Assembly: GCF_002097535.1 (NCBI RefSeq) | Contig: NZ_CP020772.1 | Coordinates: forward strand, 2,852,001-2,916,000 | Length of the DNA stretch: 64,000 nt | Direction: 5' to 3' | Source of the DNA: Halobacillus mangrovi | GTDB lineage: Bacteria > Bacillota > Bacilli > Bacillales > Halobacillaceae | Shown: in pieces, positions 1 to 64,000 of the stretch | Layout: every line of letters begins with the position of its first letter | How positions within the stretch are numbered: position 1 is the first letter of the stretch | Made by a program: the position numbers and the translations under genes | The notes under the pieces: model-generated | Seen by the model: only the letters and a program-made list of their open reading frames with translations | Databases searched by the model: none | What the model was told of the DNA's origin: nothing

Positions 1-526
1 CGCCGTTATGATAAACAAAGACGTGACCGTAGCGAAAATCACAAAAAATTGCGCCACCGAGTTCTCTAATATCAGTAGGTGTTTGCACCCAACTCGACGT
101 TTTCTTATCAAAATCTCCAAGTTCTTGAAGCTCTCGATATTGCACTTCCGTCAAAATTTCTATCCCCATCGAGCTGGCCATATGCATAGCACTGTTGTCA
201 GGCTTATGTTTCTTTCTCGACTCTAGCGCTTCACGGTCGTAGCATACACTTCTGCGTCCTTTAGGACTTTCCGTTGAACAATCATAAAAAATGAATACGT
301 CATTCTCTTCGTCATAGTCAATAACATCCGGTTCACCACCGGTTTTCTCCATTTCATTGAGGGACCACAGTTTTTCTTTATTAGTCTCTAACTTAGCTTT
401 GACGTTCTCCCATTCCATACCTTTATGGCGGTTCACGTTTTTCTCAAAACGGTCTTTTAACACTGTAAGTAATTCTTCTTTTTGTTCTAGTGGCAAGTCA
501 TTGCTGTTTTTACGTTTCATTGTCAT
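1..526 (-). CDS. DUF4256 family protein (3' end outside window)
   Basis: About 175 codons run from ATG 526 to the window edge without a stop, so the C-terminus is missing. A second in-frame ATG at 520 also fits the GGGGGAAGGA ribosome site. The protein reads KLWSLNEMEKTGGEPDV, then FYDCSTESPKGRRSVCYDRE, then SSWVQTPTDIRELGGAIFCD, which I recognise as the conserved core of DUF4256, a soluble family of about 185 residues common in Firmicutes. The function of the family is not known to me. No signal peptide or membrane segment is visible. It starts 25 bp from the stop of the neighbouring VOC gene on the same strand, so the two may share a transcript. Confidence 0.85.
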   Translation of the reverse strand, partial: MTMKRKNSNDLPLEQKEELLTVLKDRFEKNVNRHKGMEWENVKAKLETNKEKLWSLNEMEKTGGEPDVIDYDEENDVFIFYDCSTESPKGRRSVCYDREALESRKKHKPDNSAMHMASSMGIEILTEVQYRELQELGDFDKKTSSWVQTPTDIRELGGAIFCDFRYGHVFVYHNG

Positions 527-550
527 GTCCTTCCCCCTTATTAGATTTCC

Positions 551-892
551 TTATTCAAAGTAACACACTTGCAATTTATTACCATCCAAGTCGTAAAAAT
601 CAAAAAAATGACTTACATCATCGTTATGTAGTGGATCTATTTGTACACCCTGACTTTTTAAACTTGAATAAGTGTCCTCAATATTTTTTGAAAAGAATAT
701 TGGATAACTCTGATTCGTACTCATAGAGGTTAATCCCTCTTCAATCGTTAGTGGCACACCATTTCCAACGCTTAAAACTCGATATCCGTTACCCTCGAAT
801 GCAACTCCGAATCCTAAGACTTCCTGATACCAATTACTGGATTTCTCTACGTCCTTTACTTTTATACAAACGGTGTCCAATCGATCAATCAT
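551..892 (-). CDS. VOC (glyoxalase/bleomycin-resistance fold) family protein
   Basis: 113 residues from ATG 892, chosen over an upstream ATG at 910 because TTAGGAGG lies 6-8 bases before it. One vicinal-oxygen-chelate module is visible: DTVCIKVKDVEKSSNWYQEV at the start, LGFGVAFEGN, and a C-terminal FFDFYDLDGNKLQVCYFE strand that carries the usual metal-ligand glutamate. Members bind a metal or a hydrophobic drug and include dioxygenases, isomerases and drug-binding proteins. The exact substrate cannot be read from the sequence. It is cytoplasmic. The gene directly precedes the DUF4256 gene on the same strand. Confidence 0.85.
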   Translation of the reverse strand: MIDRLDTVCIKVKDVEKSSNWYQEVLGFGVAFEGNGYRVLSVGNGVPLTIEEGLTSMSTNQSYPIFFSKNIEDTYSSLKSQGVQIDPLHNDDVSHFFDFYDLDGNKLQVCYFE

Positions 893-1090
893 GTGGTACC
901 TCCTAATCAATCATGGTCTATACTAGTATTTCTTTCTATTCAAGATAAACCCTTTATTTTTGGGCTTATTCTACCTTGTCTTAGAGAACTTGAAAATTTA
1001 TTTATTTCGACAGCGGCTTACGACACCTATTCTCCAGTTACTAAAAGTATAATATTTCCATGCTAACTAAGGAATGGTGGAGGATAGAGA

Positions 1091-1837
1091 ATGCTACTAA
1101 GAAAAACCGCATTTGCATTAGGGATTTTGGGAATGAGTTTTAGTTTGTTGGTGATGCCGACAGAAGCTGCACAGAACGAAGCAATTATTATTAACAAAAG
1201 TAACAACCAACTAGCTTTTTATGAAAACGGTACTTTACAAAAAGTGTTTCCTGTAGCAACTGGAAGAACGAGGAGTTTAACTCCGGAAGGGAAATTTTCT
1301 TTAGTAAATAAGGTTAAAAACAGGCCATGGTATAAAGAAAACATTCCAGGTGGAGATCCTCGCAATCCACTAGGCGCGCGGTGGCTGGGGATAAAAGTTC
1401 CTGGAGATTGGGGACATACATCGGGAAATCTTTATGGAGTGCATGGAACAAATGATCCGGCCTCAATTGGAACCTACGCTTCCAGCGGTTGTATCCGTAT
1501 GTATAACAAAGATGTAATCTGGCTGTATGATCGTGCGGATAAGAATATTCCTGTCTACATTACAAGCTCTTCTTCATCCTTCACTACGTTAGCGCAAAAT
1601 TATGGGGTGGGTAAAGCCAAAAAAGTAGTCGCAGAATATGAAACCTTTAACGAGACCTTAAGATATGGCAGTAAAGGGGAATCAGTAAAAATTCTCCAGA
1701 GAAAACTTGACATTAGCGTTGATGGGTCTTTTGGAAAACAAACCTTATCTGCTGTAAAGAAATTTCAAAAATCAAAAGGGTTAATCGCTGATGGGGTTGT
1801 AGGACCAAAAACTAGGAAAGCCTTATTCAGTCATTAG
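1091..1837 (+). CDS. Secreted L,D-transpeptidase (YkuD domain) with C-terminal peptidoglycan-binding domain
   Basis: 248 residues. A signal peptide (residues 1-26, cleavage likely after TEA) is followed by a YkuD catalytic domain (about 30-158). His118 in GVHGTND and Cys134 in SSGCIRMYN give the expected HxGT...SxGCxR active site. Residues 190-246 form a PG_binding_1 module (LRYGSKGESVKILQRKL, VDGSFGKQTLSAVKKFQ). YkuD enzymes make 3-3 cross-links or attach proteins in peptidoglycan and act outside the membrane. GGAGGATAGAG precedes the ATG. Monocistronic on the plus strand. A second, cytoplasm-type L,D-transpeptidase with a LysM domain lies at 15207. Confidence 0.93.
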   Translation: MLLRKTAFALGILGMSFSLLVMPTEAAQNEAIIINKSNNQLAFYENGTLQKVFPVATGRTRSLTPEGKFSLVNKVKNRPWYKENIPGGDPRNPLGARWLGIKVPGDWGHTSGNLYGVHGTNDPASIGTYASSGCIRMYNKDVIWLYDRADKNIPVYITSSSSSFTTLAQNYGVGKAKKVVAEYETFNETLRYGSKGESVKILQRKLDISVDGSFGKQTLSAVKKFQKSKGLIADGVVGPKTRKALFSH

Positions 1838-2209
1838 CATCAATGGTCAACAAAAACATCCGCATCACCCTATATGCAGGTTAAATTTATTGTTCTTTCT
1901 AAATACAGTTTAAGAAAATCAGTTTATCTAGATTTGATTCCCAATTGCAATCCCAACGATCATTCCAATTATGAGAAAGTTGTTCATGTACTTAACTCCT
2001 TTTCATTCTGTCCTATTTTGATTACGAATAAATTTGGTTAAGCGTTTCACTCAACGACTAACTATAAGATGCCTTATCTATGTAGTGCCTCACCATGTCT
2101 TTTGCAAATGTAGCTATGAAAAAGGGAATCAACATATCTAACATCAGCTGAATAAGGAAATTCAAAAAAGCACCCTAAAGCCTAGATTGATCAGAGTCAT
2201 TATTCTAAA
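1838..2209. other. Intergenic region with one possible 19-codon peptide
   Basis: No long reading frame. On the minus strand AAAGGAGTTAAGTAC precedes ATG 1987 and a 19-codon frame ending at 1928 that would give MNNFLIIGMIVGIAIGNQI, a single hydrophobic helix. The ribosome site is good but nothing else supports expression. The rest is AT-rich with no terminator or repeat that I can see. Confidence 0.35.
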
Positions 2210-2251
2210 ACAGAAGAAAAACCGTTCCATGTAAAAGTCACATGGAACGGT
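2210..2251 (-). terminator. Rho-independent terminator of the Gfo/Idh gene
   Basis: An 11-bp inverted repeat (ACCGTTCCATG and its complement) overlaps the stop codon. On the minus strand it is followed by GGTTTTTCTTC. Confidence 0.85.
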
Positions 2252-3245
2252 ATGTTTCTCCTATATTTTCCTGATAATACTCTTTGACAAGCTCATCCAT
2301 GACCTTGTTGGTACGAAACGCTGTTTTACCAGTGCTTGGACAAGTCCCCACCCCACGTAATTCATTAACAACCGTTTGAATATGAGCGTGTTGGATATGT
2401 TTAGGATGCTCGATATAAAAAGACTCTTCCTGGGAGTCGGTTAATAGAATAATTGGCTTGTCATCAAACGTAGAAAACTGGATTTCTCCTTTTGTACCGA
2501 CAATACGGTTATCGTCTTCATTTTTATAAGAAGAGAAATTCCAAACCCCAGTCCCAACAGCCCCACTTTCAAACTTCCATACCCCACTTACGGTATCTTC
2601 CGCTGGATAGGAATTGGCCAGATTAAGACCAAACCCCTTTACATCATTCAAAGGTCCAAGCAGATAATCAAAAAGATCTAAAGTGTGAGAGCCTACATCG
2701 TAAAATAATCCTGCTCCACTTTTTTCAGGTATAACTCTCCAAGGCCATTCACCATTCTCATCTGTTTGAACGATTTGTTGAGTCTGCTGAATAGAAACAA
2801 ATCGTACTTCTCCAATCGTACCTTCTTCAATTAACTCTTTCACTTTCAGGAACCTTGGCAGAGATCTTCTATAGTAGGCAACAAATAACGGCACTTTATA
2901 CCTTTCACATGTATGTATCATTTCTGCACATTCTTCCGAATTATTGGCCATTGGTTTTTCCACATACACCGGCTTTCCTGCTTGGGCTGCCATAATCGTA
3001 TATTCTTTATGTGAAGAAGGTGGAGTGGCTATATAAACAGCATCTACTTCGTCATCATGCACCAAATCCTCTGCTCTATCATACCATTTTGGCACTCCAT
3101 GACGTTCCGCATAATCTTTTGCCTTTTCTCCATTCCTCCTCATCACAGCTTGCAGAGCACTGTTTTCGATCAGTTGAAAAGCGGGTCCACTTTTAACTTC
3201 CGTGACGTCCCCGCATCCTATAATGCCCCATCTTATCCTTTTCAT
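2238..3245 (-). CDS. Gfo/Idh/MocA family NAD(P)-dependent oxidoreductase
   Basis: 335 residues. The N-terminal Rossmann fold has WGIIGCGDVTEVKSG (residues 6-20), and the family signature EKPMANN gives the catalytic Lys97. The C-terminal half is the GFO_IDH_MocA_C alpha/beta domain with DVGSHTLDLFDYLLG. Members oxidise or reduce sugars, inositols or amino-sugar nucleotides with NAD(P). The substrate is not predictable here. A GGGAGG ribosome site lies 7 bases before ATG. It has its own terminator, and no sugar transporter lies beside it, so it looks monocistronic. Confidence 0.9.
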   Translation of the reverse strand: MKRIRWGIIGCGDVTEVKSGPAFQLIENSALQAVMRRNGEKAKDYAERHGVPKWYDRAEDLVHDDEVDAVYIATPPSSHKEYTIMAAQAGKPVYVEKPMANNSEECAEMIHTCERYKVPLFVAYYRRSLPRFLKVKELIEEGTIGEVRFVSIQQTQQIVQTDENGEWPWRVIPEKSGAGLFYDVGSHTLDLFDYLLGPLNDVKGFGLNLANSYPAEDTVSGVWKFESGAVGTGVWNFSSYKNEDDNRIVGTKGEIQFSTFDDKPIILLTDSQEESFYIEHPKHIQHAHIQTVVNELRGVGTCPSTGKTAFRTNKVMDELVKEYYQENIGETYRSM

Positions 3246-3352
3246 TTAGATGCCTCCCTGAATAGCTCTTTTTATTTAAAAACAACAGCAAGCTTTCTGG
3301 GACATTACCCTTCCGTAGATAAAGTTACACTAGGGAAACTGCAAATAGATCT

Positions 3353-3805
3353 CTACCTTAAAACCTTATACTTCTTCAATATTTTTATATAGAGGAACGC
3401 TACAATAAACCCAGCTAAATAGGTGACAAATGTCCAGAAAATGTTCCAACCATTAGAATAAAGGATTTTACCTGACCAAACAGCCAAAAGTTCCATAAAG
3501 GTGGTGATGAACGAAAATAGAAAAATAAGCAGAGGAGTTTTGACTATTTCCTTTACTTTTATGTAACCAAACAAACAGGACAACAAGGGGAAATAACCGA
3601 TTTTATAAGGAAACGCCGACAAGGAAGGATTATGTTCAAAAGTCGGAGAAACATCCCAAAAAAATCCAAAACCCCAATCGCTGCCCACGAATGCAATGGC
3701 TACCCCTATTGGGTACATCAATGTTATTAATGGGGGATTTTTTTTGAATAAGTATCCGATTATTATCCCGGGAAGAAGTAGACCGCACAATACATTGATC
3801 CACAT
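3353..3805 (-). CDS. CBO0543-like small integral membrane protein
   Basis: 150 residues with about five membrane segments: the N-terminal MWINVLCGLLLPGIIIG helix, one near 28-48, one near 64-80, one near 90-110 and one near 122-144. The tail is basic (KILKKYKVLR). The layout and the SDWGFGFFWDVSP segment recall the CBO0543 family of Firmicutes, whose role is unknown. AAAAGGAG lies 10 bases before ATG. No convincing terminator. The assignment rests on memory of the family pattern, so only the membrane topology is firm. Confidence 0.7.
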   Translation of the reverse strand: MWINVLCGLLLPGIIIGYLFKKNPPLITLMYPIGVAIAFVGSDWGFGFFWDVSPTFEHNPSLSAFPYKIGYFPLLSCLFGYIKVKEIVKTPLLIFLFSFITTFMELLAVWSGKILYSNGWNIFWTFVTYLAGFIVAFLYIKILKKYKVLR

Positions 3806-4000
3806 AGATGAGAGCTCCTTTTACTTTTATTATTTAGTATTCCTTAATAGGAGCTATCTATTATAAAAGCTATATCTCTAATCCGAGTCTTTTACAGTTC
3901 ATAAAGTCGAAGGCAACTCTTAAAGCTAACTTAAATTGAATTTAAATTATGGTATAGATGTCACTGCTAAAATGTTGAACAGTTTTCCCTTTAGTGAATA

Positions 4001-4576
4001 TTAAAAGTTAACTTTTATAACCCCAGTTTCTTTTTGAAAATCATTTCTTGTGAATTCTCTACCGATAAGCAGCTGACTATACGACGTTATCGTTCCATCG
4101 TGAGAAACTATATAGATCCTTTTATTTTCAAATTGTTTGCACCATTTCAGGAAATCCTTCGCTAATACTTTAAACTTTTTATCGGGTAATTTATTTATAC
4201 CTTCATACCACCACTCATTAGATCGTTCCTCTTCGATGTGTAAACCAGAGAAGTCCTCTTTTATTATTTCCTTTGAGAGAATTTCATCGCAAGGAAGCGT
4301 CTGCCACTCTGATTTTTGAGTAAACATTCTTGGAGAAACTAAAGGGCTTACTATTTTGCTACACTTGATATCTTCACTCCAAATTCGTGCTGTCTGTAAT
4401 GTTCTTCTCGTTGGACTAATTATTATCACATCTGCTTTTGATAAAGGAAATTGTTTTTTTAGTGATTTAGCTTGAATGGTCCCTTCCTCAGTTAAGTCGG
4501 GATCTGACGTATGTAAACTTTCAGGTAAATTCAAGGTATGCTCTCCTTGTCCGTGTCTTATAAATACTAGCTCCAC
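4001..4576 (-). CDS. Histidine phosphatase superfamily (phosphoglycerate-mutase-like) protein
   Basis: 191 residues from a GTG start at 4576, preceded by AAGGAG at 7 bases. The phosphohistidine motif is FIRHGQGEHT (His8, with Arg7). SPTRRTLQTA supplies the second arginine, and IVSHDGTI gives the second catalytic histidine (His159). The family removes phosphate from small metabolites or proteins through a phosphohistidine intermediate. At 191 residues it matches the compact bacterial broad-specificity branch rather than glycolytic mutase. Cytoplasmic. The substrate is unknown. No partner gene is visible. Confidence 0.88.
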   Translation of the reverse strand: MELVFIRHGQGEHTLNLPESLHTSDPDLTEEGTIQAKSLKKQFPLSKADVIIISPTRRTLQTARIWSEDIKCSKIVSPLVSPRMFTQKSEWQTLPCDEILSKEIIKEDFSGLHIEEERSNEWWYEGINKLPDKKFKVLAKDFLKWCKQFENKRIYIVSHDGTITSYSQLLIGREFTRNDFQKETGVIKVNF

Positions 4577-4948
4577 CGAAACACTCCTTTTTTAAAAATT
4601 TCTCCAACCAAACTGCAACCATAGTGAAAAAGCGAACTTCCTTATTGAACAAGCGCCACGAATTCTTTAACACTTGAAACTGAGAAAATCTAGATCCACT
4701 CTGCTGAACCTGACAATTCTGATAAAACATCACACTATTCTGTTTTTTTAGATGAAAAAAGGGTACATTCCTGCTAAAACCAGAAAATATTTGTAACTAA
4801 TTACCATTTATGCCTTCTAAAAAATCATATGGTTGCTTAAAAATGTAAAGAAGATGGTTTGGCTCTTGAATTTCCATTATTAAGCCCATTTTAGATTTCT
4901 ATATAGAAGGATTAAGATTTACACTTATTTTTAGGAGGCAGACAAACG
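4577..4948. other. Intergenic region
   Basis: Between a leftward phosphatase gene and a rightward transporter gene, so it must hold two promoters. No clear -35/-10 pair was pinned down. A 19-base string at 4639-4657 recurs with two changes at 6235-6253. Nothing else stands out. Confidence 0.4.
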
Positions 4949-5872
4949 ATGAGGTCTGTAGGTATAAGCTTAGTTATCCTTGCAGCTATATTCTGGGGCA
5001 TTAGTGGGGGAATCGCAAATATATTAATGAACAAGGGCTGGGATCCTATTGTGATTTCCCTTTATCGAGGTACTGTTGGCTTTGTATGTTTTTTTGCATG
5101 GTTTCTTTTACGCTTTAAACAAAATTGGACCTCCTCTACTCGTTTATACATATGGTCCTTATTAGCTGGAATTGGTGTTGCAGGGAATTTCACTTTTTAT
5201 TTTCTCACGATCCAAGCTTCAAGTGTGGCTATTGCTGCTACTTTAATGTACACAGCACCGGTGTTCGTCCTTGTCATCTCTTTTTTATTACGAATAGAAC
5301 CTTCAACTTGGTTTAAATGGGGATGCATATCGGGTGTACTTATGGGGATTATCATGCTTACAGGTGCCTACAATACCCATTCGATATCAGTGGGTTTTAT
5401 AGGGGTATCATTCGGGCTTGCTGCCGGCCTTTCCTATGCACTATTTATATTCGGATTTAAACATGCCTCCTCTATTGGAAAGCCACAGACCACCTTAACC
5501 ATCGCGTTCTTTTCATTTTGTCTCATCCTTTCACTTGTAGCAGACATTGATGAAGCCGCTAGTGTGGTGACGTCAAACGACATAGGTTGGTTTCTCTTAT
5601 TGGGGATCCTGGGTGCTGGAGTTTCATTTATATTTTATGTGATTGGCATTCAGTGGACTGCTCCAACTACTGCTTCAATGGTCGCTATGGTTGAGCCGGT
5701 AACAGCTTCATTATTCGGTTTCCTGCTTATCGGAGACCATTTGTCCATCATTCAACTTCTTGGAATGGTGCTCATCCTGGTTACGGTTATCGTACTTAGC
5801 GTGAAGAAGCCTCCTCACCCTCAATATGGGCAAGAACCCCTTCATTTTTGCGAACATGAAAATCGTAACTAA
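4949..5872 (+). CDS. EamA/DMT-family transporter
   Basis: 307 residues with ten predicted membrane helices in two EamA repeats (about 6-138 and 150-286). The second repeat has the typical VAMVEPVTASLFGFLLIGDHLS motif. DMT exporters move amino acids, sugars or other metabolites across the cytoplasmic membrane. The substrate cannot be told from sequence. AGGAGG lies 10 bases before ATG. The C-terminal 20 residues are polar and cytoplasmic. It is a single gene with no regulator beside it. A possible stem (GCGATAG with complement) near 6052-6076 lacks a T-run, so its end is not certain. Confidence 0.9.
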   Translation: MRSVGISLVILAAIFWGISGGIANILMNKGWDPIVISLYRGTVGFVCFFAWFLLRFKQNWTSSTRLYIWSLLAGIGVAGNFTFYFLTIQASSVAIAATLMYTAPVFVLVISFLLRIEPSTWFKWGCISGVLMGIIMLTGAYNTHSISVGFIGVSFGLAAGLSYALFIFGFKHASSIGKPQTTLTIAFFSFCLILSLVADIDEAASVVTSNDIGWFLLLGILGAGVSFIFYVIGIQWTAPTTASMVAMVEPVTASLFGFLLIGDHLSIIQLLGMVLILVTVIVLSVKKPPHPQYGQEPLHFCEHENRN

Positions 5873-6343
5873 CAGGTTGCCTAAATTGTTCAGCACTAAA
5901 TGGTTGTCCAAGTGAACCTTTGTGGAATGTTTCTTTACTATATATGTATTTCGAAGATCTGGGCTATTCTAAAATAATCATTATGGTTTGACGAACTTTA
6001 ATACATTTTATTAAAGTTCTTGCTGTACTGACCTACTTCGTAACTCCATAAGCGATAGCCACCTTGTAACTATCGCCCTCTAAATTTGAAGAGTCGTATT
6101 TAGATTTGTTACATGAAGGCTGATTCATAATGAAGAAAATTTCAGATACTAATTCCAATAATCGGACCCAATCCAATAATTAAAAGGATCTTAGAAACAC
6201 TGATCACTACTTAATACAAAGAAAGGGACAGCTATCCTTATTGAATAATCGCCCCTTTATCTGAAAGACTCTGTATCGAGATAAACCAAGCTTTTACAAG
6301 AGAGAGTTTTGACTCACACATAAACCACGTAGGGATATCGTGT
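5873..6343. other. Intergenic region between convergent genes
   Basis: Holds an 7-bp stem GCGATAG/CTATCGC at 6052-6076 without a T-run, a short hydrophobic minus-strand frame (residues ISVSKILLIIGLGPIIGISI, about 6140-6208) without a ribosome site, and the 19-base dispersed string at 6235-6253. No gene supported. Confidence 0.35.
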
Positions 6344-6691
6344 CTAGACTTTTTGTAAGTGGGTATTTTTAAAATTATTTGGATACTTCAAACCGTAGCC
6401 GAATGTTCTATCCATTCCAATGTGGGCAATCCAAATAAGACTTACTTCCAACATCAATTCTTGTTTGATAATCAGACTAAGCATGATGAGTAATAATGGG
6501 ATGATATACGTATGCCCCATGTTATAAATAATTGATCCTGTTGCATTATTAATTAAGTAACCCAACATAGATATATCTGGCACAAGTAAACAAAGGAAGA
6601 ATTGCCCCCAACTCCCGTTTATTTGAGCATAAAAATATACAGAAACTAGTAATACAATGAGTCCTTCAATATGCAATAATATTTTGCTCAT
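6344..6691 (-). CDS. DUF4260 family membrane protein
   Basis: 115 residues with four membrane helices. The family hallmarks are PDISMLGYLIN in the middle, YNMGHTYIIPLLL, and a C-terminal WIAHIGMDRTFGYGLKYP, which I recognise as DUF4260. The family is annotated only as a small integral membrane protein of unknown role. GGGGGGAG lies 6 bases before ATG. No operon partner. The homology call is from the conserved WIAHIGxDRxxGYGLKYP ending. Confidence 0.85.
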   Translation of the reverse strand: MSKILLHIEGLIVLLVSVYFYAQINGSWGQFFLCLLVPDISMLGYLINNATGSIIYNMGHTYIIPLLLIMLSLIIKQELMLEVSLIWIAHIGMDRTFGYGLKYPNNFKNTHLQKV

Positions 6692-7192
6692 TAAACTCCC
6701 CCCATTTCACCGACTCCTATATTTACGTAATTTAACAGATTGTGTTTCAAAATCTCGAATTAATAATCCAAAAAATCATATCTCTCAGCTTAGACATAAA
6801 GGAGGCCTAATTCATGCCGGAATATCGCCCTGTTTGTTTAAAACTCGAAATTGAATATTTAACTCAATACTCATTTGATACTAACCTTGCTATACTTTGG
6901 GCAAGTAATTCGAGACTTTCTATATGAGATTAGCTTTTAAAGGCTTCAAGTATCACCCCTTTACTTGAAGCCCCGAATTCAAGATAGCTTACCTTCTGCG
7001 AGACATTTTTTAAGTCGGTAGGTTAATGATCTACATTTTCCAACCTAATATCCATTTAGCAGGCAACTTAATACCCACATTCCTCAACGCTACAAAATAT
7101 TGACCTTGGGTGTATACCTTCATTCTGAAATACGGAATTTAGGAATTCTAAATCACTTAGTTGCCCCCCCTATTTGAATTGTTACCGTATAC
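6692..7192. other. Intergenic region with one hairpin
   Basis: A stem CTTCAAGTA/TACTTGAAG at about 6948-6968 could end the methyltransferase transcript that arrives from the right, but its T-run is weak. No reading frame with a ribosome site was found. Confidence 0.4.
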
Positions 7193-7747
7193 TCAACTGT
7201 CTTTTTTCACGATATACATATGATAGCGAGTGTTGAATTCCGGGTAGTCTGTATAGCGGTCAGCAAGTACTTCCCACTCGAACTCCATCTCATCCAGCAC
7301 ACGCTTCAAGTATGTCTCTCTCTTTTCCCCTTGCATCATGAAAATGGCCAACACCCCACTATTTTTCAACTCTGAAGCAATACGCTGGACGAACTTCGTT
7401 TCGTTTTCGACATCCTTTTTATAAAAATGCAGCATCGAATCCAGCAGGACAATATCGTATTCCGCAGCTACTGGGTACGTGTAAACATCTCCTAATTTCC
7501 CGGTTACGTTCAACTGCTCGTCACGGGCGGCTTGATTCATTTGATCGAGCCCGACAGTGGAGACATCGACGCCTGTCACTGTGTACCTTAACCTTCCTAA
7601 GCTTAATGAATCTCTGCCTTGTCCGCATCCTAGATCAAGGACATGCCCTTTCGGCTCGTATGCCTCAAAGAATGCCACAAGTCCATGGTAGGGGTTTCCG
7701 AAATAATGCTGTTCTTGATAATGTGCATCGTAGAGTGGTTTCGTCAT
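7193..7747 (-). CDS. Class I SAM-dependent methyltransferase (TehB/UbiE-like)
   Basis: 184 residues from ATG 7747; GGTGGAG sits 5 bases upstream and the ATG overlaps the TGA of the preceding 55-codon gene (ATGA), so the pair is translationally coupled. SAM-binding motif I is VLDLGCGQGRDSLSLG (about 37-52), followed by VTGVDVS (motif post-I) and DIVLLDSMLHF (motif II). The N-terminus YDAHYQEQHYFGNPYHGLV matches the TehB/thiopurine-type group. Target is unknown. Cytoplasmic. Confidence 0.88.
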   Translation of the reverse strand: MTKPLYDAHYQEQHYFGNPYHGLVAFFEAYEPKGHVLDLGCGQGRDSLSLGRLRYTVTGVDVSTVGLDQMNQAARDEQLNVTGKLGDVYTYPVAAEYDIVLLDSMLHFYKKDVENETKFVQRIASELKNSGVLAIFMMQGEKRETYLKRVLDEMEFEWEVLADRYTDYPEFNTRYHMYIVKKDS

Positions 7748-7911
7748 GATGCTCCACCGCATTCCCAATCATCCATAGCCATTTCATGGTTTATTGCAGA
7801 GGCGACTTCATACCTTTTACTCTCAGCCTTTAGCAGCGCATTCTTCCTGTCGCTGATGACGTATAAGCCCTTCACAGCCGTTTCCGCTCCTTCTATTCTA
7901 TGATCCTTCAT
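7744..7911 (-). CDS. Small 55-residue protein coupled to the methyltransferase
   Basis: 55 codons from ATG 7911 to TGA 7744-7746. TAAAGGAG lies 9 bases upstream and the stop overlaps the methyltransferase start as ATGA. The product begins MKDHRIEGAETAVKGLYVIS and ends MAMDDWECGGAS. It is charged, has no membrane segment, and I do not recognise a family. The strong ribosome site, the start-stop overlap and the lack of rare-looking codons support a real gene rather than a leader. It may be a partner or modification target of the methyltransferase, but that is inference from position only. Confidence 0.75.
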   Translation of the reverse strand: MKDHRIEGAETAVKGLYVISDRKNALLKAESKRYEVASAINHEMAMDDWECGGAS

Positions 7912-8124
7912 ATCTCACAACTCCTTTAACACAATAAGTCTACTAAGAATTTTTTCTCGCTTGCTTAACGCTTCTCCTCTAAAAAGGACATATCCTTCTT
8001 TTAATATCTCGATCATGTGATATCTCTATAGACCAGGATTTTAAACTTGGTTAAAAAGCCAGTAATTTTTTAATATCAACCATTATGCTTAATTTCTAAC
8101 ACAACTTTAAGGCTGTGTTTTATT

Positions 8125-8139
8125 GTTCTAAATTAGAAC
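8125..8139. promoter_or_regulatory. Perfect 15-bp dyad upstream of the ncRNA promoter
   Basis: GTTCTAAATTAGAAC is a perfect inverted repeat about a central A. It lies 12 bp before the Rex/Fnr-like palindrome and roughly 90 bp before the likely transcription start. The cognate regulator is unknown. Confidence 0.5.
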
Positions 8140-8150
8140 GCTTAGCTAAC

Positions 8151-8168
8151 TTGTGAATTAATTCACAA
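8151..8168. promoter_or_regulatory. Rex- or Fnr/Crp-type operator
   Basis: TTGTGAATTAATTCACAA is a perfect 18-bp palindrome. It fits the Rex consensus TTGTGAA-N4-TTCACAA exactly and also the Crp/Fnr consensus TGTGA-N6-TCACA. Its centre lies about 61 bp before the start expected from the TATAAT at 8209, a spacing typical of class I activation by Crp/Fnr proteins. Which regulator binds is not decided by sequence. Confidence 0.65.
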
Positions 8169-8179
8169 ATATGCCACAA

Positions 8180-8214
8180 TTGATTCCGTTCACACCGCTT
8201 TTTCGTAGTATAAT
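8180..8214 (+). promoter_or_regulatory. Promoter of the large ncRNA
   Basis: A perfect -10 box TATAAT occupies 8209-8214. No good -35 lies at 16-18 bp. TTGATT at 8180 is 23 bp away and TTCACA at 8189 is 14 bp away. A strong -10 with a poor -35 suits an activated promoter. Start expected near 8221. Confidence 0.6.
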
Positions 8215-8220
8215 AAAAGT

Positions 8221-8675
8221 GTAAAGATGATACCAAACACATAAACAACTTAGGTGGCTCAACCATCGCGTGTTCGTTTCCAAACGAACGAAGACACCGG
8301 CTAGTAAAGGAAAAGAACCCTTGTGTAAGGGAGAGGGAAAGTCTTTGAATAGTCAGTGATCAAGGAGAAGGTCCACAATTATATGCAGATAAAGAGTGAC
8401 TTGCAAGACGATCACCCCTTGGGAAAGTCGAGTGCGGTTGAGTAGTCAAAGCAAGCGAGTCACTTTAGCAAATGCTTCATCTCTTCTTTAAAGAAAGAAG
8501 AAATGGAGGGAAATTGGACCTAATAGGAGAAGGAAACGAATACTCAAAGGAGTTGTCCTTCAAGAAAGTCTGAAATTCAAATGTGTTTAGAATCAAGGAT
8601 GATTCTTACATGGTTGGGTCACCTAAGTTGTTTACCTTAGCCCTGTCACTCAAGATAGTGACAGGGCTTTTTCTT
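8221..8675 (+). ncRNA. Large structured RNA of unrecognised family
   Basis: About 450 nt between a TATAAT promoter and a strong terminator, with no reading frame of 60 codons on either strand. Positions 8242-8266 pair with 8610-8634 over 25 bp. The only two deviations from perfect complementarity are G-U wobbles. The enclosed 343 nt contain further local helices: 8272-8289 (GTTCGTTT stem), 8318-8331 (CCCTT-GTGT-AAGGG), 8393-8404 with 8455-8466 (12 bp), 8483-8500 (CTTCTTT/AAAGAAG), 8547-8560 and 8589-8606 (AGAATCA-AGGA-TGATTCT). Purine-rich unpaired strings such as GAGAGGGAAAG and GGAGAAGG separate them. It is not tmRNA, RNase P, 6S or SRP RNA by any motif I know. OLE RNA is larger and normally sits beside its partner gene, which is absent. 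Confidence 0.7.
8641..8675 (+). terminator. Terminator of the large ncRNA
   Basis: CCCTGTCACT and AGTGACAGGG form a 10-bp stem with a 6-nt loop, followed by CTTTTTCTTTT. Confidence 0.92.
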
Positions 8676-9113
8676 TTGAGGTCCTAATTTTTAACAAAGG
8701 GCAACGAAAGGAAAATGCAGATTCACAACGTTAAGCAATTTAGATCATAGAAAAAATGGGATCCTTTACAACGTTTAGGAATGATAGTTTAATTTGTTTA
8801 TTAAGCTAAAGCCCCCGTTTGTTTAAGAATTGAATTCGAGATATCTAGGTAGTGTTCATCCTTATTTCCCTAAATGTATCTGTATGTACATACAAACTAC
8901 AATCTTGGCTATATGAAAGTTCTTTTTAATCATCACAGTTGGTTACATATCTTCCATTAGGCTAAACGAATGGAGAAACTATTAGATACAGTAAACATAT
9001 AATGAAACAATATGAACTATCCCGATTAATTAATTAAATGAACAGAGTATATGGAACCTGATTTTCTTTCAGGCGAATTTTTCACTTCCAGATTGGAATA
9101 AAGAGGTGTGAAA
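8676..9113. other. Intergenic region
   Basis: AT-rich stretch after the ncRNA terminator and before the broken DUF1259 gene. I see no gene, hairpin or repeat worth naming. Confidence 0.5.
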
Positions 9114-9897
9114 ATGGATTACTTTACAGGAACGCAATCCCTTTGTCATGCATTTGCGTCAATCATCGGCGGCTACACAATCCTACCCATTTACCCATTA
9201 CGCCCCAATCCCCTTTCTGCACAGTTGGTTTAGCCCAATGTATTGAGGTAGATATGTTAGGAAGATCGGCAGCTGATTCGACTATGGTAACGGATGCTTA
9301 TTTTGATTTTGGGAATTTCGATACGCAAGGAAAAGCTCTTATTATTGGACGTATCCCTGTTGAGGAGCGGAACATTGCGGCAGTGACTGACCTATTGGTA
9401 AGGCAGGGGGTCGTACACAACGTTGTCCCTGGTTACTTATTTAGTAAACCAAATCTTCCAATTGTTTATGTAGCTAGTATTGAATACCCGATCTCTTTTG
9501 CCTATCGATTGTTACCTGTTTTGAATACATTGCCAGTTGGATCAGCTCATCAGCCCAATACGCCTTCTGCTTTAAATAAGAACTATACATGTAAGCAAGT
9601 AAGTGACATTCTAGGAGGTTTTTTGATCCCTTACCCACCTCAGCAGGGCTTCTGCAGTATCGCAATACCTCAACAACATCAATTAAAGAAGGGTCCGCTC
9701 TTAACATTGGACGCATCCCTGTTAAGTTTAAAGATGCAAATGTTGTAATGTCGAAATTAACACAAATTGGAATTTATTGTAATTTCGCCATAGGATTTCC
9801 TTGTAGTAAGCCTATGCTACCTTATATCTATGGCCAACAGGTTGAGGAGCCTGTTGTATTTGCTAAGAAAATTCGTCAGGTACTTTATAGCGCATGA
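9114..9897 (+). pseudogene. Tandem-domain DUF1259 (LppY/LpqO-like) gene broken by frameshifts
   Basis: AAGAGGTG precedes ATG 9114, and the frame begins MDYFTGTQSLCHAFASIIGG, then stops at about 9232. The continuation lies in another frame: CTVGLAQCIEVDMLGRSAAD, GKALIIGRIPVEERNIAAV, GVVHNVVPGYLFSKPNLPIV and FAYRLLPVLNTL, the shape of a DUF1259 domain. A second copy follows, CKQVSDILGGF then FCSIAIPQQHQ. It lacks the middle of the domain and resumes in a third frame with NIGRIPVKFKDANVVMSKL and PVVFAKKIRQVLYSA, ending at TGA 9895-9897. So two copies of the domain were once joined, and at least two frameshifts plus a deletion have broken the gene. The function of the family is unknown. Confidence 0.75.
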
Positions 9898-10159
9898 ATA
9901 ATCTTCCAATAAAAAATAGTGACAGAATGATTATATTATCTTCCAGCATTAGGACCGTATTTTTCACACCCCTCAAAATTCAGTAATACATAAGAAAAAC
10001 AGTCGAACTATCCAGGAATTACAAGAAGGAAAACAACCTTTTGCAGCACCTGTCCTATATTGTTGAACGAAAATGATAGACATGTTGGTAGAAACGACAT
10101 CGTTTTCCTTCCTTTCTATGATAGACTCGTTTTACTCTTACTGGATGAGGAGGAAAACG

Positions 10160-11323
10160 ATGAAGATACGACCCGTTCCACTATTCACTTCGCTAGTATT
10201 AATAACTGTACTTCTGCTACCAGCGCTACCAGTTGCTGCATCAACCGAACCTACAGCTGACGATTTAAAAGGTGCTGTCGAACTGCCTGCCAAACTCAAG
10301 CCACTTCCAGAAGCCTCAAAGAAAACGGACGAGTTACAAAAAAAATTCAATGAAATGAAAGAACAACCCTCTAATGAGGAAGGAAAGTACAAAGCATCTT
10401 CTATTTATCCTGATATTTTCCCAGAGTATGAACCTAATGATTCGATGGAGTGGGCAGACTGGGTTCCTTTTGGAAGCATGGGCATGGGGGTTTTTGACAC
10501 CTATGAAGATTTGGACTTCTATCAGATGGATTTACCTTCTTCAGGAGACATCGAAATTGTTACGGTTTCTAATGAGTATGCTGACCACATTGTCCCTGTT
10601 GCCCTTCTCATCAAACCAAATGGGGAATTTATGGAAATCCTTAATCTTGAAGGGTACATAGACGAGGGAGTAAAACTCATTTACGAGACGATTGAAGGAG
10701 TGTCCTCTGGAACATATTATGTTGTAGTTTTTAATGCGGAAGATGATTATGATCCGGATGAGCCTTATTTGTTTGATGTTTACTATACAAGCGAAGCACC
10801 TTCAATAACTTTTCCAGATGTAGAGGGCACATGGGCTGAGCCTTTTGTCAATTATATGGTGGAGCAAGACCTAATGAACGGTTATCCAGATGGAACATTC
10901 GGATTGAACAAGCGGATTACGCGTGCAGAAGCCGCAGCTGTGCTTGCAAGAGAACTTGAGCTTTATCCTCAAAAATCCGATTTCCGGGATGTTTCCCAAA
11001 GTCACTGGGCTTATGAATATATCGGTGCTATGGAGAATGCTGGCATCCTATCCGGATATAAAGATGGAACATTCAGGCCAAATGCTTACCTTAGCCGTGA
11101 AGAAATGGCTGCCTTATTAGTAAAAGCTTACTTTCTTGAAGGAAGAAGCAGGGTCCAATTCTCTGATGTAAGTCCATCCCGGTGGTCCTACCCTTACATT
11201 CAAAATTTAGTAGCGAACGAGATTGTTAATGGGTATCCGGATGGTACGTTCAAACCGATGGAGAGCATCAAACGTGGAGAGTTCGCAGCGATGATGGCGA
11301 GATTGCTAAGCTATGAATTTTAG
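10160..11323 (+). CDS. SLH-domain cell-surface protein
   Basis: 387 residues from ATG 10160, which follows GAGGAGGAAAACG. An in-frame ATG 87 bases upstream has no such site. The signal peptide (MKIRPVPLFTSLVLITVLLL..AA) is followed by a PPC-like beta domain (EPNDSMEWADWVPFGSMGMG to PYLFDVYY, about 110-215), then three S-layer homology domains (FPDVEGTWAEPFVNYMVEQD, FRDVSQSHWAYEYIGAMENA and FSDVSPSRWSYPYIQNLVAN). SLH triplets bind pyruvylated wall polymer, so the product is held on the outer face of the wall. Its own terminator follows directly. No catalytic domain is visible. Confidence 0.92.
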   Translation: MKIRPVPLFTSLVLITVLLLPALPVAASTEPTADDLKGAVELPAKLKPLPEASKKTDELQKKFNEMKEQPSNEEGKYKASSIYPDIFPEYEPNDSMEWADWVPFGSMGMGVFDTYEDLDFYQMDLPSSGDIEIVTVSNEYADHIVPVALLIKPNGEFMEILNLEGYIDEGVKLIYETIEGVSSGTYYVVVFNAEDDYDPDEPYLFDVYYTSEAPSITFPDVEGTWAEPFVNYMVEQDLMNGYPDGTFGLNKRITRAEAAAVLARELELYPQKSDFRDVSQSHWAYEYIGAMENAGILSGYKDGTFRPNAYLSREEMAALLVKAYFLEGRSRVQFSDVSPSRWSYPYIQNLVANEIVNGYPDGTFKPMESIKRGEFAAMMARLLSYEF

Positions 11324-11329
11324 GTCATT

Positions 11330-11363
11330 GAAGCTCAGTTCAACAAGGACTGAGCTTCTTTTT
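11330..11363 (+). terminator. Terminator of the SLH gene
   Basis: GAAGCTCAGT pairs with ACTGAGCTTC, followed by TTTTTAA. It overlaps the last codon of the convergent lipoprotein gene. Confidence 0.9.
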
Positions 11364-11874
11364 AACGTTCATAGACTTTAATGATCACACTGCCATATCG
11401 TTCGCTACCAATAGAAGCATTTAACTTCCACATCCCACTATCTGGAAGAGACATGCTGGAAGGAACGTGGCGATCCGCTCCGCTATTCGGTTCCATTAAA
11501 GCAAGTTCCTTTAATACAGTAATCTCTTTATTCGTTTCTTTATGGATGGCTTTTACCGTCAGTTTTCCTTTAAGCTCTTCTTCATTACCCCAGAAATGCC
11601 ATACATACTTTTGGACCTTACCGGGATAAAACCTCATGACTTCTGATTCATCAAAAGTAAAGCCTAGACGATCCTCTTCTCCTATGAAAGATAAGTTTTT
11701 TGACTCGAATAATGGACTCTCTTCCCAAGTAATTTCAGGTTCTGGGCTACTTGCTGACTCACTTGCCTCAGGAGTATTAACTTTTGTCTCATCGCTTTGC
11801 ACATTCGAACATCCTAATAAACCATTAAAACCAACAATGATAAACACCGATACCACAATTGACTTCCAAAGCAT
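11362..11874 (-). CDS. Lipoprotein, DUF4871-like
   Basis: 170 residues from ATG 11874, with GAGGAG 9 bases upstream. A GTG at 11880 is a poorer choice. The signal sequence ends in the lipobox GLLGCSN (Cys about residue 22), so the protein is anchored to the outer face of the membrane. A short acidic, serine-rich linker is followed by a beta-rich domain with RLGFTFDE, VWHFWGNEEELKGKLTVKAI, HKETNKEI and DRHVPSSMSLPDSGMWKLNA. This order recalls DUF4871 proteins of Bacillus, but I place it by memory only. The role is unknown. Confidence 0.75.
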   Translation of the reverse strand: MLWKSIVVSVFIIVGFNGLLGCSNVQSDETKVNTPEASESASSPEPEITWEESPLFESKNLSFIGEEDRLGFTFDESEVMRFYPGKVQKYVWHFWGNEEELKGKLTVKAIHKETNKEITVLKELALMEPNSGADRHVPSSMSLPDSGMWKLNASIGSERYGSVIIKVYER

Positions 11875-12090
11875 AATCACTTCTCCTCACTCCTTAGTAC
11901 GTGAGTGGTAATAAAAGCTGGGACAAGGTAACAAATTTCAGCTCTTATGAAAATTTTACCATAACATGTACGATACGTTTAATCATTCATCTATAAAAAT
12001 AAGCCTCAGGGCGTAGATAAAAGTTATACCAGAGCTCGTTATGGTATGCCCTTTTTAAAACTATAATGAAAGTAGATAACTAAGGGAGCG

Positions 12091-12819
12091 ATGATGATGA
12101 AGAAAATAATTCAGTTAGGTGTTGCTGGAATGAGTGCCGCCCTCCTTTTGACGGGTTGTCAATTCGTCCAGGCCGGAGATACGAAAAGCGAAAAAGAGTT
12201 CGTGGAACGGGACAAAGCCGATTCCTTAACTGTTGACATTGAACTGGGGATCGGTCAATTGAATGTCTCTAAAGGGACAGACGATTGGTTCGAGGGTGAA
12301 TTTAAATATGATCATTCCAAACTAAAACCTGTAGTGGACTACAATCTTAAAGGCAACCAGGGCCATTTGCATATCAGTCAAGAACGGAAAAAATTTAATT
12401 TTGGCTTTGGAAAAGAAAATCATACCCGTTGGGATCTTCAATTAAATGAGAATATCCCAACTGAATTAGATATTGATACAGGTGTATCCGATTCCGACAT
12501 TAACCTTTCAGGAATGACACTCGAAGATTTAGATATCGATACAGGGGTGGGTGACGTAACGATTGATCTTTCCGGTGATTGGAAAGAAAGCTTTAACGTA
12601 AGTATTGACTCTGGTGTCGGTGATACAACCATTTATATCCCGAAAGAAATCGGTGTTAAACTGAGCGCAGACAAAGGAGTCGGTGAGATCACCGTCAAGG
12701 ACTTGATTGTTAAAGACGATCATACGTATGTTAACAAAGCTTATGAAGACGGTGCTGATGTAGTCATGGAAATCGACGCAGACCTTGGTGTCGGAGATAT
12801 AGTAGTAACGATGAAATAG
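12091..12819 (+). CDS. Lipoprotein with DUF4097/toast-rack-like beta repeats
   Basis: 242 residues. The lipobox LLLTGCQF puts the lipid-modified cysteine near residue 23. The second half is built of repeated beta units: LDIDTGVSDSDINLSGMTLE, DIDTGVGDVTIDLSG, SIDSGVGDTTIYIPKEIGV, SADKGVGEITVKDL and DADLGVGDIVVTMK. This G-V-G-D ladder is typical of right-handed beta stacks in DUF4097/DUF2154-type proteins. AAGGGAG precedes the first of three ATG codons. It ends at a bidirectional terminator. Function unknown; surface exposure is likely. Confidence 0.85.
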   Translation: MMMKKIIQLGVAGMSAALLLTGCQFVQAGDTKSEKEFVERDKADSLTVDIELGIGQLNVSKGTDDWFEGEFKYDHSKLKPVVDYNLKGNQGHLHISQERKKFNFGFGKENHTRWDLQLNENIPTELDIDTGVSDSDINLSGMTLEDLDIDTGVGDVTIDLSGDWKESFNVSIDSGVGDTTIYIPKEIGVKLSADKGVGEITVKDLIVKDDHTYVNKAYEDGADVVMEIDADLGVGDIVVTMK

Positions 12820-12821
12820 AA

Positions 12822-12852
12822 AGACGCTTCCCCGCGGGAAGCGTCTATATTA
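12822..12852. terminator. Bidirectional terminator between convergent genes
   Basis: AGACGCTTCCC pairs with GGGAAGCGTCT across a CGC loop. Short T-rich tracts follow on both sides. Confidence 0.8.
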
Positions 12853-14808
12853 TTACGGTGCAGGAACTGATCCCCCGGCAGCATCGTAACGTGCATAGAA
12901 TTCTTGCAAAAACTGATTCGTTACAACATCATCATGAATAAACAACATGTTCTCATCATTAATCTCGTTTCCATTGGTGCTCCAATTGGTTGATCCAACA
13001 ATAGCGGTAGGATCACTAGTGGGATGCGTAGCGTCAATCAACATCGTTTTTGCATGCATTTTTCGATCCTCATTATCCTCATAGACGGGAGCCGGGTTGT
13101 TCCATCTTATATTCGGGTTATTCGTAGATTCCTGGGAAGCGGTCCTACCCGTCATTTCAATAGAGGCTGACCACCACTGATTCCAAAAACTCTCATCATA
13201 CACACCTCTGACATCAAACCCTGTTAAACTTCCTTCAAGATCATTGTATGAACCTTCCCATTTATTCTTCAATTCATCGACGAGAGCCTGGTCACTCCAT
13301 GCAAAGATCGTGAAGTAACTGCTATAGTCCGCTTCATTTTTTACATAAGAAGTTAATTGCCCTACAGCGTCATCTCCTGCTGAGAAATACACTTCAACTT
13401 CCTTACCACCTATATTCACTGAATGAAGAGTATTATCAGTTTTTCGGCCATGGTAGTTAGAGCTAGCAGGATCAGGACTTAGACCCGTACTTCCCCACAT
13501 TTCATCAAATTCTGTTTTGAACACATTTGAAAGATCCGTGGAATGAAGCTCAACAACGTGCTGGGTGTTACCGCCAAGTACGTTATTTTGCATATTTTCC
13601 TCAGAACCATAAAGTCCCGTTACCGTAAAGTTCCAGCTTCCTGTAAACACCCACTTGCCGTCAATATTTGCAAACTTATTGTGCATCTGATTTCCAGGGG
13701 AATAATAACTACCATCACTCTTTTGTTCTGCATCTACGAGCTTATAACCGGATTGTGTACCACTCCCTACACCCACAGTTTCATTATTCATACCTGTTGG
13801 TGTAGAAGGAAGGGAATACTGTTCGCGTAATGTCTGATCTTCCACAGCAAACATGATAGAATCTGAAAATACATGCACATCGTCACTTGTCCCAATGGCG
13901 TTATCCTCACCACGAACAAGTTGTTCTACATAAAGCCTCATCGTTTTATATCGCTCGGTATAATGTGGATCACTTCCATCCTTCGCATCTGCGATGACAC
14001 GTACGTCAACACCTTCAGCTGCTTTGGCTACTAGGGCATCAATGACTCCCGGGAGATTGATCTCATAGGTTGCTAAATCAATGGAAGTTGTCGCATTTTG
14101 AATTCGATGAATTAAACGATCTTCTAAATTCACATTGTAGTTCGCTTCATTTCCTGCACTAGCATATTGGTCGTATGCGCACTTGTTGAAATACACGTTG
14201 ATACTCCCAGGGTCTGATGATACTTGATTAAGTTGTTCACCGGGAGTACACTCATTAGATTCACTGCCTGTGGCTGGGGTACCTAATCCTTCTGTATATG
14301 TAGAGGTTGAAGTGAACCAGTTTGATGCATCAGTTCCACTTACAGTTGTATCCGTGCGCTCCATCGAAGCTTTCGTATCATTATCTCCAGCGTACCAATT
14401 ATCTACAGTATCAATAACGGCTTGTCCGTCATCACGAAGCTCCAGCGTTTCACCAGAATTACTTAGTGAGCCCGAATAAATTAAGTCAGCCGTTATATCT
14501 GAAACTGTTGAATCATCTGTTCTTTCTAATAAAAAATAGCCCCCCGCAGGTATCGTTCCCGAAAGCTCAATAGCTGGAGACCCATCCACAGCATTTATTG
14601 TCCAACCATCTAAAGATATACTGGAGAATGTATTGTTATATAGCTCAATCCATTCGTCATTGTAGCTTACATTTGTGCCCATCCAAGCTACCTCACTGAC
14701 TACCACATCTTGTGTACCCGCCGCTTGTGTTTTTGGTCCGTGTGGAACCAAATTGACTACAAGCGCGAAGATTAGAACAATCGCAAAACTCTTTCGAACT
14801 CTCCCCAT
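12853..14808 (-). CDS. Secreted lamin-tail domain / phospholipase D-like protein
   Basis: 651 residues. The signal peptide ends near AAG (residue 31). Residues 35-150 form a lamin-tail (LTD) domain: VVVSEVAWMGTNVSYNDEWI, DGWTINAVDGSPAIELSG and GGYFLLERTDD. Two PLD half-sites follow. The first is HNKFANID (H376, K378, D383), followed by FTGSWNF. The second is HAKTMLID (H585, K587, D592), followed by VGSTNWS. Each N of the classic HKD motif (HxKxxxxD) is visible, so the enzyme should be an active phosphodiesterase, perhaps a nuclease or phospholipase. Acidic composition suits a salty medium. AAAGGAGG precedes ATG. Monocistronic. Confidence 0.9.
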   Translation of the reverse strand: MGRVRKSFAIVLIFALVVNLVPHGPKTQAAGTQDVVVSEVAWMGTNVSYNDEWIELYNNTFSSISLDGWTINAVDGSPAIELSGTIPAGGYFLLERTDDSTVSDITADLIYSGSLSNSGETLELRDDGQAVIDTVDNWYAGDNDTKASMERTDTTVSGTDASNWFTSTSTYTEGLGTPATGSESNECTPGEQLNQVSSDPGSINVYFNKCAYDQYASAGNEANYNVNLEDRLIHRIQNATTSIDLATYEINLPGVIDALVAKAAEGVDVRVIADAKDGSDPHYTERYKTMRLYVEQLVRGEDNAIGTSDDVHVFSDSIMFAVEDQTLREQYSLPSTPTGMNNETVGVGSGTQSGYKLVDAEQKSDGSYYSPGNQMHNKFANIDGKWVFTGSWNFTVTGLYGSEENMQNNVLGGNTQHVVELHSTDLSNVFKTEFDEMWGSTGLSPDPASSNYHGRKTDNTLHSVNIGGKEVEVYFSAGDDAVGQLTSYVKNEADYSSYFTIFAWSDQALVDELKNKWEGSYNDLEGSLTGFDVRGVYDESFWNQWWSASIEMTGRTASQESTNNPNIRWNNPAPVYEDNEDRKMHAKTMLIDATHPTSDPTAIVGSTNWSTNGNEINDENMLFIHDDVVTNQFLQEFYARYDAAGGSVPAP

Positions 14809-15206
14809 GTTACTTCTCCTCCTTTGAATTCGTTCACAGGTATCAAATTAACACATGACAAGATTCGTTTTTTTGAATTTACCGAGAATTAATGAAAAAG
14901 AGGAAGGAAGAGGCAGTCCTTACTAAACAAAGAAGGAAATAAGATCTATACATTTCCAGCTTATGGAGAAATTATGTGAAAAAAGAATGAATCAATACTT
15001 TTCCTGACTTAACTTCCGTATTTTCTTTTTCCTCATCCAACGTTTAGTAAGGGTGTTATATGTAGTTTTGCTACTTGTGAAGTATGCTTCACTATTCTTC
15101 ACGCTTTCCCTTGTGCCTTCTAAATCACTAGAACATGATTGCTTCATGAAAGAAAGCTTCTCACTCACATACAATGTAATATCAAAGACTTATGGAGGTG
15201 CACATC
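14809..15206. other. Divergent intergenic region
   Basis: Carries promoters for the leftward PLD gene and the rightward L,D-transpeptidase, not resolved. A minus-strand frame of 60 codons (14992-15174) has a lysine-rich tail but no ribosome site, so I do not call it. Confidence 0.4.
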
Positions 15207-15701
15207 ATGCTCCACACCGTCAAAAAAAGCGAAACGCTGACTCAAATTTCCCGAGATTACCGTACACCTCTTCAGGCCATCATCCAGGCAAATCCAACAA
15301 TAAATCCGAATTTAATCTATCCAGGCCAACAGATTAGAATTCCTGGTTTTCCTGACCCGAGTGAAATACCATATAAAATCGATATTTCACTAAACCAGCG
15401 CAAGCTCAGGCTCTACAAAAATGGGGCTTTGCAAAAAGAGTACCCGATTGCAGTAGGGAAAATGCTCAGTGGTACTCCTGTCGGCAAGTACATTATCGTT
15501 AACAAAGCACCTAACCCAGGCGGACCGTTCGGCACAATGTGGATGAGTCTATCCAAACAGCATTATGGCATCCATGGAACAAACAATCCCAGTTCAATTG
15601 GCAAGGCCGTGTCTAAAGGTTGCGTTCGTATGTACAATCGTGATGTAGAGGAACTCGCACGTACGATTCCTCTCGGGACTCCCGTTTCCATTCATCCCTA
15701 A
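15207..15701 (+). CDS. L,D-transpeptidase with N-terminal LysM domain
   Basis: 164 residues from ATG 15207, 6 bases after GGAGGTG. The ATG at 15192 overlaps that site and is rejected. Residues 2-46 are a LysM motif ([20 protein letters not shown] to GQQIRIPGF), which binds glycan. Residues 55-163 are a YkuD domain with His123 (GIHGTNN) and Cys139 (SKGCVRMYN). There is no signal peptide, as in B. subtilis YkuD, which is a spore-coat associated enzyme of the same LysM-YkuD layout and about the same length. A role in spore or late-growth peptidoglycan is therefore likely. Confidence 0.93.
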
Positions 15702-15777
15702 TTGATTATAGGCGACCGTCCCTGCTAGCTTGAATATACCCATAACCTAGGCTTTTTGCTGTAGTAAAACACGGTAT

Positions 15778-16551
15778 TTATTTCTCAACTTTTTCAATCG
15801 CAAGTTGACTCATTCCCCACTCTATAACTGTGTCTCCTGGTTCCCTTTGAAGAGATTGTAACTGTTCAGCCATTTCATTCAAAAAGCCGGGCTCATACCT
15901 TTCAGTAATAAACGGATGCTGCTTCCATATACGGAAATTCAAACAAAAACTCTGAGCCACCAGCTCAACAGGCGGCGACACCTTTTCTACATCATGATGA
16001 GTAATTTCTATGTTTGGGATCTCACTCAGACCGTGAAATTGCCTACCTGAATATAAGTCACCGCCGTTATGTTTGATAAGATCTGCGACGATTTCAAGGT
16101 ATTGAATGATGACAGGATGGTTCGAATCTATCCAAAGATTCTCTTCCAACAGAATCTGTCCTCCACTTTGTAATTCCTCTACCCAATTTTCAACAACCCT
16201 CTTTACATCCGGTAAATGGGTCAAGAGATAACGAGCGTAAATGAGAGTAGGGGCGTCTGTTGGAAAAGGGGGTTGAGTTACATCGTGCTGGATAAAAGTA
16301 ATGTTCTTGAGAGTGTTGGCTCGGGACAGATGAGAAGAAGATATGTCTATTCCCACTACTTCGTCAGGGTGGAGTTCTTCTGCGATCATTCTCGTTGTGT
16401 TCCCTGGGCCGCATCCAAGGTCAAGAGCTAAGGGTACACGTGATTTCCCTGCCTCTTTAATAAACTTTCGACTAGACGGGCCAAACATTTTATCAATAAT
16501 ATGTAAACGCTCTGAAGCTTCATTTGTATCCCCAAATGAATATCGACTCAC
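15778..16551 (-). CDS. Class I SAM-dependent methyltransferase
   Basis: 257 residues from a GTG start at 16551 with GGAGGAGAG just upstream. Motif I is LALDLGCGPGNTTRMIAEEL (about 41-60), then VVGIDISSSHLSRAN, and TLIYARYLLTHLPDVKRVVE matches the UbiE-type motif II region. The C-terminal third is alpha-rich and would form the substrate lid. Substrate unknown, cytoplasmic. It follows the L,D-transpeptidase tail to tail. No terminator was identified between them. Confidence 0.87.
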   Translation of the reverse strand: MSRYSFGDTNEASERLHIIDKMFGPSSRKFIKEAGKSRVPLALDLGCGPGNTTRMIAEELHPDEVVGIDISSSHLSRANTLKNITFIQHDVTQPPFPTDAPTLIYARYLLTHLPDVKRVVENWVEELQSGGQILLEENLWIDSNHPVIIQYLEIVADLIKHNGGDLYSGRQFHGLSEIPNIEITHHDVEKVSPPVELVAQSFCLNFRIWKQHPFITERYEPGFLNEMAEQLQSLQREPGDTVIEWGMSQLAIEKVEK

Positions 16552-16690
16552 ACTCTCTCCTCCTTCCTAAAGCCTTTCACAGACTGTCTACTTAGTTGGA
16601 CTGCTCTGCTATCGGCAATCTGTTACTCTTACTTTAACATGAAAGTTTAACATTCCCGCTACTCAGTCCATGCATTTGTTTTATAGATCT

Positions 16691-16726
16691 AAAAAAGGTC
16701 CTGCCCTGAACAGGACAAGAACCTCT
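16691..16726 (-). terminator. Terminator of the SDR gene
   Basis: GTCCTG/CAGGAC stem with a 7-nt loop. On the minus strand it is followed by CTTTTTT. Confidence 0.8.
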
Positions 16727-16730
16727 TTCT

Positions 16731-17465
16731 CTACACACCGAATGTGTTTCCACCGTTCACATTGATATTCTGCCCCGTAATAAATTCTGCTTCGTCACTG
16801 CATAAAAAGCCTACAGTATTTGCAATGTCTTTCGGTTTCCCCAACTTTTTCAATGGTACGTGCTGAACATATCCTTTCGCACTTTCTTCGGTTACCTCCC
16901 CGTGTCGCTCTACCGGAATGAATCCAGGATGGACCGTATTGACGGTAATTCCGTATCCCCCTAATTCATTCGCCCATGACCTTGTCATGCCTATAACAGA
17001 AGACTTAGCCGTTACATAATTGGAAAAGTGAGGATTACCAAGCTCAACGACTTCACTTCCAATATTGATGATCCTCCCCCACTTTTTACTCTGCATTCCT
17101 CCCATCAATTCTTTTGTCAAAAGAAGAGGAGCTTTCACAGTGAAGTGCAATTGGTCGAGGTAATCCTCCCACGACACATCTTGCAGAGAAAGCTCTGGCT
17201 GAGGTCCGGTCGCATTATTGACAAGAATCGTAATCGGCTCTTGAAACAGATTTTCTGCTTCGGACGCTAATCTCTTAACTTCATCTTCTTGAGTAATATC
17301 TGCCTGGATGGCCACTGCTTCCCCGCCATCATCTATGACTAACTTTGCTTTTTCAGCGTTCCGATTGAAGTTTACAATCACCTTGTTACCTTGTTCACCT
17401 AATGTTAATGCTATAGCTTTGCCTAACCCTTTTGAGCCTCCTGTTACAAGTGCTACTTTGTTCAT
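16731..17465 (-). CDS. SDR-family oxidoreductase (FabG-like)
   Basis: 244 residues from ATG 17465, where AAGGAGAGG stands 5 bases before. The longer frame upstream lacks a ribosome site. The Rossmann motif is VALVTGGSKGLGKAIALTLG. The catalytic Ser is in IINIGSEVVELG, and Tyr-x3-Lys in SNYVTAKSSVIG. NADP preference is suggested by NFNRNAEKAK after the second beta strand. The gene lies 31 bp downstream of the LysR gene on the same strand, so the two are likely co-transcribed. The substrate is not known. It may reduce a toxic carbonyl if LysR senses one. Confidence 0.9.
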   Translation of the reverse strand: MNKVALVTGGSKGLGKAIALTLGEQGNKVIVNFNRNAEKAKLVIDDGGEAVAIQADITQEDEVKRLASEAENLFQEPITILVNNATGPQPELSLQDVSWEDYLDQLHFTVKAPLLLTKELMGGMQSKKWGRIINIGSEVVELGNPHFSNYVTAKSSVIGMTRSWANELGGYGITVNTVHPGFIPVERHGEVTEESAKGYVQHVPLKKLGKPKDIANTVGFLCSDEAEFITGQNINVNGGNTFGV

Positions 17466-17496
17466 CAAACCTCTCCTTATTTCTGGTTTAAATAAG

Positions 17497-18324
17497 TTAT
17501 TTCGTAAACAGACGCTGTAAGTAGTCGAGCATTTCCCTCGTCGTCGCATACAGGTACATGTGACGAACCAATGGACTCCCCTGAATAGGTAGAAAGACAA
17601 CTCCCTTATATTCGATTTGTTTCACCATAATACTTGGAAGATAAGCGATTCCTACTCCCAGGGATACGAGTCCTGCCATCGCATGATAATGGCTTTCTAC
17701 TATTTTGCCTTGAAAATGACGCTCGTTCCTAATAGCACGTATTTGTTCGGACAGAGGTCCCTCTGGAGGAATGATCTGTGTTTCCATCATGCATTCATCG
17801 ATGGATACCTCATCCTTAGAGGCCAGATGGAACGAGACAGGAATAGCCGCAACAAACTCATCCTTAAACAATAGGGCGGAGTGTAGTGAGCCGAAAGAAG
17901 GCACATCCTGGATGATTGTTCCATCAATTTCGTCGTTTTCTAAAAGGGGAAGCAAATCTTGACTGTCATCCTTAATAGCCGTTACATAGAAGTTTGCCCG
18001 CTCAAGATTCCCATAAAACTCATGCAAGAAATACGAGCTTAAGAAAGGAGTAGATCCAAACCGAACTTTGTCATGTCCTTGATAGTGAGTGACTGTCTTT
18101 TCAATTTCGGTGAAGAGCGGCCGTAATTCTTGATATAACCCCTTTCCTTTCTCTGTTAAGTCCACTCCTCTTACCGAGCGATTAAAAAGGGCAAAGCCAA
18201 GCTCCTCCTCTAATAGTCTCATTTGCTTACTTAAGGCTGGTTGTGAAATATACAAGGTTTCAGCAGCCTTTGTAAAACTCCGCTGCTGAGCAACTTCGAT
18301 AAAGTACTTTAGTTTTTGTAACAC
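17497..18324 (-). CDS. LysR-family transcriptional regulator
   Basis: 275 residues from a GTG start at 18324 behind AGAGGTGG. The N-terminal winged helix-turn-helix (MLQKLKYFIEVAQQRSFTKA, then LYISQPALSKQMRLLEEELG) is standard for LysR, followed by a linker and a two-lobed effector domain (about 88-275). The family normally activates a divergent target upon binding a small inducer. Here the divergent target is the SMR efflux pair, and a dyad at 18393-18409 lies between them. The SDR gene follows in the same transcript. Confidence 0.92.
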   Translation of the reverse strand: MLQKLKYFIEVAQQRSFTKAAETLYISQPALSKQMRLLEEELGFALFNRSVRGVDLTEKGKGLYQELRPLFTEIEKTVTHYQGHDKVRFGSTPFLSSYFLHEFYGNLERANFYVTAIKDDSQDLLPLLENDEIDGTIIQDVPSFGSLHSALLFKDEFVAAIPVSFHLASKDEVSIDECMMETQIIPPEGPLSEQIRAIRNERHFQGKIVESHYHAMAGLVSLGVGIAYLPSIMVKQIEYKGVVFLPIQGSPLVRHMYLYATTREMLDYLQRLFTK

Positions 18325-18392
18325 ATTTCCACCTCTATCTATAACTCCAACTCATATATAAATGTAATTTATAAGGAAAAAACAAACTCTAC

Positions 18393-18409
18393 TATAACTA
18401 TAGGTTATA
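18393..18409. promoter_or_regulatory. Candidate LysR operator
   Basis: TATAAC-N5-GTTATA is a perfect 6+6 dyad in the 168-bp space between lysR and the SMR pair. Its T-N11-A-like layout fits a LysR box. Confidence 0.5.
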
Positions 18410-18492
18410 AAAGCATAACTAATCAATAGTACCAGTTAATACTCCTTGGTGTTTATGATGGTAGTAGAACGCAGCCACGGAGGAGGATTGGC

Positions 18493-18846
18493 ATGAAAAA
18501 CCTGTACGTTCTGTTATTTGTTTCCGTCATTTTCGAGGTCATTGGGGCTATATTTATGAAACACGCGAACGGCTTTAGTGATGTAAGGGCAAGTGTAGTG
18601 GTTGTGATTAGCTACAGCTTGGCATTAAGTCTTTATATCATCATTACAAAAAACCATGAAATTGGAAAAATTAACGCTCTCTGGTCTGGAGGAGGGACGA
18701 CTCTCGTAACCATCTTAGGTATTTTAATTTTCAATGAATCAGTTACTTTTTCCAAAATGGTCGGCCTAGGAATTATCATCGTTGGAATTTGCGGGCTCAC
18801 CTTAAAACCTGGAAGGAAAAAATTTATCACAAAAAGGAGTGCATGA
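18493..18846 (+). CDS. SMR-family efflux subunit 1
   Basis: 117 residues with four membrane helices. The first helix carries the essential proton- and drug-binding glutamate (Glu15 in VIFEVIGAIFMKHANGF), and helix 3 has INALWSGGGTTLVTILGILI. Small multidrug resistance proteins work as antiparallel dimers. GGAGGA precedes ATG. The stop overlaps the start of a second SMR gene (ATGA), so this is a paired-type system. Probably under the divergent LysR regulator. The substrate could be a quaternary cation, a polyamine or guanidinium, and cannot be decided. Confidence 0.9.
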   Translation: MKNLYVLLFVSVIFEVIGAIFMKHANGFSDVRASVVVVISYSLALSLYIIITKNHEIGKINALWSGGGTTLVTILGILIFNESVTFSKMVGLGIIIVGICGLTLKPGRKKFITKRSA

Positions 18847-19145
18847 TATTGGGATATTTAATCCTTTCCTTATTATTTGCCACCTTAGGAAACATTTGCG
18901 TTAAACTATCATCGGGATTCCGGCGTTTTCTTCCGAGTACAGCATCGTTCGGGTTCATTGGGCTTTGTCTCTACTTTTTAACCTTAAGTGTCGAGACACT
19001 GGAAATTTGGATTGCTTATGCCGTTTGGTCTGGGGTTTCTATAGCTGCTACTACCTTATTTGGAATTTTTCTTTTCAATGAGGAGGCAAGCCGAAAAAAA
19101 TTCATTTCCATTGGCTTAATCATCATCGGTGTAATCATCCTTTAA
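18843..19145 (+). CDS. SMR-family efflux subunit 2, lacking the helix-1 glutamate
   Basis: 100 residues, four helices. Aligned with its partner, helix 1 reads LLFATLGNICVKLSSGF, so Ala13 stands where the SMR family has its essential glutamate. Helix 3 keeps YAVWSGVSIAATTLFGIFLF. The start ATG overlaps the partner stop. If the pair acts as a heterodimer, only one subunit can carry protons. This is unlike EmrE homodimers and may mean an orienting or regulatory subunit. Confidence 0.88.
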   Translation: MILGYLILSLLFATLGNICVKLSSGFRRFLPSTASFGFIGLCLYFLTLSVETLEIWIAYAVWSGVSIAATTLFGIFLFNEEASRKKFISIGLIIIGVIIL

Positions 19146-19184
19146 GAAGTTCTAAGGAGTTCGTCCTTTAGCCAGCATCCTTTA

Positions 19185-19550
19185 TTAGCGGCAATAAAAG
19201 TTCTCATCTGTACCTGTTCGAGCACAGTCATCCTGAACGCGCCTCCCATTGATTTGTACCCTTAACACTTTGTACCACCAAAACGAAAAATAGACGAATA
19301 TCACAAATGAAATCCAAGCCCATCCTTCTAATGAAAAAAAACTTGTTACCCAGTACTGTAGTTCATTTTGATCTGGTCTAGGTATTGCACCCATGACATT
19401 GATGATTCCAAAGACCGGTAGCAAGACAATCGTTACTACTGAATACGCCACCAGCTTACGTTTGACCAGCATTCGTATGGCAGTGATAAAAGTGCCGAAG
19501 AAAGCCAAATAGCACACAATTAACAACCACCCCGGAATTGTAGGGGACAT
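19185..19550 (-). CDS. Small membrane protein of unknown function
   Basis: 121 residues from ATG 19550, 9 bases after GAGGAG. An earlier ATG at 19565 overlaps the site. Three membrane helices (about 7-25, 35-53, 76-95) are followed by a basic tail RVQINGRRVQDDCARTGTDE. I do not recognise the family. It converges on the SMR pair, and the space between stops is only 39 bp without a clear hairpin. Confidence 0.65.
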   Translation of the reverse strand: MSPTIPGWLLIVCYLAFFGTFITAIRMLVKRKLVAYSVVTIVLLPVFGIINVMGAIPRPDQNELQYWVTSFFSLEGWAWISFVIFVYFSFWWYKVLRVQINGRRVQDDCARTGTDENFYCR

Positions 19551-19668
19551 GTCACCACTCCTCATTCAGATTATAGTGTAATTTTACACCCAAAGATAAA
19601 TCATTACAACCACCTTCCTGAGAAGAAGAAAAAAACTCATTTATATGTACGTAATGAAGCTATAAAAA

Positions 19669-19713
19669 CAAAACGAAGCCCGCCTCAACATCTATGGAGG
19701 CAGGCTTCGTTTT
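19669..19713 (-). terminator. Terminator of the USP gene
   Basis: AACGAAGCC-GCCTC arms with their complements, 14 bp with one bulge. On the minus strand TTTTGTTTTT follows. Confidence 0.88.
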
Positions 19714-19717
19714 AGCT

Positions 19718-20215
19718 CTATTTAATAATCGTTACCGGTACAGTCGCTTCTTTTGCTACCCTTTCACTAATGCTTCCTAGCATGAATTTTTTAATGCCGC
19801 TAACACCGCGGTTTCCTATTACAATCAGATCCACATCATTATTAGAAGCAAAGTGGCTTAACCGCTTAACAGGGTCACCTTTTAACACTTCATAAAATAC
19901 CGATACCCCTTTTTGACCAGCGAGTTTCTTTGCCTCTGTAAAAATTTCATGATCGCTATGCTTGGTTTTCAAGTCACTTGGAGGCTTTTCCTTTTCATTG
20001 ATGTTTGCTTCATAGGCTTTAACGTCAGCCCCGCCATAATTGACACTCATATCACTACCAGAGGTTAATGAATCAAACGGATCTCTTGCCTCCTCTTTTT
20101 CTACGTGGACAACCACCAATTGAGCATGGTTTACTTTTGTTAAATCTAATGCATGTTCAAGAGCTTTCAAGCTTCCTTCGGATCCATCATAAGCCGCCAT
20201 GATTTTGTTATACAT
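19718..20215 (-). CDS. Universal stress protein (UspA family)
   Basis: 165 residues. The N-terminal KIMAAYDGSEGSLKALEHAL is the standard USP opening, and the ATP-binding loop is VIGNRGVSGIKKFMLGSISE (G-2x-G-9x-GS), so this is the nucleotide-binding branch. An acidic insertion of about 30 residues lies between strands 2 and 3. Such proteins accumulate in starvation and stress in the cytoplasm. Single gene with its own terminator. Confidence 0.93.
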   Translation of the reverse strand: MYNKIMAAYDGSEGSLKALEHALDLTKVNHAQLVVVHVEKEEARDPFDSLTSGSDMSVNYGGADVKAYEANINEKEKPPSDLKTKHSDHEIFTEAKKLAGQKGVSVFYEVLKGDPVKRLSHFASNNDVDLIVIGNRGVSGIKKFMLGSISERVAKEATVPVTIIK

Positions 20216-20302
20216 CCCTTACCATCCCTTTCATTTTTTAGAAGAGCTTATTTTCTATGTACCCTTTTCTGGATTATTTTAAGTTTCTTTTTTTATGATC
20301 GG

Positions 20303-20803
20303 TCAATCCAGGAATGGGCTCGGATATTGAACAATGCCTGAAACCTCATCTAACGCGCCTTCCTGTAATTCTAAAGCCATAAACACTTCTTCGGACACCT
20401 CAAAAGGAGAATGGATTCCCCAATTAGAGGTTTTTTTGAACCCAAACTTCGAATAATAACCAGAGTGACCAAGGACAATAACAGATTGGTATCCATCTGT
20501 CTGCCTATCCCCTTACTTTGTTGATCCGGAAGGACTGAAACCGGAGCAAGCGCCAGAGATTCTACTTTCATTTTCTCATTTACAATTTCTAACTTGGATA
20601 AAAGCACATGCCCAACAATATGTGCATCTTCGCTAGCTGCAACAAGGGACAATTGGGGGGGTAAATGCGCTTGACCGTCTTAGCTTTGCAACGAGTTCGT
20701 GCTCATTTTGGTCGCTATATGCTTCATTTTCAAACGCAAGCCTTACTACTTTTTCCGTTACAGGGTATTCTTATATTTGTTCTACTCTAATTATAATATT
20801 CAA
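20303..20803 (-). pseudogene. GNAT N-acetyltransferase gene, broken
   Basis: GGGAGG precedes a TTG at 20803. The frame reads NIIIRVEQI, hits a TAA, and continues as EYPVTEKVVRLAFENEAYSD and HELVAKLRRSSAF. It then shifts frame at a run of seven C near 20655-20661 into LSLVAASEDAHIVGHVLLSK and ESLALAPVSVLPDQQSKGIG. After GIGRQ about 40 bases are missing, and the frame shifts again to GYQSVIVLGHSGYYSKFGFK and NWGIHSPFEVSEEVFMALEL, ending at TGA 20303-20305. One nonsense codon, two frameshifts and a deletion make this a true pseudogene of a YhbS-like acetyltransferase. Confidence 0.85.
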
Positions 20804-20876
20804 TTACACGCCTCCCAACCATTTAAGAATAAAACCTTCTTCCTATTCGAACACTAGACAAAAGGAGGAAACAATC

Positions 20877-21962
20877 ATGAAAATAGCGATCATCGGGGCA
20901 GGACTTTCCGGGCTTTCTTGTGCCTTGACTCTTGAAAAGCACGGGCTTTCCGCAGATCTATTTGAAAAACAGAAAGATATTGGCTATGACTTTAAAATTG
21001 CCCAATTGATGACTCCTATACTTCATGCTCCGGTGGATGATATGATTCAATTTCTTTCTGAAAAGTATGATATTCATTTAAAACCAACCACCAACATACA
21101 GAAAATTCATGTCCACTCTCCAAATGAGTCCGCGAGTGTGGAAGGGAAGCTCGGATTTATTAATATGCGCGGCAACCATAAAGAAGCTTATGAAAAACAG
21201 TTAGCCGATCAGCTAATAACGAGCCGAATCTATTGTAATCACCACGTCACTCATGAAGAAGTATCTAAAGAGTACACTCACATAGTCTTAGCCACTGGGG
21301 AGACGCTGGACACAGACCAAATCCAGCCCTTTCAGATTGATTTCAAGTCCACCATTGTAGGGGCAATCGTACGAGGAAAATTCTTACGGACTGAGGTTCA
21401 TACATGGTTTGATACAGAGCTTGCCCCAAAAGGACTCGTTTACTTTCTTCCTCATTCGGAGACCCTGGGCACTCTTGTGTTAATTTATCCTCAATACGAT
21501 GAAATGATGGCCAAAAAAAAAGAAACGCTATGGTCTATAGCTTTAGAACGTGCATCTTACACGCTAAAACAATCATTGACCATCGAAGAAGATTTTTCCA
21601 AAAGAGACTATGTGGTCGGAAAGTGTCAATACCCCAGAATTGGAAATACCTTTTTTACAGGAAACTGCTTTGGTGCCGTTACCCCTTTTCTAGGGTTCGG
21701 TCAGACTGGTTCAATTCTAAGTGGGATTTACGCCGCTCAGGACATGTGCGGTATCGGGAATTATGAAAAGCTTTGTAAACCGCTTTATAAAGACTATCAA
21801 GACTCGCAGGTACTTAGAAAAACAATTGAGCGTTTAAGCAATGATCAATTTGATTTCGTTACTAAAGTCCTTCGTGTAAAAGCCGTAGAAAGCATGGTCA
21901 CACACAAAAACAATAAATCTTTAAAGATGCTTAGCCATTTATTAAAGCCTTTCAGCAGATAA
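20877..21962 (+). CDS. FAD-dependent oxidoreductase (geranylgeranyl reductase/monooxygenase-like)
   Basis: 361 residues. The dinucleotide-binding motif is at the N-terminus (IAIIGAGLSGLSCALTLEKH, then DLFEK), VLATGE appears as the second FAD motif, and the third, GNCFGAVTPFLGFGQTGSIL, resembles the GD motif region of the geranylgeranyl-reductase/PHBH group although the Asp is replaced by Asn. AAAGGAGG precedes ATG. The substrate is unknown. A spore protein gene follows 69 bp later on the same strand and may be read from this promoter or its own. Confidence 0.82.
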   Translation: MKIAIIGAGLSGLSCALTLEKHGLSADLFEKQKDIGYDFKIAQLMTPILHAPVDDMIQFLSEKYDIHLKPTTNIQKIHVHSPNESASVEGKLGFINMRGNHKEAYEKQLADQLITSRIYCNHHVTHEEVSKEYTHIVLATGETLDTDQIQPFQIDFKSTIVGAIVRGKFLRTEVHTWFDTELAPKGLVYFLPHSETLGTLVLIYPQYDEMMAKKKETLWSIALERASYTLKQSLTIEEDFSKRDYVVGKCQYPRIGNTFFTGNCFGAVTPFLGFGQTGSILSGIYAAQDMCGIGNYEKLCKPLYKDYQDSQVLRKTIERLSNDQFDFVTKVLRVKAVESMVTHKNNKSLKMLSHLLKPFSR

Positions 21963-22031
21963 AAGTTATCCGATCTAGTTTATCAAAATCGTTCGAATCA
22001 AACATTAAACTTAGATAGGAGGCATACCCTT

Positions 22032-22217
22032 ATGAATAGACAAAGAGCACGAGAAATATCTGAGTCTCCAATCATGGCTAACGTTACGTACAATAACCAG
22101 CCCATCTATATCCAGCATGTTGATGATCAAAACGGTACAGCAAGAATTTACCCGCTCGATCAGCCTGAGAATGAGCAAGAAGTATCTTTGAATGAATTGC
22201 GGGAAGAGCTTCATTAA
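22032..22217 (+). CDS. sspH: Small acid-soluble spore protein, H type
   Basis: 61 residues. The sequence MNRQRAREISESPIMANVTY, with YIQHVDDQNGTARIYPL and a C-terminal EVSLNELREEL, matches SspH of Bacillus. TAGGAGG precedes ATG at 9 bases. H-type SASPs are minor proteins of the spore core made in the forespore. It shows that the organism forms endospores. It is followed by a strong hairpin. Forespore sigma-factor control is expected from the family but I did not find a certain promoter. Confidence 0.95.
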   Translation: MNRQRAREISESPIMANVTYNNQPIYIQHVDDQNGTARIYPLDQPENEQEVSLNELREELH

Positions 22218-22280
22218 TAATTAAAAATGAAAGCCATTCAAGCAAAGTTGGCTTCACTGTTTTTGCCTTAATTGTCTAAA

Positions 22281-22320
22281 GGAAAGCCTGTCTCGAAAGA
22301 CGAGACAGGCTTTCCTTAGT
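22281..22320. terminator. Strong hairpin after sspH
   Basis: A perfect 15-bp stem (GGAAAGCCTGTCTCG and complement) with a 5-nt loop. The T-run is weak on both strands. Confidence 0.75.
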
Positions 22321-22423
22321 TACCGCTACATTCTGACTCAGCTAATTTTTTAACTTCTGAGCAGGAATTTTAATAAAGTCTTTTCTTTACTTTTTAAATA
22401 ATACTTATCGGAAAGGATGAGGG

Positions 22424-23635
22424 TTAAAACCCATAATCTTGATCACGGTCAGTCAGAGGGATATCATCATATTCACTCGCATCTATATTGTAAACTTCAC
22501 CTGTAGCAACGCCGTTAATGATTCCATAGACTCCTGTTTCGACCGCTTTAACCAATTGACCTCTCTTCTTCTGACCATAGCTCTGAGTTTGACCAGTCAC
22601 TTCAAATAAAACAGCTCCACTTCCATTTAAGGCAAAAGATCCAAGTGCTGTGCCAGGAAGATCAAGGTTTTGCGGGTAGAGGGTGATATTGTCAAACGGT
22701 GAGTTCCCTTTCACCTGTAACGCATCATAAGCGGCTACATTTAATTGCTTGGAGAACTCTTCATTGTAGGTATCCGCATACTCCCTATACTTATCGCCTT
22801 CTTCACTATTCGGGTTTGGAACAAAATCTCCTGAAATGGATAAGGTTACTTTATCGTCCGTTCCTTCTACAAAGTACTCACCCTGGTGGTGTAAATCTAC
22901 AAACACATCCACTTTACCGAATTCGTTCATTAAGCCTTTATAAACATCACGTACGGTTTGTGCTTCAGGAGTAATGTACCAGCCTGGTTCGGAGGAAGTG
23001 CCAGGAAAATCCTCTGCTTGAGGTTCATAGTCAAGGTCTGGGTTAAAATCTCTATTCACATCAAATCCTGGGTTAGATGCATAATCCCAGTATTGGTTTG
23101 TGTATGTGTAATAGTTCCAAGAAGGCTCCACGCCCGATAATTGAGGAAAATCTTCTTCCACTTCGCTCCAGGATAAATCATTTCCACGGCGATTTAATTC
23201 GGTAGCATCCGGATTGATCATTGGCATAGCAACAATCGTAACTTCTTCTCTAATTCTTTGAAACTCTTCAGAATTATTCGACCCTAGCTGTTGCAGCATG
23301 TTTAATAAAGCAGCTGTTCCCGTCTTTTCATTCCCATGAATTTCACTTTGGAGAAGAATGACTTTATCTCCTGTACCTACAGTAGCTGTATAGATTTCTC
23401 TTCCTTGATTCGAGTAACCAGCCACTTCAACATCAACTAATCCGCTGCTGCTTTTTTCAATCTGCTGAAGTTTTTTACTTAACTCCGCGTGGCTGATAAA
23501 GCCTGAGATTGAATACTCCTGGTTTTCTGGTGTTCCAGGGTTTGTACCATTAGGTGCTGCATAAACCGGGCTGATTAACCCAGCTGAAAGGACAACGGAA
23601 CTACATAATAAGGCTAACTTCTTCTTTTTACTCAT
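22424..23635 (-). CDS. Secreted M14-family zinc carboxypeptidase
   Basis: 403 residues with signal peptide (cleavage after VYAA, residue 27). Zinc ligands H100 and E103 are in SEIHGNEKTG. The third is the His in VDVFVDLHHQGEYF. The catalytic glutamate is probably in LFEVTGQTQSYG near 350. The substrate-binding arginine may be in FDVNRDFNPD. The family cleaves C-terminal amino acids or D-amino acids from peptides or muropeptides. It is exported and probably used for peptide scavenging. GGAGGAGG precedes ATG. Monocistronic. Confidence 0.9.
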   Translation of the reverse strand: MSKKKKLALLCSSVVLSAGLISPVYAAPNGTNPGTPENQEYSISGFISHAELSKKLQQIEKSSSGLVDVEVAGYSNQGREIYTATVGTGDKVILLQSEIHGNEKTGTAALLNMLQQLGSNNSEEFQRIREEVTIVAMPMINPDATELNRRGNDLSWSEVEEDFPQLSGVEPSWNYYTYTNQYWDYASNPGFDVNRDFNPDLDYEPQAEDFPGTSSEPGWYITPEAQTVRDVYKGLMNEFGKVDVFVDLHHQGEYFVEGTDDKVTLSISGDFVPNPNSEEGDKYREYADTYNEEFSKQLNVAAYDALQVKGNSPFDNITLYPQNLDLPGTALGSFALNGSGAVLFEVTGQTQSYGQKKRGQLVKAVETGVYGIINGVATGEVYNIDASEYDDIPLTDRDQDYGF

Positions 23636-23800
23636 GAATGCCCTCCTCCATTATTTTCTATTTCTAACAATTATGTACTTCTTTTTTGTTTGTTCCCTTT
23701 CCTCCATTTATCGAAAAAACAAAACATTTGTCCCATAAACCAAGATCGTGTCTGGTTCATAATCTACTTTTCCTTTACCCACCAATTAGGTTTAAAGTTG

Positions 23801-23836
23801 GTCATAAAAAAGAACACAGCCTCCAGCTGTGTTCTC
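23801..23836 (-). terminator. Terminator of the YjzC-like gene
   Basis: AGAACACAGC pairs with GCTGTGTTCT across a 5-nt loop. TTTTTT follows on the minus strand. Confidence 0.92.
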
Positions 23837-23849
23837 TCTGATTTACCTT

Positions 23850-24029
23850 TTACGCCCGCTTCACCCAATATGCCGCTTCATTTTCTGATGGAGAAGGTGG
23901 AAATTGTTCGCCCTCTTCCAGTTTAATTTCAGTATTATCTTTACTGGAATTGCCATTCACAAGCTTGTCCACTTTATACGTACCGGTTTCTGGAGCCTTT
24001 TCACCCGTCTTAAACTGTTTGTTTGCCAT
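23850..24029 (-). CDS. YjzC-like small protein, copy 1
   Basis: 59 residues, MANKQFKTGEKAPETGTYKV at the start and QFPPSPSENEAAYWVKRA at the end. The pattern FKTGEKAPxxGxY...PP is that of YjzC-type proteins of Bacilli, of unknown function. CGGAGGTG stands 9 bases before ATG. A paralogue with the same pattern is at 27702 on the other strand, and a KGG-repeat protein and the cyanophycinase lie between. A terminator follows directly. Confidence 0.85.
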   Translation of the reverse strand: MANKQFKTGEKAPETGTYKVDKLVNGNSSKDNTEIKLEEGEQFPPSPSENEAAYWVKRA

Positions 24030-24084
24030 GAATATGCACCTCCGAAATAATAATCAATAGTCAATTATTAGCTGCGGTCGTGAA

Positions 24085-24474
24085 TCAGGAGTTTTGTTTA
24101 GATCCATTTCCTGGACGTCCGCCTTTTTTTCCAATCTTCTCAAAATGCTCTTCGCCATATTTCTGACTGGTAGTTTCGCCACCTTTTTGACCGATCGTTT
24201 CAAAATGCTCCTGGCTGTACTCTTGGCTAGTCGTCTTTCCACCTTTTTGGCCAATATCTTCAAAGTGTTCTTGACTATACTCTTGGCGTGTCGTTTCTCC
24301 GCCTTTTTGACCGATGTTTTCAAAGTGCTCTTGGCTGTATTCCTGGCTTACTTTTTTGCCGCCCTTTTGGCCGATCTCTTCAAAATGTTCTTGATCGTAT
24401 TTTCGTGCTGTTTTCTCTCCACCTTTACGACCTGCCTCTTCTCTTGTCATACTGCTTTGATTTTTATTTACCAT
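24085..24474 (-). CDS. KGG-repeat general stress protein (GsiB/YciG-like)
   Basis: 129 residues from ATG 24474 with a perfect AAAAGGAGG 9 bases before. The protein is five near-identical 20-residue repeats, each of the form GQKGGETTSQEYSQEHFEDI, plus a shorter N-terminal unit (EEAGRKGGEKTARKYDQEHF) and a tail KIGKKGGRPGNGSKQNS. This is the layout of GsiB, a glucose-starvation inducible, very hydrophilic desiccation-type protein in B. subtilis under SigB. At DNA level the repeats are 60-bp units (about 24125-24425). I could not fix a SigB promoter. Likely made in salt or drying stress. Confidence 0.92.
   Translation of the reverse strand: MVNKNQSSMTREEAGRKGGEKTARKYDQEHFEEIGQKGGKKVSQEYSQEHFENIGQKGGETTRQEYSQEHFEDIGQKGGKTTSQEYSQEHFETIGQKGGETTSQKYGEEHFEKIGKKGGRPGNGSKQNS
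24125..24430. repeat. 60-bp tandem repeats inside the KGG-protein gene
   Basis: Five direct repeats of 60 bp, in frame, keep the GQKGG and EYSQEHF codons. They make the number of units prone to change by slippage or recombination. Confidence 0.85.
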
Positions 24475-24889
24475 TTCGACTAACCTCCTTTTAATATAAC
24501 GTTTTACATAAATACAGTTTCTCGAGTACAGTACGTTCAAACCAATTTTTCCATTAAATGCCTATTCATAAACTAATTGTAATATTTGCAAAGTGATTGA
24601 TAACTTAGCGAATATCTTTTTCCTAAAAGATGGTCCCATTTTCTTATGAAAATGTTTAGATCGCCTGATTAGAGGTTCGGAATATTTACCATTAGTGCCC
24701 TTTACCTGGTATTCGGTCTTGGATATGAAGTACTTTTATCAGTGTTATCTTTCTAAGCATTGTGCTCATTACCTTGTCTTACTCAGCTGGAGGCCGAATC
24801 GTGCTTCCACACCTGCAAACAATGAATTTAAGTACCGTTACTAAAATTGAACGGCCACCTTGCTGTACGAAGTTGGCCATTTTCTAGTG
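24475..24889. other. Intergenic region with a possible membrane-gene remnant
   Basis: On the plus strand near 24690-24835 the pieces IFTISALYLVFGLGYEVLLS and SIVLITLSYSAGGRIVLPHL read in two frames separated by a shift, which looks like the end of a decayed multi-helix transporter gene. Support is only the hydrophobic pattern. A hairpin follows at 24853. Confidence 0.4.
24853..24884. terminator. Terminator of the cyanophycinase gene
   Basis: GGCCACCTT pairs with AAGTTGGCC, one mismatch. Short T-runs follow on both strands. Confidence 0.7.
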
Positions 24890-27400
24890 TTACTTTATGT
24901 GTTCAATATCCACTTTTACAGGCTGAATATCTAAATACACATCAATATAAGAGTAATCATCTTTGTTTCCATCTTGGTATCCCCAAAAGCCTTCGGTATC
25001 TTTTCCTTTCTTAAACGTCAACTCAAAACCTTTTCCTTCATGAAAGCTATAACTCTTCACTTCTTGTTCTTTTTCATTATCCAGTAGCGTATAGGATAAA
25101 AAGTTTCCTAACATAGGGTGAGGAGTCAAGACACCAGAGTGCGGAGCTGCTTCATAGTAAAAATATTCATAGTCTGTAGTTGAAACTTTGTGGTCACTAA
25201 TTGAAGTTTCCTTCGAATTTAAATCAAGTAGATCCCCTGAGGTTAACCATGACAACCGGATGTCTTGATAACTCGATGGAGACGAACCCGGCTGTTTAGC
25301 TTCTGCTAAATCAATTACGGAAACGCCGCCTCTTCCTACTACTTCGACGCTTTGTTTGTTGCTATCAAAAATCAAGGCTGTATCCTCGTCGATTCCATAA
25401 GAATATTCTCTTTCTTCCCCGTGAGCGGCGGTTGTAGCGATTAGCCTGCCCAGCCGCGCTTTGTTATCAAAGTGCTGGTCAATAATCCCATAAGGAAAGA
25501 AACCTAATCCTTTCTCCAGATAAGAAGGGCCGCCTTCTTGCTGAGACATGCTGTCATAGGTCTCAGTGAAGCCTTTAGCTAGGGTATCGAAGCTTCCCCC
25601 TCCAGCAATCATCACATCACTCATTATAGCTGCACCGGCACTTGTCCCCCCTAAGACAGCCCCGTTTTCATAGATTTCCCACAAACTCTCAAGCACCTTC
25701 GACTTAGACCCATCTTCATTCAACAGCGTTGCGGTGATATCGGTCTGGTCACCGCCAACAAACCAAACGCCGTCATAATCTAGTACTTTTTCTGCTAGTT
25801 TTCTATCATTTTTATTGTCCATCCAACTGGATTCATCTTCTTCCGTCCCTTTAAAATCATGATTTGATAACGGCAGAATATCTATATTCGTTTCATTAAT
25901 TCCATAGGAACCCAAATCTTTCATGAAAGCGTGGGAAGATTTGAGACTCGAACTTGCCGATGGAATGATCGCATACTTCGCACCTTCTCCAGCTCTCTCT
26001 ATGAAGGCATCGTAAACTTCTTTATTTGAGCTTCCCAGCGCTCCTCCTGCCATCACTAAGCTGCCTTTCGTGTCAGGCGTATAGGTAGAATTCGGGGGAG
26101 TAAACATTGATTTTTGATAATCCTTGAATAGTTGATCACTTTCCTCGAAATCAATCTCAATAGGCTCGACATGCATGTTTACATGAAGGAGAGAATAGGA
26201 ATCTTTTTGTCCATCTTGATAGCCCCAGAATCCTTCGCTATTCTCATCTTGATCAAAAGTGAGCTCGAATCCATCACCTTGGCTATCATAAAGATAACTG
26301 TATACTTCATTGACCGCCTTATTGTCTACCAATGAATAAGAAAGATAGTTTGGCAAAGTACCATAGGAACTCAGCACTCCAGTAGCAGGGAGTGGATCGA
26401 AATTGTAATACTCATAGCCATTTGTCGTTACCTTATCCTCCTGTATGATGTAGTTTTTCTCATCGACTTGATAACGATCACCTGCGGAAAGATAGCTAAT
26501 ATCTAAATCTTTTATTTCTTCTCCATTCGATTGTGCATCCGATGGATCTACAACAGTCACTGTGCTTCGGCCAATGACCTCAATTGTTTGTTCTTGATTG
26601 TCGACGACGATGGCTGTGTCCTCATCAATGCCATAGGCTAATTGATTTTTTTCATATTTTAATGCAGTGGCCGCTAGCCTTCCTAACCGCGAACGCTCAT
26701 TAAAATGCTGGTCTACAATTCCCCATTGAAAGAACCCTAATCCCTTTTCTAAGTAGACAGGAGCATATTCAGCCTCAGGATTCGAAATATCCTCTTCTAC
26801 AAATTCTTGATGAAAGCCGCCTAAGCTATCTCCTCCAGTTATCATAACGTCACTCATAATTGCAGCTCCGGCACTTGTTCCACCTAGAACTGCTCCATCT
26901 CTATAAATCTCCCAAATCGCCTCTAAGGCTTTTGTTTGTTTACAATTTTTCTTCAAAAGTGTATCGGTAATTTTTAACTGATCGCCACCAACAAACCAGA
27001 TGCCCGTCAGTCCTTTGATCTGATCGACGGATTCGTTCTTTTGTACATTACTCTTCCATTTACTTTCGTTTTCATCTGTCCCTTTAAAGTCATGAGATGA
27101 AAGCGGTAGAATTTCAATCGATGCTTCACCTACACCATATGACATTAAGTCTTCCTTGAATTTTTGAGTCGATTTTAAAGAACTTGATGCTGCGGGAATG
27201 ATTCCTATCTTGGCGTGATCTTTTCCGCCTGAAAGCTCGATGAACTCTTGATAGACTTCTGAGTTACTGCTGCCTAGAGCCCCGCCAACAATTACAAGAT
27301 TCCCTTTAATGCCCCCCTCTTCTTTCTCTGCATGCGTAACCCCAGACTGAGATCCTACTACTAATAAAACGCTCAGCAAAAGAAATAACCACTTCCTCAT
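24890..27400 (-). CDS. Secreted cyanophycinase-like S51 peptidase, tandemly duplicated
   Basis: 836 residues. The signal peptide ends at THA (residue 24). Two full repeats follow, about 33-425 and 445-836. Each has GGALGSSN, the oxyanion-side WFVGGDQ, the nucleophile motif GGTSAGAAIMSDVMI (Ser176, Ser587), and the His motif DQHF..RxRLGRL (His232 in repeat 1). Each ends with a beta domain that contains GFWGYQDG. Cyanophycinases cleave multi-L-arginyl-poly-L-aspartate to dipeptides. Known extracellular forms have one catalytic domain, so a double-headed form is unusual. Both active sites look intact. AGAGGAGAA lies just before ATG. Monocistronic. Nitrogen or amino-acid scavenging is the likely role. 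The actual substrate may be another isopeptide. Confidence 0.9.
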   Translation of the reverse strand: MRKWLFLLLSVLLVVGSQSGVTHAEKEEGGIKGNLVIVGGALGSSNSEVYQEFIELSGGKDHAKIGIIPAASSSLKSTQKFKEDLMSYGVGEASIEILPLSSHDFKGTDENESKWKSNVQKNESVDQIKGLTGIWFVGGDQLKITDTLLKKNCKQTKALEAIWEIYRDGAVLGGTSAGAAIMSDVMITGGDSLGGFHQEFVEEDISNPEAEYAPVYLEKGLGFFQWGIVDQHFNERSRLGRLAATALKYEKNQLAYGIDEDTAIVVDNQEQTIEVIGRSTVTVVDPSDAQSNGEEIKDLDISYLSAGDRYQVDEKNYIIQEDKVTTNGYEYYNFDPLPATGVLSSYGTLPNYLSYSLVDNKAVNEVYSYLYDSQGDGFELTFDQDENSEGFWGYQDGQKDSYSLLHVNMHVEPIEIDFEESDQLFKDYQKSMFTPPNSTYTPDTKGSLVMAGGALGSSNKEVYDAFIERAGEGAKYAIIPSASSSLKSSHAFMKDLGSYGINETNIDILPLSNHDFKGTEEDESSWMDNKNDRKLAEKVLDYDGVWFVGGDQTDITATLLNEDGSKSKVLESLWEIYENGAVLGGTSAGAAIMSDVMIAGGGSFDTLAKGFTETYDSMSQQEGGPSYLEKGLGFFPYGIIDQHFDNKARLGRLIATTAAHGEEREYSYGIDEDTALIFDSNKQSVEVVGRGGVSVIDLAEAKQPGSSPSSYQDIRLSWLTSGDLLDLNSKETSISDHKVSTTDYEYFYYEAAPHSGVLTPHPMLGNFLSYTLLDNEKEQEVKSYSFHEGKGFELTFKKGKDTEGFWGYQDGNKDDYSYIDVYLDIQPVKVDIEHIK

Positions 27401-27701
27401 CTACCATTCTCCTCTCTACTTTTGTTTCACACCTGTATCATGCAATTATTATGCCAACTTTAATTCACTGAATATACGGTATATTAATCGTTATATGGTG
27501 GAATTTGGTTATTAATTAACTCTCTATTTAAAACCAATAACTATTAAATTCCCCAGGAAATGAATTTGAAGAGAAAGTATACTTTCTGTAATCAGACAAA
27601 TGTATTATTTTTCAAAAATATGGTTTTATTATGTAATTTTCTGGATATATAGCTTATGTGCGCACATCAATTACAAAAAAAGGAAAGGAAGGATGAAAAT
27701 A
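27401..27701. other. Divergent promoter region
   Basis: Very AT-rich space between the cyanophycinase and YjzC-like genes. No operator or hairpin stands out. Confidence 0.4.
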
Positions 27702-27890
27702 ATGGCTGATCGTTATAAGACAGGTGAAAAAGCTCCAGAAAAAGGAACATACAAATTCGACGGTTTAGTAGAGGGTGGAAATGAGAGCAACATTACTGAG
27801 GATGAAAAACATATTGAATTAAGCAATGGAGATACATTCCCTCCTCTTCGCTCTAATAAAGAAGCCGCTTATTGGAAGAAATCCAACTAA
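27702..27890 (+). CDS. YjzC-like small protein, copy 2
   Basis: 62 residues from ATG 27702, MADRYKTGEKAPEKGTYKFD, ending TFPPLRSNKEAAYWKKSN. It shares the TGEKAPE.GTYK and FPP...EAAYW patterns with the copy at 23850, so the two are paralogues. GGAAGG lies 9 bases upstream. An ATG at 27693 is possible too. Function unknown. Followed by a 16-bp terminator stem. Confidence 0.85.
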   Translation: MADRYKTGEKAPEKGTYKFDGLVEGGNESNITEDEKHIELSNGDTFPPLRSNKEAAYWKKSN

Positions 27891-27903
27891 GCTGTGATTA
27901 TAA

Positions 27904-27942
27904 AAAAGGTCCTGAGCACTATTGTGCTCAGGACCTTTTAAG
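27904..27942. terminator. Bidirectional terminator
   Basis: A perfect 16-bp stem (AAAAGGTCCTGAGCAC and complement) with a TATT loop, between convergent genes, T-run on both strands. Confidence 0.93.
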
Positions 27943-27956
27943 TTTCTTGCATTTTA

Positions 27957-28187
27957 TTAAGTTTTATTGTTCCCACCGTGAAGCAGTTTAAATTTCGCTG
28001 CTTTTTTCTCATCTGGATGCCGATCAAATGCCACAATGGTGGCTCCTGTACCGATTGTAAGCGAACCGTCCGCTTCTACCAAAAATAGAGTGCCTGCCTT
28101 ATTAACTTTAATCGACTGGACATTATGCTTGGCAAAAACCTCCTGCAAATCTTCAATCAGCTCTCTTTTACCGTACGTGAATGCCAT
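27957..28187 (-). CDS. Small protein of unknown function
   Basis: 76 residues. GGGAGATG lies 10 bases before ATG. The sequence MAFTYGKRELIEDLQEVFAK is followed by two glycine-rich beta segments (KAGTLFLVEADGSLTIGTGA) and a basic tail. No membrane helix, no known motif. The regular composition and ribosome site suggest a real cytoplasmic protein. It shares a terminator with the convergent YjzC-like gene. Confidence 0.65.
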   Translation of the reverse strand: MAFTYGKRELIEDLQEVFAKHNVQSIKVNKAGTLFLVEADGSLTIGTGATIVAFDRHPDEKKAAKFKLLHGGNNKT

Positions 28188-28288
28188 TTGGTATTCATCT
28201 CCCTATGATCCATTCTATTAGTTATAGAGTATGTAAATAGAGAGAGAATAATACTTACTTTATTGCACGAAAGTGATTACCAAATAAC

Positions 28289-28320
28289 AAAAAACACTTG
28301 AATCAAACGAGATTCAAGCG
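28289..28320 (-). terminator. Terminator of the DUF3967 gene
   Basis: CTTGAATC/GATTCAAG stem with a 6-nt loop. GTGTTTTTTG follows on the minus strand. Confidence 0.85.
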
Positions 28321-28336
28321 TATCTATAATAAAATT

Positions 28337-29050
28337 CTAGTTACGAAATAATGAAAGAAGTTTTTCAAAGAAACCACCCTCTGACTTACGTTTAACAGCT
28401 TCTTCTAATCGTTGATTATAGTCATTCTGCAAACGCCATTCCTTTTTCTGCTCCTCCCTCATTAGTTGCATTTCTTCCTGGAGGCTCTCACTTTTATCCC
28501 TTTCCTGTTCAAGTAGCTGTTCATAATAATTTTCTTGCTGTTTTGTCATCTTTTCAAGCTTAGCCTGGGTTTTTTGAGCCGAGTTTCCGACACCGGCACT
28601 AATGACATGGTGGTCTTGTTGGAGACGGGATACCGTTGTTTTCAGCTCTGCCATATCGTTTTGGAGTTGGACGTTCATTTCACGCGAAGCGGCAAGCTCT
28701 TGGGAGATAAGCTTCAAGAACTCTCTCAACTGTTCATTGTCTTGGAGGGATTGGTCATATGTATCGGATACCGCTACTTCGTTTTGACCCGGATTCTCCA
28801 ACCTGCTTTTCTGTTGTTCTACCAGTTCTCTTGCTATATCGTCTAAGGGCTTGTCCGTATCGCGTATCGCTATGAGCGCTTCGATATCGGACTGTACAAA
28901 GATGCGGCGGTCGCGATCTTTGAAGAACTCATATCCATATCTTTCAAGAATTTGACCGTACTTTCTTACCGTAGGCGTCGCAATGCCTACTTCTTCGGCC
29001 ACTTCCTTGGAAGAAAAAGCTCTCTCATTTGGTTTTATATCGTGTCGCAT
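28337..29050 (-). CDS. MerR-type HTH and coiled-coil protein (DUF3967-like)
   Basis: 237 residues. The N-terminus is a MerR-like DNA-binding fold (FSSKEVAEEVGIATPTVRKY, then RIFVQSDIEALIAIRD). A long coiled coil runs from about 105 to 222 (heptads around SQELAASREMNVQLQNDMAE and LEQERDKSESLQEEMQLMRE). The end GGFFEKLLSLFRN is an amphipathic tail, like the WW/FF endings of DUF3967 and RacA-type proteins. The family is common on plasmids and prophages and is thought to organise DNA. Here it sits alone on what looks like chromosome. GGAGGT lies 7 bases before ATG. Confidence 0.82.
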   Translation of the reverse strand: MRHDIKPNERAFSSKEVAEEVGIATPTVRKYGQILERYGYEFFKDRDRRIFVQSDIEALIAIRDTDKPLDDIARELVEQQKSRLENPGQNEVAVSDTYDQSLQDNEQLREFLKLISQELAASREMNVQLQNDMAELKTTVSRLQQDHHVISAGVGNSAQKTQAKLEKMTKQQENYYEQLLEQERDKSESLQEEMQLMREEQKKEWRLQNDYNQRLEEAVKRKSEGGFFEKLLSLFRN

Positions 29051-29309
29051 ATCGGACCTCCTTTTCCCTTAAATATGAAGGTTACACGACAATTTTGCAA
29101 GCCTATATTACTATCCGATATAAAAAAGAGTCGAAAAGCCCATACCTCATGGTGCATATTTATGGATGCGCTTACCACATGCTGTTTTTTCGCAAGTTTT
29201 AGAACCTGCTTTTCCTTTTATATCCTTACGTTTCATGGGGTATTACAAACTTACGCTCACCATGATCTTGGAGAGCGTTTGCGAAATAGAGTCACTTAAC
29301 AATAGTCGA

Positions 29310-30278
29310 TTAATCCTTCCATATAAAAGTGCTCTCTGTCTCCATCGATACATTTGGATGCTCCTTAAGCTCTTCTACTAACTGAAAAAGTGCATCATCT
29401 TTCTGCTTCGCTTCAATCATACAATCAATTGTCCCCGTAGAACCATTGACTTTTTTCACGAAGTCGAGGAACATCTCAACATCTACAAAATCTGCATGGC
29501 TCTTAAATTCTTTTTTATTCTTCGGACTCGAGATGTGCATTTTAACTGGCAGCGGGGAGTGAGACCACGTACCTACTACTCTCTCCCAATAATCTTCCCA
29601 CGCTTCTCCATTATGATTGGCAAGGTGATGATGGAGATCAAAGACAAGAGGAATATTCAACTTCTCACAGACGTACAAACAATTCTCCAACGTGTACGAC
29701 GTATCGTCATTTTCGATCATCACAACTTTTTGGATCCCCTTAGGCACTAGCGACCAGTTATCAATAAAACGTTCAAGAGATTTTTCTTTATCTGCATACC
29801 GTCCTCCTAAATGAAACACACAGCGGTGAGTCGGATCAATGCCCATCTCATGAAGTAAAAGATAATGGTATTTCAACACTTTTACAGACGCTTTAAATAT
29901 TTCTTGATCAGGAGAATTTAACACTACAAAATGGTCTGGATGAAAGTCCAGACGCATCCGGTTCTCTTCTGCGTAGTCCCCGAGACTTTTAAGGTCTTCT
30001 TTAATGGGGGATACATAGTCCCACCCTTGTAATTCTTCATGAGTAGCGAGCGGTACCAGCCTTGAACTCAATCGAAAGAATTTAATGTCGTGGGCTTTGT
30101 TGTGCTTGAGCAATCGTAAACAGCTATGGATATTTGCTTTTGCAATTCTTTCAAGCTTTCTTATTGCCGCTTCAGGATCGCGAATTTTGGTAAACGTTTT
30201 ATATGTCATAGTTTGAGATGGGGAAGCATTTTGAAGGTTTACACTCATCGCTACATATCCAAGTCTGAATAATGTCAT
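29310..30278 (-). CDS. uvsE: UV DNA damage endonuclease
   Basis: 322 residues from ATG 30278 (GGGTGATTGG upstream). Family motifs are visible from the N-terminus: LFRLGYVAMSVNLQNASPSQ, NIHSCLRLLKHNKAHDIKFF, FRLSSRLVPLATHE, RLDFHPDHFVVLNSP, VFHLGGRYADKEKSLERF, VVMIENDDTSYT and PLVFDLHHHLANH. The His, Asp and Glu residues of these motifs form the metal site of the TIM barrel. The enzyme nicks DNA 5' to UV photoproducts and abasic sites. It is present in many spore formers. Single gene with no visible terminator. Confidence 0.95.
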   Translation of the reverse strand: MTLFRLGYVAMSVNLQNASPSQTMTYKTFTKIRDPEAAIRKLERIAKANIHSCLRLLKHNKAHDIKFFRLSSRLVPLATHEELQGWDYVSPIKEDLKSLGDYAEENRMRLDFHPDHFVVLNSPDQEIFKASVKVLKYHYLLLHEMGIDPTHRCVFHLGGRYADKEKSLERFIDNWSLVPKGIQKVVMIENDDTSYTLENCLYVCEKLNIPLVFDLHHHLANHNGEAWEDYWERVVGTWSHSPLPVKMHISSPKNKKEFKSHADFVDVEMFLDFVKKVNGSTGTIDCMIEAKQKDDALFQLVEELKEHPNVSMETESTFIWKD

Positions 30279-30360
30279 AACCAATCACCCGATTCGTGTT
30301 TTTCTTAGTGTGGTCCAACGGTGTTTTTGTTATGTAAATCAAGACCATATCTTATTGTTG

Positions 30361-30807
30361 TTATAAACTAGGCTGATACGATTGATCTCGCACCACAACC
30401 GTTTCCGGCACTATTTTCACCAATATGTTGTGACCTCCTAATTCTTTGAACATAGGGTCCCACTTTTCTTCATCTGAACCCAGATAGCGCACGAGCAAAC
30501 GTCTAGTGATTCCCCAATCAAATGGTTTGATCGTTGCTTTTCCTCTAAATCCTGCATGAAGAACCTTCCCTGTTAAAGGATCAAGTTCCACAATTCCTAC
30601 TGCACACTTAGGGTTGTTTTCTAACCGGCCAGTAAAGCTGTCTGTTGCAGGTGTACCGATAATCCATAAGCATTCCTCTTCCCAATGAAACCATACGGGG
30701 GATTCTTTAGGTCCTTCCTCTGATGAAGTGGCTAAATGAGCGAATAAAGGTTTCTTTAGGAAATCATTTAAATCAAAGCTTCTTTCCCCTCTAATTATTT
30801 TCAACAA
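30361..30807 (-). CDS. Pyridoxamine 5'-phosphate oxidase-like flavin-binding protein
   Basis: About 148 residues from a TTG start at 30807 (30804 is an equal choice). AGAGGTG lies 4-7 bases upstream and the frame overlaps the end of the gene before it. Typical split-barrel pattern: FLKKPLFAHLATSSEEGPKE, SPVWFHWEEECLWIIGTPAT and CAVGIVELDPLTGKVLHAGF. Such proteins bind FMN or F420 and act as small oxidoreductases. General stress protein 26-type relatives are common in Bacilli. Substrate unknown. Coupled to the 93-residue gene upstream. Confidence 0.85.
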   Translation of the reverse strand: MLKIIRGERSFDLNDFLKKPLFAHLATSSEEGPKESPVWFHWEEECLWIIGTPATDSFTGRLENNPKCAVGIVELDPLTGKVLHAGFRGKATIKPFDWGITRRLLVRYLGSDEEKWDPMFKELGGHNILVKIVPETVVVRDQSYQPSL

Positions 30808-31072
30808 ATTCACCTCTCTTTACAACATTACACAGAGTTGTACAAACCTTTTTCATTCTGCCATCGGGGTGATAGCGATTGGTATGGGCTCGAAAATAAT
30901 GCCTGGCTCCGGTATAGGTGGTGTACCAAAGATTCGCTATAATCACATACTCCTTTTTTGAGTAGGAAGTACACTCTATAGGGTGAAAGGAGGTGCCAAA
31001 AACCGGATCTGTTAATTCGGCTACTCCCAAGCTTTTCTTCTCATCAAGCCATATCGTTAGTGGTCGAGGCAT
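30791..31072 (-). CDS. Small protein coupled to the PNPOx-like gene
   Basis: 93 residues. AAGGGAAG lies 7 bases before ATG. The end overlaps the next start. The sequence runs MPRPLTIWLDEKKSLGVAEL, YVIIANLWYTTYTGARHYFR and RYHPDGRMKKVCTTLCNVVK. I do not recognise a family. It has no signal peptide or membrane span. The overlap with the flavoprotein gene suggests that they work together. Confidence 0.7.
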   Translation of the reverse strand: MPRPLTIWLDEKKSLGVAELTDPVFGTSFHPIECTSYSKKEYVIIANLWYTTYTGARHYFRAHTNRYHPDGRMKKVCTTLCNVVKRGEFVENN

Positions 31073-31227
31073 ATTATTTACTTCCCTTCTAACACATATT
31101 TAATAGTACTTAGGTTGATCATACAAATCCGAGAAGATTAAATCTTCAGAATTCAGCAGTAATTCATCTCCGACTAAAGAATGAAAATCTTTCCTATTGT
31201 ATACGAACGCTTACTAATTTCGTTTCA

Positions 31228-31265
31228 TAAAAAAAGGAACTTCCATCGATTAGGAAGTTCCCTTT
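31228..31265 (-). terminator. Terminator of the Nramp gene
   Basis: GGAACTTCC pairs with GGAAGTTCC. TTTTTTT follows on the minus strand. Confidence 0.92.
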
Positions 31266-31267
31266 AC

Positions 31268-32479
31268 TTAAAAGATTCCAAAAGAAATGAGCGACAGCGT
31301 CACCGTAATAACGAAAATCAACCAACCTATAATATTCACGAGAGTCGAATTTACATGACCTCGAAGTGTTTGTTTATTGTTCATGGCAAACATAAGGAAT
31401 AGTACGATAATTGGTAAAATCAAACCGTTCGCATACTGCGAGAATACGATGAGTTGAATGGGATCATAACCGAGGCTTGCAAAAATAATGCCAATGAGTA
31501 GAACACCGATCCAAACGAAGCGAAATTTTGCGGAACGAAGGTTATTCCCCCATCCTAACGCCCCCGCCGTGGCATAAGCAGCCGCGAGAGGTGCTGTCAT
31601 AGCGGACGAGATTCCGGCTGCAAATATTCCAAAGGCAAAAACGTATTTGGCCCAGGAACCTAGTAATGGTTTTAACTGATCAGCCATTGTACTCGGATCA
31701 TTCAGCCCTGTGCCTAATGGAAAAGCTGCTGCAGCAGTAATGATGATAGAAACGGAGATGATTCCGCAAATTGTGATCGTTGTGACGACATCAAATCGGC
31801 TGTCTTTCAGTTCCGATTCTCCCTTGAACCGCTCCTGAACAGTCGAGGATTGTAAGAATAAGGTGTAAGGGACAATGGTTGTACCAATTAAAGAAATGAC
31901 ATATATCGTATTCCCCCCCGAAACTTTCGGTACAAATCCTTCAGTGATAATAGCAGATAAATCCGGTTGGATGACAATCGCAGTAATGACGAAACTAGCC
32001 GTCATCAAGGCAATGAGGGTAATAAATACGCGTTCAATGATCTTATATTTTCCAATCCATAACAAGAGTCCGGATAATACACCTATGATCATAGAAACGA
32101 CTGGGGTAGAGAGTCCTGTAATGGCAACCAATCCAAGTGCTCCCCCCACGATATTCCCTGCTTCATAAGCAGCACTCCCAATCACAATCGCTGAGATGAT
32201 TAGGAGAATAGTCAGCCATTTTATGACAGGATGAGAAAATTGCTCACGTAAAATTGTACTCAAGTCTTTCCTAGTAATAACTCCTAATCTCGTTACCATT
32301 TCCTGAAGAGCCATCGTTGCTAACACAGAGAAAACAAGAGCCCAGATTAGCGCATACCCAAATTCCGCTCCAACCTTACTCGCTGTAGTAACGGTTCCAG
32401 GGCCGATAATCGCTGCTGCAACAATCGCTCCAGGGCCTATATTCTTCAGTCTCCTTTTGAACTTGCTTCCTTCCGGCAT
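31268..32479 (-). CDS. Nramp-family divalent metal ion transporter
   Basis: 403 residues, eleven membrane helices. The metal-binding DPGN motif of canonical MntH in helix 1 is not present. Here it reads IGPGAIVAAAIIGPGTVTTA, with GPG in place of DPG, so this belongs to the divergent Nramp-related branch. Helix 6 has AAGISSAMTAPLAAAYATAG in the place of the usual MPHN region. It moves ions across the cytoplasmic membrane, but manganese specificity should not be assumed. AGAGGG precedes ATG. Single gene. Confidence 0.85.
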   Translation of the reverse strand: MPEGSKFKRRLKNIGPGAIVAAAIIGPGTVTTASKVGAEFGYALIWALVFSVLATMALQEMVTRLGVITRKDLSTILREQFSHPVIKWLTILLIISAIVIGSAAYEAGNIVGGALGLVAITGLSTPVVSMIIGVLSGLLLWIGKYKIIERVFITLIALMTASFVITAIVIQPDLSAIITEGFVPKVSGGNTIYVISLIGTTIVPYTLFLQSSTVQERFKGESELKDSRFDVVTTITICGIISVSIIITAAAAFPLGTGLNDPSTMADQLKPLLGSWAKYVFAFGIFAAGISSAMTAPLAAAYATAGALGWGNNLRSAKFRFVWIGVLLIGIIFASLGYDPIQLIVFSQYANGLILPIIVLFLMFAMNNKQTLRGHVNSTLVNIIGWLIFVITVTLSLISFGIF

Positions 32480-32552
32480 ACAATCCCTCTCTTCCGTAGA
32501 TTATTTTTTCAAACGGATTTTCCTGTCTTGGCAAGACGTTTACTTACAAAAA

Positions 32553-32585
32553 AAGCGCCCATCTTCTAAAGATATGCGCTTAGGC
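32553..32585 (-). terminator. Terminator of the small membrane protein operon
   Basis: A 13-bp imperfect stem (AAGCGC...ATCTT with complement). On the minus strand GCGCTTTTTTTG follows. Confidence 0.8.
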
Positions 32586-32593
32586 GAATGAAA

Positions 32594-32719
32594 CTATGAA
32601 TAGAAACGCGCTTCTCCATGTTTGTCAGGATGTTTCCGATTGGTTGATGGCATGAATAATGGAAGGGAAAATACTCCGACACCAATTAACACAAATAAAA
32701 TGATGGATGTGATGAACAT
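32594..32719 (-). CDS. 41-residue membrane peptide
   Basis: Starts MFITSIILFVLIGVGVFSLP, a single hydrophobic helix, and ends with the polar tail KHPDKHGEARFYS. GGGGTGAAG lies 5 bases before ATG 32719. It follows the 90-residue membrane protein on the same strand, and a terminator comes directly after its stop. These points support a real gene. Its role is unknown. Confidence 0.7.
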   Translation of the reverse strand: MFITSIILFVLIGVGVFSLPLFMPSTNRKHPDKHGEARFYS

Positions 32720-32777
32720 CAATGCTTCACCCCTGGAATGTAAAGGTTTTCTGTTCATTTCCCTTTATTTGTCATTA

Positions 32778-33050
32778 TTAACCTTTTTCTCTAATAATTA
32801 GTAATTGGTAGGATGAGAAGGTAATCATGATAAGACCAAAGGAGAACACGATACTTCCGATCACTAAAAAGTTCGTGATATAGCTATCTAGGACCACGTT
32901 GTATGTCTCTGGATCCACTCCACTCTCGCTAACCAACCAGCTAGCGGCCATAGTTGTACCTAAATCTACGTTAAAAAATATCAGCAACACTCCAATGACA
33001 CTACTTAAAATTCCGATAGCCATTGCATTTTTCCAACTTGTCTCTGTCAT
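32778..33050 (-). CDS. Small two-helix membrane protein
   Basis: 90 residues from ATG 33050, which overlaps the stop of the GNAT gene (ATGA). A longer form from 33077 would lie inside that gene. Two membrane helices (AMAIGILSSVIGVLLIFF at about 9-26 and NFLVIGSIVFSFGLIMITFS at about 58-77) flank an extracellular or cytoplasmic loop. I do not recognise the family. Coupling implies one transcript of acetyltransferase, this protein and the 41-residue peptide. Confidence 0.72.
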   Translation of the reverse strand: MTETSWKNAMAIGILSSVIGVLLIFFNVDLGTTMAASWLVSESGVDPETYNVVLDSYITNFLVIGSIVFSFGLIMITFSSYQLLIIREKG

Positions 33051-33586
33051 GCCCTCTTTCCCCTTAGGTTTTCCCACTCAGGACGGAGGATGCTCATTTC
33101 CCAGAGACTCCAATACTCACCTTTATATTTCCGGGCATCCCTCAGTAACCCTTCCTTCTTAAAGCCAGCTCTCTCATAACAGGAGATGGCCGAATGATTG
33201 AAATCAAACACACCAAGACTCACCCGGTGCAAATGAAGCTCATTAAAGGCTATCTTTAAAATCTCTTCCATCATTCTCTGCCCCATGCCTTGTCCTCTTA
33301 CCTCCTTGTCTCCCACAAGCACTTTTCCAACTCTTGCAGACTTATGAGCGTAATCCACTTTTCCCAAAGAGATATGTCCAATCACCTCGGAAGCCTCATC
33401 GTTAAGAACACTGTACACGTATGTAGCAGCTCCTTTGACATTTGCTCCTTCAAGATAACGGTGCAACTGAGATTCATCGAGAGGGAACTGAAAATTCGGC
33501 CCTCCCCATTGCAGCAGAAATTCTGGATTGTCTATCCATCCTATAAGCTTATTAAAATCTACTGGCTTAAAGTATCTTAGTTTCAT
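33047..33586 (-). CDS. GNAT-family N-acetyltransferase (RimJ/RimL group)
   Basis: 179 residues. The acetyl-CoA loop is VGDKEVRGQGMGQRMMEEIL (R/Q-x-x-G-x-G/A), and NHSAISCYERAGFKKEGLLR is the C-terminal RimJ/RimL hallmark. Transfers acetyl from acetyl-CoA to an amine, on a protein N-terminus or a small molecule. GGGAAGG precedes ATG. It is the first gene of a three-gene unit with two tiny membrane proteins. Confidence 0.9.
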   Translation of the reverse strand: MKLRYFKPVDFNKLIGWIDNPEFLLQWGGPNFQFPLDESQLHRYLEGANVKGAATYVYSVLNDEASEVIGHISLGKVDYAHKSARVGKVLVGDKEVRGQGMGQRMMEEILKIAFNELHLHRVSLGVFDFNHSAISCYERAGFKKEGLLRDARKYKGEYWSLWEMSILRPEWENLRGKRA

Positions 33587-33602
33587 TATGCCTTCCCTAC
33601 CT

Positions 33603-34115
33603 TTATTGGAAATACTTCATCGTGTCTTTATTACTATTGAGAGCTATCACTTTTCTATCGTTCGCCTTAAGCTTCTCAGTCACTTCCCTCTTCCCAGCCT
33701 TTTCAAATCTCCTATTCCATTGGTACATTTTTTGCAGCATATCGAAACCAGGATTATAATTCGCCCGTTCTATATTTAATTTTTGCCTGATAAATCGGAG
33801 GTTGATTTGCCATAACCTTTTCTTATAGGAAGGGATTAGAAATAGAATAACGTCTGCCTTCTGAAGGCTGCATCTCCCCATGTGTAATGTACTCCTTCAA
33901 TAATCCACTCGTCTAAGCTGGTGATTGTCTTTAGATATTCGTTCCGATCTGCCTCCGACCTTCTTACATCACCTTTTCCCCCTCTTATCCAGACCCACAT
34001 TATCCAACTCATAATGAGGCAGATGTAGAGAAGTAGACAAAGACTTTGCTAAAGTTGTCTTACCACTCCCCACCGAACCAATGATATGTATTTTCCTTAC
34101 CTTACTTACATTCAT
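33603..34115 (-). pseudogene. P-loop kinase (FlaR/adenylate-kinase-like) gene, frameshifted
   Basis: Starts at ATG 34115 with KIHIIGSVGSGKTTLAKSLS (Walker A GSVGSGKTT) and HYELDNV. After about 50 codons the homology shifts frame to GDVRRSEADRNEYLKTITSL and DEWIIEGVHYTWG, then again to LQKADVILFLIPSYKKRLWQ and LQKMYQWNRRFEKAGKREVT, to the stop at 33603. Joined, these would be a normal 170-residue protein of the so-called DNA topology modulation group. The two shifts lie in runs of G and near GGAGATGCAGCC, so sequencing error is possible. As read, the gene is broken. Confidence 0.8.
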
Positions 34116-34281
34116 AAAAAGACATCATTCCTTTGTTTACTTTTTGTTTTTTTCTATATCATTTCCTCATTCTCCTTTATTAAGAAAAATAATTTCAGTT
34201 CCAATTTCGTTTACATGAAAATTATTTTATGTATAATGAAAAGTAAGTTGAAATAAATTTTGAACCCAAAAGGAGTTAATA

Positions 34282-35724
34282 ATGATGACTCAATTACAAA
34301 ACGTAGGCGTTGTTGGTTTAACCGTAATGGGTAAAAACCTTGCGCTAAACATCGAAAGCCGCGGGTATAACGTATCCGTATTCAACCGTACTTATGAACG
34401 AACAGAAAAATTTCTAGAAAATGAAGCAAAGGGTAAAAACTTTGTAGGTAATGAAAAAATCGAAGACTTTGTGGCTTCTCTTGAAAAACCTAGAGCGATT
34501 CTGCTTATGGTCAAAGCAGGTAAGCCGACAGATGCAACGATTGATACACTGCTTCCTCACCTTGATGAAGGCGACATTTTAATCGATGGAGGTAACACCT
34601 TCTATAAAGATACAATTGAGCGTAACGAAAAAATGAAAGAACGCGGCATCCACTTTATCGGAACCGGTGTATCGGGCGGTGAAGAAGGCGCTTTGAATGG
34701 TCCTTCTATCATGGCTGGAGGTTCAAAGGAAGCATACGAGCACGTAGAGCCATTATTGAAAGCTATCTCTGCAAAGGTCAATGAAGAGCCGTGTGCAGCC
34801 TATACTGGTCCAGACGGTTCTGGGCACTACGTGAAGATGGTTCACAACGGCATCGAATATAGTGACATGCAGTTAATTTCTGAAGTGTACTTTATCCTGA
34901 AGAACGTACTGAAGATGTCAGGAGAAGAACTTCATGAAGTGTTTGCTGAGTGGAACAAAGGTGAACTAGACAGTTACTTGATCGAAATTACAGCCGACAT
35001 TTTCAAGAAAGAAGATGATGTTAACAAAGGTACACTTCTAGTCGACAACATCCTTGATACAGCCGGTCAAAAAGGAACTGGAAAATGGGCTAGTCAAAGC
35101 GCTCTAGATCTGGGCGTACCACAGTCCATCATTACAGAATCTGTTTACGCACGCTTCATTTCAGCATTGAAAGATGAGCGCGTAAAAGCAAGTAAAGAAC
35201 TGAACGGACCTGAAGCTGAGGAATTCCAAGGCTCTAAAGAAGAACTGCTTGAACAGCTTCGTCAAGCTCTATACTTTAGTAAAATTTGCTCCTACGCCCA
35301 AGGATTTGCTCAAATGGGCAAAGCGTCTGAAGAATACAACTGGAACCTGGATTACGGAAACATTGCCATGATCTTCCGCGGTGGATGCATCATCCGTGCT
35401 CAGTTCCTTCAGAAAATTAAAGAAGCTTACGACCGTGAGCCTAAACTGGACAACCTTCTTCTTGACTCTTACTTCAAGAATATCGCAAATGATTACCACA
35501 AATCCTTGCGTAAGGTAATAGCTCTTGCAATCGAACAAGGTATTGCAGTTCCAGCGTTGTCTAGCGCTCTTGCGTATTATGACAGCTATCGCTCTGAGCG
35601 TCTTCCAGCCAATCTGCTGCAGGCTCAGCGTGACTACTTCGGCGCACACACCTATCAGCGTCTCGACAAAGAAGGTACCTTCCATACAGAATGGCAGGAA
35701 ATCACTCAAAAAACCGATCAGTAA
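34282..35724 (+). CDS. gndA: 6-phosphogluconate dehydrogenase, decarboxylating
   Basis: 480 residues, the full length of the family. The NADP-binding motif is [16 protein letters not shown], with [10 protein letters not shown] after the second strand. The catalytic and substrate motifs are [39 protein letters not shown] (Lys and His-Asn) and [16 protein letters not shown], and the tail has [19 protein letters not shown]. It converts 6-phosphogluconate to ribulose 5-phosphate with CO2 and NADPH in the pentose phosphate pathway. AAGGAG lies 6 bases before ATG. Ends at a bidirectional terminator. Monocistronic. Confidence 0.97.
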
Positions 35725-35734
35725 TTTTATAAGA

Positions 35735-35770
35735 AAAAGAGCGAAGGCTTATCTAGCCTTCGCTCTTTTA
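35735..35770. terminator. Bidirectional terminator between gndA and the phosphatase gene
   Basis: A perfect 15-bp stem (AAAAGAGCGAAGGCT and complement) with T-runs on both strands. Confidence 0.93.
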
Positions 35771-35778
35771 ATAGGGTC

Positions 35779-37323
35779 TTATTGGTTCGTCTTTCGTTTT
35801 CGGAATGCGAAGAAAGCTCCTCCACCCACAAACAATGCGCCAAATAACATACTGGATGGATAAATACCCCCTGCCTTCTTAACTGATTCTTCTTCAACCT
35901 TCGAGACATTCTCAGGTTTCTTATTTTCAAGAATCTTAGAGATGTTTTTCGCTTGATCTGTGTTATCAATTAATCCACTGAACTGTTCTGATTGAGGTCC
36001 ATAAGCATACACATTTACATCAACCCCTGTATGACCGTCCGTTGTCCACCCTGTTCCAGAACGTTCGTTAAAGATTTTTTCAATTTGATTATCTACTTCT
36101 GTCAACTTGTCTTCTTCCTTATCATACTCTGCTTCCACTGCATCTTGAACAGCTTTAAGTTCCTCTTCTTTCAGCTTGAACTTTATGTTTTTATTTAGAA
36201 CAGTCTTGACTTTCTTTCCTTCTTCTACAATTTGTTCAGCCATATAGTCCGGTGTCTTTTTCGCTGCTCGGATCGTTTGAGGATCCCATTTGTATGGGCC
36301 GCCTTCTCCAATTGTCATGCCGCCTGTGGAGTGGTCAGCCGTGGCTACTACAAGAGTTTCCTCATCTTCTTTCGCAAACTCAATGACTTTTTGAAAAGCT
36401 TTTTCAAAGTCTTCCATTTCGCTCATAGCTCCGACCACGTCATTATCATGTCCTGCCCAGTCAATCTGGCTTCCCTCTACCATAAGGAAAAAGCCATCTT
36501 CATTTTCACTCAGTTTATCCAGAGCTGTCGATGTCATCTCTTCCAAAGAAGGCTGTTCTTTTGGTCGATCAATGGCCTTGTCCAATCCTACAGGAGCAAA
36601 CAAACCAAGAATTTGATCACTCGAAGATTTTTTCATTTCTTTTGTCGTTGTGGCATAATCATAGCCATCCTTCTGGAATTCTTCTGCTAGATTTCGATCA
36701 TCACGTTCAAAGTAGTCCGTACCTCCACCTAGAAGGACGTCAACTTTATGTTCCCCATTAACCTGATCGTCATAATAATCGTCAGCAATAGCATCATAAT
36801 TGTGACGGGACTTATCATGAGTACCAAATGCTGCTGGTGTAGCATGGTTAATTTGGGAAGTTGCAACAAGTCCTGTAGACATTCCTTGTTCTTTAGCTTG
36901 TTCAAGAACAGTTTTCGTATCTTGTTGCTCTAAATCTACAGCGATGGCACCGTTATAAGTTTTTACACCGGAAGACATGGATGTGGCCGTGGCAGCAGAG
37001 TCTGGAATGTTCTCTTTTTCATCATCTTCTCCGCCATCATGGAAAGGATCTGCAGAGTAAACCGTCTGGACACCTTTCAGATAAGGATCAAATGCGGTCT
37101 CCTCCATCTCCATTGTATCTAAATCATCTTTAAAGTAACGATAGGCTGTATTATAAGCAGGACCCATTCCATCTCCAACTAGGAATATGACATTTTTCAC
37201 TTCAGATCCTTTTTCATTCTCCTCCGCACTTACGTTTTGGTTCTGAGTCACTCCCGTAGCTGTTCCAAAAAGCATAGTAGATAGCGCCGTTACAGAGAGC
37301 ACCTTCTTCAAGTTGTTTTTCAT
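35779..37323 (-). CDS. Secreted alkaline phosphatase with C-terminal membrane anchor
   Basis: 514 residues. Signal peptide of about 32 residues (ending SAEE). The metal and nucleophile motifs of the PhoA family are present: NVIFLVGDGMGPAYNT, the active-site serine in DSAATATSMSSGV, INHATPAAFGTHDKSRHNYD, LMVEGSQIDWAGHDND, TLVVATADHSTGGM and TGWTTDGHTGVDVNVYAYGP. The last 30 residues are KKAGGIYPSSMLFGALFVGG and a basic FRKRKTNQ, a membrane anchor of sortase-substrate shape but without LPXTG. It releases phosphate from organic esters outside the cell. AGGAGG precedes ATG. A PhoP box was not identified. Confidence 0.95.
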   Translation of the reverse strand: MKNNLKKVLSVTALSTMLFGTATGVTQNQNVSAEENEKGSEVKNVIFLVGDGMGPAYNTAYRYFKDDLDTMEMEETAFDPYLKGVQTVYSADPFHDGGEDDEKENIPDSAATATSMSSGVKTYNGAIAVDLEQQDTKTVLEQAKEQGMSTGLVATSQINHATPAAFGTHDKSRHNYDAIADDYYDDQVNGEHKVDVLLGGGTDYFERDDRNLAEEFQKDGYDYATTTKEMKKSSSDQILGLFAPVGLDKAIDRPKEQPSLEEMTSTALDKLSENEDGFFLMVEGSQIDWAGHDNDVVGAMSEMEDFEKAFQKVIEFAKEDEETLVVATADHSTGGMTIGEGGPYKWDPQTIRAAKKTPDYMAEQIVEEGKKVKTVLNKNIKFKLKEEELKAVQDAVEAEYDKEEDKLTEVDNQIEKIFNERSGTGWTTDGHTGVDVNVYAYGPQSEQFSGLIDNTDQAKNISKILENKKPENVSKVEEESVKKAGGIYPSSMLFGALFVGGGAFFAFRKRKTNQ

Positions 37324-37450
37324 AAGTATGATACCTCCTAAGTAGATTGCGAGTATTAGTGTAAGGAGGAAACTTTAATAGAATAATAATAATAGGTTAC
37401 GGGAATGTAAAAGATTGTTGAACTTTTGCAAATACAGGAGATTTTTAAAT

Positions 37451-37487
37451 AAAAATGGCTGTCGAGATTTTCTCGACAGCCATTTGT
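37451..37487 (-). terminator. Terminator of the UDP-glucose dehydrogenase gene
   Basis: AAATGGCTGTCGAG pairs with its complement over 14 bp. TTTTTATTT follows on the minus strand. Confidence 0.93.
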
Positions 37488-38813
37488 CTAGTTACTTCTT
37501 AAATCACCCGCAATACTAGGACGCCCGACAGAATGATATTCGATCAGATGCTGGCGTACATCGTCCAATTGGAAACAGTTTCTCCCATCATAAATGATCG
37601 GATCCGCCTTCATTAGATCTTTCACATCTTTTAGTGATAAGTTTTTGATTTGATCCCATTCCGTTAAGATAAAACCTACCTCAGCATCATGAAGGGCCTC
37701 CGCAGCCGTTTTGGCAAACCACACCTGCTGGGGCAAAATAGGTGCGGCATTTTCCATCGCAAACGGATCATAAGCCGTTACCTCCGCCCCCTCCTCTATC
37801 AGTCGATGAATCACGACGATGGAGGCTGCCTCTCGCATATCATCTGTACCCGGTTTGTAGGCGAGCCCCAGGACCGCCACCCTTTTCCCTTCGAGACTGC
37901 CTAAACGCTGCTTAGCTTTTTGAACAAGAGATATTTGCTGTTGATTATTAACACGAATCACTGATTTTAGCAATTCAAAATCATGGTCGACTCCACCGGC
38001 CATATGTACCAGGGCATTGGTATCTTTCGGGAAACAGGAACCGCCATAACCGATACCTGCCTTTAAAAATTGGTGTCCAATTCGTTTGTCCAACCCCATT
38101 CCATAGGCAACATCTTCTACATTCGCCCCTATTTTTTCACATATATTCGCAATCTCATTAATGAAGCTGATTTTTGTTGCTAAAAAAGCATTCGAAGCGT
38201 ATTTAATCATTTCAGCATTTTTGATGTCTGTGACAACCAAAGGGAGATCTAACGGCTGATTTATTTGTTCAATCACAGCAGCTGCCTGCTTATTCTCTGC
38301 TCCAATCACAATACGATCTCCATGAAACGTATCGTGAATCGCTGAGCCCTCCCGTAAGAACTCAGGGTTATGTACCACTTCAATGGAAACATCGTTTTTC
38401 AAATGAGAATGAATGAACGATTTAAGATATTCATTCGATCCCACAGGAACCGTACTCTTGGTGACAATGATTGCGTCTTGAACAAGGTGATGGGCAATGC
38501 TTTTTGCTGCGCTCTCTACTGCTGTTAAATCTGTTGTCCCATCCGGGTACTGCGGGGTTCCTACAGCAAGGTATATAACATCAGCCTTTTCCAAGCCTTT
38601 TTCAAATTTGCTCGAAAAGAACAGTCTCCTTGCTTGAATGTTTTGCTTCATTAAGGATTCCAATCCCTCCTCATAAATAGGGGGTATCCCTTTCTTCATC
38701 TTTTCAACCTTTTCTTCATCTATATCAATACACGTAACCTGATGACCGATTTCCGCTAAGCAAACTCCTGTCACCAGACCGACATACCCTGTTCCTACTA
38801 CGGCTAATTTCAC
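37488..38813 (-). CDS. ugd: UDP-glucose 6-dehydrogenase
   Basis: 441 residues from a GTG start at 38813 (AGAGGTG 7 bases before). An upstream TTG at 38819 is too close to that site. It opens KLAVVGTGYVGLVTGVCLAE (NAD site). The catalytic cysteine is in GIGYGGSCFPKDTNALVH, and FLREGSAIHDTFHGDRIVIG is the substrate motif. It oxidises UDP-glucose to UDP-glucuronate. It follows the GT39-like gene by 15 bp and should supply UDP-glucuronate to the 4-epimerase at 45320. Comparable to TuaD of B. subtilis, which serves teichuronic acid synthesis. Confidence 0.95.
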   Translation of the reverse strand: MKLAVVGTGYVGLVTGVCLAEIGHQVTCIDIDEEKVEKMKKGIPPIYEEGLESLMKQNIQARRLFFSSKFEKGLEKADVIYLAVGTPQYPDGTTDLTAVESAAKSIAHHLVQDAIIVTKSTVPVGSNEYLKSFIHSHLKNDVSIEVVHNPEFLREGSAIHDTFHGDRIVIGAENKQAAAVIEQINQPLDLPLVVTDIKNAEMIKYASNAFLATKISFINEIANICEKIGANVEDVAYGMGLDKRIGHQFLKAGIGYGGSCFPKDTNALVHMAGGVDHDFELLKSVIRVNNQQQISLVQKAKQRLGSLEGKRVAVLGLAYKPGTDDMREAASIVVIHRLIEEGAEVTAYDPFAMENAAPILPQQVWFAKTAAEALHDAEVGFILTEWDQIKNLSLKDVKDLMKADPIIYDGRNCFQLDDVRQHLIEYHSVGRPSIAGDLRSN

Positions 38814-38828
38814 TAACAAACACCTCTT

Positions 38829-40313
38829 CTACTTCCTTATCCATTCGTAAAGCTCTATCTTCCCGTACACGGGATCATACAGATCATTTGAATTGAATTC
38901 AGCGATTTTTCGTACTCTATTTTGCACATCATACCCCTGCTTTTCGAATCCCTTTATGACATGATCCGTCAATAAGACTCTCTTATCCTTATTGAAGGTC
39001 AATTCGGATTGAAAATAGTCATACGTAAAAATCTTCTTGTATGCGAAATCAACTGAAAGATAGTCCATCACGCGTGACTCTTCCCAAGTATATACCACCT
39101 TTTGTCCCTTTAGGCCACTTATATGTTGAGTAAGTTGATAAACGGCAGGTGGATGCTCTGCTTTTTTTTCAGCCAAACCTTGACCGACCCAGGTTTGGAC
39201 AATCACAAGGGATATACCCACCCCGATGACAACCATTTTCGCTCGGTCAGCATAGAAATGAAGCAGAATATACACAGATAATCCGGACAAAGGCAAGATG
39301 TGTCTTGGCTTATCAATGTTCTGTGCAAAAAGCGCCCATAAGAAATAGGCGATCCATAAAAGTAAGAGACCATGTAAAAACGTATCCTTTTTAAATCTTG
39401 TCTTTGAGAACTGAAAGATGATCAACAGGAATAATGTAACGTATAACCCAAGGATAACCCAGGACCTAGCGCTAAGGGCTGTCCAGCCTAGATTATAGAA
39501 AAAGAGCATGATCATCCTTTCCCACAGCGGCATCGAATCCGCAGTCACCGCTCCTCCCCATTCCGTAAAATGACCGGCAACGAAACCAAAAGCAAGCTCG
39601 ATAAACGTACTAAAACTGCCGGTAGAAAGCAACAATCCAACTACCCAAATGAGTTGAAAACCTACGGCAAGAAAAGATTGGATTAAAATAAACTGAGCGT
39701 AAGACTTTTTCGTTAGAAAAGCCCTCCGTTCTCTCCACCAAAACCAAAGAATACCTAAACCGAAGGGGAGGTAGGATAAACGCACTCCCAACAAAACACT
39801 GAAAAGAAAGAGAGGGAGAATTCGCCAGCCTAACGCAGAAGACCTGCTTGCTTGATATAGACTCCATACATACCACCAAAGCACAGAGACCGCTGCCGCT
39901 TCACTCATCGCTTCCGTACTCATGACCCACAAATACCCCATAGAGTGAATGACAGCCGTGAATAAAAGCGCTTGAAGAACAGGCGATCTTCTCTTGAATA
40001 ACAAGTAGATCGGAACAAGGGAACTCAATGTTATCATCGTGTTAAAAACAGATAGGGCATGGATAGGATCTCCAACCCATCTATGTACCATCATGCCACC
40101 TAAGATAAAATAAGGATAGCCTGGGAAATGTGGCTGCATGGAAAAAAGATCGTAATCCGTGATTCCAAGGGCAAAATCTACCTGGTCCCAGGACCTCGCC
40201 CATTCACTTGCATCTACGAGTCTGAAATACAATGTATAGCTCACGAAAATCAAAAACATTGCCCAGGCAATTAAAGTGATTTTTTTATTGGAATCATCTA
40301 GACTCAGCTTCAT
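38829..40313 (-). CDS. Polytopic membrane protein, GT39/ArnT-like glycosyltransferase
   Basis: 494 residues from ATG 40313 with AAAAAGGAG 9 bases before. About eleven to twelve helices. The first large loop has DASEWARSWDQVDFALGITD and MQPHFPGYPYFILGG, which resemble the acidic D/E substrate loop of PMT/ArnT-type C-type transferases that use polyprenyl-phosphate sugars. A C-terminal soluble domain follows (about 400-494). Likely to move a sugar from a lipid carrier onto an outer acceptor. The sugar could be galacturonate, given the neighbours. A terminator hairpin separates it from the FTR1 gene above, and ugd follows at once. Confidence 0.75.
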   Translation of the reverse strand: MKLSLDDSNKKITLIAWAMFLIFVSYTLYFRLVDASEWARSWDQVDFALGITDYDLFSMQPHFPGYPYFILGGMMVHRWVGDPIHALSVFNTMITLSSLVPIYLLFKRRSPVLQALLFTAVIHSMGYLWVMSTEAMSEAAAVSVLWWYVWSLYQASRSSALGWRILPLFLFSVLLGVRLSYLPFGLGILWFWWRERRAFLTKKSYAQFILIQSFLAVGFQLIWVVGLLLSTGSFSTFIELAFGFVAGHFTEWGGAVTADSMPLWERMIMLFFYNLGWTALSARSWVILGLYVTLFLLIIFQFSKTRFKKDTFLHGLLLLWIAYFLWALFAQNIDKPRHILPLSGLSVYILLHFYADRAKMVVIGVGISLVIVQTWVGQGLAEKKAEHPPAVYQLTQHISGLKGQKVVYTWEESRVMDYLSVDFAYKKIFTYDYFQSELTFNKDKRVLLTDHVIKGFEKQGYDVQNRVRKIAEFNSNDLYDPVYGKIELYEWIRK

Positions 40314-40344
40314 GACTGACTGCTCCTTTTTGATCATACATAGA

Positions 40345-40380
40345 AAATGCAAGGCATAATCGAAATTACGCCTTGCATTT
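40345..40380 (-). terminator. UUCG-capped terminator after the FTR1 gene
   Basis: 16-bp stem with a TTCG loop and one G-U pair on the minus strand, followed by TTTTCTATG. It stands 9 bases past the FTR1 stop and just before the ribosome site of the next gene, so read-through to the GT39-like gene may be partial. Confidence 0.88.
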
Positions 40381-40388
40381 GAACTCAT

Positions 40389-41333
40389 TTATTTAACGTT
40401 CTGTCCTGCCGCTTGATTGGAATACGTAGGCTTTACTTGTTTTTGAACTTTCTCTACCTTTTGTTTGGCTGGTTCTTGATTCTTTGCCGTAACTAAAAGG
40501 TAAATAACAACAAAGTACCCGATATAGGCAAGCATTTCTTCAAGAGAAGGCATGGAGGAATATCCAAACAAAGCTTTCAGGAAGATTCCTACATCGCCGG
40601 AAAGAAGGGGCGCTGTTCCTGTATCACGTAAGAAGTGTGCATAATCAATTGGGTGTTCTGGAAGTAACCAAGTGATGTTGTAAACATGAGGCATAACACT
40701 TCCGATCATTTGCAAGTCTTGCATCATAGAAATACCTTGTACGAGAAGACCTGCAGCAATCATGACAATAAAAGCTCCAGTCACTTTAAAGAAGGATTTC
40801 AAAGGAATACGCATAGTCCCTTTGAAGAACAGGTAGCTGATGACAGAAGCAATAATGACCCCTGTAATGGCTCCCCATCCTTGAAAACCTTTTTCGATGT
40901 CTCCGCCCGTAATCGCAGCGAAGAAGAAAACCGTTTCAACTCCTTCACGAAGAACGACTAAGAAAGAGTGGATGACCATACCGACGACGTTCCCTGTCGT
41001 CACTAATTTACCAATCTTGCCTTCCATTTGCCCTTTAAGGTTTTTACTGTGTTTAGCCATCCAAAAGACCATTTGAGTCAGTAACAAGGATGACACCAGC
41101 ATGATGCTGACTTTTAAATACATCTCGCTGCCCATGGCTGCAAAGCTTGTGAATACAACTTGAAACAACATCGCTACTCCTACACTTGCAAGAATGGCGA
41201 GTCCTGCTCCCAGCCACACATATTTAGTAAATTTCTTGTTGTCTGTCCTCTTGAGGAAAGTGGTAATGATACCGACGATCAAAAGGGCTTCTAACACCTC
41301 ACGAAAAGTGATTAACAACGCTTGGATTTCCAT
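40389..41333 (-). CDS. efeU: FTR1-family high-affinity iron permease
   Basis: 314 residues, seven helices. Both iron-binding motifs of the family are present: ITFREVLEALLIVG in helix 1 (REVLE) and VVLREGVETVFFFA in helix 4 (REGVE). The C-terminal tail KQEPAKQKVEKVQKQVKPTY is basic and cytoplasmic. FTR1/EfeU proteins import iron, usually with an extracellular partner. The partner here is likely the secreted membrane-anchored product of the gene 27 bp upstream. AGAGGTG precedes ATG. A Fur box stands before the unit at 42144. No EfeB peroxidase gene is present. Confidence 0.93.
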   Translation of the reverse strand: MEIQALLITFREVLEALLIVGIITTFLKRTDNKKFTKYVWLGAGLAILASVGVAMLFQVVFTSFAAMGSEMYLKVSIMLVSSLLLTQMVFWMAKHSKNLKGQMEGKIGKLVTTGNVVGMVIHSFLVVLREGVETVFFFAAITGGDIEKGFQGWGAITGVIIASVISYLFFKGTMRIPLKSFFKVTGAFIVMIAAGLLVQGISMMQDLQMIGSVMPHVYNITWLLPEHPIDYAHFLRDTGTAPLLSGDVGIFLKALFGYSSMPSLEEMLAYIGYFVVIYLLVTAKNQEPAKQKVEKVQKQVKPTYSNQAAGQNVK

Positions 41334-41360
41334 GAACCTACACCTCTTCTACGCTTGGGA

Positions 41361-42119
41361 TCATTTTTTTCTTCGAATAAAATAAATGACAACACCGATG
41401 ATGACTATACCAATGACCAAGAGAGGGAGCCAATTTTTCAATTCAGAAAAGTCTGTATACTTATCAACAGCAGATTGGCTTCCATTCTCTCCCTCTGTCG
41501 CACTTTCAGTAAAGTGCCCGGCACTGTATTCCTCAATATCAAAGGGTTGTTTCAATTCTTCTAAAATAAAATCCTTACTTGAAACAAATTGTTCCTTATC
41601 TGATTCTTTCTCCCCTACGCCGAATAAACCAGGGTTTCCTAGAGCTTCAAGTGCTTGATCAAATTCATCTTTGATTTTGCCATCCAATTCAGAATTTTCG
41701 TCTGCCACGGCAGGGGATAAAGCTTCATATGTAGCATTTCCCTTAGCCAACAACTTCTTACTTGTATCATAATCATCAAAATTCTTCTCAATGGCTTCAA
41801 GGCGTCTGGAAATGTTCAACGCCAAAAGCTTTTGCATATTTTCAATGGTTGCTTCTTTGTCTTTATTTTCAATGGAGTCGAGGATCACTTCGGATACATC
41901 TTCTCCCATATGCATATCGACTTCTTCTTTTACAGTATTGTAAAGAGCTTCCGCTTCCTCAAAGTTCGGAGGCGTTTGATTTAATTTTACGACCATGTCC
42001 TTATAAACTTCAGCAATCTTCTCTTCACTAGGATCGCCATAAGAGTATGCAGCCACATTGGTTTGTATAGAGAACGTGATGAACAGCATCATAGCTAGAA
42101 ATAAACTGAATTTTTTCAT
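41361..42119 (-). CDS. Secreted, membrane-anchored partner of the FTR1 permease
   Basis: 252 residues from ATG 42119, following GGAGTTGCT. Signal peptide (cleavage near VAAYS, residue 25), an alpha-helical extracellular domain rich in acidic residues (EEVDMHMGEDVSEVILDSIE, LLALNISRRLEAIEKNFDDY), and a C-terminal membrane helix NWLPLLVIGIVIIGVVIYFI with a basic end. In some Firmicutes an FTR1 permease carries such a helical domain fused at its N-terminus, and here it seems to be a separate gene. It probably binds ferric iron outside the membrane. The Fur box is 25 bp upstream. Confidence 0.8.
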   Translation of the reverse strand: MKKFSLFLAMMLFITFSIQTNVAAYSYGDPSEEKIAEVYKDMVVKLNQTPPNFEEAEALYNTVKEEVDMHMGEDVSEVILDSIENKDKEATIENMQKLLALNISRRLEAIEKNFDDYDTSKKLLAKGNATYEALSPAVADENSELDGKIKDEFDQALEALGNPGLFGVGEKESDKEQFVSSKDFILEELKQPFDIEEYSAGHFTESATEGENGSQSAVDKYTDFSELKNWLPLLVIGIVIIGVVIYFIRRKK

Positions 42120-42143
42120 GCATAGCAACTCCTGTCAATTAAA

Positions 42144-42158
42144 TGATAAAGATTATCA
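42144..42158. promoter_or_regulatory. Fur box of the FTR1 unit
   Basis: TGATAAAGATTATCA matches the 7-1-7 Fur consensus TGATAAT-N-ATTATCA at 14 of 15 positions. It lies 25 bp before ATG 42119, so iron should repress this unit. Confidence 0.85.
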
Positions 42159-42186
42159 ATATCATTGTCAATAAGAAAAAGCGTAT

Positions 42187-42945
42187 TCATTCCGCCTTTG
42201 ATTGAGCCGAACCCTTTAGTTCTAAAGGACGGCGCTTAATCTCAACTTTTTTCAAAGGACGTGACATTTCTTTGACAATTGCCGGAAGCACCGAAGTCAT
42301 ATAGGCTCGGAACTTGATGAATGACTGTCCTTTTGATCGAACCTGGTACGTAATAGGCACTTCTTTAACCCGAAACCCTTTTCTCACAAGGTTCAGGGTA
42401 AGGACTTGTGCATAGTTGTAGTCATGGATAATTTCAGCATGCTCCATCGCCTGTCTTGAGAAGGCACGCATCCCCGATTGACCGTCGTAAATCCATTTTC
42501 CAAGCAGCACCGATTGTAAAAAGGTAAAGAAGTAGTTCCCTAATCGGCGATGCAATCTCATCCCTTGAATGGTCCCTAAAAATCTTGACCCCATCGTATA
42601 GTCGTAATCTCCCTCAAGGATTGGCTGAATCAATTCGGGTATTTCCCAGGCCGGATACTCATTATCCGCATCAATCATGACACCGATATCAGCTCCTAAT
42701 TGATATGACTGCTTCAAAGCTTCTCGTACAGAAGCCCCTAACCCTTTATTTTCGGTATGTGAAAATATGTGATCGGCACCAGCCTCTCTGGCTATCTCTA
42801 CCGTTTTATCTGTTGAGCCATCATTGATGACAAGCACCTCCACCTTGATCAATGGATGGAAGTTGCGAGGTATTTTTTGAATCACTTCTGCGATCGATTC
42901 TTCTTCATTGTGTGCTGGTAAAAATACGATGACTTTCTGCTTCAT
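42187..42945 (-). CDS. Family 2 glycosyltransferase (polyprenyl-phosphate sugar synthase type)
   Basis: 252 residues. GT-A fold: VIVFLPAHNEEESIAEVIQK, VLVINDGSTDKTVEIARE and GVMIDADNEYPAWEIP (DxD). MGSRFLGTIQGMRLHRRLGN and YDGQSGMRAFSRQAMEHAEI follow, the pattern of dolichyl- or undecaprenyl-phosphate sugar transferases. No C-terminal helices, so it acts on the inner face of the membrane. Start overlaps the preceding phosphodiesterase gene by 41 bp. It could charge undecaprenyl phosphate with the uronic sugar made by ugd and the epimerase. Confidence 0.88.
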   Translation of the reverse strand: MKQKVIVFLPAHNEEESIAEVIQKIPRNFHPLIKVEVLVINDGSTDKTVEIAREAGADHIFSHTENKGLGASVREALKQSYQLGADIGVMIDADNEYPAWEIPELIQPILEGDYDYTMGSRFLGTIQGMRLHRRLGNYFFTFLQSVLLGKWIYDGQSGMRAFSRQAMEHAEIIHDYNYAQVLTLNLVRKGFRVKEVPITYQVRSKGQSFIKFRAYMTSVLPAIVKEMSRPLKKVEIKRRPLELKGSAQSKAE

Positions 42946-44404
42946 GCTGAGATTCCTTTCTTGTCGTTTTCATTGCATCTGTCAGTATAGTTCCGCGGCT
43001 GTGATTCGGTAAAGGAACACCGAGTAAGTGAGCCACTGTTGGTGCAACAGAGATTAAACTGTGCTTGTCATCTACCACTTTTCCTTCCTCAATGGTTGGT
43101 CCGCACATAAAGAATGGAACGTAACGTTCTCCTTCGTCCAAATGACCGTGCCCACCGATTCCATCCGCCTGTCCATGGTCAGCACAAATAAGCAAGGTGG
43201 TATTATCCATGTATCCCTTCGTTTCCATCCAGGATACAAACTCTTCAATTAAACGGTCCGCCTCTTCGATTTTTTGAATGTATTCATCATAGAGGACCCC
43301 ACGGCTATGTCCGGTTTGATCGGTAGAGATCAACTGGATATTGAAAAAGTCCAGGTTCTCTTTTTCCATGATCTGCTTCGCATTTTCCAAAATCCCCTTA
43401 TCCACGGAATCATTATCCATGACAGCGGTATAAGAATCGACATCATCTCCCATAGCATCAATCAGATGAGCAACTCCAAGCAGCCGCCCTTTCTTTCCAA
43501 CTTTTCTTAAGGAGTCAAATATAGATTCCACCTTAATCCCAAGCTTCCACACCATGTTTGATTTGATGCCATGTTCTTTCGGGTACGTCCCCGTCATCAT
43601 CGATGAAAAACAAACAACTGTCCGCGCAGGATAGACTGTTTCCATCTGGGCGTACTCTGTTCCGCTTTTGCGTAGTTTATCCAAAAATGGAGTGTTCGCT
43701 TCCTGGAAACGTTCTTTTCTCATTCCATCAATGACAATCATAATTACTTTATCATTGGGTTGCTCATGGTCTTTTACAGGCTCTGTGTAGGTTTGTTTCA
43801 CCTCCGGTTTCCAATCGAATAAATAACGATGAAGCACCCAGGATAAAGCCCACACCCCAACAAGGAACAAGGCATACCCAACGATATCTACTGAACGGCC
43901 CTCAGTAGTCTGAACGAAGAACAACTCCCAAACGGATAGAATCAGCAAGAATTTCGGCATCTGCTCCTGAGCATTGCCGCTTGTCGAATCACTATTTTTT
44001 AAAACAAGTTTCCAGAACCGCGTAAAGTTCAGCCAAGACGTACCAATTCTTAAATGATAATAGAAGGTTCCCCAAAAAAAGACCGTGAAAAAGTAATAAA
44101 GTCCTAGCGCGAATCCTAAGAGTGCCAGGTTCACTTCTCCATACACGATCAAATAACCGACGAAAGGAATCCAAAGATAATTCCTCAGCAAGAGAGGAAA
44201 ATCGTAGTGGTAATATAGAGCAAGTGAAGGCACAACAAACAAAAAGCTGAATCCAGCTGCCTGCCAGAAGGAAGGGTCTCCCCATTCTTTCATATAAAAA
44301 AGAAGCATCGTCCCGATGACAAAAATCGGTGTGAACGGCTTGCCTTCATTTAATAAATTCCAGCCTCGTGCGGCAATCACCTCGAATGTGGAGGCCTGTT
44401 TCAT
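42905..44404 (-). CDS. Membrane-bound alkaline-phosphatase-superfamily phosphodiesterase
   Basis: 499 residues. Five or so helices in residues 20-195, then a type I phosphodiesterase domain: KVIMIVIDGMRKERFQEANT, with the metal-site Asp, the Thr nucleophile region in YPARTVVCFSSMMTGTYPKE, and LISTDQTGHSRG, LLICADHGQADGIGGHGHLD and HSLISVAPTVAHLLGVPLPN. Enzymes of this shape transfer or hydrolyse phosphate-linked head groups on glycans and lipids. The gene overlaps GT2 downstream and is 1 bp from the flippase-like gene upstream, so it belongs to the glycan operon. Confidence 0.85.
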   Translation of the reverse strand: MKQASTFEVIAARGWNLLNEGKPFTPIFVIGTMLLFYMKEWGDPSFWQAAGFSFLFVVPSLALYYHYDFPLLLRNYLWIPFVGYLIVYGEVNLALLGFALGLYYFFTVFFWGTFYYHLRIGTSWLNFTRFWKLVLKNSDSTSGNAQEQMPKFLLILSVWELFFVQTTEGRSVDIVGYALFLVGVWALSWVLHRYLFDWKPEVKQTYTEPVKDHEQPNDKVIMIVIDGMRKERFQEANTPFLDKLRKSGTEYAQMETVYPARTVVCFSSMMTGTYPKEHGIKSNMVWKLGIKVESIFDSLRKVGKKGRLLGVAHLIDAMGDDVDSYTAVMDNDSVDKGILENAKQIMEKENLDFFNIQLISTDQTGHSRGVLYDEYIQKIEEADRLIEEFVSWMETKGYMDNTTLLICADHGQADGIGGHGHLDEGERYVPFFMCGPTIEEGKVVDDKHSLISVAPTVAHLLGVPLPNHSRGTILTDAMKTTRKESQHEAESHRIFTSTQ

Positions 44405-44405
44405 A

Positions 44406-45344
44406 CTAATCTTCCTTTCTTTTCATCCAGAGCTTTATGGTATTCCATGAAATAGGAGCAGAGAGAATCAAATAAAAACCGATAACAAATGAAAAAATGA
44501 ATTTATATCCGTGGGTCAGGATGGCAATGGTGTACGCTTCCTTGATCGGGACCTGAAAGGCCCTTAATCCAAAGCTCATGAAGCTTTCATAGGTGCCAAT
44601 CCCACCTGGGGAAAAATGGAACACTTGACCAGCAATCGTAAAACTGTTCACCCAGATTGACTTCAGAAACGTAAGCGTTGTTTCAAACTGAGTGGAAACC
44701 GCAAATACGATGACAGCTTCCAGAATCCAGCTTACTACAATCAGCAGAACGAGCACTATCCCTTTTACCGAAAAAATAATCGATCCTGCTTGCTTTGCTT
44801 GTGAAAAAATCACCTTTCTCCACTTTTCTTTTAATAGGATAAGGCCCAGTAACGCAGCTCCACCTACGATCAACCCAACCATGAATAAATAAGAGATCGA
44901 CATGCCTAAATAAAAGACACCTGCCAAAGCGATGAATCCAAGAATCAATAAATCGAGAATCCTCATGATAATTACGGACTCAAGAGCTGATTTCCAACTG
45001 ACTTGATTTGAGCTTGCTAAGTACCCTGTCCGAATTAGATCTCCGGCTTTTATCGGAAGCAGATGATTAAGAAATAAGCTATAGAACAATCCATCGACAA
45101 AACGCTTGAAAGGCATTCGCTCATCTACATACATCTGCCAAGCTTTCGCTCTCAGAAGGAAGGCGGATAGATAAGCAATGGTCATCGCTAGAAGGATCCA
45201 TCCGTTATGAAACAGAACTTTCATTTCACTAAGAATATACGAAAGGTCAAAAGCGATGGATGTTAACCATATGAAACAAACCCCGACAATTACTCTGCCT
45301 CCCCATTGTACATAACGCTTCATTTGGTGCATGAATTCATCCAA
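44406..45344 (-). CDS. LPG-synthase transmembrane-type (UPF0104) protein
   Basis: 312 residues, seven or eight helices: YVQWGGRVIVGVCFIWLTSI, GWILLAMTIAYLSAFLLRAK, the family signature FYSLFLNHLLPIKAGDLIRT, and PGGIGTYESFMSFGLRAFQV at the C-terminal end. This is the lysylphosphatidylglycerol synthase flippase-type domain without the catalytic half. Family members move lipid-linked molecules across the membrane. Start overlaps the epimerase by 25 bp. A role as flippase for a lipid-linked sugar is likely but unproven. Confidence 0.87.
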   Translation of the reverse strand: MDEFMHQMKRYVQWGGRVIVGVCFIWLTSIAFDLSYILSEMKVLFHNGWILLAMTIAYLSAFLLRAKAWQMYVDERMPFKRFVDGLFYSLFLNHLLPIKAGDLIRTGYLASSNQVSWKSALESVIIMRILDLLILGFIALAGVFYLGMSISYLFMVGLIVGGAALLGLILLKEKWRKVIFSQAKQAGSIIFSVKGIVLVLLIVVSWILEAVIVFAVSTQFETTLTFLKSIWVNSFTIAGQVFHFSPGGIGTYESFMSFGLRAFQVPIKEAYTIAILTHGYKFIFSFVIGFYLILSAPISWNTIKLWMKRKED

Positions 45345-46264
45345 CGCACTGTACGTTCAATTCCTTCTTCTATGGAAACAGTAGGTTTATAGCCAAGTAG
45401 CGTTTTCGCTTTTGAAATATCTGACCAGGTTTGAACGACATCCCCCGTCCGCCACGGCTTTTGTACCATTTCCATGTCCGGATAAAATTTTTCAAAATTC
45501 TTGAGCAGTCGTTCCATTGTGACAGGCTCTCCATATCCAATATTAAACGTCTCATTTAAGTGGTTTTGACCTAAGACGGCGTAGACACCATCGACGATAT
45601 CATCAATATACGTATAATCACGCGCTGTTCCACTCCCAAATACTTCTATCGGCAAACGATTGGAAAGCAAGTCCGCAAATTTGGGAATTGCCATGTCCGG
45701 TCTTCCCCAGGGACCATAGACAGTAAAAAAGCGAAGAATGGACAATCGAAAACCATAGATGTGCTGAAAGGAATGGCAAAAGGATTCTGCCCCGAACTTA
45801 GAGGCAGCATAAGGGGAAACGACTTTCCCATCAGCCATATCTTCGGTCAACGGACGACCTTCTTGATTTCCATATACAGACGACGAAGATGAAAAAATAA
45901 CATGAGGAACTCCGGCCTCCCCTGCACTTTTCAGTACGTTGATCGTCATTTCAATATCATAATGGACATAGGCTAAAGGTTCTTTTACTGAATAAGCCAC
46001 TCCAGGCAGAGCAGCGAGATGAATAACGGCATCATAGGACTGATCTTTAAAAATCTTCTGACAGGCTTCTTTATCGGTTAAATCCACTTTATAAAAATGA
46101 AAGTCCCCTGCTCTTTTCACTTGATCCAATTGGCGCCTTTTTCGATCAGGATCGTAATAAGGGTCAAAATTATCCACAATGGTGACCTCATGATTTTCAT
46201 TAATAAGTCTGGAGCAGACATGAGATCCTATAAACCCCGCTCCTCCTGTAACTAAAATACGCAA
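45320..46264 (-). CDS. UDP-glucuronate 4-epimerase-like NAD-dependent epimerase
   Basis: 314 residues from TTG 46264, with GAGGTGG 6 bases upstream (GTG 46273 is the alternative). The start MRILVTGGAGFIGSHVCSRL is the NAD site. FSSSSSVYGNQ gives the Ser-Thr site. PYAASKFGAESFCHSF supplies Tyr-x3-Lys. LRFFTVYGPWGRPDMAIPKF is characteristic of UDP-glucuronate 4-epimerases. It makes UDP-galacturonate from UDP-glucuronate. It is the first gene of a four-gene operon (epimerase, flippase-type, phosphodiesterase, GT2). Confidence 0.88.
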   Translation of the reverse strand: MRILVTGGAGFIGSHVCSRLINENHEVTIVDNFDPYYDPDRKRRQLDQVKRAGDFHFYKVDLTDKEACQKIFKDQSYDAVIHLAALPGVAYSVKEPLAYVHYDIEMTINVLKSAGEAGVPHVIFSSSSSVYGNQEGRPLTEDMADGKVVSPYAASKFGAESFCHSFQHIYGFRLSILRFFTVYGPWGRPDMAIPKFADLLSNRLPIEVFGSGTARDYTYIDDIVDGVYAVLGQNHLNETFNIGYGEPVTMERLLKNFEKFYPDMEMVQKPWRTGDVVQTWSDISKAKTLLGYKPTVSIEEGIERTVRWMNSCTK

Positions 46265-46296
46265 TCTTGCCACCTCAATTGTCCAAAATCAAAGTA

Positions 46297-46327
46297 AAAA
46301 ACCTTGTTTCGAAAAACAAGGTTTCTT
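46297..46327 (-). terminator. Terminator of the iron lipoprotein gene
   Basis: AAACCTTGTTT pairs with AAACAAGGTTT. TTTTTACTTTG follows on the minus strand. Confidence 0.88.
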
Positions 46328-46356
46328 ACATCTATCATAACCTATTTCTTGCGTGC

Positions 46357-47565
46357 TTACTTAGCTTCTTCAATGACAGTGTTCAATGTTTCCTCGATTT
46401 TCTCAAGAACATCCATTGCTTGCTGCTTCTCATCTGCTTTAACAGCCTCTAAATAGCCTTGAGCTTGCTCATTCAAGGTATTATAAGCTTCTTCTCCTTG
46501 TACACGCTTAATATCGCTTGCAATCATATCAATGAACAAAGCACCTTCAAGACCCGTGATTACGGATTTGTCTTCTCCCCAGTCTTCTTCACTTTCTTCA
46601 TATTCGTGAAGGGCTACTTTCGCAAGACCACGGACAAACGCATTGTTCACAGCCTCTGGGTCAAGTTCTTTGACGTCCGTTTCAAGATTGAAATTCTCTT
46701 CAATGACAGCTGCTTCATCAGGGGCATATTCAGAGATATAATCGGAAACGGATTGGTAGAATGCCCAGCCTTCTGCTTGCTCAACTTTTGCGTGTTCAGG
46801 ATCTTCTTTAGCTTCCTTAGCTGCTTTGGATGCATACCCATGCGGCATGGCCCCGGCTGCAAGATAGAAGGTTTTCATCATCGTCTTGTCGACGACTTGC
46901 TTTCCTAATTCAAACCCAAGTTTATCATCATTTTCGACGGCTTTTTCGATTTCGTTGAAACCACCCTCGATCTGATCTACCATGTTTGTGTCATACGCAG
47001 CATCACGCTTTTCAACCGTTTCTTTCAATACGGTATAAAATTCTTTCGCTTCAGCGATTTCTTCCTTCGCCAGCTCTTTGTCTCCCCAGCTTTCACTGAT
47101 TTCCTGGAATTCATGTTTAATTGTCAGATAGAATACTTTCTGTGTAAGCTTGTCAAAGATCTGTTTAACGATTTGACCATCCATTTCTCCACTTTTACCT
47201 GCTTCAAGAGCAGTAGATATTTGTTGATCAATGTTTCCGTCACGGTTGGCTACCAATGTTTTCAACGAATTGTTATAAAGATCAATCACTTTATCGTAGT
47301 CAACTTCTTCTCCCTCACCAGCTTTAGCTAGCTCGGCCTTTCCTTCGTTGTAAGCCTGTACAAATTCAGAGTCTGATTCTTGATCATTCGCTTCTTCACT
47401 CTCATCGTTTTCTTCTGCACCTTCATTGGAAGCCTGCTCTTTTTCTTCTTGAGAAGCTTTATCCTTCTCTGTATCCTCACTAGAAGTGTTTTCATCCTGT
47501 CCACATGCAGATAAAACTAGTCCGATAACAATCAATAATAATACCAGCTTATTTTTCAAGAACAT
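46357..47565 (-). CDS. Fur-controlled acidic lipoprotein, probably iron-related
   Basis: 402 residues from ATG 47565 (GGAGGATTACG upstream). Lipobox LVLSACGQ puts the lipidated Cys near residue 21. A very acidic linker (residues 25-70, mostly E, D, N, S) is followed by two helical repeats that share FDKLTQKVFYLTIKHEF, and VDKTMMKTFYLAAGAMPHGY. A match to EfeO/imelysin HxxE proteins is not evident, so I leave the family open. Two Fur-type boxes stand at 47598 and 47632, and an FTR1 permease unit is 4 kb away, so surface capture of iron is the likely job. Confidence 0.8.
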   Translation of the reverse strand: MFLKNKLVLLLIVIGLVLSACGQDENTSSEDTEKDKASQEEKEQASNEGAEENDESEEANDQESDSEFVQAYNEGKAELAKAGEGEEVDYDKVIDLYNNSLKTLVANRDGNIDQQISTALEAGKSGEMDGQIVKQIFDKLTQKVFYLTIKHEFQEISESWGDKELAKEEIAEAKEFYTVLKETVEKRDAAYDTNMVDQIEGGFNEIEKAVENDDKLGFELGKQVVDKTMMKTFYLAAGAMPHGYASKAAKEAKEDPEHAKVEQAEGWAFYQSVSDYISEYAPDEAAVIEENFNLETDVKELDPEAVNNAFVRGLAKVALHEYEESEEDWGEDKSVITGLEGALFIDMIASDIKRVQGEEAYNTLNEQAQGYLEAVKADEKQQAMDVLEKIEETLNTVIEEAK

Positions 47566-47597
47566 CGTAATCCTCCTGTGTTTATGTAAGTAATAAT

Positions 47598-47612
47598 TGA
47601 AAATGAATATCA
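47598..47612. promoter_or_regulatory. Weaker Fur-like box
   Basis: TGAAAATGAATATCA keeps most of the 7-1-7 Fur pattern. It lies 33 bp before ATG 47565 and 19 bp from the stronger box. Confidence 0.5.
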
Positions 47613-47631
47613 ATTGCAAAAATAATTATAA

Positions 47632-47646
47632 AGAGAATGATTCTCA
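47632..47646. promoter_or_regulatory. Fur box of the lipoprotein gene
   Basis: AGAGAATGATTCTCA matches the 7-1-7 form TGAGAAT-N-ATTCTCA at 14 of 15 positions. Confidence 0.82.
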
Positions 47647-47844
47647 ATGTCAACCAGATATTTATACCAATGACAATGATTCCGTTTGTGTTTGGATATA
47701 GATCCAGTCATTTTTAAAAACCAAATTTGTGAATATTGTCGGACTCTGTAGGTATTTTTGTTACGAAAAGGCGTCATTCGTGGTATCTTTTCAAAAATTA
47801 TCATGAGATAATTTTATTACAGATTCAATAGGTTAAAAAGTGAG

Positions 47845-48027
47845 GTGAGTTCTATTTACAAACTCATAAGAATCAGAGATGGACGGACGGAAACGCTTAA
47901 GAATACAAGCAGTCAGGAAGACAAAATATTTCAAGGAAGACTTGATGCGGAACGGATGGCTGATCAAATTAATTCCAATAGCTTTAAACACCGCTTTTGG
48001 AATATAAGAAGAATTGATGAAGGGTAG
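47845..48027 (+). CDS. 60-residue protein of unknown function
   Basis: Reads SSIYKLIRIRDGRTETLKNT, then FQGRLDAERMADQINSNSFK and HRFWNIRRIDEG. The GTG at 47845 has only a weak site (AAAGTGAG), while GAGGTGA lies 5-6 bases before an ATT codon at 47854, so an unusual start is possible. Composition is that of a normal soluble protein. No family recognised. No terminator is evident downstream before the convergent kinase gene. Confidence 0.5.
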   Translation: MSSIYKLIRIRDGRTETLKNTSSQEDKIFQGRLDAERMADQINSNSFKHRFWNIRRIDEG

Positions 48028-48061
48028 GAAACTGCCTGTTTTTTTTGCCCAAAAAGAGTAA

Positions 48062-48649
48062 TTAAGTATTGATAATCCAGTCTGCTTCTTCTAAAGGTCT
48101 TACTTTTTGTAAGTAATAGTCCTCCGCTTTCCAATACCTGTTTTGAAATTTGTCGATCTTCCTTCTCGTTGCTTTACTTTCTCTCATCCACCTTTTCTTT
48201 CTCGGACAATGAAGATAGATTACCCAGTCAAATACAGGTTTCCACTCCTCTCTTTGAAGAAAAACTCCTTCAACAATTACTATGTCAAATTTGGTCATAT
48301 CCACGAGTTCTTTTCTATGACGGTCAGTTTGCGAATCATAGCGAGCAAGGATTAATTCATCTTCCTCTTTTAATTGATGAAAAAGTGAATCTCTTAATTC
48401 AACTATATTCCACTGCAGAAAATAGTACTCCTCCCAATCCTTGTACTGCGTGTCATATCGCTTTTCTCGTTCTACAATATAGTCATCGATCGAGAGGAGC
48501 TGTACATTTTTGTCGCCTGCTTCAAATGTCTTCGCCAATCGTTGGCTAAATGTCGATTTCCCTGATCTGCTCAATCCGTCTATTCCCAGGATTAAACGAT
48601 CTTGTTTCGATTCCTTGCTCATTATTTCTGCTAGATTCAATAAATTCAT
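48062..48649 (-). CDS. Uridine kinase-like P-loop kinase
   Basis: 195 residues. Walker A is LILGIDGLSRSGKSTFSQRL, and LLSIDDYIVEREKRYDTQ is the nucleoside-binding region with the catalytic Asp. FDIVIVEGVFLQREEWKPVF gives the Walker B-like segment, and RWMRESKATRRK the lid. It resembles the uridine/phosphoribulokinase family, 195 residues, likely phosphorylating a nucleoside or vitamin. AAGGAG precedes ATG. The methyltransferase gene ends 11 bp upstream on the same strand, so both are in one operon. Confidence 0.85.
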   Translation of the reverse strand: MNLLNLAEIMSKESKQDRLILGIDGLSRSGKSTFSQRLAKTFEAGDKNVQLLSIDDYIVEREKRYDTQYKDWEEYYFLQWNIVELRDSLFHQLKEEDELILARYDSQTDRHRKELVDMTKFDIVIVEGVFLQREEWKPVFDWVIYLHCPRKKRWMRESKATRRKIDKFQNRYWKAEDYYLQKVRPLEEADWIINT

Positions 48650-48660
48650 GAGATACTCCT

Positions 48661-49362
48661 TTAATAACGAAATAAGGCCGTCAACAGTTCTGGAATACCA
48701 AAGACAGGTTCTGAGGCTGCAGTTTCCTTCATTTTTCTAATCTGAATAGGTTGAAATTGGTGAAAGATCTTCTTGAGCGTTTCTTCCGTAAAGCCCAAAC
48801 CACCTTTCAAGCTTTTTTCCCTGTACACTTCCCAATCTGTCATTTCTGCACCTCCGAATCTTCCTCCTTTAACAAAACACGTGATGGCAAACCACCGCTC
48901 GGGCTTCAAGGCTTTTCTTATTAAATTTATGTAGCACATTCTTCGATGTGGAGCGATATGGTGAAAACAGCCAGAATCATAAACTAAATCATAGGTTCCC
49001 TTTTCTACATCTAAGTCAAAAATATTTTCTTTTATGAATTTCACATTAAGCTTTTTTTCTTGTGCTCGCTCTTTAGCCCACTCCAATGACGTTTCCGACA
49101 AGTCTACGGCGTCTACTTCCCACCCTTTCTCAGCCAAATAGACAGCATTTCTACCAGGTCCACAGCCCAGCTCAAGCACTTTTCCTTTTGAGATCAGTCC
49201 TTCATCTAAGTACGCTACCAAATTCTCATCCGGAGCATTTTCAAAAAATGGACCAGGCTTGTCCCGGTCCGAATAAAATTCATCCCAAAAACGAGTCGGT
49301 TCTCGCAAAAATTCATCTAACATAATCATTAATTGGTTATAATTATGAATGGTTTCTCTCAT
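48661..49362 (-). CDS. Class I SAM-dependent methyltransferase
   Basis: 233 residues. Motif I is KVLELGCGPGRNAVYLAEKG, then VDAVDLSETSLEWAKERA and YDLVYDSGCFHHIAPHRRM. The C-terminal RKMKETAASEPVFGIPELLT is unlike metabolic methyltransferases I know. GGGGGAATTC lies before ATG. Substrate unknown. First gene of a two-gene unit with the uridine kinase-like gene. Confidence 0.86.
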   Translation of the reverse strand: MRETIHNYNQLMIMLDEFLREPTRFWDEFYSDRDKPGPFFENAPDENLVAYLDEGLISKGKVLELGCGPGRNAVYLAEKGWEVDAVDLSETSLEWAKERAQEKKLNVKFIKENIFDLDVEKGTYDLVYDSGCFHHIAPHRRMCYINLIRKALKPERWFAITCFVKGGRFGGAEMTDWEVYREKSLKGGLGFTEETLKKIFHQFQPIQIRKMKETAASEPVFGIPELLTALFRY

Positions 49363-49656
49363 TAAGAATTCCCCCTTCTGTGATTGTCTTTATTATACTT
49401 TAACTCTCTTTGCACGGGATTACAGGACCGTTAAATCCCTATGACTTTCACTGGTTTAAGGACCTTTTGTTGCTTCGTGGATTAGGGTTTTCATCTAGTT
49501 CATAGGCATTTTAAGAGTAGAGGACAGCTAATGAAGGCACCTGGGAACCATCTGGATAAAATATAGGAGAATTGAAGCTTTGTCGCTCTCAGAAGAAGCT
49601 CTCCACTAGATAGATTTTTAATTATTAAGAATGTTACAGAGACATTACAAAAAAAC
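49363..49656. other. Intergenic region
   Basis: No reading frame, hairpin or repeat that I can support. It must contain the promoter of the methyltransferase-kinase unit at its left end. Confidence 0.45.
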
Positions 49657-49690
49657 AAAAAAAGACGCTCTCTTATAGGAAAGCGTCTGT
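49657..49690 (-). terminator. Terminator of the 100-residue protein gene
   Basis: AGACGCT/AGCGTCT stem. TTTTTTTG follows on the minus strand. Confidence 0.85.
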
Positions 49691-49696
49691 TAGTTA

Positions 49697-49999
49697 TTAT
49701 CTCCTTGTTCGATTCTTAAACTGAGGAGCATGGTCTTTTGCAAATTCAATAATGTATTTATAGGTCTCTGGGTCAATATCTTTGGGACTAGGAATATAAA
49801 GCTTCGCTGTGCCTTCATCAATGATTTTGATTCTTGCTCCTCCACGTACGTATAACGTGACATACAGAAAAGGATCTTTCATTTGATTCTCTATCAAAAA
49901 TTCCTTTGGAAAATCAGCCGTAATCAAAAGCCGGTCTTCTACTTGCTTCAAAGATAGCTGGCTATAAAACTTAAGGTTCTTTACATCACTCAGATACAA
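49697..49999 (-). CDS. Small soluble protein of unknown function
   Basis: 100 residues from a TTG start at 49999 with AAGGAG 10 bases before. The sequence runs YSQLSLKQVEDRLLITADFP, LYVTLYVRGGARIKIIDEGT and YIPSPKDIDPETYKYIIEFA. Mixed alpha/beta, no membrane span, no signal. I do not recognise a family. Its own terminator supports it as a gene. Confidence 0.7.
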   Translation of the reverse strand: MYLSDVKNLKFYSQLSLKQVEDRLLITADFPKEFLIENQMKDPFLYVTLYVRGGARIKIIDEGTAKLYIPSPKDIDPETYKYIIEFAKDHAPQFKNRTRR

Positions 50000-50758
50000 T
50001 GAATGAGCACTCCTTTAATATCTTTTTTCTATTTTATCATTTCATCAGACCTGTAACACGGGTCAGGTGGAAGGCCTTACCCATCTTACTCTTGATCATA
50101 CCTGTATATTCCCTCACAAAGTGAAATTATCGTAAAAATTATAATAAATTCTTGTTAAACGATTTTCAATCAAGACAGCACATTCCTAATAAATGTCCTT
50201 TTGCTCTTCTTTTAGAGCGATCAATGTTGCAAATAGAAGACACAACATCTCCTACAAAAGTTATAAGAGCGTTCATTAAGAAACCTCCTTTTATAGAATC
50301 ACTCTCTTTTTAGAATGCTGATTTCTTTCTAAATTCAATTTCTTTTTTCCCTATACCCCAAATTTTCTTCCAAGAAATCCTGATATTTAACAACCGGGAG
50401 AAAACCAAGGGCATCCCCAATCTATCATGAAAAATAGTAAGGGATCTTATGGGCGCAATCCAACGAGGAGATAACTTAAGTTACCTAAACCCATAGACAA
50501 GTAATGTGTTTTTTTCTGCTTTATTCTCTTCCTTCCACTCACATTCTTTACTCCATCCGTCTGTAGCTCACATTCCGTTTCATTTAAAAGAAAGAGGTTA
50601 AGAAAAACTCCTTTAAATAAGACGTCAATCCTTCATTGAAGGAGTCTTCTGAGAAGATCAAGGCATTTTTACCATAAGGCTGATTCTATGAGTATTTTAA
50701 TATTAAAAAGAGCCGGGGCGGGTAATATAAAAAGGATGAGATTAAAGGGAGTGGTTAT
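50000..50758. other. Long intergenic region
   Basis: 759 bp. Apart from the 36-codon frame listed separately it holds short AT-rich stretches, a CCTTCA-T-TGAAGG dyad near 50630, and the promoter of the esterase gene at its right end. No tRNA, no conserved RNA and no mobile-element end that I can see. Confidence 0.4.
50166..50276 (-). CDS. Candidate 36-residue peptide with perfect ribosome site
   Basis: AAAAGGAGG lies 8 bases before ATG 50276. The product MNALITFVGDVVSSICNIDR is followed by SKRRAKGHLLGMCCLD. A hydrophobic N-terminal half, a basic middle and three cysteines. I do not know a family. The ribosome site is among the best in the window, which is why I list it. There is no terminator or conserved neighbour to confirm it. 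Confidence 0.45.
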   Translation of the reverse strand: MNALITFVGDVVSSICNIDRSKRRAKGHLLGMCCLD

Positions 50759-51466
50759 ATGACGATTGGCTGTTTGTTCATACACGGATTTGGAGGAGCA
50801 CCTTATGAGCTGGAACCCCTCTATCATAAATTAAAGGAAAGCACCGAATGGAAACTGAAGGTTCCTATTCTCCCTGGACATGACGAAGGTGAATCACTGG
50901 AAGAAAAAGAGTACAGGGAATGGGTGGACAAAGCAGAAGATGATTTAAAAGGATTGATTTCAGAATGCGACAAAGTCTACCTCATCGGATACTCTATGGG
51001 GGGAGTCATTGCAGCTTATCTTTCTACCAAATACACCGTAGACAAACTGATTTTATTAAGCACCTCCGCTCACTATTTAGACCCGGCACAATTGGCAAAA
51101 GATATCTTGAAAATGGCAAAAGAAGGATTACAAGGAGATTTAAAGGAAAATGATTTGTTCCAGCGATATATTAGACGCATGGGAGCCGCTCCTATGAGTG
51201 CTTCGCTTGAATTCCAGAAGCTTGTAAATGATTTACGTCCTTTCTTTCATCAAGTGAAAGTTCCTGCACTCATCATTCAAGGAGCAGAAGACGGGCTGCT
51301 TCCCCCAAAGAGTGCCCAGTTCATTTATGATTCAATCCAATCCACTGAAAAAACCCTCCACTTTCTGCCTCAATCCAAGCATATGGTCTGCCACGGTCCC
51401 GAGCAGTCAGACTTGCTGCATCTTGTTTGTGAGTTTTTAGAAGTGGATCAAACACTTAGCAGCTGA
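50759..51466 (+). CDS. Alpha/beta hydrolase (monoglyceride lipase/Est30-type carboxylesterase)
   Basis: 235 residues. GCLFIHGFGGAPYELEPLYH gives the oxyanion motif, the nucleophile elbow is YLIGYSMGG (Ser80), and the acid and His residues are in IIQGAEDGLLPPKSAQFI and LPQSKHMVCHGPE. No signal peptide, so it is cytoplasmic. Length matches Est30 of Geobacillus-type organisms. It cleaves short- to medium-chain esters. AAAGGGAG precedes ATG. Single gene with its own terminator. Confidence 0.92.
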   Translation: MTIGCLFIHGFGGAPYELEPLYHKLKESTEWKLKVPILPGHDEGESLEEKEYREWVDKAEDDLKGLISECDKVYLIGYSMGGVIAAYLSTKYTVDKLILLSTSAHYLDPAQLAKDILKMAKEGLQGDLKENDLFQRYIRRMGAAPMSASLEFQKLVNDLRPFFHQVKVPALIIQGAEDGLLPPKSAQFIYDSIQSTEKTLHFLPQSKHMVCHGPEQSDLLHLVCEFLEVDQTLSS

Positions 51467-51471
51467 ATTCT

Positions 51472-51518
51472 AAGAAACCGGCACTTATCCTTTAAGGGTA
51501 AGCGCCGGTTTCTTTTTT
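51472..51518. terminator. Bidirectional terminator after the esterase gene
   Basis: AAGAAACCGGC pairs with GCCGGTTTCTT, with a partly paired inner loop. TTTTTTT follows on the plus strand. Confidence 0.88.
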
Positions 51519-52012
51519 TAATAAGCCCCTTGGGAGTACGTAAACTCATAACTATGCGTGTAAATTTCAAAGATATTTCCGAAAGGATCTTCAACATACA
51601 CCATCTTATATGGTTTCTCACCCGGATAGTATTCTCGAATCGGCATGCGCTGTTTTCCACCATGTTGTTTAACCTTCTCAACCATCCCCTCGATATCGGG
51701 GTCTTGAATACAGAAGTGGAAGATTCCTGTTTTCCAGTATTCAAAGTTATTTTCAGGTTGTTCATTATGTGGAAATTCAAACAGTTCAATTCCGATTTTA
51801 TCTCCTGTCGCTAAGTGAGCAATGCGGAAAGTTTCCCAGTCATCCCCAAATACGTCCCGGCACATTTGTCCGACTGGCGTATCATCGTTCTCCACTTCGG
51901 ATGGCTCCATTATTGTATACCAACCGAATACCTCCGTGTAAAATTTCACTGCTGCGTCTAAATCAGGGACAGATAGTCCAATATGAGAAAAAGCTCTTGG
52001 ATATGGTATCAT
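51518..52012 (-). CDS. VOC-family protein (glyoxalase-like)
   Basis: 164 residues. FSHIGLSVPDLDAAVKFYTE gives the first metal-ligand region, GIFHFCIQDPDIEGMVEKVK the second, and MVYVEDPFGNIFEIYTHSYE the C-terminal ligand glutamate, so both half-modules are present. Substrate unknown. AGGAGG lies 8 bases before ATG. It is divergent from the HxlR regulator gene, and the 115-bp gap must hold both promoters. Confidence 0.9.
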   Translation of the reverse strand: MIPYPRAFSHIGLSVPDLDAAVKFYTEVFGWYTIMEPSEVENDDTPVGQMCRDVFGDDWETFRIAHLATGDKIGIELFEFPHNEQPENNFEYWKTGIFHFCIQDPDIEGMVEKVKQHGGKQRMPIREYYPGEKPYKMVYVEDPFGNIFEIYTHSYEFTYSQGAY

Positions 52013-52127
52013 CGTTTTATTCCTCCTAGATAGGATTTGACTTCATTATAAAGATGAAGTGCTCTCCATGTAAGAATGCACTTTTTTGTGAGAAACTATC
52101 TTAGAGGTAAGAAAGGACGGATTAATC

Positions 52128-52463
52128 ATGAGTACACCTACAGATGAACATGGTAAACTGAAGTGCTCAATTGAATATACATTGAAAAAAATCGGAGGAA
52201 AATGGAAGACGGTAATTTTGTGGCACTTAGGTATAGATGGGACACTAAGATATAACGAAATCAGAAGACTGCTTCCCGGTGTTACCCATAAAGTGCTGAC
52301 CCAGCAGCTAAAAGAACTAGAAGAAGATGGACTTGTAAGCCGAAAACAGTATGAGACGATCCCGCCAAAAGTTGAATATTCGATGACGGCTAAAGGAGAG
52401 ACGTTAATGCCAATACTTGAATTGATGCATGAGTGGGGATCCGACCATCAGGAAAATGTATAA
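52128..52463 (+). CDS. HxlR-family winged-helix regulator
   Basis: 111 residues. CSIEYTLKKIGGKWKTVILW is the family signature, then RYNEIRRLLPGVTHKVLTQQ (recognition helix) and YETIPPKVEYSMTAKGETLM (wing). The usual cysteine near residue 14 is present (Cys14), so redox or electrophile sensing is possible. AAAGGACGG lies before ATG. It faces the VOC gene, its likely target. The hxl genes 6 kb away have a LacI regulator of their own. Confidence 0.93.
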   Translation: MSTPTDEHGKLKCSIEYTLKKIGGKWKTVILWHLGIDGTLRYNEIRRLLPGVTHKVLTQQLKELEEDGLVSRKQYETIPPKVEYSMTAKGETLMPILELMHEWGSDHQENV

Positions 52464-52472
52464 ATCATAGAA

Positions 52473-52513
52473 AAAAGCCGTGATGGATTACAAAACCAAA
52501 CACGGCTTTTCTA
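52473..52513 (+). terminator. Terminator of the HxlR gene
   Basis: AAAAGCCGTG pairs with CACGGCTTTT over a long loop, followed by CTATG. The T-run is part of the stem. Confidence 0.7.
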
Positions 52514-52838
52514 TGTACACTCTCAAAAGGCGATTTGACCAAGCTAAAAATTAAAACTGGTTACCTATCAATTGGGCAAAATAATTAGTGGTGAATCTCT
52601 AAGAAATGCTCCAATGGGTGCCATTTCCCTTCCACTCACTATCATTACTAGTTCCATTTCATATCTGTTTCTGTCATCCACAAATCTACTTCTTCCAACC
52701 GAGTCAGACGCCTCGTATATTTCTTTCTCTTGAAAATAAAGAGATCATTTCTAAAAAAATAGTAGAATTAAAAACAGGATTCGTTAGAAAATGATGTCAT
52801 CTATGTTGTCTCCGTGTTTGAGCAACAGTCGGGGGAAA
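52514..52838. other. Intergenic region
   Basis: Between convergent genes. The plus strand stays open for about 60 codons at 52606, but without a ribosome site, and the codons do not look coding. Nothing else seen. Confidence 0.4.
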
Positions 52839-53375
52839 CTAGCAGCTCCTCTGTTGGTGGTTACGGATCAAACGAATTTGTCCGCGGTGATTCAGCTCAT
52901 CCTCAAACACATGGAACCAGCGGAAGTAATTATTGGCTTTATGATTGGGGCCAAATGGAGAAATCTCATCCAACCACGCATCATCTTTTTCTTTAAAACG
53001 TCTTTGCATTTCTTCACGTACCTGCTGAAGCTGATTTAGATAAAAATCAAGCTCTCTGCCATGCATGACCTCATGGGCTTTTTCACCGAGCGTTAGACCA
53101 AGTTCAATTTTATGTAACTCTTCTTCATTTGGGTCTCGACCTTCAAACGTGATGATTTGATAGACTTCCTCGACACAGGCCATATGGTGCAAAAGGCACC
53201 CGATAGAATTCCCTTGCCCATTCACACGATAATCCAGCTGAGAAATCGTTAGCGCCTGGACCGCTTCGATCGTTGTCATTCTTGTATATTCCATCATCGA
53301 AAGTACACGGCCTATATTCGGTGTGTACCCCTCTTTTGACTGGATGATAAACTTTTCATGATCAGTAAATGGCAT
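52839..53375 (-). CDS. DinB/YfiT-family protein
   Basis: 178 residues from ATG 53375, 6 bases after GGGGGAGG. Four-helix bundle with the three histidines of the DinB superfamily: GCLLHHMACVEEVYQIITFE, and WFHVFEDELNHRGQIRLI at the end. Members are metal-dependent thiol transferases (bacillithiol, mycothiol) or damage-inducible proteins. The specific thiol or reaction is not evident. Cytoplasmic, single gene. Confidence 0.9.
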   Translation of the reverse strand: MPFTDHEKFIIQSKEGYTPNIGRVLSMMEYTRMTTIEAVQALTISQLDYRVNGQGNSIGCLLHHMACVEEVYQIITFEGRDPNEEELHKIELGLTLGEKAHEVMHGRELDFYLNQLQQVREEMQRRFKEKDDAWLDEISPFGPNHKANNYFRWFHVFEDELNHRGQIRLIRNHQQRSC

Positions 53376-53713
53376 AGACATCCTCCCCCTTATTTTAAAA
53401 TTTTCCATAACCTAGCATTTCACAATTTCCATTATTTCACAACTACATTTTCTAAAACACTCAATAACTTTTGTTTTCAGGAATAAGGATGACATTTCCT
53501 GTAATTTCAACGAGCATTCTATTGAAAAAGAATAGAGACTATGGTTTTATAGTATAGGAAATCAACCTTGTCAGAAGGTTATTAATACGCATATAAAACC
53601 ATCTACTAATGAATACGTTTTATCAATATAATAGATTCATTAAATGCTCGTTGTAATTAGAGAATCACCATCTTGATAAGGGAATATGGGTACATTACAC
53701 AGGAGGAAGCCAC
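53376..53713. other. Divergent promoter region
   Basis: Holds promoters for the DinB gene and the RsbR-type gene. A GGGTAC-like string at about 53688 recalls a SigB -10 box but lacks a GTTT -35 at the proper distance. Confidence 0.35.
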
Positions 53714-54586
53714 ATGGGGAAACAGGCAGAGTTGATAGGTGAAAAAATTGTTAACAATCGATTCGAGATTACTACACTCGCTTTGGATTTGAGAATGGAA
53801 GAAGATCCGGACCTTGTTAAAAAGATAAAATCCAGAAAGTATCTCTCTCTCACTGAGCAAGAAGCACAAGAGTTTGGCAGTACCATCGTTAAATATTTGG
53901 GAGAAGCTGTATATGGTGATGAAAAGCTCTATTTTGACCTTATTACAGAATGGAGTAAAAAAGCGGGAGAAATCGCTGTATTGGAAAATATCCCTCTTGA
54001 AGAATCCCTGGATGGACTGCGTTTTTTCAGGAAAGCCATTCTAAAAACAATTAAGCAGGAAGCTGATCAGTCTTCGATTACCATTGATGAAGTTATTGAC
54101 GCAATCTCCATCATTGATCCTCTCATAGACCGGTGCATTTATAGTTACAGCCGCGTCTATTTGGATGAGCATAAGAATGAAATGACTAAAGCCTATGCCA
54201 ATATCCAAGAACTGCTTATGCCTATTGTTCCAATTACAAACGGCATCGCTGTTCTTCCTATCATCGGCGAAATGAATGAAGAGCGATCTCAATACATCCT
54301 TGAGAAAACATTAGAGGAAAGTAAACGGCTGCAGTTAAGCCATTTAATTATTGACCTTTCTGGTATAGCCATCATTGATACGATGGTAGCACATAATTTA
54401 AATTCCATATTTAACGCGTTGAAATTGCTTGGTGTACAGCCTATCTTGACAGGAATGCGTGCCGAACTCACTCAAACTGTGATATCTCTAGGTATTAACT
54501 TCAAAGCCATCGCTACGTTCAGAAGCTTGCAAATGGCCTTGGAATCAATTGGTTTTGTACAGGATCCAGCTTTTATCAGATTTTAA
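53714..54586 (+). CDS. RsbR-type STAS protein
   Basis: 290 residues. The N-terminal half is helical (KQAELIGEKIVNNRFEITTL to RCIYSYSRVYLDE, about 1-155), like the non-haem globin fold of RsbR proteins. The C-terminal half is a STAS domain: PIVPITNGIAVLPIIGEMNE, LSHLIIDLSGIAIIDTMVAH and GMRAELTQTVISLGINFKAI. The two phospho-acceptor threonines of RsbRA correspond to Thr369-type positions here in SGIAIIDT and TGMRAE, and appear conserved. It should form stressosomes with RsbS and release SigB upon stress. rsbS/T are not in the window. AGGAGG precedes ATG. Confidence 0.9.
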   Translation: MGKQAELIGEKIVNNRFEITTLALDLRMEEDPDLVKKIKSRKYLSLTEQEAQEFGSTIVKYLGEAVYGDEKLYFDLITEWSKKAGEIAVLENIPLEESLDGLRFFRKAILKTIKQEADQSSITIDEVIDAISIIDPLIDRCIYSYSRVYLDEHKNEMTKAYANIQELLMPIVPITNGIAVLPIIGEMNEERSQYILEKTLEESKRLQLSHLIIDLSGIAIIDTMVAHNLNSIFNALKLLGVQPILTGMRAELTQTVISLGINFKAIATFRSLQMALESIGFVQDPAFIRF

Positions 54587-54618
54587 TTCTTTCTAATAGA
54601 ACCACTCCAAATAATAGA

Positions 54619-54655
54619 AGAAGCTGAAAGATAAGACTTTCAGCTTCTTTACTAA
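54619..54655. terminator. Bidirectional terminator
   Basis: GAAGCTGAAAG pairs with CTTTCAGCTTC across a 6-nt loop. TTTACT follows on the plus strand. Confidence 0.85.
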
Positions 54656-55945
54656 CTAAAACAAGTTTGGATTTATCATCTCCGGAATATAGAACGCGAC
54701 TCCTGGAATAAAGGCCACGACCAGTAATACAACAACGACTACTGTAATATAAGGAACAACCGATTTAAATGATCGCTCAATAGGAAGCTTTCCTATTTTA
54801 GCGGCAAGTAATAAACACAGACCATATGGTGGTGTAACCAGACCGACAGCAAGTGTCATGATTGTAACGATTCCCAATAGTATTGGACTGATATCAAAGC
54901 TTAGTGCCACCGGTAAAATCACTGGAATGAATAGAATCATAGCCGGAATCGCATCCATGAATGTCCCTACAAACAGGAAGAATGCAATGATAATCAGTAA
55001 GAAGATCCATTTGCTGTCGATATTGTTTGCGAAAAATTGCTCAGCCCATGCTGAAAGCTGGTAATAACTCATCAATTCACCAAGAGCGTTAGCCGCAGCT
55101 AGTGCAAAGAGAGATAAAGAGCTAAGCGTCAATGTATCTACGAAAATCTTAGGAAAGTCTTTCACTTTCAATGTTTTATAGTAGAACATTCCGACAATGA
55201 CCGTATAAAGCGATGCAAAGGCTGCTGCTTCTGTGGCTGTAAAAATCCCTGTAATGATACCACCGATTAAGATGACAGGTGTCATTAAAGCTGGAATGGC
55301 ATCTAAGAATTGCTTAAAGAAGTTTTTCAAAGACGCTTTCTGATAGGTTGGGTAGCCTTTTTTTAAAGCAAGATAATAAACGATGGCCATCATACTTAAT
55401 CCAACGAGAACTCCAGGGATAATTCCAACTAAGAATAACGCTCCAACCGATACGTTCGTCAGCCCTGCATAGATGATCATAGGTATACTTGGCGGGATAA
55501 TAACGCCAATGGTAGATGAAGCTGCTGTGATGCCAACCGCTGTTCCCGTATCATATCCCTGTTTTTTCATATTCGGTATTAAAATTTTCCCTACCCCTGC
55601 TGTATCCGCTTGAGATGCGCCTGATACACCGGCAAACAACATCGAAACAAGGATGTTTGCGTGCGCCAGTCCACCTCGAATATGTCCAACAATAGACAAC
55701 GAAAAGTCGATCAGCTTTTGTGAAATCTGTCCACTGTTCATTAAGTTTGCAGCAAGGATGAAAAGCGGGACGGCTAATAGAACGAAGGAGTCCAATCCAT
55801 TTAGCATTTTAACCGGGACCGTGACTTCCGGAATGTATGGCACATTAATAATTCCAATCATAGCTACTATACCGATGACAAAAGCAATCGGAATGCCAAT
55901 GAGCATTAGTAGTATAAATAAACCGACTAGAATAGGACCAATCAT
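54656..55945 (-). CDS. dctM: TRAP transporter large permease (DctM)
   Basis: 429 residues, about twelve to thirteen helices. Family motifs: IPIAFVIGIVAMIGIINVPY, LLAVPLFILAANLMNSGQIS, SGASQADTAGVGKILIPNMK and VGTFMDAIPAMILFIPVILP. It drives sodium-coupled import of the substrate captured by DctP. Start ATG overlaps the dctQ stop (ATGA). Last gene of the catabolic operon, ending at a terminator. Confidence 0.96.
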   Translation of the reverse strand: MIGPILVGLFILLMLIGIPIAFVIGIVAMIGIINVPYIPEVTVPVKMLNGLDSFVLLAVPLFILAANLMNSGQISQKLIDFSLSIVGHIRGGLAHANILVSMLFAGVSGASQADTAGVGKILIPNMKKQGYDTGTAVGITAASSTIGVIIPPSIPMIIYAGLTNVSVGALFLVGIIPGVLVGLSMMAIVYYLALKKGYPTYQKASLKNFFKQFLDAIPALMTPVILIGGIITGIFTATEAAAFASLYTVIVGMFYYKTLKVKDFPKIFVDTLTLSSLSLFALAAANALGELMSYYQLSAWAEQFFANNIDSKWIFLLIIIAFFLFVGTFMDAIPAMILFIPVILPVALSFDISPILLGIVTIMTLAVGLVTPPYGLCLLLAAKIGKLPIERSFKSVVPYITVVVVVLLVVAFIPGVAFYIPEMINPNLF

Positions 55946-56421
55946 TCTGCAACCTCCTTCGTATTGAAATTTCGGACGTTTCTATAAATGTGAGCCAACG
56001 TATAAATTACCATTGTGCCCCCCATGATAGGAACAGATATCCAAACATATCCCATTTTCAATTGCGGCAGGGAAACCCAATTGTAGTTCCAGAAACTCTG
56101 AACGGCTTCTATGCCAAAGTAAAAGATTGCAAAACTAAATACGAGTAGAATAATATCATTAATCAAATAGAGACTGTCTTTACCCTTTCCTTTCAGCTTC
56201 TTCAAAAGGAAGTCGAATTGAAAGTGTTCTCTTCTATTCAGCATGACAGATGCTCCCATAAACACAGACCAAATAAACGAATAGGTAGCCACTTCCTCTG
56301 TCCAAACAGCAGATACCCCCATGAATCTAGTAACAACTTGTATGACAATCGTTATAAAGAAAGTCAAAAGAAATAGAACACCGATCGTCAATTGTATTTT
56401 TTCGAGTAGTTTAATCAACAT
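55942..56421 (-). CDS. dctQ: TRAP transporter small permease (DctQ)
   Basis: 159 residues, four helices: IGVLFLLTFFITIVIQVVTR, WTEEVATYSFIWSVFMGASV, with the conserved RREHFQFDFL motif, and YVWISVPIMGGTMVIYTLAH. GAGGAGG precedes ATG. It makes a membrane complex with DctM. It lies 77 bp after dctP, a gap that contains a hairpin. Confidence 0.94.
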   Translation of the reverse strand: MLIKLLEKIQLTIGVLFLLTFFITIVIQVVTRFMGVSAVWTEEVATYSFIWSVFMGASVMLNRREHFQFDFLLKKLKGKGKDSLYLINDIILLVFSFAIFYFGIEAVQSFWNYNWVSLPQLKMGYVWISVPIMGGTMVIYTLAHIYRNVRNFNTKEVAE

Positions 56422-56458
56422 GCTCGTACAACCTCCTCTTCAAGAAGATGAAAGGGAA

Positions 56459-56482
56459 GGACACACGGTTTAGGGCGTGTCC
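56459..56482 (-). promoter_or_regulatory. Stem-loop between dctP and dctQ
   Basis: 8-bp stem GGACACGC/GTGTGTCC (one G-U) with an 8-nt loop on the minus strand, and no good T-run. This placement is common between a binding-protein gene and permease genes, where it raises the binding-protein mRNA level over permease. Confidence 0.65.
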
Positions 56483-56498
56483 TCGCCATACCTTCTGA

Positions 56499-57524
56499 TT
56501 ATTTCATTTCTCTGATCTTCTCTAGCATATCTGTTACACCGACTTCTTCAGCTGTTTTATCCTGGATTGGTTTTGCTAGGTCGATGAACGGCTGACGGTC
56601 AATTTGATTGACTTCTGCTCCTTCGTCAATCGCTTTTTGCTTGTACTCTTCTTCTTGAGTGTAAAGCGCTTCGCGTTCCTTCTTCACAGCCGCTTTTGCT
56701 GCATCCATGACTGCTTGCTTCTGCTCTTCAGTATAAGAGTCGAATTTTTTACCATTAATCAAAAGGAAACGAGTCGTGTAATCATGGCCAGTTTCAGTGA
56801 TGTATTTTCCGTTTTCAGTCTTGTGGTGGTTTTGCTGGACAAAGTAAGGATAAGCATTTTCAGCTGCGTCAACTACCCCTTGTTGAAGAGCTTGATACAG
56901 TTCGCCCCAGGCTACAGATGTTGGTACAGCTCCTGTTTCTTCCCAATAGTTAGCTACCGCTCCAGATGTCTGAGTACGATACTTCAATCCTTCAATGTCT
57001 TCAAGAGAATTTAAAGGCTTCTTACCATAATAATGGCGCACACCTGCTGTCCAGTATCCTAACAATTTGAAGTCATTGTTAGATTTTTTGTTAATGATAT
57101 CGGCCATTTGATTACCAATCTCACCGTCAACGACTTTTTCCCAGTGATCATAGCTGTCAAAAACGTATGGTAGCGCAAATAAATCAATTTCCTTAATTCC
57201 AGTTTTGGACATGAAACCAGGTGATACAAGCACCACGTCTGCCCCACCAAGCTTCAGCTTCTCAACAAGTTCCGACTCACTCGTTCCAAGGGTTCCTGCA
57301 TGCACTTCAACTTCAATGTTTGCATCAGAACTCTCAGCAGCTTTTTTGAATTCTTCCATCCCAATCTGGTAAGGGTTTTCAGGTGACGTTTGGTTATGCG
57401 CAGCAACGATTTTAATCTTCCCTCCATCACCGGACTGACCGTTTGCTTCTTCTCCATTTCCTCCACATGCTGCAAGGACGAGGCTCATCATTCCAACTAC
57501 GAATAAAGCGATTGTCTTTTTCAA
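56499..57524 (-). CDS. dctP: TRAP substrate-binding lipoprotein (DctP)
   Basis: 341 residues from a TTG start at 57524 with AAAGGAGG 8 bases before. Reading from upstream ATG codons would put a non-signal sequence in front. Lipobox LVLAACGGN (Cys19 or so). Domain features: IKIVAAHNQTSPENPYQIGM, ALPYVFDSYDHWEKVVDGEI and GVRHYYGKKPLNSLEDIEGL, with the conserved Arg of LKYRTQTSGAVANYWEETGA, which binds the carboxylate of the substrate. So the ligand is an acid, such as a sugar acid, in agreement with kdgK and eda upstream. Confidence 0.95.
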   Translation of the reverse strand: MKKTIALFVVGMMSLVLAACGGNGEEANGQSGDGGKIKIVAAHNQTSPENPYQIGMEEFKKAAESSDANIEVEVHAGTLGTSESELVEKLKLGGADVVLVSPGFMSKTGIKEIDLFALPYVFDSYDHWEKVVDGEIGNQMADIINKKSNNDFKLLGYWTAGVRHYYGKKPLNSLEDIEGLKYRTQTSGAVANYWEETGAVPTSVAWGELYQALQQGVVDAAENAYPYFVQQNHHKTENGKYITETGHDYTTRFLLINGKKFDSYTEEQKQAVMDAAKAAVKKEREALYTQEEEYKQKAIDEGAEVNQIDRQPFIDLAKPIQDKTAEEVGVTDMLEKIREMK

Positions 57525-57567
57525 AACAAGTTCCTCCTTTAAAAATTTAATTGAATCCGCTTCCAAT

Positions 57568-58215
57568 TTATCCAATCGAAGCTGGTATTAAAGAGATTTT
57601 TTTCGTGAAATCCTTAGCTCGTTGCTCTAAATGATGAAAATCCGTGTCCGTCTTCAATTCTTTAACATTAACAAGTTGGCTTCCGATTCCGACCACTTCT
57701 GCTCCATGGTTAAAGTAGTCCATCATATTATTGAATGTGATCCCACCTGTTGCCATCAATGAAATATGTGGGAGCGGGCCATGGATATTCTTGATGTAAT
57801 CTGGTCCCAGAGTGTTTGCTGGAAATACTTTCACCATAGAGGCACCTGCCTCGTAAGCTGTCACCATTTCTGTCGGTGTAAAAGCACCCGGAATACAAGG
57901 AATTCCATAACGGGCTGACAACTGGATGGTTTCAACTTTTAACGTTGGGGATACGATAAATTCAGCACCTGCTGAAATCATTTGCCTGGCTGTTTCTGGA
58001 TCGAGAACCGTGCCGGCACCGAGGATTAGCCTGTCACCAAGTTTCTGATTCACAAGTTTGATCAAGTTAGAAGCATTTGGAGTCTCGGCTGTTATTTCAA
58101 CAGCCTGGATGCCTCCACGAACTAAAGCTTCACATATTGGCAAAATATTATCTTCATTCGTTTTGCGAATAACCGGAATGATTTTCGCTTGTTTAATCTT
58201 CTCTAATGTGCTCAT
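57568..58215 (-). CDS. eda: 2-dehydro-3-deoxy-phosphogluconate (KDPG) / KHG aldolase
   Basis: 215 residues. Class I aldolase with ITAETPNASNLIKL, ILGAGTVLDPETARQMISAG, EFIVSPTLK (the Schiff-base Lys is in a related position), and PGAFTPTEMVTAYEAGASMV, KVFPANTLGPDYIKNIHGPL. It cleaves KDPG to pyruvate and glyceraldehyde 3-phosphate. AAGGAGACAG precedes ATG. It sits between the hxlB-like and dctP genes and follows kdgK in the route KDG to KDPG to pyruvate plus G3P. Confidence 0.93.
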   Translation of the reverse strand: MSTLEKIKQAKIIPVIRKTNEDNILPICEALVRGGIQAVEITAETPNASNLIKLVNQKLGDRLILGAGTVLDPETARQMISAGAEFIVSPTLKVETIQLSARYGIPCIPGAFTPTEMVTAYEAGASMVKVFPANTLGPDYIKNIHGPLPHISLMATGGITFNNMMDYFNHGAEVVGIGSQLVNVKELKTDTDFHHLEQRAKDFTKKISLIPASIG

Positions 58216-58230
58216 TCAACTGTCTCCTTC

Positions 58231-58785
58231 CTACTCCAAATTCGCATGCCGACTTGTCATTTCTTCATACGATGCTTCGTTGGTTTGCTCTAAGGTATAG
58301 ATAATGATGCTATCGAGCAGAAGGTGGACCGATTGATCAAATTGATTTCCAAGCGGCTGTATCGTTTCTGGCTCCTCCAGCCTACGTTTCTTTGTTGCTG
58401 CTGGGACGACTAGAAGCTGATCACTTACTTCTGCGATTTTAGATTGTGCGTTCGTGGTGACTAAGGCCACTTCCGCACCTGCTTCTTTTGCACTTACTGC
58501 ATAATGGGACAGTGAATTTGTTGAGCCTGAGCCAGAGATGACAACTAACAAGTCGTCTTTTTCAATATTCGGCGTGATTGTTTCTCCAATAACAAACACC
58601 TGGTACCCCCCGTGCATCAATCTCATCGCAAACGCTTTTCCCATTAAACCTGAACGGCCTTCACCTGCAATAAAGATTCGACTGGCATGTTGAATAGCTT
58701 TAGAAAAAGATTCGGCTTCACCCTCGTTTACTTGGCTAAGCACCTGAGATACTTCATATGACACCGTGTGAATCGTCTGCTTCAT
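58231..58785 (-). CDS. hxlB: 6-phospho-3-hexuloisomerase-like SIS-domain protein
   Basis: 184 residues. SIS sugar-phosphate isomerase fold: RIFIAGEGRSGLMGKAFAMR, DLLVVISGSGSTNSLSHYAV and AEVALVTTNAQSKIAEVSDQ. PLGNQFDQSVHLLLDSIIIY is the family C-terminal helix region. In the ribulose monophosphate pathway this enzyme turns hexulose 6-phosphate into fructose 6-phosphate. Its start overlaps the hxlA-like gene by 32 bp, so the two are coupled. Function inside a KDG operon may differ. Confidence 0.9.
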   Translation of the reverse strand: MKQTIHTVSYEVSQVLSQVNEGEAESFSKAIQHASRIFIAGEGRSGLMGKAFAMRLMHGGYQVFVIGETITPNIEKDDLLVVISGSGSTNSLSHYAVSAKEAGAEVALVTTNAQSKIAEVSDQLLVVPAATKKRRLEEPETIQPLGNQFDQSVHLLLDSIIIYTLEQTNEASYEEMTSRHANLE

Positions 58786-59407
58786 ACTCGTTCATCCTTT
58801 CCTTCATCCTTATAGCGGTTTGTTTAGGGTTAGAGGATTTTGTGATGGCGCTTCCAACAATGACTGCATCTGGTTGATGGGTTAAAATATTTGAGAGGAT
58901 ATCTTCATTTATGCCTCCTGCAACGGCAACATCAAGGTCTGGATAATCCTTTGTCAATTGAAACGCACTAACGTCAAAACCACCTTGTTCCTGCATGTCT
59001 TTTCCAAAATGGAGACTGACTAAATCGACGCCTAGGTTCGCCAATTCATGAATTCGTAGCTGGTCCTGAACTCCTAAAAGGTCGACCATTATGCGTCCGC
59101 TGAATTTTCTGGCTACTTTTAACGTATCTGAAATGGTTTGATCAGCTGAAAAAGCCATCACTGTTGTAATGTCTGCCCCTGCTTCAAAAGCTTGAGCCGC
59201 TTCGTGCCTACCAGCATCACATGTCTTCATGTCAGCAACAATGGTGCAAGATGGATAAGCTATACGGATTTTTCTAATGATTTCCATTCCATACTCTTTG
59301 ATTACTCCAGTACCGACTTCAATCCAATCGATAGATTCGTAGGTTTCTTCAATCAAATGCAGGCAAGTTTCTTCATCAAGCCTGTCAAGCGCCAATTGAA
59401 GATTCAT
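58754..59407 (-). CDS. hxlA: 3-hexulose-6-phosphate synthase / keto-gulonate-phosphate decarboxylase family protein
   Basis: 217 residues from ATG 59407, preceded by GGTGAGGATCCT. TIM barrel with LQLALDRLDEETCLHLIEET, the metal motif CTIVADMKTCDAGRHEAAQA (D-x-K-x-x-D) and VAVAGGINEDILSNILTHQP (phosphate loop). The family includes hexulose-phosphate synthase (formaldehyde plus ribulose 5-phosphate) and 3-keto-L-gulonate-6-phosphate decarboxylase. Sequence alone does not separate these. The HxlB partner favours the first, and the uronate context favours the second. Confidence 0.88.
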   Translation of the reverse strand: MNLQLALDRLDEETCLHLIEETYESIDWIEVGTGVIKEYGMEIIRKIRIAYPSCTIVADMKTCDAGRHEAAQAFEAGADITTVMAFSADQTISDTLKVARKFSGRIMVDLLGVQDQLRIHELANLGVDLVSLHFGKDMQEQGGFDVSAFQLTKDYPDLDVAVAGGINEDILSNILTHQPDAVIVGSAITKSSNPKQTAIRMKERMNEYEADDSHGVI

Positions 59408-59414
59408 AGGATCC

Positions 59415-60368
59415 TCACCTTTCGACGTATTCTTTTTCACCTAACTTCACTTGTACATCTTCAAGCTCAGGCAGTCCTTCATTATCGCCGTATACACTCA
59501 CAACCATAGAACCTATGGTGTTGGCAAAATGAAGCGTTCTCTTTAAAGACCACTTATTTAACAGACCATAAACAAATCCTGCATCAAAACCATCACCAGC
59601 TCCTACCGTATCAACAACTTTAGAAGGAGGAACAGCTGGCATCGAAAGGGTTTGTCCGTCGTGATGGGCAATAGCCCCTTCAGCACCTTTTTTAACAGCT
59701 ACGCTTAGGATTCCAAACCGTTTACAAGCCTGAATAATTTTTTCAGGTTCGTTTTCTCCTAAGAGTATATCTGCCTCTTCTGTTCCTGTGAGCATAATGT
59801 CGATGTAAGGTAACAACTGAGTCAGCCAATAGTTCGCTTCTTCTTTGCTCCAAAGCTTCAATCGAATGTTTGGGTCGAACGAGATGAGAGCGCCTTGGTC
59901 TTTGGCAATGGTTATCGCGCGTTTCATGAGATTTATATTTTTTTCAGGACTTATGGCAGCGAATACACCTGTAACATGGAAAAGGCGTACATTTCGAAAA
60001 GCTTGTGAATCAACCGTGTGTTCTGTAAGTGTCTCTGTCGGGGATTTTTCCCGGTAATAAAAAGTCCTGCCGCTCCCGTCTTCTAAAATTTCTTTAAAGT
60101 TTAACGAGGTAGAATAGTTATCCATCAACTTCACAGAAGAAACATCAATTCCCTCTCCTCTTGCAAAATTACGGATGTATTTCCCAAACTCATCATTTCC
60201 TAGGCGACTTACCCATCCAGTCTTTAGTCCAAGCCTGGCACAGCCAATAGCAAAATTGAATTCTGCACCTCCTGCTTTCCTCTCAAAAGATGTAGAATAT
60301 CTCATTGGACCGTTGTGAGATGGATCGAATGTGATCATCGCATCTCCCATCGTCATAACATCCTTCAT
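59415..60368 (-). CDS. kdgK: PfkB-family sugar kinase, probably 2-dehydro-3-deoxygluconokinase
   Basis: 317 residues from ATG 60368, with AAGGAGGG 8 bases upstream. Starts DVMTMGDAMITFDPSHNGPM, then RKAGGAEFNFAIGCARLGLK (PfkB signature 1). The catalytic Asp is in VVDTVGAGDGFDAGFVYGLL (signature 2). ISFDPNIRLKLWSKEEA is also shared with KDG kinases. It phosphorylates 2-keto-3-deoxygluconate to KDPG, the substrate of eda in the same operon. Confidence 0.9.
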   Translation of the reverse strand: MKDVMTMGDAMITFDPSHNGPMRYSTSFERKAGGAEFNFAIGCARLGLKTGWVSRLGNDEFGKYIRNFARGEGIDVSSVKLMDNYSTSLNFKEILEDGSGRTFYYREKSPTETLTEHTVDSQAFRNVRLFHVTGVFAAISPEKNINLMKRAITIAKDQGALISFDPNIRLKLWSKEEANYWLTQLLPYIDIMLTGTEEADILLGENEPEKIIQACKRFGILSVAVKKGAEGAIAHHDGQTLSMPAVPPSKVVDTVGAGDGFDAGFVYGLLNKWSLKRTLHFANTIGSMVVSVYGDNEGLPELEDVQVKLGEKEYVER

Positions 60369-60388
60369 CAATGACCCTCCTTCTACGA

Positions 60389-61393
60389 TTAAACAGAATC
60401 TCGCACCATCAATTTCGGTTCAAAACGAAAGTCCGGACGATCATCCTTTATCTTCTTTTTGCTGATCTTATCGAGTAAAACTTCTGCTGCCATTTTCCCC
60501 ATTTTGAAAGTAGGCTGAGCGACTGTGGTTATCGCTGGTGTGTAGAAGCTTGCGAATGATACATCATCAATACCAATGACCGCGAGCTCTTCAGGGATGC
60601 GAATATGATTTTGTTTTACGTACTTTAATACTTCTATTAATACGAGATCGTTTCCAGCTACAATGGCTTCTGGTGGTGTATCGAGATTTAGCAGTTCGTT
60701 AAGCCTATCCTGAATTTCCGATGGCTCAGCACTCTTAACGTAATTTTCATTTAATTGTAACCCGTGCTTACGAATTGCTTCTTCGTATCCCTGAATACGT
60801 TCAAGCCTCGGTGTAATGTGATTAATGATTGACGTAGTGATTATACCGATCTTTTCATAACCTTTTTGCACTAGGTGGTCGACCGCTAACTGTGATGCCT
60901 TCTCGTTATCTAGCAGGACCGCTGATACCGGTATGTCTTGAACGGAACGGTCGAGAAAAACAACTGGATACTGATCATCAAGCATGCGCTGATAAAGTTC
61001 TCGGTTGTTACCCGTGGGAAAAATAATTAGTCCATCCACTTGCTTTGCCCGTAACATTTCAATATAATGTTTTTCTTTATCGGGATCATCGTCCGCATTA
61101 CAGATGATTGTGTGAAAATCAGATCCATTGCAAAAATCTTCTATCGCCCTTGTAACCTCTGTTGTGAAGGTGTGCAAGATATTGGCGACGATCACGCCGA
61201 TCGTTTTTGTAGATTTTTGTTTCAAGCTGCGGGCAACAATGTTCGGCTGGTAACCAAGTTCTTCAATCGCTGCCTTCACTTTTTCCTTTGTTTTTTCGCC
61301 CATATAGTCATATCGTTTATTTAAGTATTGAGATACTGTGCTCTTCGAAACATTCGCTTGAGCTGCAACATCTGCAATCGTCACTTTTCTCAT
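60389..61393 (-). CDS. LacI-family transcriptional regulator
   Basis: 334 residues from ATG 61393 (GGAGATTTG upstream; TTG 61399 is possible). Helix-turn-helix TIADVAAQANVSKSTVSQYL with hinge helix NIVARSLKQK, then a periplasmic-binding-type effector domain (about 60-334). It should repress the operon that follows (kdgK, hxlA, hxlB, eda, dctPQM) and be released by a sugar acid or phosphate. Two CG-centred palindromes lie 34-59 bp before its start, so it is probably autoregulated. Confidence 0.95.
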   Translation of the reverse strand: MRKVTIADVAAQANVSKSTVSQYLNKRYDYMGEKTKEKVKAAIEELGYQPNIVARSLKQKSTKTIGVIVANILHTFTTEVTRAIEDFCNGSDFHTIICNADDDPDKEKHYIEMLRAKQVDGLIIFPTGNNRELYQRMLDDQYPVVFLDRSVQDIPVSAVLLDNEKASQLAVDHLVQKGYEKIGIITTSIINHITPRLERIQGYEEAIRKHGLQLNENYVKSAEPSEIQDRLNELLNLDTPPEAIVAGNDLVLIEVLKYVKQNHIRIPEELAVIGIDDVSFASFYTPAITTVAQPTFKMGKMAAEVLLDKISKKKIKDDRPDFRFEPKLMVRDSV

Positions 61394-61426
61394 TTTCAAA
61401 TCTCCAATATTCTGAATTTCTTTTAA

Positions 61427-61452
61427 CTAAACCGATTTAGTAAATCGATTTA
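61427..61452. promoter_or_regulatory. Tandem LacI-type operators
   Basis: CTAAACCGATTTAG (61427-61440) and TAAATCGATTTA (61441-61452) are adjacent palindromes centred on CG, 13 bp apart centre to centre. The second is perfect and the first has one mismatch. CG-centred sites of this size are typical of LacI-family proteins. Confidence 0.7.
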
Positions 61453-61470
61453 GTAACAGTATAAATGTGA

Positions 61471-61484
61471 TGAAAGCGTTTTAC
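61471..61484. promoter_or_regulatory. cre-like catabolite repression site
   Basis: TGAAAGCGTTTTAC fits the cre consensus TGWAANCGNTNWCA except for its last two positions. CcpA control would suit a sugar-acid operon. Confidence 0.5.
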
Positions 61485-61544
61485 AACCCAAATTTTCAAA
61501 AAGTTTTAGTTTAGTTCTAATTATCTATATCATTTACTTTTTAA

Positions 61545-61578
61545 GTAAAAAACACCACCCTAGCTTAGGGTGGTGTTT
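61545..61578 (-). terminator. Terminator of the AHSA1-type gene
   Basis: A perfect 12-bp stem AACACCACCCTA/TAGGGTGGTGTT. TTTTTTACTT follows on the minus strand. Confidence 0.93.
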
Positions 61579-61583
61579 ACCTC

Positions 61584-62096
61584 TTACTTTCTTCTTTTTA
61601 TAGATTCGATGTATTCTTCTAATTGATCAAAAGCCCCATTAAATCCCTGTTTTAATTGATCCTGAGATTGTTCGAAAGCCTCCCTTTCTTCCTCTGTGAC
61701 ATAAATTGGCTCCCCTTTAAAATGAACAGTAGTCACGCCATCCTCCTCTGAAAAGGTAACCGTGTTTACCACTTCCATTGGCCAATAATCATGATACGGC
61801 CCACGGGTTAATTTGCCTTTCTCATTTAAGTAGGAATGCACGTAGGTCAGTTTTTCCGGTCCCTCTAACTCGCGATAGTTAAACTTCCCCCATACCGGAC
61901 GACCTTGGTTGTCGCTCTCTTTATATTGGTAGTCGCCTCCCTTTCGAGTGAGATCCTGCTCTTTCACTTCGACCGCGTCTTCTCTAGGGGCCCACCAGTG
62001 ATGCAGGTGTTCGGACTCTGTCCATGCTTCATACAGGATGTCTCTTGGGGCGTGAAACGTTCGTGTCATCGTGAATTTCTTAGGGTGATCGGACAT
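61584..62096 (-). CDS. SRPBCC (AHSA1) domain protein
   Basis: 170 residues. FTMTRTFHAPRDILYEAWTE and HLHHWWAPREDAVEVKEQDL open the domain, WGKFNYRELEGPEKLTYVHS and PMEVVNTVTFSEEDGVTTVH continue, and DQLKQGFNGAFDQLEEYIES is the C-terminal helix. These proteins bind small hydrophobic ligands in a helix-grip fold. The substrate is unknown. AAGGAGG precedes ATG. A relic of heptad repeats lies directly upstream. Confidence 0.9.
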   Translation of the reverse strand: MSDHPKKFTMTRTFHAPRDILYEAWTESEHLHHWWAPREDAVEVKEQDLTRKGGDYQYKESDNQGRPVWGKFNYRELEGPEKLTYVHSYLNEKGKLTRGPYHDYWPMEVVNTVTFSEEDGVTTVHFKGEPIYVTEEEREAFEQSQDQLKQGFNGAFDQLEEYIESIKRRK

Positions 62097-62127
62097 TAGA
62101 AATCCTCCTTGTAAATGAAGTCTATTT

Positions 62128-62290
62128 ATACCAAATCCACCTTACCATTCTCGTTGAACACCGTTTGGATGGGAGCTTGCACCATTTGAGATGATGTTTG
62201 CACCATACTCAGCGCGTCTTGCATCATTTTAGATGCACCTTACACTATTTCGGACGAGTTATGCACCCATTCCCTGTTCAACACCTTTTC
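62128..62290 (-). repeat. Degenerate 21-bp repeats coding heptads (relic)
   Basis: Five 21-bp units in a row begin GCACCATTT, GCACCATAC, GCATCATTT, ACACTATTT and GCACCCATT on the plus strand. On the minus strand they read as heptads, among them SKMMQDALSMVQTSSQMVQA, interrupted by a TAA at the second unit, and end in a stop near 62128. This looks like a fragment of a coiled-coil gene that has decayed, or a short open peptide of about 33 residues with AAGGTG before ATG 62230 or so. Confidence 0.6.
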
Positions 62291-62293
62291 ACA

Positions 62294-62326
62294 CAAAAAA
62301 CTGCCGCACCTTTAAGGTACGGCAGT
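62294..62326 (-). terminator. Terminator of the leucine-threonine lyase operon
   Basis: CTGCCG-ACCTT pairs with AAGGT-CGGCAG with one mismatch. TTTTTTGTG follows on the minus strand. Confidence 0.9.
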
Positions 62327-62333
62327 CTTCATG

Positions 62334-63293
62334 TTACGCGATCACCATTTTCTTCGAGTTGGCTAGCTTGCGGATCAAGGGAAGTTTGGATAGATCCATG
62401 TTCCCTCCACTCAAAATCACACCGCAACGCTGACTGTCAGAAGAAGCTTGCCCGCTAAGAAGACCGGCTAACGCTGTAGCGCCTGCTCCTTCAACGAGTG
62501 TCTTCTCTCTTTCCAATAACATCAGCATGGCTTTAGCGATTTCTTGCTCATCGACTGTGATGACTTGATCCACATACTTTTGGATGCAAGAAAAGGTGAG
62601 TTTCCCTTTTTCCTTCACAGCGATTCCATCAGCAATCGTAGCAACGGAAGTCAGCTTTTCAGGTCCTTTTTTATAAAGGGCATTGTAAGTGGACGGGGCT
62701 TTGGCGGATTGGACACCGATGACTCGGATATCTGGCTTCAGCTGTTTGGCTGCGAATGCCACTCCGCTGATTAGGCCGCCCCCACCGATTGGAACATATA
62801 AGGTATCGAGGTCCGGCTGCTGTTGAAGCATTTCAACAGCAATCGTTCCTTGGCCGGCCATGACGTCGTAATCGTCAAACGGGTGAAGGAAGGTTGCCCC
62901 TAAGCGTTCCTGCTCCTTCATGGCCGCCTGATAGGCTTCCTGAAAGGACTCGCCTGTGAGAACGACTCTTGCTCCATAGCCTTCTGTCGCTTCAACTTTT
63001 GCCCGTGGTGTTGCTTCCGGCATGAAGATTTTCGCTTGGATACCACGTTTTGTTGCAGCGAGAGCTACGCCCTGGGCGTGGTTGCCGGCAGAGGCAGCGA
63101 TAACTCCACGCCGAGCCTCTTCATCCGTTAAGCTTTCCACTTTGTAAGAAGCACCTCTCACTTTAAATGCTCCTGTTTTTTGCTGGTTTTCCATTTTCAA
63201 GTACACGTCTTGACCGGTTTGCTGATTGAGGGTCGCCGATGTTTCTAAAGGCGTCCGGTGAATCACCTCTTGTAATTTTTCATGTGCATCCAT
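62334..63293 (-). CDS. ilvA: Threonine ammonia-lyase, short form without ACT domain
   Basis: 319 residues. The PLP lysine is in NQQKTGAFKVRGASYKVESL (Lys about 44). The glycine loop for PLP phosphate is VPIGGGGLISGVAFAAKQL, and the AASAGNHAQGVA motif is typical. It deaminates threonine to 2-oxobutanoate for isoleucine. Biosynthetic IlvA has a C-terminal regulatory domain (about 420 residues or more). This one ends at the catalytic domain, so feedback by isoleucine is not expected. It lies 14 bp after leuD with a weak ribosome site, so it is read with the leucine operon. Confidence 0.9.
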   Translation of the reverse strand: MDAHEKLQEVIHRTPLETSATLNQQTGQDVYLKMENQQKTGAFKVRGASYKVESLTDEEARRGVIAASAGNHAQGVALAATKRGIQAKIFMPEATPRAKVEATEGYGARVVLTGESFQEAYQAAMKEQERLGATFLHPFDDYDVMAGQGTIAVEMLQQQPDLDTLYVPIGGGGLISGVAFAAKQLKPDIRVIGVQSAKAPSTYNALYKKGPEKLTSVATIADGIAVKEKGKLTFSCIQKYVDQVITVDEQEIAKAMLMLLEREKTLVEGAGATALAGLLSGQASSDSQRCGVILSGGNMDLSKLPLIRKLANSKKMVIA

Positions 63294-63307
63294 TACTTTT
63301 GCTAGCG

Positions 63308-63916
63308 TTAAGAAATCCCCAACGTCTTCACTCCCTTTGAATTTGTTTTTTCGAATTGATCGATTTGATCTTCATACGTTAACGTCACAGCAATTTCATC
63401 CCAGCCATTCAACAACATTTCTTTGTGATAAGGCTGGATATCGAAGGAAACGTCTTGTTCCCCGTCAGAGATAACTTGCTGTTCCAGGTCGACGCTTAGT
63501 TCGTATGGCTGATCGCTTGCTTTTTGAATCCATTGTTCCGTTACGGACTTTGGCAGCTGGATCGGCAGGATACCGTTCTTAAAGCAGTTGCTGTAAAAAA
63601 TATCAGCAAAACTCGGGGCAACTACGACGCGGAAGCCGTAATCCTGAATCGCCCACGGAGCATGCTCACGAGAAGACCCGCATCCGAAGTTTTCACCGCC
63701 TACAAGAATCGAGGCACCGTCATACATCGGATCATTCAGCGAAAAGTCTTCTCTTGGCGTCCCATCGTCATGGAAACGCCAGTTGTAGAAAAGGAATTGT
63801 CCAAATCCCTGTCGTTCAATTCGTTTCAAAAATTGCTTCGGAATAATTTGGTCTGTATCCACATTCGAGCGGTTAAGCGGATAGACGAGACCTTCATGCT
63901 TCTTCAATGGCTCCAT
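63308..63916 (-). CDS. leuD: 3-isopropylmalate dehydratase small subunit
   Basis: 202 residues. Typical LeuD start MEPLKKHEGLVYPLNRSNVD with TDQIIPKQFLKRI, and the aconitase small-subunit motif GGENFGCGSSREHAPWAI. ADIFYSNCFKNGILPIQLP follows. Pairs with LeuC to isomerise 2-isopropylmalate to 3-isopropylmalate in leucine synthesis. AGGAGG precedes ATG within the end of leuC. The C-terminal tail (about 180-202) is charged and extends slightly beyond typical lengths. Confidence 0.97.
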   Translation of the reverse strand: MEPLKKHEGLVYPLNRSNVDTDQIIPKQFLKRIERQGFGQFLFYNWRFHDDGTPREDFSLNDPMYDGASILVGGENFGCGSSREHAPWAIQDYGFRVVVAPSFADIFYSNCFKNGILPIQLPKSVTEQWIQKASDQPYELSVDLEQQVISDGEQDVSFDIQPYHKEMLLNGWDEIAVTLTYEDQIDQFEKTNSKGVKTLGIS

Positions 63917-63920
63917 GTCT

Positions 63921-64000
63921 TCACCCTCCTACAGCACTGGCGTATTTTCTGACATCGACGAACTTTCCTTCGAGCGCAGCGGCGGCTGCCATTTCAGGGC
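63921..64000 (-). CDS. leuC: 3-isopropylmalate dehydratase large subunit (3' end only)
   Basis: Only the last 26 codons are in the window: PEMAAAAALEGKFVDVRKYA followed by SAVGG and TGA at 63921-63923. This is the conserved C-terminus of LeuC. It confirms that an isopropylmalate dehydratase operon enters from the right. The leuD start is 4 bases from this stop. Confidence 0.95.
   Translation of the reverse strand, partial: PEMAAAAALEGKFVDVRKYASAVGG

Follow-up and report, generated by a model that had tools for sequence, protein, structure and literature searches.

The window analyzed here, a 64,000-nucleotide stretch of Halobacillus mangrovi DNA, carries at 8209-8678 on the + strand a stand-alone RNA gene which, on direct reading of the sequence, consists of a -10 box, a leader, a 25-bp terminal helix (P1) and a strong terminator. 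The gene almost certainly belongs to a family of large stand-alone non-coding RNAs of the class Bacilli that is absent from Rfam 15 and has a core of three helices, P1, P2 and P3. Related RNAs occur in many relatives of Bacillus and have no counterpart in the RNA catalogue searched, which points to a new kind of RNA in bacteria. The explanation that we prefer as a whole, namely a new trans-acting RNA family of Bacilli with a P1/P2/P3 core, a switch between P2 and a local hairpin (H1), and a scaffold or RNP role, is given a probability of roughly 0.45.

The RNA gene and its signals

The initial annotation of this stretch had proposed TATAAT at 8209, a strong terminator at 8641 and a 25-bp pairing of 8242-8266 with 8610-8634 that includes two G-U pairs. 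All three are seen on direct reading; the terminator is a stem at 8639-8668, in which the terminator scan finds 12 pairs, followed by a T tract (Table 1). Folded with its terminator, the 455-nt RNA reached -160.6 kcal/mol, compared with -109.05 (sd 6.18) for shuffled copies (z, -8.34; 0 of 100 equal or better), which upholds its description as a large structured RNA. At least six inner helices had also been proposed; P1, P2 and P3 and, less strongly, H1 are supported in distant relatives, whereas the rest appear only in single-sequence or within-group folds.

Table 1. Positions of the RNA gene's features in the window.
Feature	Position	Strand	Basis or remark
-10 box TATAAT, the RNA's own putative promoter	8209..8214	+	Sequence; aligned across 48 members
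P1 5' arm, terminal helix	8242..8266	+	Sequence and covariation; inner GRCTCAACCAT nearly invariant family-wide
P2 5' strand GTGTTCGTTTCC	8270..8281	+	Most of these bases can instead pair in H1, as its 5' side
H1 local hairpin, 8 bp, loop TCCA	8271..8290	+	P2 and H1 mutually exclusive
Variable domain, inside P2	8291..8531	+	Comparison of relatives
Possible local hairpin H3, GAAGGA...TCCTTC	8529..8561	+	Sequence and one alignment; alternative to the P2 and P3 strands
P2 3' strand GGAAACGAATAC	8532..8543	+	Pairing tests across members
P3 5' arm	8548..8559	+	Shuffle test
Possible local hairpin H4, GAATC-AAGGAT-GATTC	8590..8605	+	Sequence and one alignment; alternative to the P3 3' arm
P3 3' arm	8596..8607	+	Shuffle test
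P1 3' arm, terminal helix	8610..8634	+	Sequence and covariation
Intrinsic terminator, 12-bp stem, loop 6, T tract	8639..8678	+	Stem 8639-8668; sequence and terminator scan

The earlier suggestion of a separate transcript unit stands as regards the -10 box and the terminator. However, the window copy has no clear -35 and lacks the TG of an extended -10, and a promoter scan of the + strand returned no two-hexamer sigma-70 site at 8209. The flanks of 80 of the 81 family members collected were compared for the same signals. TGnTAnnnT was found upstream in 70 of the 80 (shuffled flanks, 8 of 80) and TATA[AC]T in 67; six members had neither of the tested -10 motifs. A terminator-like site lay 3' of P1 in 76 of the 80 members, compared with 28 of 80 shuffled flanks.

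No long sense ORF was found among the 81 members. Per member, the longest measured 40 codons at the median and 101 at most, the values for shuffled copies being 39 and 92, and a coding role was rejected because these ORFs are no longer than in the shuffles; the annotation of a locus without a protein gene is thereby confirmed. An antisense ORF runs across the 5' part at 11 loci of Halobacillus, Thalassobacillus and Pontibacillus, which fits the slightly purine-rich strand (55.6%). Antisense ORFs had a median of 50 and a maximum of 115, with 46 and 87 in shuffles.

At family cut-offs, Rfam 15 gave no match anywhere in the window, and at permissive E-values six matches appeared, all well short of the family cut-off. 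The L10 leader gave the best sub-threshold match to the RNA (E 0.24); in the stretch of that alignment which was printed, what pairs is the terminator. At 8 loci of relatives, the RNA itself was likewise without an Rfam match at cut-off. The scan thus agrees with the earlier failure to recognize tmRNA, RNase P, 6S, SRP, OLE, ROOL or GOLLD, and a known family, which would have spoken against a new one, did not turn up. The RNA was not mentioned in the open-access literature searched, which was covered by titles and abstract openings, with subscription papers, most preprints and supplements outside the scope.

Relatives in Bacilli and the terminal helix

The genome of origin (4,142,697 bases, one contig) holds four copies: besides the window copy, two at 80% and 70% and a fourth recognizable at its ends only. 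A DNA match was obtained in 25 of 61 genomes, own included; in G054 the match lies elsewhere than its RNA. A pattern scan of named contigs returned 30 stretches, 24 of them from Halobacillus, Thalassobacillus and Pontibacillus (one, L050, is cut by the contig end). Six of the 30 (L043, L044 and L046-L049) lack the 3' half and were discarded as chance matches.

Three models extended the search. R1, a covariance model of the RNA's 3' part, detected 26 carriers among the 44 genomes of the family and 20 among 397 genomes of the order. Of the latter 20, three were weak matches (E 0.002 to 0.009) and fell in other family groups; all three have both P1 arms, and a clear -10 box is present in L105 and L106 and missing from L104. 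R2, a sequence-only model of the 5' part (threshold E <= 0.05), flagged 82 of the 397 genomes of the order, with the P1 partner present downstream in 59, including G056 and G074, and absent in 23. The 59 carriers represent 16 family groups and 24 genera by the labels of the genome-search tool. In one set of 20 R2 loci that was fetched, the P1 partner was found in all, with 23 to 26 of 26 pairs. Given that the model covers the 5' side only, yet 59 of the 82 flagged genomes carry the P1 partner, the end helix is beyond chance.

R3, a promoter-plus-5' model, was searched in the class, which we take to be Bacilli from the taxonomy of Halobacillus, and in the phylum. In the class it flagged 26 of 398 genomes, seven with the P1 partner (G000, G126, G155, G440, G460, G500 and G054) and 19 without. 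The class search adds groups f58 and f64, for a total of 18 family groups; the genera number 28, that is, the 24 above, g155, g171 and g189, and g2, the Thalassobacillus group from the family search. Among 299 genomes of the phylum, R3 gave 4 weak matches in other classes, none with a P1 partner. The length of the RNA among relatives ranges from 158 to 1003 nt. The 158-nt form, L211 (G054:C19:314500-315200), consists of P1 and little else and is possibly a reduced, minimal or decayed member.

In addition to the 81 members collected, 12 came later (L196, L198, L199, L200, L202, L204, L205, L209, L211, L212, L217 and L219) and are omitted from the covariation counts. For alignments, near-duplicates were dropped by hand, so that 62 and then 48 of 76 were kept. 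P1, about 26 bp long across the family, was evaluated on 64 distinct arm pairs. In these, 94.2% of cells were paired, compared with 84.7% in shuffles. This share is inflated, since P1 pairing was itself part of the entry condition (at least 22 of 26 pairs plus the 5' motif), so that P1 statistics lean upwards, and the shuffles ignore kinship; the R2 matches, however, were obtained without the 3' arm. Double changes occurred at 15 of 26 pairs (8.1 in shuffles) and in 146 cells (48.5 in shuffles), and the covariation score was 0.286, against 0.124. On none of these measures did any of 500 shuffles score as high, and controls with slid arms gave at most 47.6% paired cells and at most 24 double-change cells. 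The outer half of P1 varies freely by compensation, whereas the inner GRCUCAACCAU/AUGGUUGRGUC is nearly invariant. Homologues with compensatory changes in the end helix, which the initial annotation had proposed to look for, do therefore exist, and its suggestion of a new RNA family is borne out by relatives across the class Bacilli, by the compensatory changes and by the lack of an Rfam match at cut-off.

By eye, the P1 3' arm at 8612-8624, GGTTGGGTCACCT, resembles the 3' end of 16S rRNA, GGUUGGAUCACCU; the likeness fades in f64 members.

The junction and the competing hairpin

From the comparison of sequences, P1 is predicted to open into a three-way junction with P2 and P3, P2 enclosing a domain of variable size. 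The 5' strand of P2 directly follows the P1 5' arm, and its partner usually lies 34-90 nt ahead of the P1 3' arm. Members from Halobacillus, Thalassobacillus and Pontibacillus have a P2 of 10 to 13 bp and no mismatch; in most other carriers it reads GUGUU-C-GUUCC / GGAAC-x-AACAC, with a single mismatch at a fixed place. When all 81 members were tested against shuffles, P2 reached the 5% level (equal to or better than 95 of 100 shuffles) in 62. Its covariation was counted in the 71 members with at least 9 pairs. Across 30 unique arm pairs, 92.2% of cells were paired, against 85.5%, and 19 cells had double changes, against 8.0, with 0 of 500 shuffles as high on either count; the number of pairs with a double change, 4 against 2.7, was not above the shuffles (44 of 500 as high). 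P3 sits between P2 and the P1 3' arm and reached the 5% level in 66 of 80 members, one of the 81 being left out for too short a tail. Its arms are unrelated between clades, as exemplified by CATCGATTG/CAATCGATG and GTCTGCCA/TGGCAGAT. P2 or P3 is mostly weak in members of f58 and f64. Folds within nine groups gave P1 in all, P2 in some and H1 in others.

The domain enclosed by P2 differs several-fold in size between lineages. No interior 8-mer is shared by more than 9 of 38 representatives, and inner P1 is far better conserved.

H1, a hairpin of roughly 7 bp, keeps its pairing while its sequence changes from one family group to another (GUUCGUU/AACGAAC, UUCGUUC/GAACGAA, GUUGGUU/AACCAAC, UGGUUUC/GAAACCG and CCUAGUU/AACUAGG). 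Taken alone, it reached the 5% level in only 33 of 81 members, and in a few the best local helix had a loop of >40 bases. H1 and P2 were compared in 73 members, the other eight of the 81 being over 700 nt or having an unclear H1 or P2. They share at least 4 bases in 71 of the 73. The best folds with one or the other differed by a median of 0.3 kcal/mol and by no more than 5 kcal/mol in 65 members, with H1 the better in 29. Because H1 and P2 compete for one strand and their computed energies are nearly equal, the core may switch between them, and we consider it probable that the exchange is used in the cell. Shuffling of the interior left the median difference unchanged (0.6 versus 0.6; 17 members, 51 shuffles), which indicates that the balance is set by the arms and offers no evidence of tuning; near-isoenergy as the mark of a tuned interior was rejected on this control.

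Neighboring genes, possible function and known RNAs

In 38 rows, the next downstream ORF (at least 110 aa, mechanical calling) ran with the RNA in 9 and against it in 25, and 4 had none; the rows come from Halobacillus and its closest relatives and hold 36 distinct copies, at least two (L021/L061 and L024/L060) being entered twice. The Pfam hits of 30 neighbor proteins include PPK2, Na/Ca exchanger, EAL, GGDEF, LuxS, SplA, MFS transporters, UvdE and Clp protease, with 6 of the 30 giving no hit, and no partner gene recurred across clades among the neighbors compared. Signaling neighbors (YkuI-type EAL, GGDEF-EAL, LuxS and MHYT) were seen at L051, L160, L133 and L132, too few for an association. 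If the RNA were a leader or attenuator acting in cis on the gene downstream, the layout seen here, competing helices followed by a terminator, would be typical. We nevertheless regard this as very improbable, given that the downstream ORF is opposite in 25 of the 34 rows having one, that the scanned neighbors are unrelated and that the H1 and P2 strands lie outside the terminator stem.

At the Halobacillus PPK2 locus (L041, L064, L057, L059, L045 and L056), one to three copies of the RNA surround the PPK2 gene, which suggests local duplication. Such clustering, together with the multiple copies, the long inverted ends and the patchy occurrence in 26 of 44 genomes of the family, could also point to a MITE, a small mobile element with terminal inverted repeats that mimic an RNA helix. 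The initial annotation saw no target-site duplication, and this needs qualifying, as the flanks of the window copy do have a common 8-base word, ATTCACAA, at 8161 and 8721. In 79 of the 81 members, however, flanks sharing at least 8 bases made up 13 of 79 own pairs, against 22.9% of 6162 mismatched pairs, and the longest shared word had a mean of 6.66 (maximum, 12) in own pairs and 6.30 (9) in mismatched ones. Since such sharing is not commoner than in mismatched flanks, the word is no sign of target duplication. Many copies with target duplications had been named as the mark of a MITE; the RNA is multi-copy (4), but the copies have diverged and border repeats are not in excess. Moreover, the P1 arms covary and the -10 box and terminator are kept, in line with the earlier view that the end pairing is RNA structure rather than a transposon end. 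All 9 loci of g66 have the same SplA-type ORF close to the RNA, and searches of phages, of plasmids (with the window and two relatives) and of viruses (by exact patterns) gave no match. A mobile element is thus a very unlikely explanation.

The loop of H4, AAGGAU within CAAGGATG, raised the possibility of a CsrA sponge resembling CsrB or RsmZ, which are likewise long RNAs. In 36 copies, CARGGATG occurred 15 times against 0.6 expected, and ANGGA, in some excess, 176 times against 100. GGA itself, however, is hardly enriched (348 against 304 in the same copies), the loops of L042 and L031 have no GGA, and no CsrA gene was found in the host genome, G000, which has 4 copies of the RNA, whereas CsrA is found in 41 of 44 family genomes. 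A CsrA sponge, extremely unlikely in our estimate, was set aside on the grounds of GGA content and of the CsrA search, which largely refutes it for this genome provided that no diverged CsrA escaped the search. The three CsrA-negative genomes of the 44 (G000, G021 and G024) all carry the RNA, possibly by chance, carriers being 26 of 44.

With the mobile element, the leader and the CsrA sponge disfavored, a trans-acting RNA is left, in the form of a scaffold or RNP core, an antisense regulator or an RNA-only assembly. We favor a scaffold or RNP core over the other two because it is P1 and the junction, rather than words of the interior, that are conserved, and hold this structural or RNP scaffold role tentatively. 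The RNA would be transcribed from its own promoter and act in trans. H1 would form first in the course of transcription, and the distal P2 strand together with P1 would then displace it, reversibly or not, giving a two-state core. The nearly invariant inner P1 and the junction may form the working surface, which would most likely bind a protein or a second copy of the RNA, while the variable domain would act as a lineage-specific scaffold.

A trans-acting antisense regulator, for which the staphylococcal regulator RNAIII is the comparison case, would pair with target mRNAs through its variable domain or loops, the ends merely stabilizing it. The RNA's own -10 box and terminator, the several diverged copies per genome and the fast-evolving interior would suit such a regulator, as would the excess of TTTCC (41 against 18.1) and TCCTT (40 against 16.1) in 36 copies, words that could meet ribosome-binding sites. 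We consider it somewhat unlikely, since inner P1 is conserved far beyond the interior words (8-mers in at most 9 of 38) and the interior has no significant match elsewhere in the genome, where the best non-family match (E 0.02) falls in the terminator.

Alternatively, the RNA could be an RNA-only machine of identical subunits like OLE, ROOL and GOLLD, in which two copies swap P2 strands, H1 being the free form and P2 the assembled form. A single strand with two conserved partners, and the large size and structured ends shared with these RNAs, are consistent with it; displacement within one molecule accounts for the same data, and we judge the RNA-only machine improbable. A wider proposal, to which we give about as little credence, is that of class-wide two-state RNA machines, whose nearly isoenergetic P2 partners would allow a strand-swapped RNA-only or RNA-protein assembly around a cargo domain of about 100-850 nt.

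To our knowledge, few classes of large structured bacterial RNAs are known. Some of these act as the core of an RNP or assemble from RNA alone. The new family, with its marked covariation and its spread over many genera of Bacilli, provides a genetic system in which to ask what large RNAs do, and its wide size range on a fixed core and its competing core pairing make concrete predictions for probing and cryo-EM.

Among the known systems, the Bacillaceae-1 RNA (RF01690) is also an RNA of Bacillaceae, and one copy (L102:1423-1489, - strand) is placed some 320 bases upstream of a Pontibacillus-group relative, the 1003-nt member; it is a separate 67-position element outside the RNA described. The ends of retron msr-msd RNA pair with each other, as do those of the window RNA; unlike for a retron, no reverse transcriptase domain was found in the 30 neighbor proteins (Pfam, E 1e-5; 6 without any hit). 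ROOL and GOLLD are likewise large ornate RNAs of unknown function, but they are located in phages, prophages or tRNA islands, whereas here there is no tRNA in the window and no match in the phage and viral searches, nor does the window RNA match an Rfam model at cut-off. OLE has a linked OLE-associated protein gene, whereas the window RNA, which has no Rfam match at cut-off, shows no recurring neighbor gene among the neighbors compared, and its family extends over 158-1003 nt around a three-way junction. OLE is presented as a large structured RNA of Gram-positive, often extremophilic bacteria with a role only partly known, and OLE, ROOL and GOLLD are described as assembling without protein (PMC12286853). 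Like OLE, the window RNA is large, structured and from a Gram-positive bacterium.
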